Assembly: GCA_030949705.1 (NCBI GenBank)
Contig: JAUZSF010000026.1
Location: forward strand, 169,244-233,243
Direction of reading: 5' to 3'
Source: Robiginitomaculum sp.
Lineage (GTDB): Bacteria > Pseudomonadota > Alphaproteobacteria > Caulobacterales > Maricaulaceae
DNA: 64,000 bases
The stretch's first letter is position 1, and each line of letters begins with the position of its first letter. The notes under the pieces are model-generated. The model did not search any database and had not been told where the DNA came from. It was given only the letters and a program-made list of their open reading frames with translations. The position numbers and the translations under genes were made by a program. Below, in pieces: positions 1-64,000 of the stretch.

Positions 1-587
1 TGGTCCTGATGGCCGACCTTGCCGAGCCAGAAGCCGCCAAGGCGTTGATTGCAGACGCACAAAAAAACGACTTTGCCCCGGAGATTCTGGTCAATAATGC
101 GGCAAGGCAGGATGTGGTGGCCCTTGGCGAGATGACCGAGGCGGACTGGCGTGCCATGTTTGATGCCACGCTGCACAGCGCCTTTGCGCTAAGTAGCGCG
201 GTATGCGGCGCGCTGATCAGGCAAGGCAAACCCGGCGCGGTGGTCAATATTGCCTCCATCGAAGGACTGGCCGCGGCGGCGGGCCATGCCCATTATGCCA
301 GCGCCAAGGCGGCATTATTGCATTTTACCCGCGCAGCGGCGCTGGAATATGGCCCGCATCATATCCGCGTCAACGCCGTCTCGCCGGGTCTGATCAACCG
401 GCCCGGCCTGGATAAAGACTGGCCAGACGGCGTGGCACGCTGGAAAGCCAATGCCCCCCTTGGCCGCTTGGGCACGTCGGATGATGTGGCCAATGCGGTG
501 CTGTATCTTTGCTCGCCCATGGCGAGCTGGGTCAGCGGGGAAAACCTGATTGTGGATGGCGGCATGCTCAGCGGCCCAAACTGGTGA
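1..587 (+). CDS. SDR-family NAD(P)-dependent oxidoreductase, 5'-truncated by window edge
   Basis: Translation has LVNNAA, a YASAKAALLHFTRAAALEYGPHHIRVNAVSPG catalytic YxxxK region and a C-terminal GENLIVDGGM; Rossmann N-terminus lies outside the window. Confidence 0.9.
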   Translation, partial: VLMADLAEPEAAKALIADAQKNDFAPEILVNNAARQDVVALGEMTEADWRAMFDATLHSAFALSSAVCGALIRQGKPGAVVNIASIEGLAAAAGHAHYASAKAALLHFTRAAALEYGPHHIRVNAVSPGLINRPGLDKDWPDGVARWKANAPLGRLGTSDDVANAVLYLCSPMASWVSGENLIVDGGMLSGPNW

Positions 588-592
588 AAACG

Positions 593-1237
593 ATGAGTGA
601 ACAAGATTTACGAAAACAGGTGATCGATACCTGCCTTTCCATGAATGCCTCCGGGCTGAATCAAGGCACATCGGGCAATGTCAGCGTGCGCTTTGAGGAC
701 GGGTTTTTGATCACTCCCTCGTCCATGCCCTATGATCATATGCGCCCAAAAGACATTATGTTTATGGATATGGATGGTCGCGCCCAGGGGCCGCACAACC
801 CCTCCAGCGAATGGCGTTTTCACCGGGACATATTGAACACCCGGCCAGACATCAATGCCGTGGTGCATACCCACGCCATCCATTGCACCACATTGGCGTT
901 GCTGGGCAAATCCATCCCCGCGGTGCATTACATGGTTGCCGTGGCCGGTGGCACCGATATTCGTTGTTGCCCCTATGCCACCTTTGGCACACAGGAATTG
1001 AGCAACTATGTGCTGGAAGCCTTGAAAGATCGCTTTGCCTGTCTGATGACCCAGCATGGCATGATTGCCTGTGGTACATCGCTGGACAAGGCGTTATGGC
1101 TGGCCACCGAGGTGGAAACCCTGGCCCGGCAATATTGGGGTGCCCTGCAAATCGGCACGCCGGCCATTCTGTCTGATGCGGAAATCGGCCGGGTAATGGA
1201 AAAAATGAAAAGCTATAAATACGGGCGTGAAGAGTAG
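593..1237 (+). CDS. class II aldolase/adducin family protein
   Basis: GTSGNVSVR, SSEWRFHRDI and AVVHTHAIHCTTLA motifs; ATG at 593 inside the longer ORF 509..1237. Confidence 0.88.
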   Translation: MSEQDLRKQVIDTCLSMNASGLNQGTSGNVSVRFEDGFLITPSSMPYDHMRPKDIMFMDMDGRAQGPHNPSSEWRFHRDILNTRPDINAVVHTHAIHCTTLALLGKSIPAVHYMVAVAGGTDIRCCPYATFGTQELSNYVLEALKDRFACLMTQHGMIACGTSLDKALWLATEVETLARQYWGALQIGTPAILSDAEIGRVMEKMKSYKYGREE

Positions 1238-1243
1238 CACGCT

Positions 1244-1876
1244 TTAGCACATAATACCGCGCGATTTTATGGTTTGCCTTAGTGCACCCATGCTCGTAAA
1301 AATCATGGCATCAAAGCCTATACCCTGTGCCGCACGGACATTAGCAACGCTGTCATCTATAAAAAAGATGTCTTTTGGGTCTTTGCCTAAACGCCTGGCC
1401 GTTATCTCAAAAATCTTTAAATCCGGCTTTATTACACCCTCTTCACCAGACACGATAATGTCGATAAAGCAGGAGAAAAACGGAAACATGCGTAATAGGC
1501 CCGGCATTACCTCAGCTGGCATATTGGTCAGTGCGTACAGCGGTACGCCTAAAGCGGTTAAATCGCTTAACAGGGCGGCGGCACCGGGCATTGGCCCATC
1601 AAACATTTGATCCCATTCATCATGCCAGGCCCGAATGTGATCGGCCCAATGGGGAAATTTTTCAATCAGTGGGACAGCGTTTTGAGACATGGGCACACCG
1701 CGATCATGCTCTTCATGCCAGCTCTGGGTGCAACAGGTTTCAAAAAACCGCTGCATTTCTTTTTCATCATCAAATCGTCGCGCGTACAGGTTACGCGGCG
1801 ACCAACGCATAAGCACATTGCCGATATCAAAAAGAAAAGTTTTATTGTGAAGGCTTTGGGCGTAAGTGTCGCCCAT
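1244..1876 (-). CDS. HAD-superfamily (HAD-IA) hydrolase
   Basis: FLFDIGNVLMRW, ALTNMP and FIDDSVANVRAAQ motifs. Confidence 0.85.
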   Translation of the reverse strand: MGDTYAQSLHNKTFLFDIGNVLMRWSPRNLYARRFDDEKEMQRFFETCCTQSWHEEHDRGVPMSQNAVPLIEKFPHWADHIRAWHDEWDQMFDGPMPGAAALLSDLTALGVPLYALTNMPAEVMPGLLRMFPFFSCFIDIIVSGEEGVIKPDLKIFEITARRLGKDPKDIFFIDDSVANVRAAQGIGFDAMIFTSMGALRQTIKSRGIMC

Positions 1877-1881
1877 ACGTC

Positions 1882-2007
1882 TTAGCCTTGGCGGGCTTTG
1901 AAACGCGGATCAGTTTTGTTGATCACATAGACCCGGCCCTTGCGGCGCACAACTTTGCAATCGCGGTGGCGGTTTTTCAAAGATTTAAGTGAGCTTCTGA
2001 CTTTCAT
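1882..2007 (-). CDS. rpmJ: 50S ribosomal protein L36 (single-Cys type)
   Basis: Reverse strand reads [41 protein letters not shown]; absent from the ORF track because it is only 41 aa. Confidence 0.95.
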
Positions 2008-2146
2008 CGGACCATATTTCGTAAAAAAACCCCGCGCCAAAATGGGCGGGTTTCATCAAGGCGCGGAATTTATGGGCAAGGATCGCCGGTGTCAACCAAA
2101 CAATCTGTAAATTGATTTGCACGAAAAACACCGGCATGGTCGGTCC

Positions 2147-2899
2147 ATGAAACGCTTTTATTTCCTTACCCTTGCCACATGCCTGTATGGGCTTTGCGCG
2201 CCAGCCTATGCCAAAGATCTTGCCAAAAATTTAGAAGTGGATCTGGAACTGGTCCTGGCGGTGGATATTTCCTATTCCGTGGATGAGGATGAGGCCCGCA
2301 AACAGCGCGATGGCTATGTGGCCGCTCTGCAAAGCAAAGAAGTGGTGGACGCCATTCGCTCAGGCCCCCATGGTCGCATTGCGGTTATCTATGTGGAATG
2401 GGCCGACAGTGCCATGCAGCGCATTGTCGCCCCCTGGACCATTATCGCCAGCAAAGCCGATGCCAATGCCTTTGCCAAACAGGTGCATGACGCCCCCTTT
2501 GTACAGGGCCATTACACTGCCATTGGCAGCATGGTAGAACGGGCGATGGTTCTGTTTGATATCAATCATGCCGACGGCCTTCGCCAGGTGATTGATATTT
2601 CCGGGGACGGGCCGCAAAATCAGGGCACCAGTCTGGAAACCGCGCGCCAACGGGCGGCGGAGCGGGATATTGTTATTAACGGCTTGCCGATCATATCGGA
2701 GACACAAGATCCATGGCGACCCCGGGTTAAAGTAAAAATTGATAATTACTATCGTAATCAGGTGATTGCGGGCCCCGGGGCCTTTGTCATCCCGGCCCGG
2801 GATTTTGATGATTTTAAAAAGGCGGTATTGCGCAAAATGATTTTGGAAATAGCCGATAATACCCCCCACAGTGCCATTGGCAATGGAATGCGACCATGA
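2147..2899 (+). CDS. secreted DUF1194 (vWA-like) protein
   Basis: Signal peptide, then VDLELVLAVDISYSVDEDEARKQRDGYVAAL and VIDISGDGPQNQG, typical of DUF1194. Confidence 0.85.
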   Translation: MKRFYFLTLATCLYGLCAPAYAKDLAKNLEVDLELVLAVDISYSVDEDEARKQRDGYVAALQSKEVVDAIRSGPHGRIAVIYVEWADSAMQRIVAPWTIIASKADANAFAKQVHDAPFVQGHYTAIGSMVERAMVLFDINHADGLRQVIDISGDGPQNQGTSLETARQRAAERDIVINGLPIISETQDPWRPRVKVKIDNYYRNQVIAGPGAFVIPARDFDDFKKAVLRKMILEIADNTPHSAIGNGMRP

Positions 2900-4135
2900 G
2901 GATTTTGCTGTTCATTTTGATCAGTTTTTTTGTGTTCGGCGCCCCGGTGCGGGCCAATGAGCAAAGCTTTGAAGACTGGCGCACTGGTTTTATGGAACGT
3001 GCCATCGCCAAAGGCTTTGATGCCGATCTGGTCAGGGGTACCTTTGCCAACCTTACCCCGGACCCCGAAGTATTGAAACGCGATGGCACCCAGCCCGAAT
3101 TTACCCGCACCATTGCCGATTATCTAAAAGGCGTTTTGTCCGAAGGGCGCATTGCGCAGGGGCGCAAAATGCTGGCCAACAATGCGGATGTGTTTGAGAA
3201 AATTTCGACCTTTTATCATATACCGCCCGAGGTGTTGGTCGCGGTTTGGGGGCTGGAAAGCGCCTATGGCCGCATTCAGGGAAACTTTGATGTGATCCGT
3301 TCGCTGGCCACCCTGGCCCATGACGGGCGGCGCCAGAAATGGGCCGAAGGCGAATTGTTTGCCGTTTTACAAATTCTGACCAATGGTCATGCCAGCCGGA
3401 ATGAAATGAAAGGGGCCTGGGCCGGGGCCATGGGACAAACCCAGTTTTTGCCTTCCTCCTATCTGGCCTATGCGGTTGACTGGGACCATGACGGCCACAA
3501 GGACATCTGGGCCTCCAGCGCCGATGCGCTGGCCTCGACCGCCAATTATCTCAGCCGAAATGGTTGGCGCGCGGACGAGCCATGGGGTGTCGAAGTCGAA
3601 CTGCCAACGGATTTTCCCTATGCCCTGGCCGAGGACACGGTGCTGAGCATAGGCTCGTGGAGTGTGCGCAGCGCCGTACGCGCTGATCATGCGATCTGGT
3701 CCATGAAAGAACAGGGCCGCCCCGCCTGGCTGATCCTGCCCGCCGGATATAAAGGCCCGGCCTTTCTGGTTTCCAAAAACTTTCAGGTGTTCAAAAAAAT
3801 ACAATAACTCAACCGCTTACGCCCTGGGGGTTGGGTTGTTATCCGAGGTGCTGGCCGGGCGCACCGCCGTGCGGGCGCCATGGCCTGATGCCACACCGCC
3901 TTTATCGCGCGCCCAGATCAAAGCCCTGCAAAGCGCCCTTGGCAAAGCCGGATATAGTGCAGGCAAACCCGATGGGGTCGCGGGGCCAAATACGCGGCGG
4001 GCCTTGCGCGCCTTTCAGGCGGCCAATGGTCTGATCCCCGATGGTTTTCTGGATCGCACCGTTTTTGAGGTGATACAGGAAAAACTAGCCAACCAGTCGA
4101 ATGCGCCGGTTGGTGATGGCCAAAACGGCGGTTAA
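2896..4135 (+). CDS. lytic murein transglycosylase (MltB/SLT_2 family) with C-terminal peptidoglycan-binding domain; frameshifted at A7 run 3793-3799
   Basis: SLT_2 motifs (VWGLESAYG, AMGQTQFLPSSYLAYAVDWDHDGHKDIW). Removing one A at 3793-3799 restores ...VFKKYNNSTAYALGVGLLSEVLAGR joined to the PGBD ORF 3836..4135. Confidence 0.88.
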
Positions 4136-5298
4136 TAAGACCAGCGTGGCCACCGCCCCATAGGCGGCTTCGGGGCGTACAAACTGATAAAGCGCAAGAC
4201 CGGTAAAGGGCGCCAGAAAAAAAACCCGGCGCCTGCCGTGGCCGTAGCCAGGCCCGCCGCGCCACCCTGTTCCCTTGGCTCAACGCTCAAAGAGGCGCCA
4301 CTGACCACACCCGGCCTTGATAGCCCGGTCCCCATGGAAGTCAGCAAAAAGGCAAAGCCAATGCTCCACACCTCGGCCCCCAACATCATGGTCAAGGCCC
4401 CAATGCCGGTCAGGATCATGCCGGTAATCATCAACACTCGCGGGGACAGGCGCAGCAGGGGAATAAGAATGAATTGCGCCCCAAAGACTAAAAAGGCACC
4501 GCCAGCCAGAATACTGCCCGAGACCAGGGCGGCCTGTTCAATGGCCAGATGGGCCTTGTCCAGCAGGTAAAACAACAAGGTTTGCAAAAACACACCCTGT
4601 GCCGTCCAGCCCGCCACCCCGACAACCAGATAGGGCCACAGGCGGGGGTCGCGCGCCAAACGCCATAAATGTTGTGATCCGGGTTTTCTGGGGGTGGGGG
4701 CGCGGTGTTCGGGCAGCGCCAGCGCGATCATGATAAAAACCGCAAAGGACACCCCGGCCAGCGCCAGCACAAACCCTTCCACACTGATCAGCCCCCCGGC
4801 CCAGGCCGCCAAAGGTGGCCCAAAGGCCGTGCCAAGCCCCGATCCGGCGGTTAGCGCCGACATCAGACGCGTGCGTTCGTGCATCCCGGTGCGATCCGCA
4901 ATATAGGCCTGTGAGGCGGGCTGAATGGCTGAACCAATAGAGCCATAAAGCATGCGCGAAAACGCAAACAGGGCCATGGCCACCATGGGGGCCAGCGCGC
5001 CAGACAATGCCGAGCCGGCGACCAGGGCGATGGCCGTTAGTGACAGAGTGTTGCCCGCCAGCCCCACCAGTAAAATCGGGCGGCGGCCCTTGCTGTCGCT
5101 CAAATTACCCCAAAACGGGCTGAACCCCATATAAAAGAGAGACGAGCCGGCAAAAATCAGGCCCACATAAATCTCACCCGTGCCCATAGCGCGCGTCACC
5201 ATGGGCAGGATCACAAACAGCATGGAATTGCTGGCGCCCATGACAAAGAGGGCCGCAAAAAGCAGGCGAAAAGCACGGCGGCGATCGGGATGGTTCAC
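4086..5298 (-). CDS. MFS transporter; frameshifted near C-terminus at A8 run 4217-4224
   Basis: Multiple TM segments and GNLSDSKGRRPILL loop motif; adding one base in the run restores ...LAPFTGLALYQFVRPEAAYGAVATLVLLTAVLAITNRRIRLVG*. Confidence 0.85.
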
Positions 5299-5368
5299 AA
5301 CAGGTCTGGCCCAACAAAACGTAAACAGTGTTTACCAGATGGCAGCGCCGCCAAGACTTGTCAAAACC

Positions 5369-5863
5369 TCATTGCGTTGGAAAACAGGACTTGGGGTAGG
5401 TTTTGCCGTTCGTTTGGCTATCGTTATAGGCCATGCAGGACATGCCCCATTCCTCGGTGGACTGCGCCAGCTGATCCACAGCCCCCTGATCGGCACAAGC
5501 CGCATAATCCAGTGTTATGGTTGGCAGGGAGCCATCGGCCATCACCCGGTTGGTGATGCAGGTTTGGTAACGGACTACATCGCTTTCAAAACGGGCCAGT
5601 TTTTGCGCATAAATATCCAGTTCTGCTTTTGAAGTCCGGTTCCAGGCTTCGTCATAAGAGGGAAATTTTGGCCGTTCCGGCAAGGCACCACAAAATGGCA
5701 CCACGGTTTGCAGGCCCTGGGTAATTGCCTCGGCCTTGCAGGCCTTATAGTTCCGCTGGGCGGCATTTTGCGGCCGGTATCCATCTTTTACGGATTCCGC
5801 CACCCCCGGTGTAGCCAAAGCCGCCATAGCAATACTGGCAAAAAGTATCTGGTACATTTTCAT
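5369..5863 (-). CDS. secreted Cys-containing hypothetical protein
   Basis: ORF with N-terminal signal peptide (MKMYQILFASIAMAALATPGVAES). Confidence 0.7.
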   Translation of the reverse strand: MKMYQILFASIAMAALATPGVAESVKDGYRPQNAAQRNYKACKAEAITQGLQTVVPFCGALPERPKFPSYDEAWNRTSKAELDIYAQKLARFESDVVRYQTCITNRVMADGSLPTITLDYAACADQGAVDQLAQSTEEWGMSCMAYNDSQTNGKTYPKSCFPTQ

Positions 5864-5911
5864 GACATCTATCCCCATTTAAGACGAACTGTTTGAGGCG
5901 CCGGCCCGGCT

Positions 5912-6286
5912 TTATTTTTGTGCTTTGGTCTTGGTGGCATGGTGTGCCGCCACCCAGTCCTCGGAAAGTTTCTGGTAGGTGTCCCAAACCTCTTCCACGC
6001 TGGGAGCCGTCGCATTATAGGCTTTCAATGCCGCACGCCATTCATCTCTGGAATGCTTTTCCGGTTTGGTGATCACCTCGTCCAGGCAGATCTGATAGGT
6101 TCTGGATGCCTTGGAATAGCGCGTTACCTGATCGGCGGCCGCATCCAGTTCCTGGGCGCTAAGGATAGCCCCGTTTATGGGCAGGTCGGGCTTTATTGGC
6201 GCCACACAATCGGATGCCGTTTGGGCCTGGGCGGGGAAAACCGATGCCACCAGCAATCCTGCTACCAATAATTTATACATACACAA
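5912..6286 (-). CDS. secreted Cys-containing hypothetical protein, probable paralog of the neighbouring gene
   Basis: Signal peptide, then C..P..P..P....S..ELD..A....R......YQ.C pattern shared with 5369..5863. Confidence 0.65.
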   Translation of the reverse strand: MCMYKLLVAGLLVASVFPAQAQTASDCVAPIKPDLPINGAILSAQELDAAADQVTRYSKASRTYQICLDEVITKPEKHSRDEWRAALKAYNATAPSVEEVWDTYQKLSEDWVAAHHATKTKAQK

Positions 6287-6503
6287 CTCCTGGTCCCTAA
6301 CGCTAAAAGCCTGCGCCGTCCCTCGCTTTTATACTTTATGGCCCAGCGCTTCTTTATCACTGCACCGACCGTCCCGCAATGAAACGCAAAAACTCACTTA
6401 AATGGCAACAGTGCATTAAGCATTCCACGTCATAATGGTCTCAATTCGGGACAACCGAAAAACGGCCCAATTGGGCAATTATGGTGAACAGGCGGGTAAA
6501 ACC

Positions 6504-7369
6504 ATGCTTCAGATTATAGGTCTTATAGTCATCTTTGTGATGATTTTTGGCGGCTACGTCCTTGAAGAAGGGGATTTGGCACCAATCTTACATGCGGCAC
6601 CTTTCGAATTGATGATGATCATGGGCGGCGCCGTTGGCGCCATGATGATGGGTAATTCCGGCAAAATCCTGATGGATGTGCTAAAAGGTCTGGGAAAAAC
6701 CCTGGCCGGCCCCAAATGGAAAAAGAAAGATTATGCTGATCTTCTGGCCTTGCTGTTTACCCTGACCAAAACCATGAAAACCAAAGGGGTGATCGCCCTG
6801 GAAACCCATATCGAGAATTCAGGCGAAAGCGCCATTTTTACGCAATACCCCAAAATTCTCAAAGATCATTTTGCCACTGACTTTATCTGCGACACCTTGC
6901 GCATGATGACCATGAATCTGGAAGATCCGCACCAGGTGGAAGACAATATGGAAGCGCAACTGGAAAAACATCACCACGAGGCCGGGGCCCCGGCGCACGC
7001 TCTGCAAACCATGGCCGACGGCCTGCCGGCATTGGGCATTGTGGCGGCGGTGCTGGGGATTGTGAAAACCATGGGGGCCATCACCGAGCCGCCGGAATAT
7101 CTGGGTCGCTCCATCGGGGCAGCCTTGGTGGGTACGTTTCTGGGGATTTTTCTGGCCTATGGTATTGTGGGGCCGTTGGCTCGCGCCTGCAACAGATTGT
7201 TGATGAAGAAGCCGCCTTTTACAAAATCATTCAGGCGGTTTTGGTCGCACACCTGCACGGCAATGCCGCCCAGATCTCCATCGAGATCGGCCGCGGTGTG
7301 GTACCCAGTCCGTCACAACCCAGCTTTAACGAGCTTGAAGATGCGCTGGAGAATATCGAGGCGGCCTAA
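6504..7369 (+). CDS. motA: MotA/TolQ/ExbB-type flagellar motor stator protein; frameshifted near 7179-7182
   Basis: MLQIIGLIVIFVMIFGGYVLEEGDLAPILHAAPFELMMIMGGAVGAM and TMADGLPALGIVAAVLGIVKTMG; adding one base restores ...GPLASRLQQIVDEEAAFYKIIQAVLVAHLHGNAAQISIEIGRGVVPS...IEAA*. Confidence 0.85.
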
Positions 7370-7401
7370 ATTCTGGACCATTTGCCGACTTGACCTTTAT
7401 C

Positions 7402-7429
7402 AAAAGCCGCTCCATGGGGAGCGGCTTTT
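7402..7429 (+). terminator. intrinsic terminator-like hairpin after motA
   Basis: Perfect 12-bp stem AAAAGCCGCTCC-ATGG-GGAGCGGCTTTT. Confidence 0.8.
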
Positions 7430-7447
7430 GTTATTTGCCGGTGATCC

Positions 7448-9361
7448 ATGTCTGATCTTTTCCTAGGCCTGCCCGTGCCCCATCTTAGCTGGTCCAAAGA
7501 CGGCGTGCCGCACAATCTTGATTACGCGGATGGTTATTTTTCTGATCACGATGGTCTAGCCGAGACCTGCACGGTGTTTCTAAAGGGTTGTCATTTACCC
7601 GATATCTGGCAGGACAAGGCCCGTTTTACCATTGCCGAGCTGGGCTTTGGCACGGGCCTGAATTTTCTGCAAACCTGGGATTTGTGGCGCAAAACCCGTT
7701 CCGATGGTGCGCGCCTGCATTTTATATCCATCGAAGGGGCACCCTTTAACCGCGATGATCTGGGCCGCGCCCATGGGGCCTTTGCCCCCCTTCAGGAACT
7801 GGCCGAAAAACTGCGTACCAGATGGCCCGATCCCATAAAGGGGGTACACCGACTTTTTTTTGATGAAGACGGCCTAACCCTGACCCTGTATTTTATGGAT
7901 GTGGACGAAGCCCTGCCACAAATGGAAAGCCCTGCCGATAGCTGGTTTCTGGATGGGTTTGCCCCGTCGCGCAATGCCGCCATGTGGTCGGAAGAGGTGT
8001 TTACCCATCTGGCCCGGCTGAGCCGGCCCGGCACCCGGGCTGCCACGTTCAGTGTCGCCGGCTCGGTGCGCCGGGGCCTGCAAAAGGCCGGATTTGCGGT
8101 CACCAAAGAAGCCGGCCATGGGCGCAAACGTGAACGTCTGGAAGCCGCCTTTGAAGGCACGCCCCCACCCCCATTGCGACGGCCCAGCCGCCCCCATGCG
8201 CCCGGCAACCGCGAGGCAAAATCGGTACTGGTCATAGGCGGCGGCATTGCCGGAGCCAGCATAAGCCACGCCTTTTTGCGGCGGGGTTTAAGCGTTACCA
8301 TGATCTGCAAAGCCGGGCCGGGCGATGAGGCCAGCGGCAATCCGGCAGCCCTGGTTTCCCCCCGTCTTGATCTGGAAGACACACCACAGGCACGGTTTTT
8401 TCGCACAGCCTTTCACCATGCCGCCAAAACCTATCAATCCCTGGGCGATCAGATCTGGATCCCGTGTGGCCTGATCCGCCGCCCGGCCCATCCATCGGAC
8501 GTACAAAAGTTTTCCCGCCTGGTGGCGGCCCGCGCCCTGCCTGAAACGGCACTTTGCGCCGATAAAGGTGGGCCGGGAATATCTCTGCCCGGGGCGGGCA
8601 TGGTATTGCCGAAACCGGCCATCGCTGCCCTTTCGGATGGCGCCCAGATCATTAAGGCTCAGATCAGCTCTGTTCGCCAGAAGAACGGCCGCTGGACAGC
8701 GTGGGGTCAGCAAAACCAGCCGATTGCCAGCGCGGATATCGCTGTACTGGCGCTGGGCAGCGGTACATTGGGCCCCGTCTCATGGCTCAGTTTTCAATAT
8801 CTGAAGGGACAGGTCAGTCAGGGCATGTTGGACGCACCTTATGGGGGCCCGGCTTTATTGGCGGAAAGTTATGCCTTGGGGCTGGATAACGGATCGCTGG
8901 TGTTTGGAGCCACTTTTGATGAAATTGAGCACCCTGATGGTGCTCTTCATCCCACAGCCAAGGATCAGGAGCGTAATCTGACATCCTTAAACACGCTGTC
9001 CCCGACGCTCTATGGTCATCTTAAGAAAAACCAAGTCACCAGCCGGGTTTCAGTGCGCGCCACCACACCGGATCAAATGCCCTATGCTGGCCCGCTGATT
9101 GATGTGGATGATTTTCTGCAACGCTTTGGCGCGTACCGGCATGGATTTTTGGACCCCAAAGTGGGCAAAGCACAAACGCTGGATAATCTCTTTGTGTTGA
9201 TGGGGCTTGGCTCGCGCGGCTTTGCCCTGGCGCCGATACTGGGCGAAGCCATTGCCGCCGAAGCCCTGGGCGAGCCAACCCCGCTGGAGCGCCTTGCCGC
9301 CCAGGCCATGCACCCTGCCCGGGTCTTGGAACGCCGCCTTAAGGCATCGGACCAAAAGTAA
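7448..9361 (+). CDS. mnmC: bifunctional tRNA mnm5s2U34 methyltransferase / FAD-dependent cmnm5s2U34 oxidoreductase MnmC
   Basis: MnmD part (FTIAELGFGTGLNFLQTWDLW, WFLDGFAPSRNAAMWSEEVF) fused to FAD domain (VLVIGGGIAGASISHAFLRRG). Confidence 0.95.
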   Translation: MSDLFLGLPVPHLSWSKDGVPHNLDYADGYFSDHDGLAETCTVFLKGCHLPDIWQDKARFTIAELGFGTGLNFLQTWDLWRKTRSDGARLHFISIEGAPFNRDDLGRAHGAFAPLQELAEKLRTRWPDPIKGVHRLFFDEDGLTLTLYFMDVDEALPQMESPADSWFLDGFAPSRNAAMWSEEVFTHLARLSRPGTRAATFSVAGSVRRGLQKAGFAVTKEAGHGRKRERLEAAFEGTPPPPLRRPSRPHAPGNREAKSVLVIGGGIAGASISHAFLRRGLSVTMICKAGPGDEASGNPAALVSPRLDLEDTPQARFFRTAFHHAAKTYQSLGDQIWIPCGLIRRPAHPSDVQKFSRLVAARALPETALCADKGGPGISLPGAGMVLPKPAIAALSDGAQIIKAQISSVRQKNGRWTAWGQQNQPIASADIAVLALGSGTLGPVSWLSFQYLKGQVSQGMLDAPYGGPALLAESYALGLDNGSLVFGATFDEIEHPDGALHPTAKDQERNLTSLNTLSPTLYGHLKKNQVTSRVSVRATTPDQMPYAGPLIDVDDFLQRFGAYRHGFLDPKVGKAQTLDNLFVLMGLGSRGFALAPILGEAIAAEALGEPTPLERLAAQAMHPARVLERRLKASDQK

Positions 9362-9441
9362 ACCTAATCAATATGTAATGCCATTAAGGCTTCGACCTGC
9401 GTGAGATTTAATTATAATGGCTCCCTTAAGGGTCATAGTAT

Positions 9442-11928
9442 ATGTCGATTGCTTTTCATGTCCGGCTGTTGTTAACGCGATTTTCCGTGTGGCTGGCGCT
9501 GTTGTGGGAACGCAGCGTGCCGGTATTTTTCCCGGCCGTATTGTTTCCAGCCCTGTATATAGCGCTATCTTTGTTCGGGGCATGGGAGCGCTTTGGTGAT
9601 CCGTGGCGATTTTTCGCCTTGATCACCAGCCTGGGGCTTTGTTTTTATTATCTTTATCGGGGCGTGCGGGCCTTTCACTGGCCATCCATAGAGGCCCAGG
9701 CCCGACGGATGGAACAGGATGCGGCGCTGGCAGGTCGTCCGCTGGAATTATTGAATGACCATCCGGCCCAAAACAATAACCCGCAAAGCGCGGCCCTCTG
9801 GCAGGCACAGCAAAGGCGCGCCCGGGCAGCCCTTAAACGCCTTGGCCCGAAAAAACCCCGCGCCGCCCTGGCCCGTCTTGATGTGTATGGTCTGCGCGCC
9901 GCCGCCATGGTGCTGATCTTTGCGGGCTTTGTGATCGCCGGACCGCACGCCGGGGCACGGCTGGACGAGGCCTTTGCCCCCCGGTTTCTCAGCCAGGTTT
10001 CCACCAGCGCCAAAAGCGAGGCCTGGATCACCGGGCCTGACTACGCCCAATTAGCCCCCAAGTTTCTAAGCGCCGATCATGACGGGCCCATAGAAGCCCT
10101 GACCGGTTCAGATTTCCACCTCAAAATCAGCGGCACTCGTAAAACGCCGGTGCTGCGCTTACGCATGAATGGCAAAAAGCGCCGGATCAAATTCACCAAA
10201 ACCGGGCCGCAAAGCTATGACGCCAGGGTGCGTATTGATCAAAACAGCGTGCTGGAACTAGACCGGCCACTGTCCCGGCTTTGGCAGATCAAGGCCCAGA
10301 CCGACACCCCCCCAAGAGTGCTGTTTACCAAGGTTCCCCATGGGGACACATCGGATTCGCTCAGCTTTTCCTATGCGGCCCGTGACGATGTGGGCATTGC
10401 CGCCTTGGAACTGGTGTTGGAGCGCCCCGAGGGCAAAACCAAAAAAACAGACAGCACCTTGTTGGATCTGCCAGCCAAAAATGCCAAGGCGCTGGACGAA
10501 AAAACCATGCTGGATTTTACCCGTCATCGCTGGGCCGGTCTGCCGGTCACTGTGACCCTGATCGCCCATGACGGGGCCGGGCAGAAAGGTCGCTCGCGGT
10601 CCTATAGTCTCACCCTGCCAGACAAATTATTCGTAAACCCCATGGCCAAGGCCATTGCCGAACAACGCACCTTGCTGATCCGGACCGATGAACCCTATGC
10701 CCCCATGCCGCCGCGCCCCGCTTTAAGCGCCGAAGACGTGCGCGCCCGCCCGCCCTTTGCCCAGGACAATCCGGCAGAACGATTGGGCCGCGCCCCCAAA
10801 GAGGTTCAGCGTGCCGCCGCCTTGATGCGGGCCAGCCTGCGGGCACCGGAAATGTTTTTTGATGATCCGCTGGTTTATGTTGGCTTGCGCTATGCCGCTG
10901 AAAACCTGCGCCTGGCGCGTCGCCCTGCCGATTATAAAGATCTGGATGATGAGTTGTGGGCCTTGGCGCTGTGGGCCGAGGGCGGGGCATTGGCTGATGC
11001 CCGGGCCGCCATGAAGGCGGCCGAACGCGCCTTTCGCCGGGCCTTGGCCCGCGGCGCGCCAGCAGACGAATTGGCGCGCCTGATGCATAATTACGAGCGC
11101 TCGGTAAAGCGTTATCTTGAGGCCCTGGCCGAAGAAGCCCTGCGCAATGGTCAAACCGCCAAAAACGACGCTGGTATGAGCGCCACCATGGATGGCAATA
11201 CCTTGCAGGAAATGCTGGACGCCCTGAAAGCGCTGTCGGAGACCGGCGCGCGCGGTGATGCGCGTAAATTATTGCAGGCTTTGTCCGAACTTTTGGAAAA
11301 AATGAAAATGCAATTGGCCGCCGGATCCGGGGGTGGCGACGACCCGGTCAGCGAGGCCATGCGCAAGGCGTTGGAGGAATTGGGCGATATTACCGCCGAA
11401 CAACGTGAAATTCTGGATGAAGCCTTTCGCCAGCAACAACAATCCCCCGGCGAAAAATCCGATGATCAGGGGCTGGCCGGGGAACAAAAGGGGTTAGGTG
11501 AGCGCCTGCGCGCACTGGCCGAAGAAGAGGAAGAACAGGGCCGTGGTGGCGCGATGGGGACCTTAAAAGAAGGGGCCGATGAAATGGGCCAGGCCGCCGG
11601 AGCGTTAAAAGAAGGTGATCTGGACGAAGCTCTAAGCGCACAAAAGGACGCCCTGGCCGCCTTGCGTGAGGGTTCCGAAGCTTTGGCCTCTGACCTGTTG
11701 GATCATATCCAGAAACAAAATGGTAAAGGGGCTGGCGAGAACCGTGATCCCTTTGGCCGGCAAACCCGCGGTGGCGGTGCACAAGCCGCCGATGGCACCC
11801 AGGTTCCTGATGTCATTAATGCCCAGCGCGCCCGGGAAATTTTGCAATTGTTGCGTGACCGGGCCGCCGAACAGGGACGCACCGATGAAGAGCTGAATTA
11901 TCTAGATCGCTTGCTGGAACGGTTTTAG
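9442..11928 (+). CDS. TIGR02302/DUF4175 family membrane protein
   Basis: N-terminal TM segments, ARLDEAFAPRF, long acidic/Gln-rich coiled C-terminus and RAREILQLLRDRAAEQGR; matches the alphaproteobacterial family. Confidence 0.85.
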   Translation: MSIAFHVRLLLTRFSVWLALLWERSVPVFFPAVLFPALYIALSLFGAWERFGDPWRFFALITSLGLCFYYLYRGVRAFHWPSIEAQARRMEQDAALAGRPLELLNDHPAQNNNPQSAALWQAQQRRARAALKRLGPKKPRAALARLDVYGLRAAAMVLIFAGFVIAGPHAGARLDEAFAPRFLSQVSTSAKSEAWITGPDYAQLAPKFLSADHDGPIEALTGSDFHLKISGTRKTPVLRLRMNGKKRRIKFTKTGPQSYDARVRIDQNSVLELDRPLSRLWQIKAQTDTPPRVLFTKVPHGDTSDSLSFSYAARDDVGIAALELVLERPEGKTKKTDSTLLDLPAKNAKALDEKTMLDFTRHRWAGLPVTVTLIAHDGAGQKGRSRSYSLTLPDKLFVNPMAKAIAEQRTLLIRTDEPYAPMPPRPALSAEDVRARPPFAQDNPAERLGRAPKEVQRAAALMRASLRAPEMFFDDPLVYVGLRYAAENLRLARRPADYKDLDDELWALALWAEGGALADARAAMKAAERAFRRALARGAPADELARLMHNYERSVKRYLEALAEEALRNGQTAKNDAGMSATMDGNTLQEMLDALKALSETGARGDARKLLQALSELLEKMKMQLAAGSGGGDDPVSEAMRKALEELGDITAEQREILDEAFRQQQQSPGEKSDDQGLAGEQKGLGERLRALAEEEEEQGRGGAMGTLKEGADEMGQAAGALKEGDLDEALSAQKDALAALREGSEALASDLLDHIQKQNGKGAGENRDPFGRQTRGGGAQAADGTQVPDVINAQRAREILQLLRDRAAEQGRTDEELNYLDRLLERF

Positions 11929-11932
11929 GCCC

Positions 11933-12396
11933 TTACCACTCGCCCTGATTTTCCATGCTTTTCCAGGGCTCCGTTGGGGCCAGCGCCGCCCCCTTTTGCA
12001 ATAACTCAATGGAGATCCCATCGGGCGAGCGCACAAACGCCATATGGCCATCCCGGGGCGGGCGGTTGATCACCACGCCCATATCCTGCAAATGCGCGCA
12101 AAGGGCATATAGATCATCAACCTGAAATGCCAGATGGCCAAAATTGCGCCCCCCCCTCATAGCCCTTTTCATCCCAGTTCCAGGTCAGTTCGACCATGGG
12201 CAGACCACCGACAAAGCCGGTGCCTTCATGGGGGGGCATTGCGCTCTATGTCCTCGGGTGAAGCCAAAAAGATCAGGGAAAATCGCCCGGCTTCATTATC
12301 GATGCGACGCAATTGTTTCAGCCCCAGGCCCTGAACATAAAATCGCAAGGATTCGTCTACATCGCTAATGCGAACCATGGTGTGCAAAAATTCCAT
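11933..12396 (-). CDS. VOC/glyoxalase I-like lactoylglutathione lyase; two frameshifts
   Basis: Correcting runs 12149-12156 and 12230-12236 by one base each gives [31 protein letters not shown]...[32 protein letters not shown]. Confidence 0.82.
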
Positions 12397-12400
12397 TTGG

Positions 12401-13027
12401 CTAATCCTTGTCTGGATTTGGGTTGGTTTTTTCCGGCAATTTCAGACCATCTTCGGTTTGCACCAAAGGCGACCATTTTGGCCGCTGGCGTTGTTTGGGG
12501 GCATCCGGCAGATCGCCTTCGCCGCGGGCGAGGCGCAGCTCGTCTTCCAGCGAGCCCGGCCGGTTGCGATGAAAACGATGAGCCACCACAAACGCCACCC
12601 CGCCCCACGAGGCAATCAGGCCAAAAAACAGAAAAAATGCATAAACCAGCGGCCCGTCCAGACGAAACTGGCGGCTCACCTCGCCGGCCAGGCCGGCGCT
12701 GGCCGCACTGGTGGTGGTGACCGGTTCGGCAATTAAAAATCCATACAGCGCCGTCAGCATCAGCATGATCACCGGCGTCAGTACCGCGGCCGCAATTAGC
12801 ATTACCGCCCCATAAAGCGCCCCGCGCGGCCCATGGGCACGTACATAAGCCTGGACATATTGCTCTTCATTAAGCCCCTTGACCAGCCCGGGCTGGTTCT
12901 TTTGACAATCCGGCCATTCTTCGCGAGCATCGCGATGTACCACGCGATAGCCCAGGGCCGCGCGCAAGGCGGTAACCACAAAAAGCAACACAAACAAGGC
13001 TATGGCGATCAAAGGTCCAGTATTCAT
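12401..13027 (-). CDS. conserved hypothetical membrane protein
   Basis: Full-length ORF with about three hydrophobic segments, packed between flanking genes. Confidence 0.65.
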   Translation of the reverse strand: MNTGPLIAIALFVLLFVVTALRAALGYRVVHRDAREEWPDCQKNQPGLVKGLNEEQYVQAYVRAHGPRGALYGAVMLIAAAVLTPVIMLMLTALYGFLIAEPVTTTSAASAGLAGEVSRQFRLDGPLVYAFFLFFGLIASWGGVAFVVAHRFHRNRPGSLEDELRLARGEGDLPDAPKQRQRPKWSPLVQTEDGLKLPEKTNPNPDKD

Positions 13028-13036
13028 GATGCCAGT

Positions 13037-13861
13037 TTAAGCGTTTATCGCCTCGTAGACCAGCATGGATCGCTTACGTTCTACACCCCAATGATAACCG
13101 GTAAGGCGACCATCAGCCCCCAGCACCCGGTGACAGGGAATGATCCAGGATATGGGGTTGCGCCCCACGGCGGCCCCCACCGCGCGCGCTGCCTTGGCCG
13201 AACACACGGTTCGGGCAAGATCACCATAGCGTGTGGTTTTACCCGGCGGTATGGCCAACAGAGCCCGCCAGACCTGACGTTGCCATTTGGTGCCATAAAG
13301 CGCCAGCGGCACCGGTTTGCCGTCTTTGAAGATATCGGCACACAAGGCAACAGCCGCCTCGTCATCACGCGAAAAAGTGGCCGCCGGGTATCGCCCGCGC
13401 AGATCTTCAAAAACCCTGATCTCCTCGCCTGCATCGGCAAAGCCCAGCGCCGACAGCCCCCGCGGCGAAATCAGCATTACCGCCAATCCAAAGGGACAGG
13501 GCGCCACCCCCCAGATAAAATTCAGACCCTGACCCCGGGCCTTGGCCTCGCCCGGCGTGGTGGCCTCATAGGCAATAAAAAGATCGTGCAATCGCCCCGG
13601 CGAGGAAAGCCCCGCCTCGTAACTGGCATCCAGCACACTTAACCCCTCCAACAGAGAGGCCCGCGCCGAAGAATGCGCCAGCGCATCCATAAAGCGTTTG
13701 GGGCTAGTGCCGGTCCAGCGGGAAAACAGACGGTGGAAATGCGCCGCGCTCAGCCCGACATGGTCGGCAATGGTTTGCAGATCCGGTCGCTCTTTCCAGT
13801 GTTCATCCAAAAAGGCCAGCGCCCGGGTCACATGCTGATAATCATTGGTGTGCGTACTCAT
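13037..13861 (-). CDS. AraC-type HTH fused to methylated-DNA-[protein]-cysteine S-methyltransferase
   Basis: LQTIADHVGLSAAHFHRLFSRWTG HTH and NPISWIIPCHRV MGMT active site. Confidence 0.93.
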   Translation of the reverse strand: MSTHTNDYQHVTRALAFLDEHWKERPDLQTIADHVGLSAAHFHRLFSRWTGTSPKRFMDALAHSSARASLLEGLSVLDASYEAGLSSPGRLHDLFIAYEATTPGEAKARGQGLNFIWGVAPCPFGLAVMLISPRGLSALGFADAGEEIRVFEDLRGRYPAATFSRDDEAAVALCADIFKDGKPVPLALYGTKWQRQVWRALLAIPPGKTTRYGDLARTVCSAKAARAVGAAVGRNPISWIIPCHRVLGADGRLTGYHWGVERKRSMLVYEAINA

Positions 13862-13994
13862 AACGCGACCCTAGCGGTTATTCTTTGGCACGCCACCCGG
13901 ATATTGCGCAATTTCTGTACGTCTTAAGGGCTCCGTTAAGGGCTTTGCGCTATGAAGGGACTTCCAGAATAAAGGTGCCCGTTCCTTGAGTGTT

Positions 13995-14858
13995 ATGGAT
14001 CAAATTCCGGCTTCGCGACCAGATCGACGTCGCAAAAAGCGCGGCGGCCCCGACCGGCGCCAGCAAAGCCGCCATGTCTGGTTTTTGAACGCCACCTTTG
14101 ACCGTATTGACTTTAACCAGACCATAGAACGCATTGATGAGCGCCCCCCCGGCGCGCCGTTCAAATTTGTGGTTACCCCCAATGTGGACCATCTGGTGCG
14201 ACTGCAAACCGAACCCAATTGGGTAAAAAAGCTTTATGCCCAGGCCTGGCTGACGGTTTGTGATTCTCGCATATTGGAACTGATTGCCGCCATCAGCGGC
14301 GAAAAAATTGCGGTCACCCCCGGCTCTGACCTGACCAAGGCCCTGTTTGAGAGCAAGATTGATCCCGCCGAACCGGTCACCATTATTGGCGCCAATCAGC
14401 AAACCATAGAGGCCATTACCGCGCGTTACGGCTTGCAGGATGTACGCTGGTACGAGCCACCCATGGGGCTGGCTAAAAACCTGCTGGCGATTGAACAATG
14501 TGCTGAATTTGTGGCCAAGAACCCGGCGCGCTTTATCTTTTTCTGTGTCGGTTCACCACAACAGGAAATGGTGGCACGGGCCTGTTTGCGCCGGGGCGAT
14601 TGTGAAGGTACAGGATTGTGCGTTGGCGCCTCGCTGGACTTTCTGGCCGGAGCGGTACGCCGCGCTCCATCATGGATGCAGGCAATGCGGCTGGAATGGT
14701 TGTTTCGCCTGCTCAGCGAGCCAAAACGCATGTGGAAACGCTATCTGGTCGAAGGCCCCAAAATCGCCTTTGTCTGGTGGAAATGGCATACCGCCCGGGC
14801 AACGTTAAAACGCCTGGAGCGGTTAAACCGCGCCGGGGCTTTTGACGGCAAACGCTAA
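13995..14858 (+). CDS. WecG/TagA/CpsF-family glycosyltransferase
   Basis: FVVTPNVDHLVRLQ, PEPVTIIGAN-like segment, FIFFCVGSPQQEMVA and GLCVGASLDFLAGAVRRAPSWMQ. Confidence 0.9.
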   Translation: MDQIPASRPDRRRKKRGGPDRRQQSRHVWFLNATFDRIDFNQTIERIDERPPGAPFKFVVTPNVDHLVRLQTEPNWVKKLYAQAWLTVCDSRILELIAAISGEKIAVTPGSDLTKALFESKIDPAEPVTIIGANQQTIEAITARYGLQDVRWYEPPMGLAKNLLAIEQCAEFVAKNPARFIFFCVGSPQQEMVARACLRRGDCEGTGLCVGASLDFLAGAVRRAPSWMQAMRLEWLFRLLSEPKRMWKRYLVEGPKIAFVWWKWHTARATLKRLERLNRAGAFDGKR

Positions 14859-14861
14859 GCC

Positions 14862-15734
14862 TTAGCCGCGCAAGGCCTCTTCAAACATGGCCCGCGCCCG
14901 ATCCCCCAAGGTTTCATGATGAAGCGCAAAGTGGGTAATCGCCCGCAAATAGCCCAAGCGGTCACCACAATCAAAATCCACCCCCTCATAGGGTAAGGCA
15001 TAAAACGGCTGGGTCTGCATTAATCTGGCCATGGCGTCGGTAAGCTGAATTTCGCCGCCGGCCCCGCTTTGCTGGGTTTCCAGAAGGCCCAGAATTTCTG
15101 GCTGCAAAATATAACGCCCGGTGATTTTCAAATTGGACGGGGCCTCATCAATTTTTGGTTTTTCCACCATACCGCGCATTTCAATAAGTTTGCCCACCAC
15201 GTCCTTGGGATCAATAACGCCATATTTGCTGACATCTTTGCGGGGCACTTCATCAACGGCAATTATATTGCCGCCACTTTCATTATAGGCGCTGACCATC
15301 TGACTGAGACAACCGGGTTTTCCCTGAATCAATACATCAGGCAGCAAGACGGCAAACGGCTCGTCCCCAATGATGTCGCGGGCGCACCAGATGGCATGAC
15401 CCAGACCCAAAGGGGCCTGTTGGCGCACAAAGCTCATCGAGCCGGGTTCGGGCAAGGCGTCGGTCAAGGCCTGAAGAACATCCTGCTTGCCCTTGCCTCG
15501 CAAAATGGTTTCCAGCTCGAATGCCCGGTCAAAATAATCTTCAATGGCGCTTTTGGCCCGCCCGGTAACAAAAACAATGTGTTCAATCCCCGCTTCACGG
15601 GCTTCATCCACCACATATTGCACCGCGGGACGGTCCACCACGGGCAGCATTTCCTTGGGGATGGATTTGGTGGCCGGCAGCACACGTGTGCCCAGACCCG
15701 CCACCGGAAGAACAGCCTTGCGTAGCGGTTTCAT
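14862..15734 (-). CDS. galU: UTP--glucose-1-phosphate uridylyltransferase
   Basis: KAVLPVAGLGTRVLPATKSIPKEMLPVVDRPAVQYVVDEA. Confidence 0.96.
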   Translation of the reverse strand: MKPLRKAVLPVAGLGTRVLPATKSIPKEMLPVVDRPAVQYVVDEAREAGIEHIVFVTGRAKSAIEDYFDRAFELETILRGKGKQDVLQALTDALPEPGSMSFVRQQAPLGLGHAIWCARDIIGDEPFAVLLPDVLIQGKPGCLSQMVSAYNESGGNIIAVDEVPRKDVSKYGVIDPKDVVGKLIEMRGMVEKPKIDEAPSNLKITGRYILQPEILGLLETQQSGAGGEIQLTDAMARLMQTQPFYALPYEGVDFDCGDRLGYLRAITHFALHHETLGDRARAMFEEALRG

Positions 15735-15830
15735 ACCCCACCCCCATAATGAAAACTTCTGCGTGTTCCTCTAGGCAATTGAAGAGATCAAGGCAATACT
15801 AAGGGGCTAATTCTTAAACAGGGCCTAGCC

Positions 15831-17159
15831 ATGCATACAATCAAATTTGGCACCGATGGCGTTCGTGGCAAGGCCAATGTCGCCCCCATAGATGCCCTGA
15901 GCATGTGCCGTATTGGCCAGGCTGCCGCGGGTCTGGTTGGCCCGGGGGCGCTGGTCTTTGTGGGCCGCGATACCCGCGCATCCGGCCCCATGTTAGAGGC
16001 CGCCCTAACCGCCGGACTGGCCTCGGGCGGGGCCAATGTCTTGCTGGCCGGTGTGGTGCCAACCGCAGCGGTTGGGCTGGCCGTACGCGAACGCGGCGCG
16101 GCTATGGGCGTTATGCTGACGGCCTCACACAACCCTGCCGAAGATAACGGCATAAAGTTTTTTGGCCGTTCCGGTGACAAGCTGGATGAAAAAGAGCAAG
16201 ACGAGCTGCAAGACCGGATCAATGCCAACCAGGCTCCGGATCCTGGCATTAATATTGGCCGCATTGATCAAACCTCGGCGGTGCAGGAGCTCTATGCCCA
16301 GGCAGTGCGCGCCTCGGCCCCCGGCACGCCCCTAAAAGGCATGCATCTGGTGCTGGATTGCGCCCATGGGGCGGCCTCGTTTCTGGCCCCGGAAATTTTG
16401 CGCGCCATGGGGGCCAAACTTGATGTGCTGCACGCCAACCCGGATGGCAAAAATATCAATCTGGAATGTGGATCAACCGCACCACAGATATTGCAACAAC
16501 GGGTAACCGCCCTTGGGGCCGATGCCGGCATTGCCTTTGATGGTGATGCAGACCGGGTATTGCTGGTCGATGAAAAAGGCGGCCTGATTGATGGTGATTT
16601 ATTGCTGGCCAGCATTGCCCGGGATTGGGCCGAACGCGGTCTGTTGCGCGGCGAAGCCGTGGTGGCCACCCATATGTCCAATCTGGGGCTTGAGGTCTAT
16701 TTACAGGACATTGGCCTGAAACTGGAACGCACCCAGGTGGGGGATCGTTATGTGGCCGCAAAGCTGAATACCCTTGGGGCCAATCTTGGCGGCGAGCAAT
16801 CGGGGCATTTACGCATGCCCGATTTGTGCCCGTCCGGCGATGGCCTGATTGCCGCCGTGGCGGCCCTGCGGGTATTGGGGACCGCCTCCAAACCCGCGAG
16901 TATGGCTTTGCGGCCATTTTCGCCTTTGCCGCAATTCATGCACAATGTTGCCCGGCCCGATGGCCCCGACCCCATGGACAATCCCACCATTATAAAGGCT
17001 TGCCAACAGGCCGAAGGCGTTTTGGGTGATACGGGCCGGTTGTTGGTGCGCCCCTCGGGTACGGAACCTCTGGTGCGGGTAATGGCCGAATGTGACAACC
17101 CCCACACGGCCCGCCAGGCCATCAAACTGGTGACCGATGCGTTGGGCGCTCTTGGCTGA
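15831..17159 (+). CDS. glmM: phosphoglucosamine mutase
   Basis: KFGTDGVRGKAN, GVMLTASHNPAEDNGIKFF, FDGDADRVLLVDE, RPSGTEPLVRVMAE. Confidence 0.96.
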   Translation: MHTIKFGTDGVRGKANVAPIDALSMCRIGQAAAGLVGPGALVFVGRDTRASGPMLEAALTAGLASGGANVLLAGVVPTAAVGLAVRERGAAMGVMLTASHNPAEDNGIKFFGRSGDKLDEKEQDELQDRINANQAPDPGINIGRIDQTSAVQELYAQAVRASAPGTPLKGMHLVLDCAHGAASFLAPEILRAMGAKLDVLHANPDGKNINLECGSTAPQILQQRVTALGADAGIAFDGDADRVLLVDEKGGLIDGDLLLASIARDWAERGLLRGEAVVATHMSNLGLEVYLQDIGLKLERTQVGDRYVAAKLNTLGANLGGEQSGHLRMPDLCPSGDGLIAAVAALRVLGTASKPASMALRPFSPLPQFMHNVARPDGPDPMDNPTIIKACQQAEGVLGDTGRLLVRPSGTEPLVRVMAECDNPHTARQAIKLVTDALGALG

Positions 17160-17170
17160 CTGAGCCGCAC

Positions 17171-18484
17171 CTAGGCCGAAGGAGGCCGCCCAACACTTTC
17201 GTATTCAAATCCAAGGTCGGCCATTTCCGCATGGGTATAGATATTGCGCAAATCCACCATGACCGGCGTGGCCATGCATGCCTTGATGCGGGCAAAGTCC
17301 AGCGCCCGGAACTGATCCCATTCGGTGACAATTACCAGTGCCTGTGCCCCTTGGGCAACGTCATAGGGACCTTCGCAATAATCAATATCCGGCAATAGGG
17401 TTTTGGCCTCGTCCATACTCTCTGGATCATAAGCCCTAATCTTTGCCCCGGCATCAATCAGAGCCGGTATAATATCCAGGCTGGGCGCATCACGCATATC
17501 GTCAGTGTTTGGCTTGAACGCCAACCCCAATATGCCAATGGTTTTGCCTGCAACATCACCACCGCAGGCGGCGATTATCTTTTGCGCCATGGCCTTTTTG
17601 CGCGCGGCATTGACCGCCACCACCGCCTCCACCAATTGCAGCGGCGTGCCGGCCTCGTTCGCCGTGCGCACCAGCGCCAGCGTATCTTTGGGAAAACACG
17701 AGCCACCATAGCCCGGCCCGGCATGCAAAAATTTGGACCCGATGCGTTTGTCCAGACCAATGCCCCGCGATACCGCCTGTACATCCGCGCCGGTGCGTTC
17801 GCACAGATCGGCCATTTCGTTGATAAAGGTGATCTTGGTGGCCAAAAAGGCATTGGCCGCATATTTGATCAGTTCTGATGAACGCCTTGAGGTAAACACT
17901 ATGGGCGTTTCGTTCAGGAACAAGGGGCGATAGAGGGCCCGCATGACCTCCTGAGCGCGCGCGTCTTGGGTTCCAACCACCACCCGGTCCGGACGCTTGA
18001 AATCGGTAATCGCCGCCCCTTCACGCAAAAATTCCGGGTTGGAAACCACAGCAAAATCGGCATCGGGGCGAACCTTGTGAATAATGGCTTCTACTTCATC
18101 GCCCGTGCCCACAGGCACAGTGGACTTGGTCACCACCACGGTAAACCCGTCCATAGCGGCGGCAATTTCCTCAACGGCGGCATAGACATAGGACAAATCA
18201 GCAAATCCATCACCGCGGCGGGACGGCGTTCCCACCGCAATAAACACGGCATCGGCCTCTGCCACCGCAGATTTCAAATCCGTTGAAAATTCCAGCCGGT
18301 TCTCGGCAACATTTTTGGTAACCAGATCCTCCAGACCCGGTTCAAAAATGGGGATACCACCGCCTTTAAGCAGGCCTATTTTTGCCTCATCCTTATCGAT
18401 ACAAACGACCTGGTGGCCAAAATCGGCAAAACACACCCCCGATACCAAGCCAACATATCCCGTCCCGATCATTGCCACACGCAT
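17171..18484 (-). CDS. ugd: UDP-glucose 6-dehydrogenase
   Basis: MRVAMIGTGYVGLVSGVCFADFGH, GPGYGGSCFPKDTLAL, FKPNTDDMRDAPS. Confidence 0.95.
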   Translation of the reverse strand: MRVAMIGTGYVGLVSGVCFADFGHQVVCIDKDEAKIGLLKGGGIPIFEPGLEDLVTKNVAENRLEFSTDLKSAVAEADAVFIAVGTPSRRGDGFADLSYVYAAVEEIAAAMDGFTVVVTKSTVPVGTGDEVEAIIHKVRPDADFAVVSNPEFLREGAAITDFKRPDRVVVGTQDARAQEVMRALYRPLFLNETPIVFTSRRSSELIKYAANAFLATKITFINEMADLCERTGADVQAVSRGIGLDKRIGSKFLHAGPGYGGSCFPKDTLALVRTANEAGTPLQLVEAVVAVNAARKKAMAQKIIAACGGDVAGKTIGILGLAFKPNTDDMRDAPSLDIIPALIDAGAKIRAYDPESMDEAKTLLPDIDYCEGPYDVAQGAQALVIVTEWDQFRALDFARIKACMATPVMVDLRNIYTHAEMADLGFEYESVGRPPSA

Positions 18485-18508
18485 GAGCGTTTTTCCTTAT
18501 GTGAAAAC

Positions 18509-20026
18509 TTATAGTTTTTGATCAAACGCGCCCACTTGGGGGTGCTTGGCCAAACGTTTTTCAATATCAGCAAACATGGCCCGCAAATTGGCCTCACTGG
18601 CCGGGCTTTCCACCACCACCACCAGATTGGGCGTGTTGGATGAGGCCCGCACCAGGCCCCAGGTGCCGTCCTGCAAAGTGACCCGCACGCCATTGACGGT
18701 AACAATGCTGGCTATGTTCTGGCCCAGTATTTTCTCACCGGCTTTATGGGCGGCCTCATATTCGGCGGTGATTTTGGCCACCACATCGTATTTTTCTTCA
18801 TCGGCACAGGCCGGCGACATGGTGGGGCTGCCCCAGGTTTTGGGCAAGGCCTCTTTCAGATCTGCCATGCTCATATCCGCATTGCGATCCAGCATGCGCA
18901 AAATGGCAATGCCGGTGACCAGGCCGTCATCATAACCGCGGCCCAAGGGTGCGCGAAAAAAATAATGACCCGATTTTTCAAAGCCCGCCAGCGCACCCAG
19001 GTCATGGGTACGCCGCTTGATATAGGAATGGCCGGTTTTCCAATAATCGGTTTTGGCCCCATTGGCCGCCAGCACCGGGTCCATGGCATAAATGCCGGTG
19101 GATTTTACATCGGCGACAAACACCGCATTTTCAAACCGGGTCGACAGATCCCGCGCCAGCATGACCCCGACCTTGTCGGCAAATATTTCTTCACCGGTAT
19201 TGTCCACCACCCCGCAACGATCGCCATCCCCATCAAAGCCCAGTGCCAGATCGGCACCATGTTCGCGCACCGCATCGGCCATGGCGTGCAACATTTTCAT
19301 GTCTTCCGGATTGGGATTATAGCGCGGAAAAGTGTAATCCAACGTGCAGTCCATGGGCACCACTTCGGCGCCAATATTTTCCAGCGCCTGCACCGCGAAG
19401 GCTGCCGCCGTGCCGTTGCCACAAGCGGCCACGACCTTGATTTTACGCTTTAATTTGTCGCCTTGTGCTAAATCAGCCAAATAGCGCTCGCGCACACCAT
19501 GTTCGGTGATCAGCGCCCCGCCCGCACGCTCTATACCATCATCGTTCAGCACAATATCTTTCAAACGCCCCATTTCTTCCGGCCCAAAGGTCAGCGGGCG
19601 CTCCACCCCCATTTTTACCCCGGTCCAGCCGTTTTCATTATGGCTGGCGGTCACCATGGCCACACAAGGAATATCCAGATCAAACTGTGCAAAATAGGCC
19701 GTCGGCGACAGGGCCAGCCCAATATCATGCACCCGCACCCCGGCGCGTATCAGGCCCAGGCTCAGCGCCTGTTTGATCGACAGAGAATAAGACCGGTAAT
19801 CATGCCCCACCACAATGGCCGGGGTTTTGCCCATTTCATAGATCAAGGTGCCCAAACCAAAGCCCAAAGCCTGTATCCCCAACAGATTGATTTGCGGCGC
19901 CTTTTCGCTGTCCAGTCGCCCAAACCACCAGCGCGCGTCATATTCGCGAAAACCAGTTGGCGCAATCAGGGCCTCTTCTTCGAAGGCCAAGGTGTTCGCA
20001 AGCATATCGGTACGGGGTTTTGACAT
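18509..20026 (-). CDS. phosphomannomutase/phosphoglucomutase
   Basis: FREYDARWWFG, AMVTASHNENGWTGVKMG, GFDGDGDRCGVVDN, RASSNTPNLVVVVE. Confidence 0.93.
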   Translation of the reverse strand: MSKPRTDMLANTLAFEEEALIAPTGFREYDARWWFGRLDSEKAPQINLLGIQALGFGLGTLIYEMGKTPAIVVGHDYRSYSLSIKQALSLGLIRAGVRVHDIGLALSPTAYFAQFDLDIPCVAMVTASHNENGWTGVKMGVERPLTFGPEEMGRLKDIVLNDDGIERAGGALITEHGVRERYLADLAQGDKLKRKIKVVAACGNGTAAAFAVQALENIGAEVVPMDCTLDYTFPRYNPNPEDMKMLHAMADAVREHGADLALGFDGDGDRCGVVDNTGEEIFADKVGVMLARDLSTRFENAVFVADVKSTGIYAMDPVLAANGAKTDYWKTGHSYIKRRTHDLGALAGFEKSGHYFFRAPLGRGYDDGLVTGIAILRMLDRNADMSMADLKEALPKTWGSPTMSPACADEEKYDVVAKITAEYEAAHKAGEKILGQNIASIVTVNGVRVTLQDGTWGLVRASSNTPNLVVVVESPASEANLRAMFADIEKRLAKHPQVGAFDQKL

Positions 20027-20157
20027 TATCTCTTCCTTTTGGACGCACGGCTCTTGTGCCTGCGATGACTCAAAAGATCAATGTTCCAGGGTTCTGCGTT
20101 TCAAAAAGACGCATCTGCCATACTGGCCAACGCGCCAGAGCGTACTATGATAACGTC

Positions 20158-21422
20158 ATGCATAATCATGATGACGATTTTGATGCAATTATTTCCGGCG
20201 GCGGTCTGGTCGGCCTGACCACGGCGTTAGCGCTGAACAGCGCGGGCTTAAATGTGTGCGTGGTCGATGCCCTGCCCTTTGAAACCCAGTTGGCCGATAC
20301 TTTTGATGGGCGCTCTTCGGCCATTGCCTTTGCCAATATGCGCATGTTGCGCGCCTTGGGGGTGGCGGACCGGCTGGGCGAAAACAAAGGCCCGATCAAC
20401 CAGATACTGGTTTCTGATGGCCGGCCCCATGATGGCCTGCGCCCGGGCGGCCCAGGGCCGTTTATGTTGCATTTTGATGCCGATGAGTTTTCGGGCGATG
20501 ATGCGGGCGAACCGCTGGGCTGGATGGTGGAAAACCGCCATATGCGCATGGCGCTGTTGGCCGAGGCCCGGGACCGAAAGGGCATTACCCTGATCGCGCC
20601 CGTACGCGCACAAAGCTTTGATTTTAAAGAGACAAAAGCCAACATTACCCTCAGTGACGGGCAGGTGTTAAGCGCGCCGTTGGTTGTCGGCGCCGAGGGT
20701 CGCAATTCCCCGGCGCGCCAGGCCGCGGGCATCCGGTCCCACGGCTGGGGGTATGGCCAATGGGGCGTGGTGGCCACCGTCGCCCATGAAAAGCCCCACC
20801 ACGGCATTGCCCACGAATATTTTCTGCCCCATGGCCCGTTTGCCATTTTGCCACTGCCCGGCAATCGCGCATCTTTGGTGTGGACCGAAACCCCGGCGGC
20901 GGCAAAATACCTTAAAACCGCCCCCGAAGACTTTTTTCAGGCCGAGCTGGAGCGACGCTTTGGCCACTTTTTGGGTGACTTATCCCCGGAGGGTCCCCGC
21001 TGGGCCTATCCACTGACCCTGATGGTGGTCGAGAAATATACCGCGCCGCGTCTGGCGCTGGTGGGTGATGCGGCCCATGGCATGCATCCCATTGCGGGTC
21101 AGGGCTTTAACGCCGGCATTCGCGATGCGGCGGCGCTGGCCGATGTGATGGCCGAGACGGTACGCGCCGGGCTAGACATTGCGGATCCCATCGCGCTGGA
21201 ACGATATGAGCAATGGCGGCGCTTTGATAATACAGCGCTTTTGGCCGCCACCGAAGGCTTTGTGCGCCTCTTTTCCAACGATATTGCCCCCATTCGTCTG
21301 CTCCGCGGGCTGGGTATGGCGGCAGTCGACAAGATCGGCCCGGCGCGGCGCTTTTTTTTGCCCGCGAGGCCGGCGGCGGCGTGGGCGTGCTGCCTAATTT
21401 ACTGCAAGGCGAGCTGCCCTAA
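20158..21422 (+). CDS. UbiH/UbiF/VisC/COQ6-family FAD-dependent hydroxylase; frameshifted in T8 run 21352-21359
   Basis: DAIISGGGLVGLTTALALNSAG, ALVGDAAHGMHPIAGQGFNAGIRDAAAL; correcting the run gives ..RRFF(A)REAGGGVGVLPNLLQGELP*. Confidence 0.9.
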
Positions 21423-21645
21423 AATGTAGAATTGTACCGCGCCTGGCGCGGGCGCGCACACCGCGGTTTTATCCCCGCCTCTGGCAAGGGGTAAAAAAAG
21501 GGGTAATCAGTATCATTCAAGGGGTAATTTTAGGACAATCAGGTCCGTTTTTTGTCCATTAAGGGATAAGAGAGGGTAGGCCGAGGGACAAAACGGCCCC
21601 TCTTTGACCCTTTGGGCTCATCCTGTGTAGAAATCCAAACTTTTG

Positions 21646-21768
21646 TCGTCATGCTCCGGCTTGACCACCCGCGCAGGCAAAAACCAGATACAACCGGAGC
21701 ATCCATTAGGCAGAGCTATGCGCACCGCGCTTCCCTATGGACCCTCTGGTCAAGCCAGAGGGTGACGA
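21646..21768. repeat. intergenic inverted-repeat element with ~21-bp imperfect termini
   Basis: TCGTCATGCTCCGGCTTGACC (21646-21666) versus GGTCAAGCCAGAGGGTGACGA (21748-21768); arms contain nested hairpins CCCTCTGG-TCAAG-CCAGAGGG and TGCTCCGG...CCGGAGCA. Confidence 0.75.
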
Positions 21769-21827
21769 GGGAGAAGGTGGTTCACATCGGCCTGATCTTT
21801 CGGGGCTAATGATTACCCAAGCCTGCC

Positions 21828-21950
21828 CTAATCCGAAGACGCCGGGGCCGGGGCATTATGGGCCGGCGGAATGGCAGGGTTATCACGAAGGCCACAGGCC
21901 GCCAGCGTCAACAGGGTTATCGCCAAAACGGCAATGCGTTTCATCTTCAT
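21828..21950 (-). CDS. small lipoprotein (LptM-like) downstream of argH
   Basis: [40 protein letters not shown]; lipobox LAAC; overlaps the argH 3' end; not in ORF track (40 aa). Confidence 0.8.
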   Translation of the reverse strand: MKMKRIAVLAITLLTLAACGLRDNPAIPPAHNAPAPASSD

Positions 21951-23364
21951 GATAATTTTTCCTTCCAGAGTTTGACCTGTGTTTTTACATTGTCTGGCGC
22001 AGTACCGCCATAGCTGGTGCGGCTGGCCGCCGAAGCGGCGGGCGTTAATATCGAAAATACGGTTTCATCCAGTTTTGGCGAGATGGCCTGCATGTCGGCC
22101 AAGGAAAGCGCCGATAGCGCCAGGCCCTTGGTTTCGGCGAGCTTGACGATCTGGCCGGTAATGTGGTGCGCCTCGCGAAACGGCACATTTGCTTCGCGGA
22201 CCAGCCAGTCGGCAAGATCGGTGGCGGTGGAATAGGCCGCCCCGGCGGCACCCGCCAGTGCATCCCGGTTAATGCCCAGATCGGCCATCATGCCGGTCAT
22301 GGCCGACAGCGACAGGCACAGGGCACCATAGGCATCAAACACCGGTTCCTTGTCTTCCTGCATGTCTTTGGAATAGGCCAGCGGAAGCCCCTTCATCACC
22401 ATCAGCAAGGTATTCAGATCACCGACAATGCGCCCCGATTTTGGCACGTACCAGTTCGGCGGCATCTGGATTGCGCTTTTGCGGCATAATGGACGAGCCG
22501 GTGGAAAACTGGTCACAAGCGACGCACAAAGGCAAAGCCGGGCAGAGGTCCAGATCACCAATTCTTCGGCAAGGCGAGACAGATGCACCGGCACAAATGC
22601 TGGCCGCGCCCAAAAATTCCAGCGCAAAATCGCGTGCCGAGACCGCATCCAGCGAATTGGCCATGGGGCCATCAAACCCCAGCGCCTTGGCGGTCATGTT
22701 GCGATCAACGGGATAGGCCGTGCCCGCCAGGGCCGCGGCGCCCAGCGGACTTTCGTTCAGGCGCGCCCGCGCATCGGCAAAGCGACCGCGATCCCGCCCC
22801 ATCATTTCCACATAGGCCAGCATGTGATGACCAAAACTGACCGGCTGGGCACTTTGCAAATGGGTAAAGCCCGGCATGATGGTCTCGGCTTCTTTTTCGG
22901 CCAGGCCCAGCAGAGCCTTTTGAAAGGCGGCGATCAGGGCATCAATATCGCCAAGGGCATCGCGCAGCCATAAACGCAAATCCGTGGCCACCTGATCATT
23001 GCGCGAACGCGCCGTGTGTAACCGGCCAGCAGCCTCGCCGATCAGCTCGGCCAGGCGAGATTCGACATTCATATGAATATCTTCCAGCGCGGTGGAGAAG
23101 GTGAACTTACCCTCGCGGATTTCCACGCCGATTTCTTTCAGGCCCTTTTGGATGGCGGCTTCATCTTCCTGACTGATAATGCCACAGGCCGCCAGCATGG
23201 GCCGCATGGGCGGAGGAGCCGGCCAGATCTTGTGCTGCCATGCGTTTGTCGACATCAATCGAGGCGTTGATGGCCTCCATAATCGAAGAGGGCGCCCCGT
23301 CAAAACGGCCGCCCCACAAGGCGTTCGCGGCACGGTCTTTGGCAGTGTTATTGTCTTTTGTCAT
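21947..23364 (-). CDS. argH: argininosuccinate lyase, interrupted by about four frameshifts
   Basis: [42 protein letters not shown] and [23 protein letters not shown] spread over alternating frames. Confidence 0.92.
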
Positions 23365-23392
23365 CGCGGTAATTTCAGCCTAAAATCAATCC

Positions 23393-23983
23393 ATGTCCAC
23401 ATTCAGAAAAACAGCATTTATCATTCTTGCCGCCACCGGTGCGGCGTTTGTTTTATACGTTATCGTGCAATCGCTATCGACCCCAAAGGCCGCGCGCAAC
23501 CCTTTGGCCGCTTATGCGGTGGGGGAAATGCAGGAATTGGTGCTGTTAAAAACGCCGCCAAAACAGCCCATGGCCGAGTTTGACGGCCCCGATGGCAAGG
23601 TGACGTTGGCAGATTTTCGAGGGAAAACCGTATTGTTGAACCTCTGGGCCAGCTGGTGCGGGCCATGCGTAGAGGAGCTGCCCTCGCTGGACCGCCTGCA
23701 GGGCGAGCTGGGCAGTGATGACTTTATGGTGCTGGCGGTGGATATGGATCGCTCCAAAGCCGATGCCGAAGCGTTTTTGACCAAGGCCGGGATTAAAAAC
23801 CTGCTGCTATATCACGATAACCGCTTTGCCCTGGCGCAAAACCTGTCCGTGCCGGGCCTGCCGTCTGGCCTGCCCATTACCGTGCTTTATGACAAGAACG
23901 GCATAGAGCGGGCACGGCTTTCCGGCGGCGCAGACTGGAATGGCGAAGAGGCGCGGGCGTTGATTGCTGCCGTGCGCGATTAA
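23393..23983 (+). CDS. TlpA-family thiol:disulfide oxidoreductase
   Basis: N-terminal TM and VLLNLWASWCGPCVEELPSLDRLQ (WCGPC active site). Confidence 0.93.
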   Translation: MSTFRKTAFIILAATGAAFVLYVIVQSLSTPKAARNPLAAYAVGEMQELVLLKTPPKQPMAEFDGPDGKVTLADFRGKTVLLNLWASWCGPCVEELPSLDRLQGELGSDDFMVLAVDMDRSKADAEAFLTKAGIKNLLLYHDNRFALAQNLSVPGLPSGLPITVLYDKNGIERARLSGGADWNGEEARALIAAVRD

Positions 23984-23999
23984 CGCCCAGGGTCTGGAC

Positions 24000-24194
24000 C
24001 TAATCGCGGCGGCGCTGAAAAATAGATACCAGGCCCCCGGCGCAAAAGGCCAGAATGATCCAGGCGACCAGCTCCATAATGCCGTCGCTCCAGCGGGTGA
24101 GCGCAAAGGAAGCACCGGCAATGCCGGCCAAGGCCAGACAAGTAAAAAACTTGCGCGGCACGATGGGTTTGTAATCAGACGTATGTTCAGACAT
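24000..24194 (-). CDS. small membrane hypothetical protein
   Basis: MSEHTSDYKPIVPRKFFTCLALAGIAGASFALTRWSDGIMELVAWIILAFCAGGLVSIFQRRRD; two hydrophobic helices. Confidence 0.55.
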   Translation of the reverse strand: MSEHTSDYKPIVPRKFFTCLALAGIAGASFALTRWSDGIMELVAWIILAFCAGGLVSIFQRRRD

Positions 24195-24266
24195 GAGGTG
24201 TCCCCTTTTTGGACAAAGCCCATGTCGTTTCGCAAGGTCTGTGCCATCCATGACCGGCATGTGAGT

Positions 24267-25193
24267 TTATAGCGCCTCTTCCAGTTCTGGCAGGGCCTTG
24301 AAGAGATCCGCCACCAGACCATAATCCGCCACTTGGAAGATCGGCGCATCCTCGTCCTTGTTGATGGCCACAATGACCTTGGAATCTTTCATCCCGGCCA
24401 AATGCTGAATGGCCCCGGAGATACCAACGGCGATATACAGCTCTGGCGCCACAACCTTGCCGGTTTGGCCAACCTGATAATCATTGGGCACAAAGCCCGC
24501 ATCTACGGCAGCCCGGGACGCACCAACGGCGGCGCCCAGCTTGTCGGCAATGCGTTCGATCATGGCAAAGTTTTCGCCAGAGCCCATGCCGCGTCCGCCG
24601 GAGATAACGATCTTGGCAGCAGTCAGTTCCGGACGATCAGACTGGGTCAGCTCTTCGGAAACAAAGGCGGATTTAAACGGCCCGGCGGGTGCATCAATGC
24701 TTTTTACACTGGCAGAGCCACCATTGCCGGCCGCATCAAAAGCGGTGGGACGCACGGTGATGACCTTGATCTTGTCTGTGGATTTAACCGTCTGCATGGC
24801 ATTGCCCGCATAAATGGGGCGCACAAAGGTATCCGGGGCCAGGACGGAGACAATTTCGGAAATTTGCATCACGTCCAAGGCAGCCGCCACCCGGGGCATA
24901 AAGTTTTTGCCGCTGGTGGTGGCCGGGGCCAGCACCGCGTCATAATCGCCCATCAAAGGTACAATCAGCGCCTGCATGGCTTCGGCCAATTGCTTGGCCA
25001 GTGTGGGTCCATCCGCATGAAGAACCGTGCGCACCCCCTCTATTTTGGCGGCTTCCGCCGCCACATCGCCAGCATTTTCACCGGCCACCAGAACGTCTAC
25101 ATCACCACCCATTTTCAACGCGGCGGTCACCGTTTTGTTGGTGGCATCGCTAAGGTGTGCATTATCATGTTCGGCAACAACCAGAATGGCCAT
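24267..25193 (-). CDS. etfA: electron transfer flavoprotein subunit alpha
   Basis: VVISGGRGMGSGENF, GASRAAVDAGFVPNDYQVGQTGKVVAPELYIAVGISGAIQHLAGM. Confidence 0.97.
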   Translation of the reverse strand: MAILVVAEHDNAHLSDATNKTVTAALKMGGDVDVLVAGENAGDVAAEAAKIEGVRTVLHADGPTLAKQLAEAMQALIVPLMGDYDAVLAPATTSGKNFMPRVAAALDVMQISEIVSVLAPDTFVRPIYAGNAMQTVKSTDKIKVITVRPTAFDAAGNGGSASVKSIDAPAGPFKSAFVSEELTQSDRPELTAAKIVISGGRGMGSGENFAMIERIADKLGAAVGASRAAVDAGFVPNDYQVGQTGKVVAPELYIAVGISGAIQHLAGMKDSKVIVAINKDEDAPIFQVADYGLVADLFKALPELEEAL

Positions 25194-25942
25194 CAGATTA
25201 CCCCCGCTTCATTTTTCAGTTTGTCCACCAGTTCGGTAACGCTTTCGACGATTACCCCGGCCTGGCGTTTGGGTGGCTCTTCCACCTTGATCTGTTCCAG
25301 GCGGGTTTCCAGCGCCACGCCGTAATCATCGGGTGTTTTCATATCAATGGGTTTTCGCTTGGCCTTCATAATGTTGGGCAGGCTGGCATAACGAGGCTCG
25401 TTCAGGCGCAAATCCGTGGTAATCACCGCGGGCAGCTCAACCGCAAGGGTTTGCAGACCGCCATCGATTTCCCGGGTGATTTTAGCCTTGCCGTCGGCAA
25501 TTTCCAGCTCGGAAGCGAAGGTGCCTTGTGGCCAGTCCAGAAGCGCCGCCAGCATCTGGCCGGTCTGGTTGGCATCATCATCAATAGCCTGTTTGCCCAA
25601 AATGGCCAGTTCCGGTTTTTCCTCTTCGACCACGGCTTTTAGCAGTTTGGCAACGCTTAAAGGTTCTACGGCTTCGTCTGTCTGGATCAAAATGCCCCGA
25701 TCGGCCCCCATGGCCAACGCGGTGCGAATGGTTTCCTGAGCCTGGGTTGGTCCAATGGAGACCACCACAATTTCACTGACCACACCCTTTTCTTTCAGGC
25801 GAACCGCTTCTTCAACGGCAATTTCACCAAAGGGATTCATGGACATTTTTACATTGGCCAGATCCACGCCGGAACCATCGGGTTTGACCCGCGCCTTGAC
25901 GTTATAGTCGATCACCCGTTTTACGGGTACGAGAACCTTCAT
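25193..25942 (-). CDS. etfB: electron transfer flavoprotein subunit beta
   Basis: [46 protein letters not shown]. Confidence 0.97.
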
Positions 25943-26029
25943 GGTCACGCTCCTCATTAACATTCTGGCGGCAATATCGCCATTGATCGGCACAACGTCC
26001 AGTGCTGCACCGCAATATTTTCAGTGATT

Positions 26030-26599
26030 TTAACGACCGCCGCCGGGCACCCACAACACATCACCGGCACCCTGTTGATTACACCAGCGCGCGGCGACAA
26101 AAAGAAAGTCCGACAAACGGTTCAGATAAACCAGCGCGTGGGTGTTGACCGGGCCGCCTTGCGCCAAGGCCACCGCCTTGCGTTCCGCGCGGCGACAAAT
26201 GGCCCGGGCCAAATGCAAGCGGGCGCTGGCCTCTTCGCCACCAGGCAAAACAAAACTGCGCAAGGCGGCCAGATCGGCATTATAATGGTCGATCCGACCC
26301 TCCAGCCAGGTCGCTTGATCGGCCGTCAGGCGCAAGGGGGCTGGCCCATCCGCCGTATCCGGCCCCGGATTGGCCAGATCCGCCCCCAGATCAAACAAAT
26401 CGTTTTGCACGCGCAACAGCGCGGTTTTCAGCCCGTCATCCTCTATTGCACAAATGGCCAGACCTAAGGCACTATTGGTTTCATCCACATCGCCAAAGGC
26501 GATAACGCGCAAATCGGCCTTGCTGGTTCGGCCACCGCCGACCAAATGGGTGTCGCCGCCATCGCCGGTACGAGTGTAAATTTTATTGAGTTTAACCAA
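26030..26599 (-). CDS. PduO-type cob(I)alamin adenosyltransferase
   Basis: MVKLNKIYTRTGDGGDTHLVGGGRTSKADLRV, NRLSDFLFVAAR. Confidence 0.94.
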   Translation of the reverse strand: MVKLNKIYTRTGDGGDTHLVGGGRTSKADLRVIAFGDVDETNSALGLAICAIEDDGLKTALLRVQNDLFDLGADLANPGPDTADGPAPLRLTADQATWLEGRIDHYNADLAALRSFVLPGGEEASARLHLARAICRRAERKAVALAQGGPVNTHALVYLNRLSDFLFVAARWCNQQGAGDVLWVPGGGR

Positions 26600-26603
26600 G
26601 GCG

Positions 26604-26813
26604 TTAGCCGCCGCGCATTTTGTTTTTTACATAAAACCCAACCAGAATGGCCAATATGGCAAAAGCCTGTATCCCGACGCGCCAGCGCATCAGGACATTG
26701 CTTTTGGCGTGGGCGCCTTCGCCACCCTTGGCCATAGTAATTACCCCATAAATGAGCACCAACACGACGGAAATCACCGCCAGACCAATGACAATATTGA
26801 TAAACATCAGCAT
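26604..26813 (-). CDS. twin-transmembrane / HIG1-domain small protein
   Basis: Two TM helices with KSNVLMRWRVGIQAFAILAI pattern. Confidence 0.8.
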   Translation of the reverse strand: MLMFINIVIGLAVISVVLVLIYGVITMAKGGEGAHAKSNVLMRWRVGIQAFAILAILVGFYVKNKMRGG

Positions 26814-26827
26814 GGCTATACTCTCTT

Positions 26828-27877
26828 CTAGCTGCGCCAGCGCAAGGTGGCAGGTTTAACCGGGTTTTCAAAGGGACGACCTTCGGCACAGGCCGCGGCC
26901 CACTCTTTCTTCAGTTTGAAATACCACATGGCCTGCACATCTGCATCATGAATCAGCATCAGTTTGGGATCAAAGCCTAAGCCTTTTTGCTGGGCCTGCA
27001 CCGCATCGCGGTCCTGGCCAGCAAAGGTGGTGATGGCGTTGCGTAACAAAAAATTGGGAATCAGGCTCAACAAAGGGTGGTTCCAGTAAAGCGCAATGGT
27101 GATCTGGGTCTTGTGCGCGTCCACCGGAGTCACCGCGGTAAACCCGGTGACCTGTCGGCCCCCCACCAGCACATATTCGGTGCGCAGACCCGGCAGTTCA
27201 AAACGAATTTCGGTTTCCGGCTTTGAACCCAGCAATTTATACAAGAATGAATTGGAGGAAGGCACATGAGGCAGCATGGAAAAGCCACGCGGGATCGGGC
27301 CAAAGCGCTTTTCCTTATTATGTACTGATTTCGCGGTACGCCACCACCACTGGCGATGAATATAGGCAATATGCGCCGGGTCCATCAGGCCGATGACCGC
27401 ATGATCCAGCGGACAATCAAAAGTCATGGACACATGCAGGCCCGGTGCGGTTTCGCCCACATGATCCAGGCGCGGCGCGGGCAATAGAGGCGCGGCGGTC
27501 TCGTCTTCGCCAAAATAAATCCAGATCAACCCCTGAGCCTCATCCGCCGGAAAAGCTCTGGTGCGGATTTTACCAAGGTCCATGGCCTGTTTTTGTGTAT
27601 CGGTAAGTGAAGGGATCGCCTTGCAGACCCCGTCCACGCCAAAGCGCCAGCCATGATAGGGGCATTCAATGCGGGTCTGCCCGTCTGTGTTGGTGACCTG
27701 CCGGCCCTGGGATAAGGGCATGGCCCGGTGTGGACAGATATCGCGCAGGGCAAACACCCGGCCGGCCTCATCGCGGCCTATCAGCACCGGCTGACCCGCA
27801 ATTTGCACAGAGATTGGCGCGCCGGTTTTTACCTGCGAAGAGAGCGCGCCAAAATACCAAAGGTCCATCAAAAACAT
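26828..27877 (-). CDS. Rieske 2Fe-2S aromatic ring-hydroxylating oxygenase, alpha-subunit-like
   Basis: Rieske CPHRAMPLSQG...CPYHGWRF. Confidence 0.9.
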   Translation of the reverse strand: MFLMDLWYFGALSSQVKTGAPISVQIAGQPVLIGRDEAGRVFALRDICPHRAMPLSQGRQVTNTDGQTRIECPYHGWRFGVDGVCKAIPSLTDTQKQAMDLGKIRTRAFPADEAQGLIWIYFGEDETAAPLLPAPRLDHVGETAPGLHVSMTFDCPLDHAVIGLMDPAHIAYIHRQWWWRTAKSVHNKEKRFGPIPRGFSMLPHVPSSNSFLYKLLGSKPETEIRFELPGLRTEYVLVGGRQVTGFTAVTPVDAHKTQITIALYWNHPLLSLIPNFLLRNAITTFAGQDRDAVQAQQKGLGFDPKLMLIHDADVQAMWYFKLKKEWAAACAEGRPFENPVKPATLRWRS

Positions 27878-27985
27878 GCCGCCCTTCTAGCGCGCCATAA
27901 CCATAAAGAAAAGCAAAGAGCGCGCGACGCTTGCAATGGGGCGCCTTTCGCGCTAGCCGCAACGCTACTGGTTTATAAAGGGGAG

Positions 27986-29062
27986 ATGATCATGGGACGA
28001 TTAACGCAATTGATTATCACAGCCGTGATTGTGCTGGCCGTCGGGGTGTCTTATTTCTGGTGGACCACCCTGAAATGGACCGGCGAGATGACCAGTCTGC
28101 GCCCGCATTTCAACGGCCAGTGCCAAAGCGTTGAAGGCATTGTCGGGGCCGAAGATATTGTCATCGATCGTGAACAGGCGCTGGCCTATATCTCCAGCCA
28201 TGACCGGCGAAACCCCGAAACCCATGGTGCCATCTGGGTAATGGCGCTGGGCGATCCACAAAGCGCCCACAAAATGAAAATAACCGGCTATGATGCGGAC
28301 CTTTTCGCCCCCCATGGCATTGATTTATGGATTGGCAAGGACGGTGTGCGCCGTCTGTTTGTGATCGAACATGGCGATTGGTCGCAAAGCCGGATCATTA
28401 TTTTTCGGATTGAAAACGGCGTTCTGGTTTTTGACCATGCGGTTACCGATCCCCTGATCCAGCGGCCAAACGATGTGGCCGCCGCCGGTGAAAACGCATT
28501 TTATACCAGCAATGATCTGGGCGTACCCTATGGGGACAAGCGGGAATTGCTTGAAGTTCTCCTGCGCCAGCAAAAAGGCAATCTGGTCTATTTTGACGGA
28601 CAGAAAGCCCAGATGGCGGCAGATCATATTGGCTATGCCAATGGTGTCGCTCTCAGCCATGACGGCTCAAAGCTTTACCTTGGGGCCATAATTGATCAAT
28701 CCGTGCGCTTTTATGACCGCGACCTGAAAACCGGGGCGCTGACTTTGCGCGATAAGATCAATTTACATACAGGTGTCGATAACATTGATGTGGATGAGGA
28801 CGGCGTTTTGTGGGTGGCTGGTCATCCCAAATTGCTGACCTTTTCCAAACATGCCAAAGACGGGGCCAAACGCAGCCCGTCGCAAATCATAAAAATTGAT
28901 CCCCGAGACAAGACCATACGCGAGATTTATCTTTCCCTTGGTGATCCGCTTTCCGGGGCCTCTGTGGGCGCTCATGCTGGCCATATGCTTTTGATGGGCG
29001 GTGTGTTTGATCCACGGGTGCTGGTTTGCCGTTTAGGGTCTGAACCCGCCTCTTCAGAATAA
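27986..29062 (+). CDS. SMP-30/paraoxonase-like beta-propeller arylesterase
   Basis: N-terminal TM anchor; GAEDIVID, PHGIDLW, RPNDVAAAGENAFYTSNDLG and YANGVALSHDGSKLYL motifs. Confidence 0.82.
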   Translation: MIMGRLTQLIITAVIVLAVGVSYFWWTTLKWTGEMTSLRPHFNGQCQSVEGIVGAEDIVIDREQALAYISSHDRRNPETHGAIWVMALGDPQSAHKMKITGYDADLFAPHGIDLWIGKDGVRRLFVIEHGDWSQSRIIIFRIENGVLVFDHAVTDPLIQRPNDVAAAGENAFYTSNDLGVPYGDKRELLEVLLRQQKGNLVYFDGQKAQMAADHIGYANGVALSHDGSKLYLGAIIDQSVRFYDRDLKTGALTLRDKINLHTGVDNIDVDEDGVLWVAGHPKLLTFSKHAKDGAKRSPSQIIKIDPRDKTIREIYLSLGDPLSGASVGAHAGHMLLMGGVFDPRVLVCRLGSEPASSE

Positions 29063-29079
29063 TTTTAAAGGAAAAGAAT

Positions 29080-30078
29080 ATGGCCAATCCGGCAAAGTAT
29101 GACGTTTTAGGGATCGGCAATGCCATTGTGGATGTGATTGCCCCCGTGGAAGATGCCTTTTTGGCGGAACAGACCATTACCAAGGCCTCGATGACGCTGA
29201 TCGACGAGGATCGGGCACAAAGCCTTTATGACGCCTTTCCCCCGGCCAGTGAAACCTCAGGCGGATCGGCGGCAAATACCATTGCCGGCCTGGCCAGCCT
29301 GGGCGCGCGTACGGCCTATTTTGGCAAGGTGGCCGATGACACCCTGGGCAAAACCTTTTCCCATGACTTGCGTGCCACGGGAGCCCGTTTTGAGACAAGT
29401 CCCCTTATTGACGGACCCGGCACCGCCCGATGCCTGATTGCGGTTACCCCGGATGCGCAACGATCCATGTCCACCTATCTGGGGGCGTCATCGCTGTTTG
29501 GCATTGGTGATCTGGACGAAGCCGTCATACAGGATGCCGCCATCACCTATATGGAAGGCTATTTGTTTGACAAGGATGAAGCCAAAGAGGCGTTTATCCA
29601 CGCCGCCGAAATTGCCGCCGCGGCAGGACGCAAAACGGCCCTGACTCTATCGGACCTTTTTTGCGTGGATCGACACAGATCATCGTTTTTACACCTGGTG
29701 CGCGGTCATATTGATATTTTGTTTGCCAATGAGGCTGAATTGCTGGCGCTTTATGAAACCGATGATTTTGATCATGCCCTGGATCAGGTACGCCGCGACT
29801 GTGCCTTTGCCGCGGTCACGCGCAGCGAAAAAGGATCGGTATTGATCAGCGCCGATGAAACCGCCCTTATCAAGGCCGAACCTATTGAAAAGATTGTTGA
29901 TACCACCGGTGCGGGTGATCTTTATGCCGCCGGGGTTCTGTATGGCCTGTCCCGCAGTTTGCCCCTGGCAGAGTGTGGCCGTCTTGGCTCAGTAGCGGCG
30001 GCTGAAATTATATCCCATTACGGCGCCCGGGCACGAAAAAATCTGCAACACTTGTGTGGACTTTCTGATCACGGTTAA
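29080..30078 (+). CDS. PfkB-family sugar/adenosine kinase
   Basis: YDVLGIGNAIVDVI, SGGSAANTIAGLASLG, DTTGAGDLYAAGVLYGL. Confidence 0.9.
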   Translation: MANPAKYDVLGIGNAIVDVIAPVEDAFLAEQTITKASMTLIDEDRAQSLYDAFPPASETSGGSAANTIAGLASLGARTAYFGKVADDTLGKTFSHDLRATGARFETSPLIDGPGTARCLIAVTPDAQRSMSTYLGASSLFGIGDLDEAVIQDAAITYMEGYLFDKDEAKEAFIHAAEIAAAAGRKTALTLSDLFCVDRHRSSFLHLVRGHIDILFANEAELLALYETDDFDHALDQVRRDCAFAAVTRSEKGSVLISADETALIKAEPIEKIVDTTGAGDLYAAGVLYGLSRSLPLAECGRLGSVAAAEIISHYGARARKNLQHLCGLSDHG

Positions 30079-30140
30079 CACCCCGGAAACGGCTTTGTTG
30101 ATATTGCATTAGGGTTAAGACCATAACCCGAGGCCGTTTA

Positions 30141-32228
30141 GTGAATCGTACCCGTCGCATTTGTTCCAGCCTGGTTTTCAAGGCATTACTGCTCATTGGC
30201 CTGGCGGCACTTTTGGCATCTATCGTGGTGGTGGTGCTGAGTGCGGTTCTGGAACGTTATGACCGCAATGCCCATGCCCAGGCCCAGGGACTGGCCCTGG
30301 CCAATGCCAGTGCGGCGGCCCTGACCCCGGCGCTGTTGTCCAAAGACGATGCGGTGGTTGAACAAACCCGGCAACGCCTGACCGAACAAACCGGCGTATT
30401 GAACCTTCGTATCCTTAATCCGGACGGGCGGATCCTTTTTCCAAAAACGAAAAGCCAAAGCCGCTACAAAGACACAAGTTTTACCCGGGCCGTGCGAACC
30501 GGCCATGCCAGTATTCAGGTGCGGGGCGGGGTGCTTCATAGCTCCGTGCCCCTGTTTGAAGATGGTCATCTGAGCGCGGTTATTCATCATGCCTATGATC
30601 TGACGCTCAACCAGGCCAGCCTGTTGGCCTTGATCATCAAAAACACCTGGCGGGGTTTGATCCTGTTGGGGGTGGCAGTGCCAGGAGGGTTGCTGGTTTT
30701 CATTCGCCTGATGTCGCCACTGGCGGCGTTGAACCGGGCCGCCGCGCAAGCGGCCGCCGGTGATCTGAGTGTGCGTCTGGAAATTACCAATAATGATGAA
30801 TTGGGCGAGCTGTCCTCCAACTTCAACACCATGCTGGAACGCTTAAAATCCAATTTTGACCGCACTCGCTGGCTGGCTTATGGCGATAGTCTGACCCGGC
30901 TGGCCAATAAAACCGCCTTTAACGAACAATTGCAGAAATATGTCCGGCTGGATCGTCCTCCCGGGGCTTTGTTGTTGATCGATCTGGATGGTTTCAAACG
31001 CTTTAATGATGCCTATGGTCAAGAGGAGGGCGACCGCATCCTGACCATTATTGCCCAGCGGTTGCGCAAGGTACTGGCGGCCTATGCCCCCAAATTTGCG
31101 GCGGCCGCCGGCAAGGCGCGCCCTTTATTGGCACGACTTTCCGGTGATGAATTTGGTATTTTGATCCCGGGCGCCCGTTCGGCCCCGGAGATTCAAAGCA
31201 TGGCCAATGCCATTCTGGATGAAATTGCTGCGCCGATTGATCTGTCTGGTCACAACGCCTGTCTGTCAGCACGCATTGGCATTGCGCTATACCCCCATGA
31301 TGCGGGGGACGCACGCAACCTTTTGACCAGCGTGAACTTTGCCATTGATGAGGCCAAGAAAAACGGCGGGGGTACCTGGTGCTTTTTCGAACCCTCTATG
31401 TCGCAAAAGGCCATTCGTCGCATGACCCTGCAAAACGAGCTGCGCCGGGCCATGCGGGAAAACGAATTTGTGGTGCATTATCAGCCCAAGATTGATGTCC
31501 GCGAGGGTACCATTGCGGGCTGCGAGGCGCTGGTACGCTGGCAACAGCCTTCGGGCAAGCTGGTGGGACCGGGCGAATTTATCGAGGCTGCCGAAGAGTC
31601 CGGCCTGATCCGGGAAATTGGTGATTTTGTACTCGAAGAGAGCTGCCAGGCCGCAGCGCGCTGGGCCAAGGAAGGTTATAATTGCGGTGTGGCGGTAAAT
31701 GTGTCGGCACTGCAATTTGCCAGCAATGACTTTACCCAAGCGGTGTTCAGTGCATTGGACAAGGCGGATTTGCCTCCTGCCAAACTGGAGCTGGAGCTGA
31801 CCGAAAGCGTGGCCATGACCAATCCGGAACGTATGTTGGAACAGATCGGCCCCTTGCGGGAAAAAGGCGTGCGCTTTGCCATTGATGACTTTGGGACCGG
31901 CCATTCCAGTCTGGCCTATCTGACCCGTCTGCCTTTCGATGTCTTCAAGATCGACCAGTCCTTTGTACAATCCATGACCGAGGACAAGCATGCCCGGGTG
32001 ATTGTCCAGACCGTGTTGGCCATGGCCGAAAGCCTGGGCTATCGCACCGTGGCCGAAGGGGTGGAAACCCGCGAGCACTTTGCCTTTCTGCAATTACATT
32101 GCTGTGATTATGTACAGGGTTATTATTTTGCCAAACCCATGGTCGAGGCCGATCTGGTGAGCATGCTGGCCGCTGAAAAAGAGAACCTGACACGCGCTGA
32201 ATTACCAAGCTTTGCCGAGGCCATATAA
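30141..32228 (+). CDS. HAMP-GGDEF-EAL protein (c-di-GMP turnover)
   Basis: Two TM segments, HAMP-like region, degenerate GGDEF (RLSGDEFGIL) and EAL (ISGCEALVRWQ-type GCEALVRWQ, DDFGTGHSSLAYL). Confidence 0.93.
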   Translation: MNRTRRICSSLVFKALLLIGLAALLASIVVVVLSAVLERYDRNAHAQAQGLALANASAAALTPALLSKDDAVVEQTRQRLTEQTGVLNLRILNPDGRILFPKTKSQSRYKDTSFTRAVRTGHASIQVRGGVLHSSVPLFEDGHLSAVIHHAYDLTLNQASLLALIIKNTWRGLILLGVAVPGGLLVFIRLMSPLAALNRAAAQAAAGDLSVRLEITNNDELGELSSNFNTMLERLKSNFDRTRWLAYGDSLTRLANKTAFNEQLQKYVRLDRPPGALLLIDLDGFKRFNDAYGQEEGDRILTIIAQRLRKVLAAYAPKFAAAAGKARPLLARLSGDEFGILIPGARSAPEIQSMANAILDEIAAPIDLSGHNACLSARIGIALYPHDAGDARNLLTSVNFAIDEAKKNGGGTWCFFEPSMSQKAIRRMTLQNELRRAMRENEFVVHYQPKIDVREGTIAGCEALVRWQQPSGKLVGPGEFIEAAEESGLIREIGDFVLEESCQAAARWAKEGYNCGVAVNVSALQFASNDFTQAVFSALDKADLPPAKLELELTESVAMTNPERMLEQIGPLREKGVRFAIDDFGTGHSSLAYLTRLPFDVFKIDQSFVQSMTEDKHARVIVQTVLAMAESLGYRTVAEGVETREHFAFLQLHCCDYVQGYYFAKPMVEADLVSMLAAEKENLTRAELPSFAEAI

Positions 32229-32249
32229 GCAAAGGGCCTGAAAAGCACC

Positions 32250-32278
32250 CTTGAACCATTGCGGATAAAGGGCCATAT
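32250..32278 (+). promoter_or_regulatory. possible sigma-32-type heat-shock promoter upstream of hslVU
   Basis: CTTGAA (32250-32255) and CCATAT (32273-32278) separated by 17 nt, directly upstream of hslV. Confidence 0.4.
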
Positions 32279-32307
32279 GGTCGACACAACATCTTGTGAG
32301 GTTGCTT

Positions 32308-32877
32308 GTGAATACCAGTGCAGAGAAAACCACCTTTCCCGGTTGGCGTGGCACCACCATTTTGGCGGTGCGCAAAAACGGCAAAACCGTCATTGCCGGC
32401 GATGGCCAGGTCTCTATCGGTCAAACCATTATGAAGGGCAATGCCCAAAAGGTACGCCCCCTTGGCACGTCAGGGGTGGTTGCGGGCTTTGCCGGCTCCA
32501 CTGCTGATGCCCTGGCCCTGTTTGAACGCCTGGAGGCCAAGCTGGAACAATATCCCTCGCAATTGGCGCGGGCCTGTGTCGAACTGGCCAAGGATTGGCG
32601 CACCGACCGGTTTTTGCGCCGTCTGGAGGCCATGCTGATTGTTGCCGACGCCAGGTCCTTTTATCTGCTGACCGGGGCCGGCGATGTGTTGGAGCCGGAA
32701 AATGATATTGCCGCCATTGGTTCGGGGGGCAATTATGCCCTGAGTGCAGCCATGGCCCTTTACACCTATGAAGACGATGCCGAAACCATTGCCCGGCGCG
32801 CCATGGATATTGCCGCCGATATTTGCGTATATACCAATCGTAATCTGACCGTAGAAGTTCTGTCCCAGACGGATTAA
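32308..32877 (+). CDS. hslV: ATP-dependent protease subunit HslV
   Basis: [41 protein letters not shown] start at 32308 or 32296. Confidence 0.96.
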
Positions 32878-32889
32878 ATCAGAAATCCC

Positions 32890-34198
32890 ATGACCGAGTT
32901 TACCCCCCGGCAAATCGTTGCCGAACTAGACCGACATATTGTTGCCCAAAGCGGTGCCAAGCGCGCCGTGGCCGTGGCCTTGCGCAATCGTTGGCGTCGT
33001 CGCCGCGTTGCCGATCATTTAAAGGCCGAAATCACCCCCAAGAATATTTTGATGATTGGTCCCACCGGCGTTGGTAAAACCGAGATTGCCCGCCGTCTGG
33101 CCAAATTGGCCGGAGCGCCGTTTATCAAGATCGAAGCCACCAAGTTTACCGAAGTTGGTTATGTGGGCCGCGATGTGGAACAGATTGTCCGCGATCTGGT
33201 TGAAATGGCGCTGATCATGGTGCGCGAAGACAAACGCGCCGCCGTGCGCGCTCGGGCCGAGGCTGCCGCCGAAGAGCGTGTTCTGGATGCTTTGGTGGGC
33301 GAAAACGCCAGCGTCGCCACGCGCGAATCCTTTCGTACCCGTCTGCGCGCCGGCGATGTGGACGATAAGGAAGTGGATATTGATCTTCCCGACAACACAT
33401 CGCCGTTTCAGGCCTTTGAAATACCAGGCATGCCCGGTGGCAGTATGGGCATGCTGGATCTGGGTGAAATGCTGGGCAAGGGTTTGGGCGCCAAAACCAA
33501 AACCCGCCGTCTGCGTGTTAAAGATGCCTATGCGCCTTTGGTCGAGGAAGAATGTGACCGCCTGTTGGATGAAACCCAGATTACCGCCGAAGCCATTGCC
33601 GCCGTTGAAAATGACGGCATCGTCTTTCTGGACGAGATCGACAAAATTACCGCCCGGTCCGAACGCCAGGGCGGCGATGTTTCCCGCGAGGGGGGTTCAG
33701 CGTGACCTGTTGCCCCTGATCGAAGGCACCACGGTGACCACCAAACACGGCCCGGTAAAAACAGACCATATTTTGTTTATTGCTTCGGGGGCTTTTCATG
33801 TGGCCAAGCCATCCGACATGTTGCCCGAACTACAGGGTCGCTTGCCTATCCGGGTCGAACTGCGCGCCCTGACCCGTGAAGATTTCGCCCGCATACTGAC
33901 CGAGCCAGAAGCCTCCTTGATCTCGCAATATATTGCCTTGATGGAAACCGAAGGCGTGACGCTGGACTTCAAGGACGAAGCCATTGAGGCGATTGCCGAT
34001 ATCTCTGCCTCGGTAAATGCCAGTGTTGAAAACATTGGTGCCCGGCGGTTGCAAACGGTGATGGAAAAACTGCTCGAAGAGATCAGCTTTACCGCCTCGG
34101 AAAATCAGGGAAAAACCATTGCCATAGACAAGGGCTATGTGATGGAACGGCTGGAATCGCTCTCACGTAATACCGATCTTTCCAAATTTATCCTGTAA
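32890..34198 (+). CDS. hslU: ATP-dependent protease ATPase subunit HslU; frameshifted in G6 run 33690-33695
   Basis: [52 protein letters not shown]; removing one G joins [41 protein letters not shown]. Confidence 0.95.
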
Positions 34199-34747
34199 TT
34201 ACGGCGTTTTACGCAAAAATATGTACCAGGCCCCCTTGCCGCCATGGCGCGTATGGGCCGGGGCATAGCCTGAAACCAGGGTGCGAAACACCCCCTCGCC
34301 CATCCAGTTGGGCAGGCCGGTACGCAACACTCCCTCATCGCGGATCCCCCGCCCAGTAATCACCAGCACACAGCGTATGTGCTCATAGGCGCATTCTTCC
34401 AAACGGCGCAGCAGATAGGCGCGAGCCTCGTCATGGCGCTTGCCGTGCAGATCAATGCGGGCCTGGGCCTGCACCTGACCACGACGCACCTTTTTGTGGG
34501 AAGAGCGATCTTCGGGCGGCGCCGGAGATTTTATTGCTGATGTGTGCCGGGGCCGCGCCATCACGGGCCGGTCTATAAAATCACGAGGTCGAAGCGCCGG
34601 TGCCGCCCTTTGGTACCTTACCGGGCCTGCGGTTTTATGCGCCGGACCCGATGGTTTTCGGCGCGCCAGAGGCGAAACGCTGGCCTTCACCTGCTCCCAC
34701 AGGAATTGCCCCGTTTCATCTTCGTCATCATCGGGGCGGCGGCTCAC
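34199..34747 (-). CDS. Smr/MutS2-type domain protein
   Basis: ARIDLHGKRHDEARAYLLRRL, VLVITGRGIRDEGVLRTGLPNWM. Confidence 0.9.
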   Translation of the reverse strand: MSRRPDDDEDETGQFLWEQVKASVSPLARRKPSGPAHKTAGPVRYQRAAPALRPRDFIDRPVMARPRHTSAIKSPAPPEDRSSHKKVRRGQVQAQARIDLHGKRHDEARAYLLRRLEECAYEHIRCVLVITGRGIRDEGVLRTGLPNWMGEGVFRTLVSGYAPAHTRHGGKGAWYIFLRKTP

Positions 34748-36042
34748 GTTTTTGGCCCCATGGCCTCGCTAGCCTTTGTGCGTGGCACCAAAACCCACCA
34801 ATGCGCCGCGTGTTTGACAATCCCGGCCAGACGCCCGGCCTTGGCCCCCGAGCCCAGAAAAAGATCCCCACGCATGGGCCCATTAATGGCCCCGCCTGTG
34901 TCCTGGGCAATGGCCAAAAAGCGGGTTTCCTGACCCTTCCAGTCCCGATCATTTTGCGGCAGACGGGTTGCCACCCAAATGGGTGTCCCCAATGGATAAA
35001 ACCCCGGATCCACCGCCAGGGATGCCCCGGCGGTCAAGGGGGCGCCCTGGGTGCCGATGGGTCCCAGACTTGTGTCCAGCACAGGCTTGGCCTTGAAAAA
35101 CACATAGCGGGCATTACGGTTCATCAGGGCGCTGGTTTTTTCAGGGCCTGCGGCGGCCATCCACTTTTCAATGCCTCCCTTGGACGCTTTGCCCGGGTCC
35201 AACTCGCCCTCTTTGATCAGGATACGCCCGATTGAGGTATAGGCATGGCCATTATGGCCGGCAAAGGCCGCCCGCATGATGCGGCCATCCTTGAAATGCA
35301 GCCGTCCTGACCCCTGAACCTGTAAAAAGAAAACGTCCGCCGGCGATCCCCAGGCCAGGGCCTTGCCGCCCTTCTTTTTGATTTCACCTCGGGTGTAATA
35401 CGGAACCAGCGAGCCTTCATCCACCCGGCCCATCAGCTTGCGGCCGCGAAAGCCGGTGGCTGCAAACTTTTTCGGATCCACCGTAACCAGATCTTCAGGA
35501 CGGGAAAAAATGGGTTCGTCATAGCCCGGGGCCGGTTCAGCACGCACCTCCAGCTCTGGTTCATAATAAGCAGTCAGCAAACCCTCGCCGCCTTTTGGGC
35601 GAACGGTTTCCTGTGGTACAAAATAAGTTTCAAAAAAGGTCCGGGCTGCCTCTGCACGGTTATCAACCTGACGGGCCGCTTCGCAGGCGGGCTTCCAGGC
35701 CAGCGCCTCCTTGTCATTTTTGGCCCAACCTTTGGCAAAAACAACACAAGAGCGCACAAACGCCCCCAAAGCGGCACGTTGGTCCCCTTCCTGCCAGCCG
35801 GGAAGGTCTTTAAAATCCAAGATAGCCGACGGCAAAGCCGGCATTTGGTCAGAACCGGTCTCTGCCTTTGCCTGGGACGGTGTTTTTTCTTGGGCGTTCG
35901 GCAAGACCGGGGTTTCCACAGGTGGTGTGACCGGAACCGCACGTTGCGGTTCGGTGATGGGCGGCGTGGCGGTGCTGGCGCACCCTATCAGCACGACACA
36001 CAGGGCCGAGGATAACCATGGCTTGAGCATGGAGCGTCTCAT
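34744..36042 (-). CDS. mltA: membrane-bound lytic murein transglycosylase A
   Basis: Lipobox-like LIGCAS, LLTAYYEPELEV, FFLQVQGSGRLHFKDG, AQDTGGAINGPMRGDLFLGSG. Confidence 0.93.
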   Translation of the reverse strand: MRRSMLKPWLSSALCVVLIGCASTATPPITEPQRAVPVTPPVETPVLPNAQEKTPSQAKAETGSDQMPALPSAILDFKDLPGWQEGDQRAALGAFVRSCVVFAKGWAKNDKEALAWKPACEAARQVDNRAEAARTFFETYFVPQETVRPKGGEGLLTAYYEPELEVRAEPAPGYDEPIFSRPEDLVTVDPKKFAATGFRGRKLMGRVDEGSLVPYYTRGEIKKKGGKALAWGSPADVFFLQVQGSGRLHFKDGRIMRAAFAGHNGHAYTSIGRILIKEGELDPGKASKGGIEKWMAAAGPEKTSALMNRNARYVFFKAKPVLDTSLGPIGTQGAPLTAGASLAVDPGFYPLGTPIWVATRLPQNDRDWKGQETRFLAIAQDTGGAINGPMRGDLFLGSGAKAGRLAGIVKHAAHWWVLVPRTKASEAMGPKT

Positions 36043-36668
36043 GCGAGCGTCGCAACGCCGGCCAGTTTCCAGTTTGGGTCACGGGAACGAACTTCGCGAA
36101 CAAAAGTCCATTCTTCGGTGGTTTTGGCATTTTGAACCTGGATCTCATCTGGATCGTCTTCACTGACCTCGCGGGTGGAAATTTCGGCCGCAAACTCAAC
36201 CACAATTCTGGCCGTTTTGTTTTCCAGGGCCGCCTCTTTGATTTCGGCCTTGATGATCCGGATGATTTCTGTATCCAGATGGGTGCCTTTTTCCTTTCTG
36301 GCATCAATGGCTTCGGCATATCGTGTATAAACATCGTTTTGCAACAAGGCTTTGAGGGTTTTTTTATCCCCCCGGGAATAGGCCTCCACGATTTGCTCGT
36401 AAGCTATTTTTGCACCTTCCAGAAAGTGTTTTGGATCAAACTGGTTATCTGCAGCGTTAATGGCCTCCAACCCGGCTGCCGCTGGGCCGGTATAGGCCGG
36501 ACGTAAAGGCGTGACGGTGGATGATTTGGAAGTGCCCTGGGCGGTCGGCCCCAGCCGGGCAGGCTTTGGCGGCGGCGGCGCGCCGACATCTTTGCCCAAC
36601 ACATTATAAAGCTTGATGAGAACAAAGCCGGCAATCGCCGCAAAAATCAGAATCTGCATCAAAACCAT
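36039..36668 (-). CDS. Tim44/TimA-family adaptor protein
   Basis: N-terminal TM (MQILIFAAIAGFVLIKLYNVLG) and Tim44-like FLEGAKIAYEQIVEAYSRGDKKTLKALL. Confidence 0.9.
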   Translation of the reverse strand: MVLMQILIFAAIAGFVLIKLYNVLGKDVGAPPPPKPARLGPTAQGTSKSSTVTPLRPAYTGPAAAGLEAINAADNQFDPKHFLEGAKIAYEQIVEAYSRGDKKTLKALLQNDVYTRYAEAIDARKEKGTHLDTEIIRIIKAEIKEAALENKTARIVVEFAAEISTREVSEDDPDEIQVQNAKTTEEWTFVREVRSRDPNWKLAGVATLA

Positions 36669-36793
36669 TTTCCTGTCCTGTTTGATATGGCCCCAGTATA
36701 ATGGGTTTTGGTCAAGGAAGTCAGCCCGAACCTTGCCGCAAATCACACCACGTGTTAGCAGCCCGCACACTTGATTATACATGAGTTTGAAAA

Positions 36794-37321
36794 ATGAGCG
36801 AAGACACACAAACCCCCGAAGCTACAGATCAGGCCGACCAAGGGCCTCAATTGCGGCTGTTGACGCAATACATAAAAGACCTTTCCTTTGAAAACCCTAA
36901 TGCCCCGGCCAGTCTGCAGGCCGGTCAAACCCCAGCCATTGAGATGGAAATTGGCGTTGGCGTACAATCTGCACAGGAAGATATTTACGAAGTCACCCTG
37001 TCGATCACCATCAAGGCCACCCGCGATAACGCAACGGTGTTTTTGCTGGAACTGGTTTATTGTGGCCTGTTTGCAGTTCAGGGCATTCCGGAAGACAATC
37101 TGGGCCCGGTGCTGCATATCGAGTGCACGCGCCTGCTCTTTCCGTTCGCGCGCCGCATTGTTTCTGATCTTACCCAGGATGGCGGCTTCCCGGCCCTGCC
37201 TTTGGAGCTGATTGATTTTGCAGCCGTATATCGGGCAGGTCTGGAACAGCGCGCCGCCCAGGAAGGGGCTTTACAGGCCAATGGCGACGGCACAGGCGAT
37301 GATGCCACTGGCAATGCCTAG
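36794..37321 (+). CDS. secB: protein-export chaperone SecB
   Basis: YIKDLSFENPNAPASL, VYCGLFAVQG, LLFPFARRIVSDLTQDGGFPALPLELIDF. Confidence 0.96.
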   Translation: MSEDTQTPEATDQADQGPQLRLLTQYIKDLSFENPNAPASLQAGQTPAIEMEIGVGVQSAQEDIYEVTLSITIKATRDNATVFLLELVYCGLFAVQGIPEDNLGPVLHIECTRLLFPFARRIVSDLTQDGGFPALPLELIDFAAVYRAGLEQRAAQEGALQANGDGTGDDATGNA

Positions 37322-37336
37322 GTCTGAAACCAACGG

Positions 37337-38026
37337 TTAAAGATATTTATTCCAGAGCGGTTTGCCGCCAATCTCGTTCAGAAATTTAAGGTGCTCTTCG
37401 CGTTGTTCTTTGGTGAGCGGTGCGGTGTGTGCCTTGATTTCTGAACGGAGAATGGGGATCTGTCCGTTCTTGGCGTTGGAACGAGGGCGTTGATCCAGAT
37501 CCAAGCGCCGTTCACGCCCCCCATTAAGCTCCAGATAAACCTCGGCCAGCAGTTTGGCGTCCAGCAAAGCGCCGTGCAGCGCCCGCTCCGACAGACTGAC
37601 GGAAAAGCGTTTGCACAAGGCATCCAGTGAATTATAAGCCCCCGGAAATTTTTTGCGGGCAATTACCAATGTGTCGATAAATCGTTTGTCCTCAAAGGGT
37701 TGACGGTCGAGTTTGGTCAGCTCCACATTCAAAAAGTCGCGGTCAAACCGGGCATTATGGGCAACCATTTTACTATCACCGACAAATTCTAGAAAATCTT
37801 CAACGATTTCTGCAAACAGGGGTTTGTCGGCCAGAAATTCGGTGGTCAGGCCGGTAATTTTGACGACCTCTTCGGGAACCTCGCGTTCCGGGTTTACATA
37901 ACGGCGAAATGTTTTGCCGGTGGGAAGAAGGTCGATCACCTCTACACAGCCGATTTCGGTGATCCGGTCGCCCTTGAAGGGCTTTAAGCCTGTGGTTTCG
38001 GTATCAAATACGATCTCTCGTGACAT
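37337..38026 (-). CDS. dnaQ: DNA polymerase III epsilon subunit
   Basis: MSREIVFDTETTGL, VAHNARFDRDFLN, HGALLDAKLLAEVYLEL. Confidence 0.96.
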   Translation of the reverse strand: MSREIVFDTETTGLKPFKGDRITEIGCVEVIDLLPTGKTFRRYVNPEREVPEEVVKITGLTTEFLADKPLFAEIVEDFLEFVGDSKMVAHNARFDRDFLNVELTKLDRQPFEDKRFIDTLVIARKKFPGAYNSLDALCKRFSVSLSERALHGALLDAKLLAEVYLELNGGRERRLDLDQRPRSNAKNGQIPILRSEIKAHTAPLTKEQREEHLKFLNEIGGKPLWNKYL

Positions 38027-38063
38027 TCGGGCCTTTCAAGACCAGCCTTGGCCGGTCGGGGGT

Positions 38064-38651
38064 TCAGGTTTTTAATTGGCGCAGTATGCTTTGCACCTGC
38101 TGGGCCGCATCTTCAAGACCCTTTGAAGTGTTAATTACAAAATCTGCGTGACGGCGCTTTTCTTCATCAGGCATTTGACGCGATAAAAAGTGCTCAAAGC
38201 GGGCCTCTGTCATGCCGGGGCGCGCCAGCACACGACGTTTTTGCTCTTCCGGAGACGTACTGACCACAATAATTTTATCGACTTTGCTTTCACCACCGGT
38301 TTCAAATAATAGCGGGATATCAAAGAGCACAAAGGCTTCATTTCGATTCTTGGCCGCTTGTAACCAGTCAGCCCGCACCCTGGCAATGGCTGGATGAACA
38401 ATGCTTTCCAAAGCTGAAAGAGCATCCTTGTGCCCCCGGACCAGTTCGGCAAGCACGCTGCGGTCTATTTTTCCATTCTGTTTTGCCACTGGAAACACCT
38501 GCGCGATTTTATCGATAAGTTCCTGATCTTCCTCGTATAACTGATGAATGACTGCATCCACATCAAAAACAGGCACCCCCTCTTTGGCAAAAAGGTCGGC
38601 GGTGGTGCTTTTGCCCATGCCAATAGATCCCGTTAGGCCCAAAATGATCAT
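38064..38651 (-). CDS. coaE: dephospho-CoA kinase
   Basis: IILGLTGSIGMGKSTTADLFAKEGVPVFDVDAVIH. Confidence 0.96.
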   Translation of the reverse strand: MIILGLTGSIGMGKSTTADLFAKEGVPVFDVDAVIHQLYEEDQELIDKIAQVFPVAKQNGKIDRSVLAELVRGHKDALSALESIVHPAIARVRADWLQAAKNRNEAFVLFDIPLLFETGGESKVDKIIVVSTSPEEQKRRVLARPGMTEARFEHFLSRQMPDEEKRRHADFVINTSKGLEDAAQQVQSILRQLKT

Positions 38652-39505
38652 GGTTGTACCTCTAGGGTTTTTACCAGGATCGCCTTTACCCCTTCATCTG
38701 CTGGTGGTGGCACCCCAAAGAATGCCTCAAACGAGGGTCGCGCCTGTCCGATCAGCATATCCAGCCCATTTAATACCCCATAGCCAGCAGTGTTGGCGGC
38801 GGCCAGCAATGGCGTTTCCAATGGCGTGTAGATCAGGTCATAGACCAACGCATCCGGGGCCAGGCCTTCGCAGCGCAAATCCAGTGCAGGCTTTCCTGCC
38901 ATGCCTGCGGCGCTGGCATTGACCAGCAGATCGGCCCCGCGCAAAGCGTTCTGGCGATCTGACCACGGCAGTGCCAGCACCGGTTTGCCAAAGGCCTTGG
39001 CCAATGCCTGTGCCTTTGCATCGGTACGGTTTAGCAAAATAATTTTATACGGTCTTAGTTTTAGCGCTCCGATCAGGGCCGCGCGCGCGGCCCCGCCGGC
39101 ACCAATGATTATAATTGTGCTGGCTTCCCACCCCTTTGATCCCCGCGCCTTGATCAGAGGACCGGTAAAACCTTCGATATCGGTGTTGTGTGCCCATAAT
39201 TTACCTTTGCGCCGGATCAACAAATTGGCGGCACCGGCTTTTTTAGCTTCCGTGCTGGCATCTGACGCCAGGGCCAGTGCGGCTTGTTTGTGGGGCAGAG
39301 TAATATTCATACCCATAAAATTACGGTCTTTAAAACAATTGGTTACATCGACATTGAACCTGTCGGCTTTGATCATAACCCGGTTATAATGGGCCTGAAG
39401 ACCCAATGCCTTGATCCAGTAATTGTGCAAAAGCGGTGATAAGGAATGATCAATGGGGTCTCCAATGACACAAGCCGTTTTGATCTGGGCGTTCGTTGAT
39501 GTCAT
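38648..39505 (-). CDS. aroE: shikimate dehydrogenase
   Basis: ACVIGDPIDHSLSPLLHNYWIKALG, GMNITLPHKQAAL, LVNASAAGM. Confidence 0.95.
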   Translation of the reverse strand: MTSTNAQIKTACVIGDPIDHSLSPLLHNYWIKALGLQAHYNRVMIKADRFNVDVTNCFKDRNFMGMNITLPHKQAALALASDASTEAKKAGAANLLIRRKGKLWAHNTDIEGFTGPLIKARGSKGWEASTIIIIGAGGAARAALIGALKLRPYKIILLNRTDAKAQALAKAFGKPVLALPWSDRQNALRGADLLVNASAAGMAGKPALDLRCEGLAPDALVYDLIYTPLETPLLAAANTAGYGVLNGLDMLIGQARPSFEAFFGVPPPADEGVKAILVKTLEVQP

Positions 39506-40110
39506 GGCAAAATAATTTCCCGGCGGCGCAATTCTTTTAAGAGCGGCAATAAAGACAGGCCGAGTATGGAAAAATGATCTCCCTCTATACGCTCAAACAA
39601 GGTAATGCCCAGACCTTCGATTTCATAACAGCCTACGCTGGCCAAAATGCCGGTTCCGGCGCGTCGCAAATAAGCATCTATGGCGGCATCGCTTAAGCTT
39701 CGCATATGCATATGAGCGCGGCTTTGGTGTTGCCAGATGGTTTTGCCCTCTTGCACCAAGACCAGCGCACCCACCAGATCATGGCATTGACCGGACAGGG
39801 TTTGCAGGCGGTCTTTTGCCTCTTCCAGAGTATTGACCTTGTCATATTGCCGGTTTTGAAATTCCAGTATTTGGTCAGCACCCAGGATCAACCGATCATC
39901 ATGGGCCGAGACCTGCAAGGCTTTTTCCTTTGCCAACAAGGTGCTCATGTCCTTGGCATCAAGACCATGATTATCCGCCTTGAGGCGATTTTCATCTACA
40001 GGGGAAGGACAAACATCAAAAACGATACCGGCATTTTTCAAAATGGTTTGGCGAATAGCGCTTGCCGAAGCCAAAACCAATGCGGGTTTTTGCTTTTCTT
40101 CAATGCTCAT
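39502..40110 (-). CDS. maf: Maf-family nucleotide pyrophosphatase
   Basis: PALVLASASAIRQTILKNAGI, LILGADQILEF. Confidence 0.92.
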   Translation of the reverse strand: MSIEEKQKPALVLASASAIRQTILKNAGIVFDVCPSPVDENRLKADNHGLDAKDMSTLLAKEKALQVSAHDDRLILGADQILEFQNRQYDKVNTLEEAKDRLQTLSGQCHDLVGALVLVQEGKTIWQHQSRAHMHMRSLSDAAIDAYLRRAGTGILASVGCYEIEGLGITLFERIEGDHFSILGLSLLPLLKELRRREIILP

Positions 40111-40957
40111 TACCCAGGCTTTCGTTTTTTTGCGCCGCCAGCAAAGACATGATTTTGGCTGAAGTTTCTTCGATGGATCGCCGGGTGACATCAATTACCG
40201 GCCAGTGATGCCGGGCAAACAGCCGTTTGGCGTGTATGATCTCGTCGCGCACCGCGTCTTCATTGATATAATCGCTGGGGCGGTGCTCGTTCAGACTAAG
40301 CAAACGATTTCGCCGAATCTGTACCAATCGCCGGGGACTGATGGTCAGACCAACAATCAAGGGCTTGTTGGTGGTTTCGGTCAATGATTTTTGCAGCTCT
40401 GCCTTGCCCACAATGGGCACATTGGCCGCCTTAATCCCGCGATTGGCCAGATACACACAGGTCGGGGTTTTTGAAGTGCGACTAACCCCGAGCAGAATCA
40501 CATCGGCCTGGCTGATCCGCTCGGGAGACAAGCCATCATCATGAGCCATGGCAAAGTTCAATGCATTGATTCTATGATGATATTCTTCATCCTGTATATG
40601 TTGTGCGCCGGTTTCATGACTGACCGGCGTACCCAGATACTGGCTAAGGGTATGCAGGGTTGGCCCCAGGACATCGATACAGGGAAAATCGTGCTTTTCA
40701 CAAAAACTGACCAGCCGTTTGCGCTGCGCCACATTGGCCATGGTATACATCACCACCCCGGGGGCGGCGCTGATTTCCTCCAGCGCCATTTCCAACTGTT
40801 TTTCAGAACGGGTCAACACGTGGATATGCTCGATCGGGATCAACATACGAAATTGTGCGCTGGCGGCTCGCATAATACCCGCCAGCGTTTCACCCGTTGC
40901 GTCTGAGACCAGATGCACATGAACATAATATCCCGGTTGTGTGCCTCGTTCACCCAA
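40100..40957 (-). CDS. pyruvate,phosphate dikinase/PEP synthase regulatory kinase/phosphorylase (DUF299, RP001-type)
   Basis: VHLVSDATGETL, ADVILLGVSRTSKTPTCVYLANRGIKAANVPIV. Confidence 0.94.
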   Translation of the reverse strand: MGERGTQPGYYVHVHLVSDATGETLAGIMRAASAQFRMLIPIEHIHVLTRSEKQLEMALEEISAAPGVVMYTMANVAQRKRLVSFCEKHDFPCIDVLGPTLHTLSQYLGTPVSHETGAQHIQDEEYHHRINALNFAMAHDDGLSPERISQADVILLGVSRTSKTPTCVYLANRGIKAANVPIVGKAELQKSLTETTNKPLIVGLTISPRRLVQIRRNRLLSLNEHRPSDYINEDAVRDEIIHAKRLFARHHWPVIDVTRRSIEETSAKIMSLLAAQKNESLGNEH

Positions 40958-41349
40958 GCCGCCCTCCTCTGGAATTCGTTAATAAAGTGTTAATAAGTTT
41001 GGCTATCTTCGCCGACTTGGTAGTGCTTGATGGTATTACCGTATTTTGACTGTATTTTAAGGCAAGGTTTTTCACACTTTTCCCTGTCTTTCCCATTTTT
41101 GTTGAGAATGTGGATAAATCTGAATTTTATGATTTTTTCTTGGCAGATTTTACATATATCTTTTTGTATTTTAATGAATATTTCCTTTCATCCAATATTT
41201 TTTATGCGTGGTTTTTCCGGTATTTGATGTTCATAAATCTCTTTTTCCACCTGTAAATTTATGTTCTGACTGTGAATAACAGGTTTTGTCACGGCTGTTC
41301 ACAGCCTAAAAACAATCACAATAAAAATATAAAGATAATTGGAAAAAGT
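40958..41349. other. oriC: probable chromosomal replication origin (oriC) between DUF299 gene and hemE
   Basis: AT-rich gap with DnaA boxes TTTTTCACA (41068-41076), TGTGGATAA = rc TTATCCACA (41109-41117), TTTTCCACC (41243-41251, one mismatch), TGTGAATAA (41271-41279), plus TTAA-N7-TTAA (40979-40993). Synteny matches the Caulobacter and Rickettsia origin locus, and flanking genes diverge. Confidence 0.85.
40979..40993. promoter_or_regulatory. CtrA-type binding site TTAA-TAAAGTG-TTAA
   Basis: Exact TTAA-N7-TTAA match inside the putative origin. Confidence 0.55.
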
Positions 41350-42393
41350 ATGGCCATGGGTATTGCGGTAAAACCAATTTTACAAACGCTGGCGGGGCAA
41401 ACCAGCACGGTGCCTCCGGTTTGGATTATGCGTCAGGCCGGGCGATATCTTCCCGAGTACAGGGCCTTGCGAAAAGGCGCTGCCTCTTTTGTGGAATTTT
41501 GTTTAAACCCGCAAATGGCCAGCGAAGCTACCTTGCAACCCATATCCCGATTTAATCTGGATGCGGCCATTGTTTTTGCCGACATCCTTCTCATTCCCTA
41601 TGCCATGGACCGCGATGTGCATTTTGTTGCCGGTGAGGGTCCAAAAATGCGCCCCTTAGATCGCCAAGAGCCGTTATCGCAACTGGAAAAAGCCTGGTCT
41701 TTGGGAAAAGTCGATGCCATCGGCGAAACCCTGCAAAGGGTGCGCGCTAAATTGCCGGAAAACGTAACCCTGATCGGCTTTGCCGGGGCCCCCTGGACCG
41801 TGGCCACCTATATGGTGGAAGGCGGCGGCTCAAAAGACAAATGGCAATCGCGGGTATGGGCCTGGCAGGAACCAGCGCAATTTGATGCCCTGTTGGATAT
41901 CCTGACCGAAGCCAGCATCGAATATCTGCACATGCAGGCCAAGGCCGGGGCAGAGGTGTTAAAACTTTTTGAATCCTGGGCCGAGGGCCTGCCGGAGCCG
42001 TTTTTTGATCGCTTTATCATTCGCCCGGCCAGAAATATCGTAACGGGTCTGCGAAAACGCGGCGTGGATCTGCCGATCATTGGCTTTCCCCGGGGCTGTG
42101 GCATATTGGCTGCTCGCTATGCGAAAAAGACCGGGATAACCGCCATTGCGCTGGATCAGGCCCAAGACGGCCAATGGTTTAATGATCATCTGGACCCAAC
42201 CATGGTGGTACAGGGAAACCTGGATCCGGCGGTATTACGGGTCGGCGGGACTGCATTGCAAAGCGAAGTGGCACGGATAAAACAAAGTTTTGCCGGGCGG
42301 CCCCATATTTTTAACCTGGGTCATGGAATTACCCCGGATACGCCGCCCGAAAACGTAAAATTATTGATTGATCTGGTTAAAAACACCTCATGA
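41350..42393 (+). CDS. hemE: uroporphyrinogen decarboxylase
   Basis: PPVWIMRQAGRYLPEYRALR, GFAGAPWTVATYMVEGGGS, NLGHGITPDTPPENV. Confidence 0.97.
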   Translation: MAMGIAVKPILQTLAGQTSTVPPVWIMRQAGRYLPEYRALRKGAASFVEFCLNPQMASEATLQPISRFNLDAAIVFADILLIPYAMDRDVHFVAGEGPKMRPLDRQEPLSQLEKAWSLGKVDAIGETLQRVRAKLPENVTLIGFAGAPWTVATYMVEGGGSKDKWQSRVWAWQEPAQFDALLDILTEASIEYLHMQAKAGAEVLKLFESWAEGLPEPFFDRFIIRPARNIVTGLRKRGVDLPIIGFPRGCGILAARYAKKTGITAIALDQAQDGQWFNDHLDPTMVVQGNLDPAVLRVGGTALQSEVARIKQSFAGRPHIFNLGHGITPDTPPENVKLLIDLVKNTS

Positions 42394-43358
42394 GCGAAAA
42401 GATAGCGGTTGTGCTGTTTAATATGGGCGGGCCGGATAGTCTGCAGGCAGTGCGCCCGTTTTTACGCAATTTGTTTGCCGATAGAGCCATTATCAATATG
42501 CCCAATCCGTTTCGTTACCTGTTGGCAGAAATGATCAGCCGGGGGCGGGAAAAAGAGGCACAGAAAAACTATGCTCATATGGGTGGTAAATCTCCGATCG
42601 TAGACGAAAGTGAAAAACAGGCCAGTGCGGTGGAAGCCTATCTGGGGGAACACTTTCCAAAAGCGAAGATAAAATGCTTTGTTGCCATGCGCTATTGGGC
42701 ACCGCGAATTGATTTCGTACAGGACCAGATCAAAAATTGGGGAGCAGATAAAACGGTGTTAATGCCCCTCTACCCACAGTTTTCCACCACCACGACGGGG
42801 ACGTTTTTTACCGCCTGGGATAAACATAAAAAACTAAATAACTGCATTAAAATAATATCATACGAAGATAATAATGATTTTATTTCTGCCCATGTGAGCA
42901 AAATTATATCGACGTATGAGGCCAAGGGATCGCCCAAAAATCTGCGCCTGATCATGTCGGCTCATGGCTTACCGGAAAAAATCATTGAGGCCGGGGATCC
43001 TTATCAGCAGCAGATAGAAAAAACCTGTGCTGCCATTGCCAAAGCACTGCCACGACCGTTGCAGGACATGCAAATCGCCTATCAAAGCCGGGTGGGTCCC
43101 TTGCAATGGATTGGACCGGCCACGCTGGACGAGATCAAACGGGCCGCCAGTGATAAAAAAGCGGTGATGATTGTGCCGGTCGCTTTTGTGTCAGAGCATG
43201 TGGAAACCCTGGTGGAACTGGATATAGACTACCGGCAACAGGCAGAGACTATGGGCGTTAAAACCTATATCCGCGTCCCGACATTGGGTGTAGAGCCGGA
43301 TTATGTTCGTGCCTTGGGGGAATTGGTGATTGAAAAGCTGAAGGAAAGCGCCAGATGA
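42390..43358 (+). CDS. hemH: ferrochelatase
   Basis: VVLFNMGGPDSLQAVRPFLRNLFAD, AYQSRVGPLQWIGP, PVAFVSEHVETLVELD. Confidence 0.97.
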   Translation: MSEKIAVVLFNMGGPDSLQAVRPFLRNLFADRAIINMPNPFRYLLAEMISRGREKEAQKNYAHMGGKSPIVDESEKQASAVEAYLGEHFPKAKIKCFVAMRYWAPRIDFVQDQIKNWGADKTVLMPLYPQFSTTTTGTFFTAWDKHKKLNNCIKIISYEDNNDFISAHVSKIISTYEAKGSPKNLRLIMSAHGLPEKIIEAGDPYQQQIEKTCAAIAKALPRPLQDMQIAYQSRVGPLQWIGPATLDEIKRAASDKKAVMIVPVAFVSEHVETLVELDIDYRQQAETMGVKTYIRVPTLGVEPDYVRALGELVIEKLKESAR

Positions 43359-43816
43359 ACTTTATGGCCGAACATTATGATATCTGGCGAGCCGGTCATA
43401 TCCTCAGCGTTATTGGCTGGATGGCCGGGCTTTTATACCTACCGCGCCTTTTCATCTATCATTTCAAGGCCAAAAGAGGCGGCGAGCTGGAGGCCTCTCT
43501 GGTTATCCAGGAACAAAAGTTGCTGCGGATCATTATGAACCCGGCCTTTGTACTGACCTGGGTGTTTGGCATTTTGCTGATTTTTTCCAATGCTGGTCGC
43601 GCCGGGGGGTGGAGCCTTTTTCTGGCCTGGCCATGGATGATCAAATTCACCCTGATTACCATTATGACAGGCCTGCACCATTATTTTGCCCTGATCAGAA
43701 AGCGCTTTGCCGCCGGAGAACGGCCCTTGAGCGAAAAAAAATGGCGATTTATCAACGAAGTTCCCGCGATTTTGGCCATCCTGATAGTTATTACGGCGGT
43801 TGTGTATATTCGCTAA
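43355..43816 (+). CDS. hemJ: protoporphyrinogen oxidase HemJ
   Basis: RAGHILSVIGWMAGLLYLPRLFIYH, RFINEVPAILAILIVI. Confidence 0.93.
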   Translation: MNFMAEHYDIWRAGHILSVIGWMAGLLYLPRLFIYHFKAKRGGELEASLVIQEQKLLRIIMNPAFVLTWVFGILLIFSNAGRAGGWSLFLAWPWMIKFTLITIMTGLHHYFALIRKRFAAGERPLSEKKWRFINEVPAILAILIVITAVVYIR

Positions 43817-43996
43817 GGTATTGCACCGCTTGACCTTGCCGCCAACACATGCTTTTAAAAGCATTCCCAAGAGGTGGCCACGTTTCTGTACGCCACCACA
43901 CACCCAAAACACAGATTATTTTTCCGCCTGAACTGGTACGCCTGTGCGTGTATTTTCAGGAAAATATGGAAAACCTTGCAGGAGCTCCCCCAGACG

Positions 43997-45337
43997 ATGA
44001 CTGTTGAAGACAAAGAAGAATGCGAAGATATGCCTCTTGAAGAACCGGTAAAAAAAGAACCGCCCAAAGGCATGACCCGCATGACCTTGCAGGAGCTGAA
44101 GGAAAAAGACCCCAAGGATCTTTTGAAACTGGCAGAATCTCTGGAGATCGAAAACGCCTCCACCATGCGTAAGCAGGACATGATGTTCGCCATCCTGAAG
44201 GATCTGGCAGAACGGGGTGTGGAAATTCATGGCGGCGGGGTGCTGGAAACCCTGCAGGATGGATTTGGCTTTTTGCGCGCGCCGGAATCCAATTATCTGG
44301 CCGGACCGGACGATATTTATGTCAGTCCGTCGCAAATCAGGAAGCTGGGCCTGCGCACCGGTGATACGGTCGAGGGCGAAATTCGCAGCCCTCGGGACGG
44401 CGAACGCTATTTTGCGCTGGTCAAAACCCTGGCGATCAATTTTGAAGCGCCGGAAAAAGCCCGTCATAAAATTCTGTTCGATAACCTGACGCCGCTATAC
44501 CCCGAAGAACAAATGAAGATGGAAACCGAAGACCCGACGATCAAGGATCGCTCGGGCCGGGTTATCGACATTGTGGCGCCTTTGGGCAAGGGACAACGGG
44601 CCCTGATTGTGGCCCCGCCACGCACCGGGAAAACCGTTCTTTTGCAGAATATTGCTCACGCCATTGAGGCCAATCACCCGGAATGTTTCTTGATTGTGCT
44701 GCTGATTGATGAGCGCCCTGAAGAGGTGACCGACATGCAGCGCTCGGTTAAGGGCGAGGTGATTTCCTCGACCTTTGATGAGCCGGCCACCCGCCACGTA
44801 CAAGTGGCCGAAATGGTTATTGAAAAGGCCAAACGCCTGGTTGAACATGGTCGTGATGTGGTGATTTTGCTCGATTCCATCACCCGGCTTGGCCGCGCCT
44901 ATAATACCGTGGTGCCGTCCTCGGGCAAGGTGCTGACCGGCGGCGTGGATGCCAATGCCTTGCAGCGGCCGAAACGCTTTTTTGGGGCGGCCCGGAATAT
45001 CGAAAACGGTGGCTCGCTGAGCATTATCTCCACCGCCCTGGTGGAAACCGGATCGCGCATGGACGAAGTGATCTTTGAAGAGTTTAAAGGCACCGGCAAT
45101 TCGGAAATTGTGCTGGATCGCAAGGTTTCTGACAAACGGGTTTTCCCGGCCATCGATGTCACCAAGTCTGGCACCCGCAAGGAAGAATTGTTGGTACCCA
45201 AAGATGTATTGCAGAAAATGTTTGTGCTGCGCCGTATCCTTAATCCCATGGGGACCACCGATGCCATTGAATTCCTTTTGGAAAAACTGCGTCAAACCAA
45301 AAACAATGATGAGTTTTTCGAAAGCATGAATACTTAA
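43997..45337 (+). CDS. rho: transcription termination factor Rho
   Basis: [78 protein letters not shown]. Confidence 0.98.
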
Positions 45338-45357
45338 AACCACCACGGTAAGCCGCC

Positions 45358-45975
45358 ATGAGCCTTGTTTTATACCACGCGCGCCGCACCCGTTCGCTTC
45401 GTCCTTTATGGGTGATGGAGGAAATGGGTCTTGCTTATGAGTTAAAGTCACTGGCGTTTAAAATGGGGGCCACCGGCGGGGAAGAGTTTGCGCAAATCAA
45501 TCCGCTGCAAAAAGTGCCGGCCCTGGTTGATGATGGCCAAACAGTGCTCGAATCCGTGGCCATTATGGAATATCTGATGGGCCGCTATGGGCCTACAGAC
45601 CTATGCTGTGGACCAGAGGATCCGGAATATGGCCCCTATCTGCAATGGTTGCAGGCGGGTGAGTCGCATTTTGGCATGTATATGTCGCTATTCATTGGGC
45701 ATCGTTTGTTGTTGCCAGAAGAGCAGCGTAATCCCGACATTGCCAAGTGGGCGGCGGATAATCTGCAAAGCGCCTGTGCGCTGCTGGGTAACAGCTTGAA
45801 ACAGCAACACAGTATTCTGGATCGCGGGTTTTCCGCCGCTGATATTTCGGTGGGCTATGTTCTTTTTGTGATCGACATGATCGGCGCTCTGGAAGAAATT
45901 GCACCCAAAAATGTCCTGCAATACTGGGAAGGCCTCAAAGAGCGCCCCGCCTGGAAACGCGCCATTTCTCTTTAA
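45358..45975 (+). CDS. glutathione S-transferase family protein
   Basis: LYHARRTRSLRPLWVMEEMGLAYEL, NPLQKVPALVDDGQTVLESVAIMEYL. Confidence 0.92.
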   Translation: MSLVLYHARRTRSLRPLWVMEEMGLAYELKSLAFKMGATGGEEFAQINPLQKVPALVDDGQTVLESVAIMEYLMGRYGPTDLCCGPEDPEYGPYLQWLQAGESHFGMYMSLFIGHRLLLPEEQRNPDIAKWAADNLQSACALLGNSLKQQHSILDRGFSAADISVGYVLFVIDMIGALEEIAPKNVLQYWEGLKERPAWKRAISL

Positions 45976-45979
45976 GTTG

Positions 45980-46076
45980 CGGCTTAAACCCGCGGCGCCA
46001 GCCATACCCGGTATGACCCAAAGCCTCCCCCGGTGAAAAGCGGCAATACAGCATCGCGCCCAGCGGGTTTAAGCCG
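45980..46076. repeat. 14-bp perfect inverted repeat between convergent genes
   Basis: CGGCTTAAACCCGC (45980-45993) and GCGGGTTTAAGCCG (46063-46076), 69-nt spacer. Confidence 0.8.
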
Positions 46077-46767
46077 AAAAAGCCGCCTTTAGAAAGACCA
46101 GCGAGCGTGCATTGGCCAGATCGGCATCTTCTTTGTGATAATGCGTGCCATCGGGGCGGGCAAAGGCATGATCCCGATCGGGATAGCGATATGTCTTGAC
46201 CAGAGGATGATTTTCAAAGGTTTTTATGATGCTTTCCTGTGCACTTGACGGCACAAATTCATCCTTGCCGGCAAGATGCAGCAAGAGTGGTTTGGTGATG
46301 TTTTTGGCTTCATCCAAATGCTGGTCTATGCCGACACCGTAATAAGAAACCGATACATCGGTGTCGGTTTGTGTAGCGGCCAGATAAGCCAGATTGCCAC
46401 CCAGGCAAAACCCCAATGTACCTACCTGACCATTACAGGCCGGGTGATTTCGCAAGGCAGTTATACTGGCAGCGATGTCGGTCATACCGGACGGGGTATC
46501 GAAAAGGCCGTAAAGTTCGAAGGCGCGCTTCATTTCCTCATCAGTTTTATCAGTAATATCGATGCCCGGTTCAATGCGCCAGAAAAGATCCGGACACAGC
46601 GCGCAATAGCCCTCGCTGGCCAGCCAGTCGCAAATCGCCCGCATGGAGGCATTAACGCCAAAAATTTCCTGTATTACCACAATGCCGGGTGCCGGGGTTT
46701 GTGATGGCAAGGCCAGATAACCGGTAAAGGTCCCGTCGGGGACTTGGATTTGAAAAGTATTAGACAT
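46069..46767 (-). CDS. dienelactone hydrolase family protein
   Basis: PGIVVIQEIFGVNASMRAICDWLASEGYCALCPDLFWR, GTLGFCLGGNLAYLAA. Confidence 0.94.
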   Translation of the reverse strand: MSNTFQIQVPDGTFTGYLALPSQTPAPGIVVIQEIFGVNASMRAICDWLASEGYCALCPDLFWRIEPGIDITDKTDEEMKRAFELYGLFDTPSGMTDIAASITALRNHPACNGQVGTLGFCLGGNLAYLAATQTDTDVSVSYYGVGIDQHLDEAKNITKPLLLHLAGKDEFVPSSAQESIIKTFENHPLVKTYRYPDRDHAFARPDGTHYHKEDADLANARSLVFLKAAFSA

Positions 46768-46854
46768 GAAAGAACGCTGCCTCTTGATCAGGAAAGGGTG
46801 TAAAGACACATCTGTATGAATTAGAGTATCCGTATCAGTATGAAGGGAAACGCC

Positions 46855-47100
46855 ATGAAGGTCAAAATCGACATTTCCTGTAGCCCCGAAGAAGCCCGCG
46901 CCTTTTTTGGCCTGCCGGATGTACGCGCCTTGAACGAAACCCTGACGGAGGAAATGACCAAACGCCTGCAGGAAAACTTGTCCGAACTGTCCCCCGAAGC
47001 CATGATGGGTCAGTGGATGTCTCTGGGAGGTAAAATGGGTGAACAGTTTATGGGCCTGATGTCGGGCATGGTAAAAGGCGAGCCGACCGATAAATCGTGA
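46855..47100 (+). CDS. DUF6489-like small protein
   Basis: MKVKIDISCSPEEARAFFGLPDV...MMGQWMSLGGKMGEQFMGLMSGM; position upstream of mnmE. Confidence 0.75.
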   Translation: MKVKIDISCSPEEARAFFGLPDVRALNETLTEEMTKRLQENLSELSPEAMMGQWMSLGGKMGEQFMGLMSGMVKGEPTDKS

Positions 47101-48455
47101 ACGTCAACCGACCCACCATCTTTGCGCTGGCCACCCCGCCCGGTAAATCCGGGTTGGCGGTTATGCGTGTCAGTGGCACAAAGGCAGGCGTCATGCTATC
47201 CGCTCTGACACGGGGAAAGCCTTGCTCGGAACGCATGGCAACACTTTGTAATTTATACGAAAAAAATATCGACAAGCCCTTCGATCAGGCACTGGTGCTC
47301 TGGTTCAAAGGGCCGGCCAGCTTTACCGGTGAAGATGTGTTCGAACTGCATCTGCATGGTGGTCCGGCCATTATAGAGGCGGCGAGCGAGGCGTTATCAT
47401 CCCTGGGCGCAGAACCGGCCGGGCCGGGGGCCTTTACCCGGCGCGCCTTTGAAAATGCCAAGCTGGACCTGGTGCAGGCTGAGGCAGTGGCCGACCTTAT
47501 CGATGCGCAAACCCGCGGCCAGTTGGAACAGGCGCAAAGACAGCTAAGGGGCGATCTGGGCGCATTATATGGCGCGTGGCGCGAAGACCTGACCATGATC
47601 CGTGCACAGGTTGAGGCCTGTATCGACTTTCCCGAAGAAGACGATGTGATGGAGGACGCGCTGGCGGCGCTGGGGCCAAAGGTTTCAACCCTGATGACGC
47701 AAATCGATGCGCATTTACAGGACCATCATCGCGGTGAGCGGGTGCGCGAAGGCCTGCGGATCGCGCTGATTGGCAAGGTCAATGCGGGCAAATCAACCTT
47801 GATGAACCGCCTGGCCGGTGAAGAGGCCGCCATTGTTTCGGACGAGCCGGGCACCACCCGCGATGTGGTGCGGATGCGGCTTGATCTGGGCGGCTTTCTG
47901 GTCGAGTTGGCCGATACGGCGGGCCTGCGTATTTCGGACCAGAGCATTGAAATTGAGGGCATTAAACGGGCCAAACAGGCGGCCAAGGATGCTGATATTC
48001 GCATTCTGGTTATCGATGCTTCGGCCTCCGAAAGTATTGAAGATGATGTCCAATCGCTGCTGCGTGAAGGCGATGTGGTCGTCTATAACAAGAGCGATAT
48101 ATCAGAGGCGCAAGCCGTGCCGGCGAACGATGATTTTCCGGTAAATGTTTCCGTTCATATCCTGTCTGCGCGCGAAGGCAAAGGCGTGGATGAATTCTTG
48201 AAAGCATTGGAAGCACGGGTGGTTTCGCTCTTGGGGGCGCAGGAAAGCCCCAGCCTGACCCGCGCCCGCCATCGCCTGGCACTGAAAGATACCAAGCGCG
48301 CTTTGGCATTATGCATGGATCGCCTGAAGGACAGCCCGGAATTGGCGGGCGAACATTTGCGCGAGGCCGCGGCGGCGCTGGGACAAATTACCGGCGAGGC
48401 CGGTACCGAAGAGGTGTTGGGCAAAATCTTCAGCGCCTTTTGTATTGGTAAATAG
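47097..48455 (+). CDS. mnmE: tRNA modification GTPase MnmE
   Basis: TIFALATPPGKSGLAVMRVSG, GKVNAGKSTLMNRLAGEEAAIVSDEPGTTRDVV, C-terminal FCIGK. Confidence 0.97.
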   Translation: MNVNRPTIFALATPPGKSGLAVMRVSGTKAGVMLSALTRGKPCSERMATLCNLYEKNIDKPFDQALVLWFKGPASFTGEDVFELHLHGGPAIIEAASEALSSLGAEPAGPGAFTRRAFENAKLDLVQAEAVADLIDAQTRGQLEQAQRQLRGDLGALYGAWREDLTMIRAQVEACIDFPEEDDVMEDALAALGPKVSTLMTQIDAHLQDHHRGERVREGLRIALIGKVNAGKSTLMNRLAGEEAAIVSDEPGTTRDVVRMRLDLGGFLVELADTAGLRISDQSIEIEGIKRAKQAAKDADIRILVIDASASESIEDDVQSLLREGDVVVYNKSDISEAQAVPANDDFPVNVSVHILSAREGKGVDEFLKALEARVVSLLGAQESPSLTRARHRLALKDTKRALALCMDRLKDSPELAGEHLREAAAALGQITGEAGTEEVLGKIFSAFCIGK

Positions 48456-48475
48456 GGCCAAGCATCGGCAGGCTA

Positions 48476-48491
48476 TGTTTCACGTGAAACA
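48476..48491. other. parS: parS centromere site
   Basis: Exact palindrome TGTTTCACGTGAAACA in the mnmE-mnmG intergenic region. Confidence 0.95.
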
Positions 48492-48573
48492 ATGTGCATG
48501 ATGGTGGTCCAAAGATTCGACATTTGAAGTCGATAGGGTTATGCAGCGCGCCTTGGAAAATGATGGCCCCAAT

Positions 48574-50451
48574 ATGGAAAACACGAATAAAATCTGGGAT
48601 GTGATTGTCATTGGTGGCGGTCATGCGGGCTGTGAAGCGGCCGCCGCCGCGGCGCGCCTGGGGGCATCCACGCTGTTGATCAGTCCCAGCCGTGATAATT
48701 TTGGCCAAATGTCGTGCAATCCGGCCATTGGTGGCATTGGCAAAGGGCATTTGGTGCGCGAAGTGGATGCGCTGGATGGCCTGATGGGCAAGGCGGCAGA
48801 TGCCTCGGGTATACAGTTTCGCCTGCTTAATCGCAGCAAGGGCCCGGCCGTGCAGGGACCGCGCACCCAATCGGACCGTAAACTTTATCAAGCCGCCATG
48901 GCCAAGCTGATTGCGGAACAAGAAGGGCTGAGCATTTGTGAAGACCGGGTCGAAGATATAGAGATCAGAAACAATGAAGTTGGGGCCGTCTTGTGCGCCA
49001 GCGGCGCGCGATATGCGTGCGCTGCCCTGGTGCTGACTACCGGCACCTTCTTAAACGGTGTTATTCACCGCGGTGCAGAGCAAGAGGCGGCGGGCCGTTA
49101 TGGCGAGGCACCGTCCATTGGTCTGGCAAAAACTCTGGCGGCACTGCACTTGCCCATGGGCCGCCTAAAAACCGGCACGCCGGCCCGGTTGGAGAAAGAC
49201 AGCATAGACTGGGATGCGCTGGAAATGCAGGCGGCGGACGAACATCCGGTGCCGCTATCCTTTATGACCGAAGCGATCACCGTGCCGCAAATCGCCTGTG
49301 GGATTAGCTGGACTAATCCCCAAACCCACAAGATTATTGCTGATAACCTTGCTCTTTCGGCCATGCATGCGGGCAATATTAGCGGTACGGGCCCGCGCTA
49401 TTGCCCCTCGATTGAGGATAAAATCTCCCGCTTTGCCGACAAGTCCGGCCACCAGGTGTTTTTAGAACCCGAAGGACTGGACAGTCCGCTGGTTTACCCC
49501 AACGGCATTTCCACCTCTCTGCCGGCTGAGGTGCAGGATCAGTTTTTACGCACTATGGACGGCATGAAAAACGTACGGGTGCATCGTTATGGCTATGCCA
49601 TTGAATATGACTATGTGGACCCGCGGGCCTTAAAGGCCAGCCTGCAGGTAAAATCGGTTGCCGGGCTTTATCTGGCCGGACAGATCAATGGCACCACCGG
49701 TTATGAAGAGGCCGCGGCGCAAGGTCTGCTTGCCGGTCTGAATGCAGCGCTTTATGCCGGAGGATCGCCCGCCTTTGTGCCCGATCGCAGCGAGGCATAT
49801 CTGGGGGTAATGGTGGATGATTTGACCAGTCACGGGGTTAGTGAGCCCTATCGCATGTACACCTCGCGTGCCGAATATCGTCTCAGTCTGCGGGCCGATA
49901 ATGCGGATCAGCGGCTGACGCCCATGGGGCTGGTGCTGGGATGTATTGGCAAAGAACGCCAAACCGCCTTTGAACATAAAAGCAAAGCCCTAAACGCGGC
50001 GCGTACCTTGGCCAGGCAGTGCCAGAAAACCCCGCAGGAGCTGGCAAAGGTTGGCATCAAGGTCAATCAGGACGGGGCGCGGCGCACACCCTTGGACATT
50101 TTGGCCTATCCGGACAAGGGTTGGGATGATGTGATCCGGGCCTGGCCATCCATGGGGTCGATTGATCCGAAAATAGCCGAACAACTGGCCATTGATGCCC
50201 GCTATGCCGGCTATCTGGAACGCCAGCAACGGGACGTAAAACGTTTTAAACGCGAAGAGCATCAGCGCCTGCCCGAAGGCATTGATTATCGCCAGATATC
50301 CGGGCTTTCCAATGAGGCCAAGGAAAAGCTGATCCAGGCCCAGCCGGAAACCCTTGGTCAGGCGGGTCGTCTGGAAGGGGTTTCACCCGGGGCCATTGCG
50401 CTTTTGTCGCATTATGTAAAACGCACCAATCAGCAAAAAGCGCGGGCCTGA
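48574..50451 (+). CDS. mnmG: tRNA uridine-5-carboxymethylaminomethyl modification enzyme MnmG
   Basis: [64 protein letters not shown]. Confidence 0.97.
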
Positions 50452-50458
50452 GCGGGCC

Positions 50459-51103
50459 ATGTCGGATACCCAAATTCCAAACTCAAAAGGCCGCGATGAT
50501 TTTGCCCGCCAGATGGATGTTTCACGTGAAACACTGGCGCGGTTTTCTTGCTGGCATGAGCTTTTGTGTAAATGGTCCAAAAAAATCAACCTGGTGGCGC
50601 CGGGCACCTTGCCCGCCTTTTGGACCCGCCATGCCTTGGACAGCGCCCAATTGGCCGCACTTGTACCCAAAGAGGTCAAAAGGTTGATCGACCTTGGTTC
50701 CGGCGCGGGGTTTCCCGGCCTGGCCATCGCGCTGATGCGCATGGAAAACGACCCGGTGCATGTAACTCTGGTAGAATCAAATGCCAAAAAGGCAGCCTTT
50801 TTGCGGGTTTGTATCGAGGAAACCGGCGCACCGGCCGAAGTGATCTGTGCCCGCTCTGAATCATTGCCCCCACAGGTCTATGATGTCATAACGGCCAGAG
50901 CGTTGGCGCCATTACCACGATTGCTGGCCCTGAGTGCGCCCTTTGTCGGGCCACAAACCGTGCAATTGTTTCCCAAGGGCGCCGAGGTAAAAACAGAAAT
51001 AAGCGAAGCGTGTAAAGACTGGACGCTGGCCTATGAAACCATACCAAGCATGACGGAAAAGGCCGCCAGTATTTTGAAAATCAGGAAAGCCCATCGTGTC
51101 TAA
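50459..51103 (+). CDS. rsmG: 16S rRNA (guanine527-N7)-methyltransferase RsmG
   Basis: VSRETLARF, KKINLVAPGTLPAFWTRHALDSAQL, IDLGSGAGFPGLAIAL. Confidence 0.96.
   Translation: MSDTQIPNSKGRDDFARQMDVSRETLARFSCWHELLCKWSKKINLVAPGTLPAFWTRHALDSAQLAALVPKEVKRLIDLGSGAGFPGLAIALMRMENDPVHVTLVESNAKKAAFLRVCIEETGAPAEVICARSESLPPQVYDVITARALAPLPRLLALSAPFVGPQTVQLFPKGAEVKTEISEACKDWTLAYETIPSMTEKAASILKIRKAHRV
50518..50533. other. parS: second parS site, embedded in rsmG coding sequence
   Basis: Exact TGTTTCACGTGAAACA encoding the DVSRET segment of RsmG. Confidence 0.93.
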
Positions 51104-51899
51104 TTCGCCAACAGGTCTTCGCATTATTGCCGTTGCCAACCAAAAGGGCGGGGTGGGTAAAACCACCACCACGATCAACCTGGCTACGGCCCTGTGTGCC
51201 ATTGGCAAAAAAACCCTGATTTTGGATCTGGACCCCCAGGGCAATGCCTCTACCGGCCTGGGGGTGGGCCATGCAGAGCGCCACACCACCACCTATGACG
51301 TGGTGGTCGGCAAGGTGCCGCTATTAAAATCCATTATCCATACCAAGGTGCCGGGACTTCATATTGCGCCTGCCGAGGCCGATCTGGCCGGGGCAGAGCT
51401 GGAGCTGGCCAATGTTTCGCGGCGTTCGCACCGGCTTAAAGACGCGCTGGAAGATTTGAAGAAAAACAGCAATTATGAATATGTGCTGATTGATTGCCCG
51501 CCCTCGCTAAACGTGCTGACGGTCAATGCCCTGACGGCCGCCGATGCCTTGCTGGTGCCTTTGCAATGCGAGTTTTTTGCCCTGGAAGGACTCAGCCAGC
51601 TTTTGCGCACCGTGGATCTGGTCAAGGTTAATCTTAACCCCCGCCTGGAAATCCAGGGGCTGGTGCTGACCATGTATGATCCGCGCAATAATTTATCCAA
51701 ACAGGTGTCCGAAGATGTGCGCAAGCATTTTGGGGACAAGGTTTATGAAACCGTGATTCCGCGCAATGTCCGGGTTTCCGAAGCGCCGTCCTATGGCAAG
51801 CCAGCCCTGATTTATGATCATATGTGTGCCGGCAGTCAGGCCTATATGAAACTGGCCAGCGAAGTAATCCGCCGCGAAAATAAAGTGAGAGCATTATGA
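51096..51899 (+). CDS. parA: chromosome partitioning ATPase ParA
   Basis: IIAVANQKGGVGKTTTTINLATAL, VLIDCPPSLNVLTVNAL. Confidence 0.97.
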   Translation: MSNSPTGLRIIAVANQKGGVGKTTTTINLATALCAIGKKTLILDLDPQGNASTGLGVGHAERHTTTYDVVVGKVPLLKSIIHTKVPGLHIAPAEADLAGAELELANVSRRSHRLKDALEDLKKNSNYEYVLIDCPPSLNVLTVNALTAADALLVPLQCEFFALEGLSQLLRTVDLVKVNLNPRLEIQGLVLTMYDPRNNLSKQVSEDVRKHFGDKVYETVIPRNVRVSEAPSYGKPALIYDHMCAGSQAYMKLASEVIRRENKVRAL

Positions 51900-52777
51900 G
51901 TGAGCATCCCAAGGGTCAACGATTAGGGCGCGGCCTGTCCGCTCTGCTGGGGGAAACGGAGCCGGCAGAAAATGTGGCGCCGAACATGAATCAGGACAAT
52001 CGCGTTCCCATTGAATCCCTAAGCCGCAATCCAGACCAGCCCCGGCGGCGCTTTGATGAAGAAGCCATGGAAGAGCTGGCGCGCTCGATTGCAGAAAAGG
52101 GGGTGTTGCAACCCATTATCGTTCGCCCCATTCCTGGCGGTGGCGGCTATCAGATCGTTGCCGGCGAGCGTCGTTGGCGCGCCGCTCAGCGGGCAGGTCT
52201 GCACGAAGTGCCCGTGGTGGCCCGGGATCTGTCTGATCGCGAAGTTATGGAAATTGCACTGGTGGAAAACATCCAGCGGACCGATTTGGACCCGATCGAA
52301 GAGGCCCGCGGGTTTTCGGTGCTGTCTGAACAGTTCAACCATACCCAGGAAGACATTGCCCGGGTGGTTGGTAAAAGCCGGGCTGCCATTGCCAACGCCA
52401 TTCGCCTGCTTGCTTTGCCTTCATCTGTACAGGAGATGATTTGCGATGGACGGCTAAGTGCCGGTCATGGACGCGCGTTGATTAACACCCCAAACCCCGA
52501 AGAAATGGCGGCCCGGGTCGCCGCTCAGGGCCTTAATGTCCGCCAGACCGAAGAATTGGCCCGCCAGGCCAGTGCCGCCCCGGAAACCAAAGGCCGGTCG
52601 AGCAAGCCTGCCCATGGTAAAGACCCCGATACACTGGCACTGGAAGAAGACCTGACCCGGCACCTGGGCTTGGCGGTGTCGATAAGTTCGCGCGCCAATG
52701 GCTCTGGCCAGTTACAGATTAATTTCAGCACGCTGGAACAGCTGGATGATTTGTGCCGACGTCTGACCCAGGACTGA
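51896..52777 (+). CDS. parB: ParB-family partition protein
   Basis: RLGRGLSALLGE, NPDQPRRRFDEEAMEELARSIAEKGVLQPIIVR, GERRWRAAQRAGL. Confidence 0.97.
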   Translation: MSEHPKGQRLGRGLSALLGETEPAENVAPNMNQDNRVPIESLSRNPDQPRRRFDEEAMEELARSIAEKGVLQPIIVRPIPGGGGYQIVAGERRWRAAQRAGLHEVPVVARDLSDREVMEIALVENIQRTDLDPIEEARGFSVLSEQFNHTQEDIARVVGKSRAAIANAIRLLALPSSVQEMICDGRLSAGHGRALINTPNPEEMAARVAAQGLNVRQTEELARQASAAPETKGRSSKPAHGKDPDTLALEEDLTRHLGLAVSISSRANGSGQLQINFSTLEQLDDLCRRLTQD

Positions 52778-52791
52778 TAAACTGAGTGAGT

Positions 52792-53832
52792 TTAAGGTTT
52801 GCCGGCACTGATTTTTATGACCAGTCGCGCCAGCAGATTATGAGGTTGGGCCCCGCTTCTTTTCATTGCCCGTTCGGTCGCCAGACAGTGTTCCAACACA
52901 CGTACCAGCGCCGGGGCCGGCCATTGGCCAAGCTGGCGTGAAAAACGCGATTGAAACGTGAAAAACACTGGCGGGCGCAGGCTTGCCATGGCTGATTTTA
53001 CATCACGGCCGGCTTCAATGGCTGTTTTGGCTTCGGCAAGACGCATAAAATGACGTTGCAAGGCCCGCAACAGGGCAATGGGGGATTGGCCGGCCTCGGT
53101 AGCACGGACCAGTTGCTGGTCTGCCTTTCTGGTATCGCTATCGGCAACAGCATAGGTAAAGGCATCAAGGTTTTGCGCCTGCGTGTCTGTTATAATGGCC
53201 ATAACATCTTCAATGTGAATCAGGCCGTCTTCGTTCTGGCTGGCATAAAGGGTGAGTTTGTTCAGCTCGCTATTGGCCAAAGCACGATCAGACGGCAAGC
53301 GGGCCAGTAAATGATCCAGGGCCCCATCGTCATATTGCAATTTATGGTGTTGCGCCATTTCCATGGCCTGTTCACGCAAATCAGCCAAGCCCGGGGCATA
53401 ACAGGGAATGGCCATGGCCAGGGTTTTGTCCTGTTCTATTGATTTGCGCAAAGCCGATCGGGGGCTGAGATCCCCAGCCTCGATCAGCAACAGGGCGGCG
53501 GGCGTGATTTCTTTGGCGCTTAAGGCGTCTAGCAGGTCTTTAACCGCCTTGGCTGATTGATCGGCACTGGTTTTTAGGCGAACCACCCGTTTGCCACCAC
53601 CCAGTGCCATGGCACAGACGCTATCCTGTAAAATGGCCGGGTCTGATTTTACATCGGACTGGCTAAGGCCCGTTTGGGCAAAGGGTCCTGCATCCTTGCC
53701 AAGATAAGAGGTTTCCAGCGTTTGGGCGCGCTCTGCCACCAGACCGTGATCGGGGCCATAAAGAAGGATAACAGGAATGGCTGGATCGGGGTTTTTAATA
53801 AACCGGTTTATGTTTGCGCCAGAGAGTTTCAA
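52792..53832 (-). CDS. holA: DNA polymerase III subunit delta
   Basis: MKLSGANINRFIKNPDPAIPVILLYGPDHGLVAERA; position next to lptE-leuS. Confidence 0.93.
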   Translation of the reverse strand: MKLSGANINRFIKNPDPAIPVILLYGPDHGLVAERAQTLETSYLGKDAGPFAQTGLSQSDVKSDPAILQDSVCAMALGGGKRVVRLKTSADQSAKAVKDLLDALSAKEITPAALLLIEAGDLSPRSALRKSIEQDKTLAMAIPCYAPGLADLREQAMEMAQHHKLQYDDGALDHLLARLPSDRALANSELNKLTLYASQNEDGLIHIEDVMAIITDTQAQNLDAFTYAVADSDTRKADQQLVRATEAGQSPIALLRALQRHFMRLAEAKTAIEAGRDVKSAMASLRPPVFFTFQSRFSRQLGQWPAPALVRVLEHCLATERAMKRSGAQPHNLLARLVIKISAGKP

Positions 53833-54329
53833 CGTATTTCCGGCTGGCTGGCAAAGAACACTGCCAGATCATTCATGACCTTTTCTGCCAGAACGGTTGC
53901 CGCGGTTTCTTCTGCATATTGTTCCGCGGCTATTGCACCATAGGGCTGGTCAGGAATATCAAAGGCTGTTTCGCTAATGGCATTGCCCTTATAGGCAATT
54001 TTGCCGTCACGATCGCGAACCGTATAGCGGGCGCGCAAGGTCAGCCGGGCCCGGGTGGAAACATCATCAACCCGCACGCCGACATTGGCCTGGGTTTTTC
54101 GTAAATTCGTTTCCAATACATAGACCCCGGACTGGCCTGCCTGAATGCCGCCGCGATCCTGCAATGCCTGGGCAAACAAAAAGCCGGCCCGGCCTTCAAT
54201 GGGGGCCAGGCTCAGGTTTTCAAAACTGCGCCGTACGGCGGTATTTTCCCCATATAAGGGTTGAAATCCGGCGCAGGCAGAAAGCAAAACCAGCAGGCAG
54301 GCAGACAAGCTGTATTGAAAAAATCTCAT
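53829..54329 (-). CDS. lptE: LPS assembly lipoprotein LptE
   Basis: LLSACAGFQPLYG lipobox and RARYTVRDRDGKIAYKGNAISETAFD; between holA and leuS. Confidence 0.88.
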   Translation of the reverse strand: MRFFQYSLSACLLVLLSACAGFQPLYGENTAVRRSFENLSLAPIEGRAGFLFAQALQDRGGIQAGQSGVYVLETNLRKTQANVGVRVDDVSTRARLTLRARYTVRDRDGKIAYKGNAISETAFDIPDQPYGAIAAEQYAEETAATVLAEKVMNDLAVFFASQPEIR

Positions 54330-54330
54330 A

Positions 54331-56877
54331 TCAATTGGCCACTATGTTGACGATCCGGTCGGGCACAACAATGACTTTGCGCACGGTAAGGCCCTTAAGT
54401 GCCCGAATTGCCCCCTCATTGGCAAGAGCGCGTTTTTCCGCTTCGTCCTTGGGAAGACCGCGCGGCGCCGAATACTCGCCCCGGCGTTTACCGTTGACCT
54501 GCACCGGAATGATGATTTCTTCATCTTCTGACAGGGCCTTGTCATAGACCGGCCAGGGGGCTTCGGCGACCAGGCCGTCGCCGCCCAGTTTTTCCCAACA
54601 GCTTTCTGCCAGATGTGGTGCAAAAGGTGCCAACAATTGGGCAAAGGTGCGCATGAGCGAATTTACATTGGTACTTTCCGGGGCTTTGCGAATGGCATTC
54701 AGAAAATCATAAAGCCGTGCAATCGCCCGGTTAAAGCGAAAGCCTTCAATATCTTCGCCCACGGCGCGAATGGTTTTGTGGCGCAGGCGTTCCATGGTTT
54801 CATCGGGGGCGTCTGTGCCGGTTTTGGCCGCGGCGGTGCAGGTGCTGGTCCACACCCTTTGGACAAAGCGGTTGGCCCCTTCAACGCCGGCATTGGTCCA
54901 TTCCACATCCCGTTCAGGGGGCGAATCCGAAAGGACAAACCAGCGGGCAACATCAGCCCCATATTTGGCAATAATATCATTGGGATCAACGGTGTTGAGC
55001 CGGGATTTGGACATTTTCTCAATGGCACCGGCGGTGACAGGTTTGCCGGTGCTGCGTTCAATCCAGTTCTCGCCCTGGCGCTCCACCGCCGTGGGGGGCA
55101 GCCATTCACCCTGATCATTTTTATAGGTCTGGTGGGTCACCATGCCTTGGGTGAACAGGCCGGCGAAGGGTTCATTGCCCTCTATATCCAACAAGCCGCA
55201 ATCTTTCATGGCGCGGGTGAAAAACCGCGCATAGAGCAAATGCAAAACCGCGTGTTCAACGCCGCCAATATACTGGTCCACGGGCAGATAGTATTTTGAA
55301 GATTCCAGATCAACCGGCTCTTCCGCATGGGGCGAGCAAAAGCGTGCAAAATACCAGGACGAGTCCACAAAGGTATCCAATGTGTCGGTTTCCCGAACGG
55401 CCTTGCCGCCACAGGTCGGGCATTGGGTTTGCTTCCATTCCTCAGCCCGTTCCAGCGGGTTGCCGGGCTGATCAAAGCTGACCTCCTCGGGCAGGGTCAC
55501 CGGCAGGCTTTCCTCGGCCACGGGCACGACACCACATTTTTCGCAATGTACCGCCGGGATCGGACACCCCCAATAACGCTGGCGGGAAACCCCCCAATCG
55601 CGCAGGCGATAATTAATGGTGCGGGTGCCCTGACCAGCGGCCTCGATTGCATCACAGGCCTTGGTTATGGCCTCTTCAACCGGCAGGCCGTTCAGAAAAC
55701 CAGAATTCATCAAGGTGCCGCTGCCGGTATAGGCGGTATCGCCAATTTCGGCTTCTTCAGGTGTTTTGCCTTCCGGGCAGACCACGGCCAATACGGGCAG
55801 GCTATATTTGCGGGCAAAGTCCAGGTCGCGTTGATCGCCAGCCGGACAGGCAAAAATCGCCCCGGTACCATAATTCATCAAGACGAAATTGGCCGTCCAC
55901 ACGGGCAGGGTCTTGCCCTCAATAAAGGGGTGCTTGACCCGAAGGCCAGTATCAATGCCTTCTTTTTCAGCGCGCTCGACGGCTTCCTCGGTGGTGCCCA
56001 GGCGGGCACATTTCTCGGCAAAGGCTTTTAGGTCGGGTCTGGAGTTGGCCAGACGCTGAATTACCGGATGGTCCGGGGCCAGGGCTAGAAAGCTGGCCCC
56101 ATAGAGTGTGTCCGGGCGCGTGGTATAGACCTCAATGCCATCGATGCCTTCACAGGGCGTGCTTTCATCCAGGGCAAAGCTGAACTGCAGCCCTTCGGAT
56201 CGGCCAATCCAGTTGGCCTGCATCATCTTGACCTTGTTTGGCCAGCGATCCAGCTCGTCCAGGCCGCGCAACAGGTCTTCGGCATAGTCGGTAATTTTGA
56301 AAAACCATTGAGTCAGCTCGCGGGTTTCCACCAGCGCGCCCGAGCGCCAGCCACGACCATCGATAACCTGTTCATTGGCCAAAACCGTTTGATCCACCGG
56401 ATCCCAATTGACCTTCGAGGACTTGCGATACACCAGGCCGGCTTTCCAGAAAGCCAGAAAGATTTTTTGCTGCTGGCCATAATATTCCGGATCACAAGTG
56501 GCAAATTCCCGGCTCCAGTCCAGGGCAAAGCCAAGGCGCTGCATTTGTTCGCGCATGGCATCAATATTTTCATAGGTCCAGGATTTGGGATGGATTTTCC
56601 GCGCCATGGCGGCATTTTCCGCGGGCATGCCAAAAGCATCCCAGCCCATGGGGTGTAAGACTGAAAAGCCGTTCGCCAGACGATAGCGGGCGATGACATC
56701 ACCCATGGAGTAATTGCGCACATGGCCCATATGAATCCGCCCCGAGGGGTAGGGAAACATTTCCAGCACATAGGCCTTTTTTTGGTGGCGATTGTCTGAG
56801 GCAGCCTTAAAGGTTTCGGCGTCGTCCCAGGCTTTTTGCCATTTTTTTTCGCTGGTCGAATGATCGTAAGATATCAT
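54331..56877 (-). CDS. leuS: leucine--tRNA ligase
   Basis: [47 protein letters not shown]. Confidence 0.98.
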
Positions 56878-56907
56878 AATAAACCATAACTTTCAAACAC
56901 TTACGGT

Positions 56908-57372
56908 TTATCCCAAGGTGGAAATTTTCAATTCCCTGGCACGGGTAAGAATGGCATTTTCAATCTGAATTTCCGTATCCGGATCCACATCAGCATCCAC
57001 CCAATGACCATCATCGTTCAGTTTTTGCTTGAACACAGAAACCTTGATCGCATCGGCCCGCAAGCGGGTATCCAGAATATAGACCGTCGCCTTGAAGCGC
57101 TCTTTGGGGGCGGTGGCCTCGCTGTGCCAGCCGGTAATGATAACGCCCCCATAAGGGTCCGCAGAGTTAAGCGGCATAAACTCGATCGTTTCCAGCGCCG
57201 CCCGCCATAAAAAGCTGTTTACACCAATACCGGATACAGATTTGGACTTGCTAAACAATCCGCCAGAGCGCTTGGCGCCGGTATCTGACCGGCCTTTCCC
57301 GCCAAAAGTAGAGCATGAGGCAATGGCAGTGGTCGCCAAAATGATAATGGCGATGCGAACATTGGCACGCAT
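56908..57372 (-). CDS. DUF3576 domain lipoprotein
   Basis: Lipobox IASCSTFGG; GIGVNSFLWRAALETIEFMPLNSADPYGGVIITGWH; upstream of leuS. Confidence 0.88.
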   Translation of the reverse strand: MRANVRIAIIILATTAIASCSTFGGKGRSDTGAKRSGGLFSKSKSVSGIGVNSFLWRAALETIEFMPLNSADPYGGVIITGWHSEATAPKERFKATVYILDTRLRADAIKVSVFKQKLNDDGHWVDADVDPDTEIQIENAILTRARELKISTLG

Positions 57373-57820
57373 AGATTTTCTCCGCATGAGACGGCAGGTT
57401 CGCCGTGAACATAATTCGACCGCGTGTATACCATGCTGATCCGTCTAGGCCAGTCTTGCTTTACAGGCCCGGGGCGTATTTTTCGGGCATTTTTACAAAA
57501 TCGCTTGTTGCTCTTGGGCCACAATATCAAAGAAGCACAAGCTGAGGCCCTGTTTTTTCTTGACCCTGATTGTCCCATCGTTCATGGAAAATGCTGGCGT
57601 CCGGGGGATGGGGCTGCTCGCGGCCGGTCACAGTCAGTTCGTAATCAGAGGATTATGGCGCTGTGACCGGATCGCAGCTCACCTCTAGGCATCTATGTGA
57701 GCAGGCACTAAATTAAGTAAGGTTCTTTCGGGCATTAATGTAATCTTGAGGGAATCCAGTTAGAATGCACCAATATTGATTATGGCGGTGCCCAAAGGAC
57801 GAGCAGGGATCTGACAAAGC

Positions 57821-58255
57821 ATGAAGCGCATGCAGCCCATATTGGCCGTTTTGGCCTTTTCGGTTTTCGCCGGACCCGTGATGTCCAGCGAAGTTACCGG
57901 TGTGCGTGCTGCGGATTCGTCATTGCCCTGGAACCGCGCCTTTACCGTTCGGGATGAAAGCCGCGATGATAATCGCTCGGTTGTACCAATCCGTACGCCG
58001 GGGGTTGCCATTCCCGCCAGCAGCAAATGGGGCGTAACGGTAAACTTTGATATCAAAGACAGCGCTTATGAAAACATGGACCGCATGAGCGCCGGTGCCT
58101 ATTTTGATCTTAGCCCCCGTATTCGTCTTGGTGGCAGCCTCAGCTTTGGGGCGCCGGGGGATCTTCGCATCTCCACACCTAATGATCGGGTACTGCCCTC
58201 GCTTTCCAGCGAAAAGGATTCGGCGATCCGGATCGAATCTTCCATCAAATTCTGA
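57821..58255 (+). CDS. NtrZ-like periplasmic protein
   Basis: Signal peptide, LPWNRAFTVRDESR, KWGVTVNFDIKD, MSAGAYFDLSPRIRLGGSLSFG; resembles alphaproteobacterial NtrZ. Confidence 0.6.
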   Translation: MKRMQPILAVLAFSVFAGPVMSSEVTGVRAADSSLPWNRAFTVRDESRDDNRSVVPIRTPGVAIPASSKWGVTVNFDIKDSAYENMDRMSAGAYFDLSPRIRLGGSLSFGAPGDLRISTPNDRVLPSLSSEKDSAIRIESSIKF

Positions 58256-58276
58256 TTTAGTTTTTGTCTGGAGGTA

Positions 58277-59243
58277 TTATGGGCTGTTTGCGGCCTGTAA
58301 GGCCGGCGCCTCGTCCACAGGGTCGTGATTGTCAAACGGGTTGGCAGGTGTTCCGCTTGGTGAAGGCTTGTCCTCTTTAACGTCCTGAGAAAGGGGCTGT
58401 GCGATCTGGCTTTTACAGATTGCCGAAAGCCGGGCCCCCATGCGCCACCGGTCCCGGTAACGGTTTATCAGCCCGGTAAATACCAGCAAAACCAAGACCG
58501 GTGCATACCAGCATAAAACGGCTCCATGAGCGCTGCCAAATCCGAACAGGCGGGTCTTTAAAATAAACAGTAACAAAGCAAACAGTGGCACGGTTATAAA
58601 ACGCAAAGACCGGGACCATAAAATCAGGACCAGAATAAAGGCTGCCACATATAAAATGGCCCCATGGTCTTGCAGCGAGCCAAACGAGGCCGATGTTTGA
58701 ACCGTCCAGGCGGGCATTGGCAGCCAGCCAAATGCCGCATTCAGGGAGGGGGGAAATCATCTCCCATAGGGGACGCAGTGGCGAAAACAGGCGCGCCTCT
58801 GTATCGGATATAAAGCTGGCGATCTGACGGGCGAAATAGCCGCGCTCGGTTATAATGGCGGCAATGCTGAGAAATACAAAGCTGACCCACCAATATAAAG
58901 AGCGGCAAATTCCGGCCTGTCTCAGCAAGATCTGTAGAGGCTCTACGCGCTGGCGCTCTCGCCGGGTGCGGTTGATCACGGCAGCCAGGGTTTCAGGCTT
59001 GTTTTTGCCCCGGCTGAGCAAAACCTGCGTAATAACATCGCCAGGATGACAATCAATATTCCATTGTGCCGCATCGGCGACACAAACAGAGCCATCCTTA
59101 AACCGCAATTCCAGTGTCTTGGCTTCGTCGTTTTGGCCCTGTGCATCCACAGTGGGGGCCGCCACAACCCCATCACGCAAAGCGTAGCGTACTTTACGGC
59201 GACCAAACCTTTGTTCGCTTATATGTTGTGAAAGCCCGCTCAT
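58277..59243 (-). CDS. conserved hypothetical multi-TM protein; frameshifted in G6 run 58748-58753
   Basis: Removing one base joins ...SPLRPLWEMISPSLNAAFGWLPMPAWTVQTSASFGSLQDHGAILYVAAF... across the two ORFs. Confidence 0.6.
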
Positions 59244-59403
59244 GATATCTCCAAAGAAAAGATATACAGGTTTGAACACGTTTATAAAACGAAGGTCTCC
59301 TAAGAGGGGAATCTTTAAAGAGATTAGACCCGGCCTAAACCCTGTTTATATTTGTAAAAAAGATCATGGCCATCAGGCCGCTCCTCCTTCGAGGTGTGTT
59401 AAC

Positions 59404-59425
59404 GATATAAAGATATCTTTATATC
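59404..59425. promoter_or_regulatory. 22-bp perfect palindromic operator candidate upstream of ahcY
   Basis: GATATAAAGATATCTTTATATC equals its own reverse complement. Confidence 0.7.
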
Positions 59426-59559
59426 ATCTTGTCAGGACCTGTTGCCGTTGATATAGGCAGCACAGAACCGGGCAATTCCATGTCCCTGCCCGCGTGCCAG
59501 GATGACGGCTTTCCTGACCGCAATCGCTTTTATGCCGAGAGAATTAGGACGCAAAAACA

Positions 59560-60855
59560 ATGACTGCGCAAAATGATTATAAAGTCAAAGATATCAGTCT
59601 GGCCGAATGGGGCCGCAAAGAAATCGACATTGCTGAAGTGGAAATGCCCGGCCTCATGTCGACCCGTGAGGAATTTGCCGAGGAACAGCCTTTAAAGGGC
59701 GCGCGCATCACCGGCTGTTTGCACATGACCATTCAAACGGCGGTATTGATAGAAACCCTGACGGCACTGGGTGCCGAAGTGCGCTGGTCATCATGTAATA
59801 TTTTCTCGACCCAGGATCAGGCTGCTGCGGCGATTGCCGCCTCCGGGGTGCCGGTATTTGCCTGGAAGGGCGAGACCGAAGAAGAATATGAATGGTGCAT
59901 TGAGCAAACAATTAAAGGCCCGGATGGTTGGACGCCCAATATTCTGCTGGATGATGGCGGTGACCTGACCCTGCTCATGCATGAAAAATACCCCGAATTA
60001 CTGGACGATGTTGTCGGCGTATCCGAGGAGACCACCACCGGCGTGCACCGTCTTTATGAAATGGCCAAGGCCGGCACATTGAAAATTCCCGCCATTAACG
60101 TCAATGACAGCGTTACCAAATCCAAATTTGATAACAAATACGGGTGCCGGGAAAGTCTGGTGGACGCGATTCGCCGTGGCACTGACGTGATGATGGCTGG
60201 CAAGGTTGCCGTGGTTTGTGGTTATGGCGATGTGGGCAAGGGCTCGGCCCAAAGTCTGGCCGGGGCGGGCGCCCGGGTGATCGTCACCGAAATTGACCCC
60301 ATTTGCGCCTTGCAGGCTGCTATGGATGGTTTTGAGGTGCGTCGTCTGGATGATGTGGTTTCCAATGTTGATATCATCGTCACCACCACGGGCAACAAGG
60401 ATATCGTCACTGCCGACCATATGCGGGCACTCAAAGACATGGCAATTGTCTGTAATATTGGCCATTTCGATAATGAAATTGCCGTTGCCGACATGAAAAA
60501 CTATAAATGGACCAATATTAAGCCTCAGGTGGATATGATTGATCTGCCATCAGGCAATCGCATGATCTTGTTGTCCGAAGGGCGTCTGGTCAATCTGGGT
60601 AATGCCACGGGCCACCCCAGCTTTGTCATGTCGGCCAGTTTTACCAACCAGACTCTGGCCCAGATCGAGCTTTGGAAAAATGGCAGCAAATATGAAAACA
60701 AGGTCTATACCCTGCCCAAGCATCTGGACGAGAAGGTTGCGCGCTTGCATTTGGCCAAACTGAATGCAGACCTGACGGAACTAAGACCTGATCAGGCCGA
60801 CTATATTGGCGTTCCGATCAATGGGCCGTTCAAATCGGATGCTTATCGGTATTAA
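59560..60855 (+). CDS. ahcY: adenosylhomocysteinase
   Basis: [45 protein letters not shown]-terminal SDAYRY. Confidence 0.98.
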
Positions 60856-60880
60856 AGCTGGTTAATAGATAAGCACTGCG

Positions 60881-60912
60881 AAAAGGGGTCTCAGTTATCA
60901 GAGGCCCCTTTT
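60881..60912. terminator. bidirectional terminator between convergent ahcY and amidohydrolase
   Basis: AAAAGGGGTCTC-AGTTATCA-GAGGCCCCTTTT (one G:T pair), followed by T-run. Confidence 0.8.
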
Positions 60913-62672
60913 TTTGCGTCATACCATTTACCCTCAAAAACCACGCCATCCACATGAATGTCCCTTAAGCGCATGGGCTCTACGGCATAGGGGTTTTCAT
61001 CCAACACCGTAAAGTCGGCGGTTTTGCCTCGGGCCAGCGAGCCAATCCGGTCCTCCAGACCAATCATGCGCGCGGCCTCAATGGTAATGGCACGCATGGC
61101 GGCATCCACTGAAAGACGCTCTTCGGGGGCCATCAGTTGGCCGTCCATATTGACACGATTGACCCCAATCCAGGCCAGAAATAGCGGGTCCGCCGGCGCC
61201 ATGGTCATGTCGGAATGCAGCGCCAGTGGCACGCCGGCGCGCTCCAGCGAGCCAAGGCGAACCATGTGTTCGGCCTGATCTTTCTCCAGCAATTTGTCCG
61301 CATATTTGCCGCCAAGCACATAAAGATAATTGGGCTGGGCCGAGACCATCAGGCCAAGATCGGCAATCCGGGCAATCTGATCCTGGCGGGAAATGCCCAA
61401 ATGTTCAAGAATAATGCGTTGGTCCGCATGAACGCCATCGCGCGGTAGTCTGGCCAGGGTATCCAACACCACGTCCAGCCCGCCGTCGCCATTGACGTGT
61501 ATATGCAGGTTAAACCCTGCATCCCAAAAGGTTTGCGCCTGTTGGCGCAACAGGTCCGGTTTGGTAATCCATTTGCCGGGCCGCCCATCCAGATAAGCGG
61601 GGCTATGCAGCTTCATTGCCGGCACAAAAAAGGCACCATCGGCCAGCAATTTAACACGGTTGTTTATAAAGACGCGGTTACCTTCAAAACCTGCTTCGTC
61701 TTTTTTGATCAATGCCGGGGCCGCGGCCAAGGAGCCCGCGCGTGCGGTCACCTCGCTCGCATAAGGCATCAGCATCACTCGCAGGGGAATGTCTGATCTG
61801 GCATAGGTTTTTTGGATCAGGCCGGCCTCCATGGGAAAAGAGCCAAAAATACCGGTGGCCATGTCCGATACCGTGGTCACGCCGTTTTGCAGCAACAGGG
61901 CGTTCATTTCGCCAAGGCCCCGCCCCAGCCATTTAGGGGCCATTACCGCCGGAGCCAGGCGGCGAAAGGCCGCCGCCAGCGCGGTTTCGGAAAAATACCC
62001 CCGTTCAAAATCGGCGTGCGCCGGGTCAATCCCCGGATGGTCGATCAGGGCTTCAAAATCAGCTTTTTGCCCAACGCCCAGATATTCCATACCCTTTGTG
62101 TTGGTCACAATTTCATGAAAAGAGCGCTGCCAGATAAAGACCGGTTTGGTATTGTCCAGTGCATCCAGATCGGCGCGGCTCATGGGGCCGTGCCATAATG
62201 CATGCCAACCCCAGGTGATAAAGGGTTGATCCGGCGGTGCGGCCGCCAGCTCTTTTTTCAGCTTTTCCAGATAGGCTTGGCGGGTTTTCACCCCGGCTTC
62301 AAAACCGCGAGGCAGGTTCCAGTCCTCAGGCGTGATAAAATGGGTGGGCAGCAACACCGCCGCGATCATCGGGTGTAAATGCGGATCAATAAACCCCGGC
62401 ATTAAAACCTTGTCGGCAAAACGCTTTTCTATCTGCGTGTGGCGATTATCTAGCATTTTAGGGGGAGACCCATCTCCTAACGCCACAATTTTACCATCTG
62501 CTACGGCCACCCATTGTGCCTTGGGTTGGTCCGGCTCCATGGTAATAATGGTTTTGGCCACATAAACGGTGATCGGTGCCCCGGCGGGCTTATCAGGTGT
62601 GGATGGGCCGCACGAGGCGACAAATACGATAATGGCAAGGGTCATTAAAACACGAAAAAAAACGGAGGTCAT
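60891..62672 (-). CDS. amidohydrolase family lipoprotein (YtcJ-like)
   Basis: Lipobox FVASCGPS, VLMPGFIDPHLHPMIA, ALHSDMTMAPADPLFLAW, GKTADFTVLDENPY. Confidence 0.92.
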   Translation of the reverse strand: MTSVFFRVLMTLAIIVFVASCGPSTPDKPAGAPITVYVAKTIITMEPDQPKAQWVAVADGKIVALGDGSPPKMLDNRHTQIEKRFADKVLMPGFIDPHLHPMIAAVLLPTHFITPEDWNLPRGFEAGVKTRQAYLEKLKKELAAAPPDQPFITWGWHALWHGPMSRADLDALDNTKPVFIWQRSFHEIVTNTKGMEYLGVGQKADFEALIDHPGIDPAHADFERGYFSETALAAAFRRLAPAVMAPKWLGRGLGEMNALLLQNGVTTVSDMATGIFGSFPMEAGLIQKTYARSDIPLRVMLMPYASEVTARAGSLAAAPALIKKDEAGFEGNRVFINNRVKLLADGAFFVPAMKLHSPAYLDGRPGKWITKPDLLRQQAQTFWDAGFNLHIHVNGDGGLDVVLDTLARLPRDGVHADQRIILEHLGISRQDQIARIADLGLMVSAQPNYLYVLGGKYADKLLEKDQAEHMVRLGSLERAGVPLALHSDMTMAPADPLFLAWIGVNRVNMDGQLMAPEERLSVDAAMRAITIEAARMIGLEDRIGSLARGKTADFTVLDENPYAVEPMRLRDIHVDGVVFEGKWYDAKKGASDN

Positions 62673-62719
62673 GATATTTTCTTTGCATTTAGTTTTTCCG
62701 AAACTGGCTCCGGTCGCTA

Positions 62720-63896
62720 GTCATCTGGAACTGTAATTGATATCATTATGATGCTATTGATTTGGAGGTTTTGGTGGGTCGTGTTGCTGGTGTTGTTGTA
62801 TTGAGTGTTGAAGAACGTTCTTTTCTGGAAAGTCAGGTCAGGCGGCACAAGGCACCGCGTTCACTTTCGGATCGCTGCCGGATGATCCTGCTGTGCGCCG
62901 ATGGGTTGCCCAGCAAGGAAGTGGCCAGCACCATGGGCGTGCATGAACATACGGTTGGCAAATGGCGGCGACGATTTGTGAGGGACCGTGTGCAGGGTTT
63001 GTCGGACGAGTATCGCCCGGGCCGACCGCGCACGGTGTCTGATGCACAAGTGGCGAAGGTGATTGAGCGCACGCTGCACAGCACACCCAAAGATGCCACC
63101 CACTGGTCGATCCGCTCGATGGCCAAAGAGGTCGGTCTTTCGCATACCACCATCCGGCGCATCTGGAATGCCTTTGGCCTGCAACCACATCGGCGTGAGA
63201 CCTTCAAGCTCTCGACCGACCCTTTGTTTGTTGACAAGGTGCGGGACATTGTTGGTCTCTATATGTCACCGCCCAACCGGGCGATTGTGCTTTGTGTAGA
63301 CGAAAAGTCCCAAATTCAGGCGCTGGATCGCGAACAGCCGGTTCTGCCAATGATGCCTGGGGTGGCAGAGCGACAAACTCACACCTATATCCGCCATGGC
63401 ACGACTTCCCTGTTTGCCGCCCTTGATATTGCCACCGGTGCGGTGATCGGCAAGTGCTACAAACGCCACCGCTCACAAGAATTTCTGGGCTTTCTCAAAC
63501 AGATTGATGAGTGTCTGCCTAAAGGACCGGACGTGCATCTGGTGATGGATAACTACGCGACCCACAAGACCAAAGAAGTCAAGGCGTGGTTGGTCCGGCG
63601 GCCTCACTGGCATGTTCACTTCACGCCCACCTCCGCCTCCTGGATCAATCAGGTCGAACGCTGGTTTGCCGAGTTGAGCCGAAAGAAACTTAAACGCGGT
63701 GTTCACCGATCAACCCGCGAACTGGAAGCTGACATTCTCGCCTTCATTGAGACCCACAATGAAAACCCAAAACCATACAGATGGGTCAAATCCGCCGATG
63801 AAATCCTTGCCTCCGTCAAACGCTTTCTGCCACAAAACACAGCAAACCTTATGCACCGAACTTTAGATTATGTGCCGAACTTTAGATTCGGGTGAC
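62720..63896 (+). mobile_element. IS630-family insertion sequence (~1177 bp)
   Basis: Flanking TA dinucleotides (62718-62719, 63897-63898); partial terminal inverted repeats GTCATCTGGAACT / GTCACCCGAATCT; encodes DDE transposase. Confidence 0.85.
62762..63895 (+). CDS. IS630-family transposase
   Basis: [91 protein letters not shown]. Confidence 0.95.
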
Positions 63897-64000
63897 TAGC
63901 GGCTTGCATGCCTTAAATGCCGGGCAAAATCCATTGAGTCATGTAAAATAGAGAGAATAAGAACATCATCTGTATCGTATTCAATGATATAAGCCACATA
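63896..64000 (-). CDS. C-terminus of a RelE/ParE-like toxin, truncated by window edge
   Basis: Reverse strand reads YVAYIIEYDTDDVLILSILHDSMDFARHLRHASR*, resembling the RelE/ParE C-terminal pattern; stop TAG overlaps the IS630 target TA. Confidence 0.6.
   Translation of the reverse strand, partial: YVAYIIEYDTDDVLILSILHDSMDFARHLRHASR

Follow-up and report, generated by a model that had tools for sequence, protein, structure and literature searches.

A predicted chromosomal replication origin with a conserved CtrA-type box between DUF299 and hemE in Robiginitomaculum

The chromosomal origin of Caulobacter (Cori) and the predicted origin of Rickettsia both lie between hemE and the COG1806/DUF299 gene, and both carry DnaA and CtrA sites (PMC1914354). 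In Caulobacter, G-boxes and CtrA sites are adjacent or overlapping, and on that ground steric exclusion of DnaA has been proposed as the mechanism (PMC4468827). The same review describes marine Caulobacter origins as using CtrA too, probably independently (PMC4468827). In Hyphomonas neptunium, a ChIP-seq peak revealed that CtrA binds beside the origin (PMC7200025).

We analyzed a 64,000-nucleotide stretch of DNA (the window), corresponding to positions 169244–233243 of the 233243-bp contig C26 in a 2.83 Mb, 29-contig MAG of Robiginitomaculum, a genus placed by NCBI in the Robiginitomaculaceae, Maricaulales. The first-pass annotation of this DNA had stated that the Caulobacter and Rickettsia origins adjoin hemE and RP001/DUF299, in agreement with PMC1914354, and had pointed to an AT-rich noncoding gap of ~390 bp between the same two genes here. 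Both the gap and its setting were borne out, and profile matches make the two gene identities firm:

40100..40957, minus strand: DUF299/COG1806/PF03618 gene for a PpsR-like kinase-pyrophosphorylase (PF03618, E=1e-85; NF003742), TTG start, left boundary of the predicted origin
40958..41349, no strand: the gap, putative oriC, 392 bp, GC 0.32 against ~0.55 around it
41144..41188, no strand: candidate unwinding element 1, an AT-rich core with 40-mers of 15% GC, poorly conserved
41307..41346, no strand: candidate unwinding element 2, an AT-rich 40-mer of 15% GC before hemE
41350..42393, plus strand: hemE (TIGR01464, 382 bits, cut-off 303), right boundary of the predicted origin

The DUF299 start codon position is occupied by ATG, GTG or TTG among close relatives, and hemE starts at the ATG at 41350, an upstream GTG at 41272 not being its start. 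A same-genus genome, G009, was observed to have two DUF299 matches (C2:39392-40204 and C20:2790-3602, 63% and 58% identical), possibly through duplication or a mixed bin.

On the combined evidence of its sequence, the gap at 40958–41349 is almost certainly the chromosome replication start of this Robiginitomaculum-type alphaproteobacterium. Its DNA is 68% AT, above the genome average, and it is the lowest-GC 392-bp window on C26 and also contains that contig's least stable stretches of 100 and 200 bp. Each of the 15 genus members has an AT-rich 40-mer (GC 0.15–0.30) in the 56 bp directly ahead of hemE. Transcription diverges from the gap, as had been claimed, with 8 of 9 genes on the minus strand to the left (34.2–41.0 kb) and all genes on the plus strand to the right (41.3–52.8 kb) except one for a dienelactone hydrolase.

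Divergent transcription and AT-richness are also typical of promoters, and the dnaA gene is absent from this locus. The gap could on these grounds be a mere AT-rich divergent promoter region, with the origin elsewhere (e.g., at dnaA). We consider this very unlikely, since the skew reaches its minimum and the DnaA boxes cluster at this gap, a parS pair lies near it, and a same-genus contig switches skew at the homologous gap. Skew was computed on single contigs or sampled stretches, the assembly being a 29-contig MAG. The cumulative GC-skew minimum of the 233-kb contig C26 is at contig position 210212, or 40969 in the window, which is inside the gap, so that the check on cumulative skew suggested with the first-pass annotation came out in favor of the origin. 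The skew on C26 is weak. Genes of each orientation were analyzed separately for third-codon-position skew on their own coding strand, which gave -0.073 for plus and +0.014 for minus genes on the left, and +0.061 for plus and -0.137 for minus genes on the right. Predicted leading-strand genes are thus positive and lagging-strand genes negative on either side of the gap. Since the third-position skew reverses for plus and minus genes alike, the switch is not simply a product of gene orientation, which counts against the promoter reading. At window 54000–64000 the GC skew was close to zero though the replichore should continue, possibly through local gene-strand effects or a recent rearrangement.

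Comparison with the hemE–DUF299 gaps of relatives had also been proposed, and the homologous gap of the same-genus genome G011 switches skew sign as well, strongly so. That gap is at 495 kb of a 703-kb contig (G011:C6), and the fine skew minimum is at ~496 kb, within ~1 kb. When 20-kb stretches of this contig were sampled, 13 of 13 at 0–490 kb were negative, the stretch with the gap was close to zero, and 6 of 6 from 510 kb onward were positive. In a one-contig genome of the family (G039:C1), sampled skew lacked a clean sign change at the hemE–DUF299 gap, and a clear shift was seen near 1.0 Mb.

The gene dnaA itself is on another contig (G000:C19:81128-82489, L002), at least ~100 kb from the gap given the contig ends. 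Neither a skew switch nor a DnaA-box cluster was found at the dnaA locus, and skew on that contig is uniformly negative. The outcome that had been named as speaking against the gap, a skew minimum elsewhere such as next to dnaA, did not arise. An origin beside dnaA was rejected on these two grounds. In single-contig genomes of the family (G039, G041, G031, and G018), dnaA and the DUF299 gap are ~110–300 kb apart. Since dnaA is that far away, a sequence record opening at dnaA does not have the origin at its start.

To the right of hemE, the window has the elements of a chromosome segregation system:

48476..48491, no strand: parS TGTTTCACGTGAAACA, exact match, between mnmE and mnmG, 7.1 kb right of the gap
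50518..50533, no strand: parS TGTTTCACGTGAAACA, exact match, inside the 5' end of rsmG, 9.2 kb right of the gap
51096..52777, plus strand: parA and parB (ParA-family matches below named cut-offs; ParB/RepB/Spo0J TIGR00180, 194 bits)

The expected number of parS sites is 0.2 even when 3 mismatches are allowed. An exact parS pair was found within ~20 kb of the DUF299 position in 6 of 6 genomes searched.

The gap has three DnaA boxes and one weaker site, which agrees with the exact box, two TTWTNCACA matches and near-match reported in the first-pass annotation:

41068..41076, plus strand: DnaA box TTTTTCACA, TTWTNCACA class, with a local conservation bump of ~0.6
41109..41117, minus strand: DnaA box TTATCCACA, exact consensus
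41271..41279, minus strand: DnaA box TTATTCACA, hemE-proximal, with a box-like site nearby in most genus members
41295..41303, plus strand: weak DnaA-like near-match CTGTTCACA, inside a conserved block (0.69–0.83)

Three matches to TTWTNCACA compare with 0.07 expected from dinucleotide shuffles, of which 1 in 1000 reached three. The gap is the only 392-bp window on the 233-kb contig with a three-box cluster. The exact box TTATCCACA has 25 copies in the genome, and its sole other copy on C26 is ~160 kb off. Across the 15 same-genus gaps there were 35 DnaA boxes against 1.35 expected. The arrangement had been described as sparse; this did not survive comparison with the gaps of the order, in which the DnaA-box number here is not low. 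The gap of G011 has no TTWTNCACA match, and those of G003 and G017 have one each, which indicates that recognition relies on more than this consensus. The weak consensus in these relatives might also be taken to mean that the gap was once the origin and persists through synteny, with initiation having moved to a nearby site. Yet it is in G011 that skew switches most sharply, and precisely at its own gap, which makes this reading extremely improbable.

Other signals were searched for in the gap. An IHF site is present in Caulobacter and in many predicted origins; the IHF consensus WATCARN4TTR had no match in the gap, where a degenerate site may still exist. Sigma-70-type promoters and terminators were not in excess over shuffles, and repeats or iterons amounted to weak pairs only. 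Rfam searches of the gap gave no match above chance, and a structured RNA was rejected on that basis. The gap has no GANTC (CcrM) site, which against ~0.3 expected is not significant. In the whole window (1–64000), this CcrM methylation site is about threefold depleted, with 54 copies against 177 expected.

The left edge of the gap has a further site. It is one of three features that the first-pass annotation had missed, the others being the two exact parS sites and the skew minimum:

40979..40993, minus strand: CtrA-type box TTAA-N7-TTAA, TTAATAAAGTGTTAA (TTAACACTTTATTAA on the minus strand), exact, 21 bp from codon 1 of DUF299

A single CtrA-type box in the gap of the window was seen in 54 of 1000 shuffles, so it is not improbable in DNA this AT-rich, and the weight of the box therefore rests on its conservation. 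All 15 same-genus gaps have the box (15 boxes against 1.25 expected), and its sequence hardly varies among them, most carrying TTAAYAAAGTGTTAA. With a conservation of 0.97 it exceeds every other block of the gap as well as the flanking coding sequence. The 18 exact CtrA-type boxes of the genome are outnumbered by the reversed control pattern, which occurs 46 times. The genome encodes GcrA and a CtrA orthologue (80% identical over 224 aa to a Caulobacter CtrA sequence used as query). Exact boxes elsewhere in the gap were found in other genera of the family and in other families of the order, in 14 of 19 sampled order gaps against 0.24 expected. Within the order, then, the hemE–DUF299 gap commonly has a CtrA box, and where the box sits depends on the lineage. 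It was thus through the CtrA box, and not through sparse DnaA boxes, that the gap could help to define a lineage-specific origin as had been suggested. The origin gap of a larger-genome member of the order (G104, L166) combines three exact CtrA boxes with a single G-box-like TGATCCACA, an arrangement that recalls Caulobacter Cori.

The position of the box also bears on what CtrA might do there. One possible, though doubtful, reading is that the box serves to control the DUF299/ppsR promoter without a direct role in initiation, and that DnaA alone runs the origin. The box is 19–26 bp from DUF299 codon 1 in 13 of 15 genus members, has the same DUF299-proximal offset in genus g4 and most of g7, and overlaps no DnaA box, all of which would suit such a site. 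The spacing is not fixed, however, being 43–55 bp in G012 and G015, and among other Caulobacterales the box is in the same gap but distant from DUF299. Furthermore, if the box were an activating site at -35, the transcript would likely begin at or inside the ORF, past the ribosome-binding site AGAGGAGG. The binding of CtrA beside the origin in Hyphomonas neptunium (PMC7200025) also argues against a role limited to the DUF299 promoter.

The nearest DnaA box is 74 bp from the CtrA-type box, and no TGATCCACA G-box is present for a CtrA site to adjoin or overlap. Because of this distance and the lack of G-boxes, steric exclusion here would need cooperative spreading, or would have to give way to a mechanism acting on transcription at the DUF299 edge. 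We tentatively hypothesize that CtrA controls the origin from one near-invariant DUF299-edge site, not by excluding DnaA but by acting on transcription or on the structure of the DNA nearby, which might tie initiation to the expression of DUF299/PpsR, and that the site may have been placed independently of those of Caulobacter. We found no published report of a near-invariant CtrA site at one edge of an origin, away from the DnaA sites.

Overall, we are highly confident that the locus as a whole is best explained as an oriC, with DnaA-box opening, bidirectional forks, coupling to CtrA and segregation by ParAB as its predicted workings. The position of the gap, its boxes, the skew switch, the parS sites and the conservation are observed, and from them we infer initiation and the binding of DnaA and CtrA. 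DnaA would nucleate on the three boxes at 41068, 41109, and 41271 and open AT-rich DNA at either 41307–41346 or 41144–41188, the choice between which we infer rather than observe, and replication forks would then depart both ways from the gap. CtrA~P on the conserved box at 40979–40993 may restrain or modulate initiation, and could in this way make either origin firing or transcription at the DUF299 edge follow the cell cycle. The parS sites and ParAB, 7–12 kb away, would segregate the new origins.

These data give good support to an origin in a genus of uncultured marine Caulobacter relatives. They also map where CtrA boxes occur over 62 gaps of the order, with a fixed place at the DUF299 edge in genera g1, g4 and most of g7 and other places in other genera, by which the evolution of CtrA control of origins becomes testable.

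The locus resembles Caulobacter crescentus Cori in its flanking genes, its AT-richness, its DnaA and CtrA sites and its parS within ~8–10 kb (PMC1914354, PMC4468827). Cori has five CtrA sites, weak G-boxes and an IHF site, whereas the gap has one exact CtrA box 74 bp clear of the DnaA boxes, consensus-like DnaA boxes with TGATCCACA absent, and no IHF consensus that we could find. Rickettsia origins usually have several predicted CtrA sites of a looser consensus. The hemE–RP001 origin of Rickettsia prowazekii has the same gene pair, is comparable in length at 384 bp and is likewise AT-rich (PMC1914354); its lineage, unlike this one, is obligately intracellular. Hyphomonas neptunium is a related dimorphic marine bacterium and likewise has CtrA beside its origin (PMC7200025). 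The origin is located as established knowledge expects for the class, in which a hemE–DUF299 oriC is already known, and it is the placement of the CtrA site that is lineage-specific.
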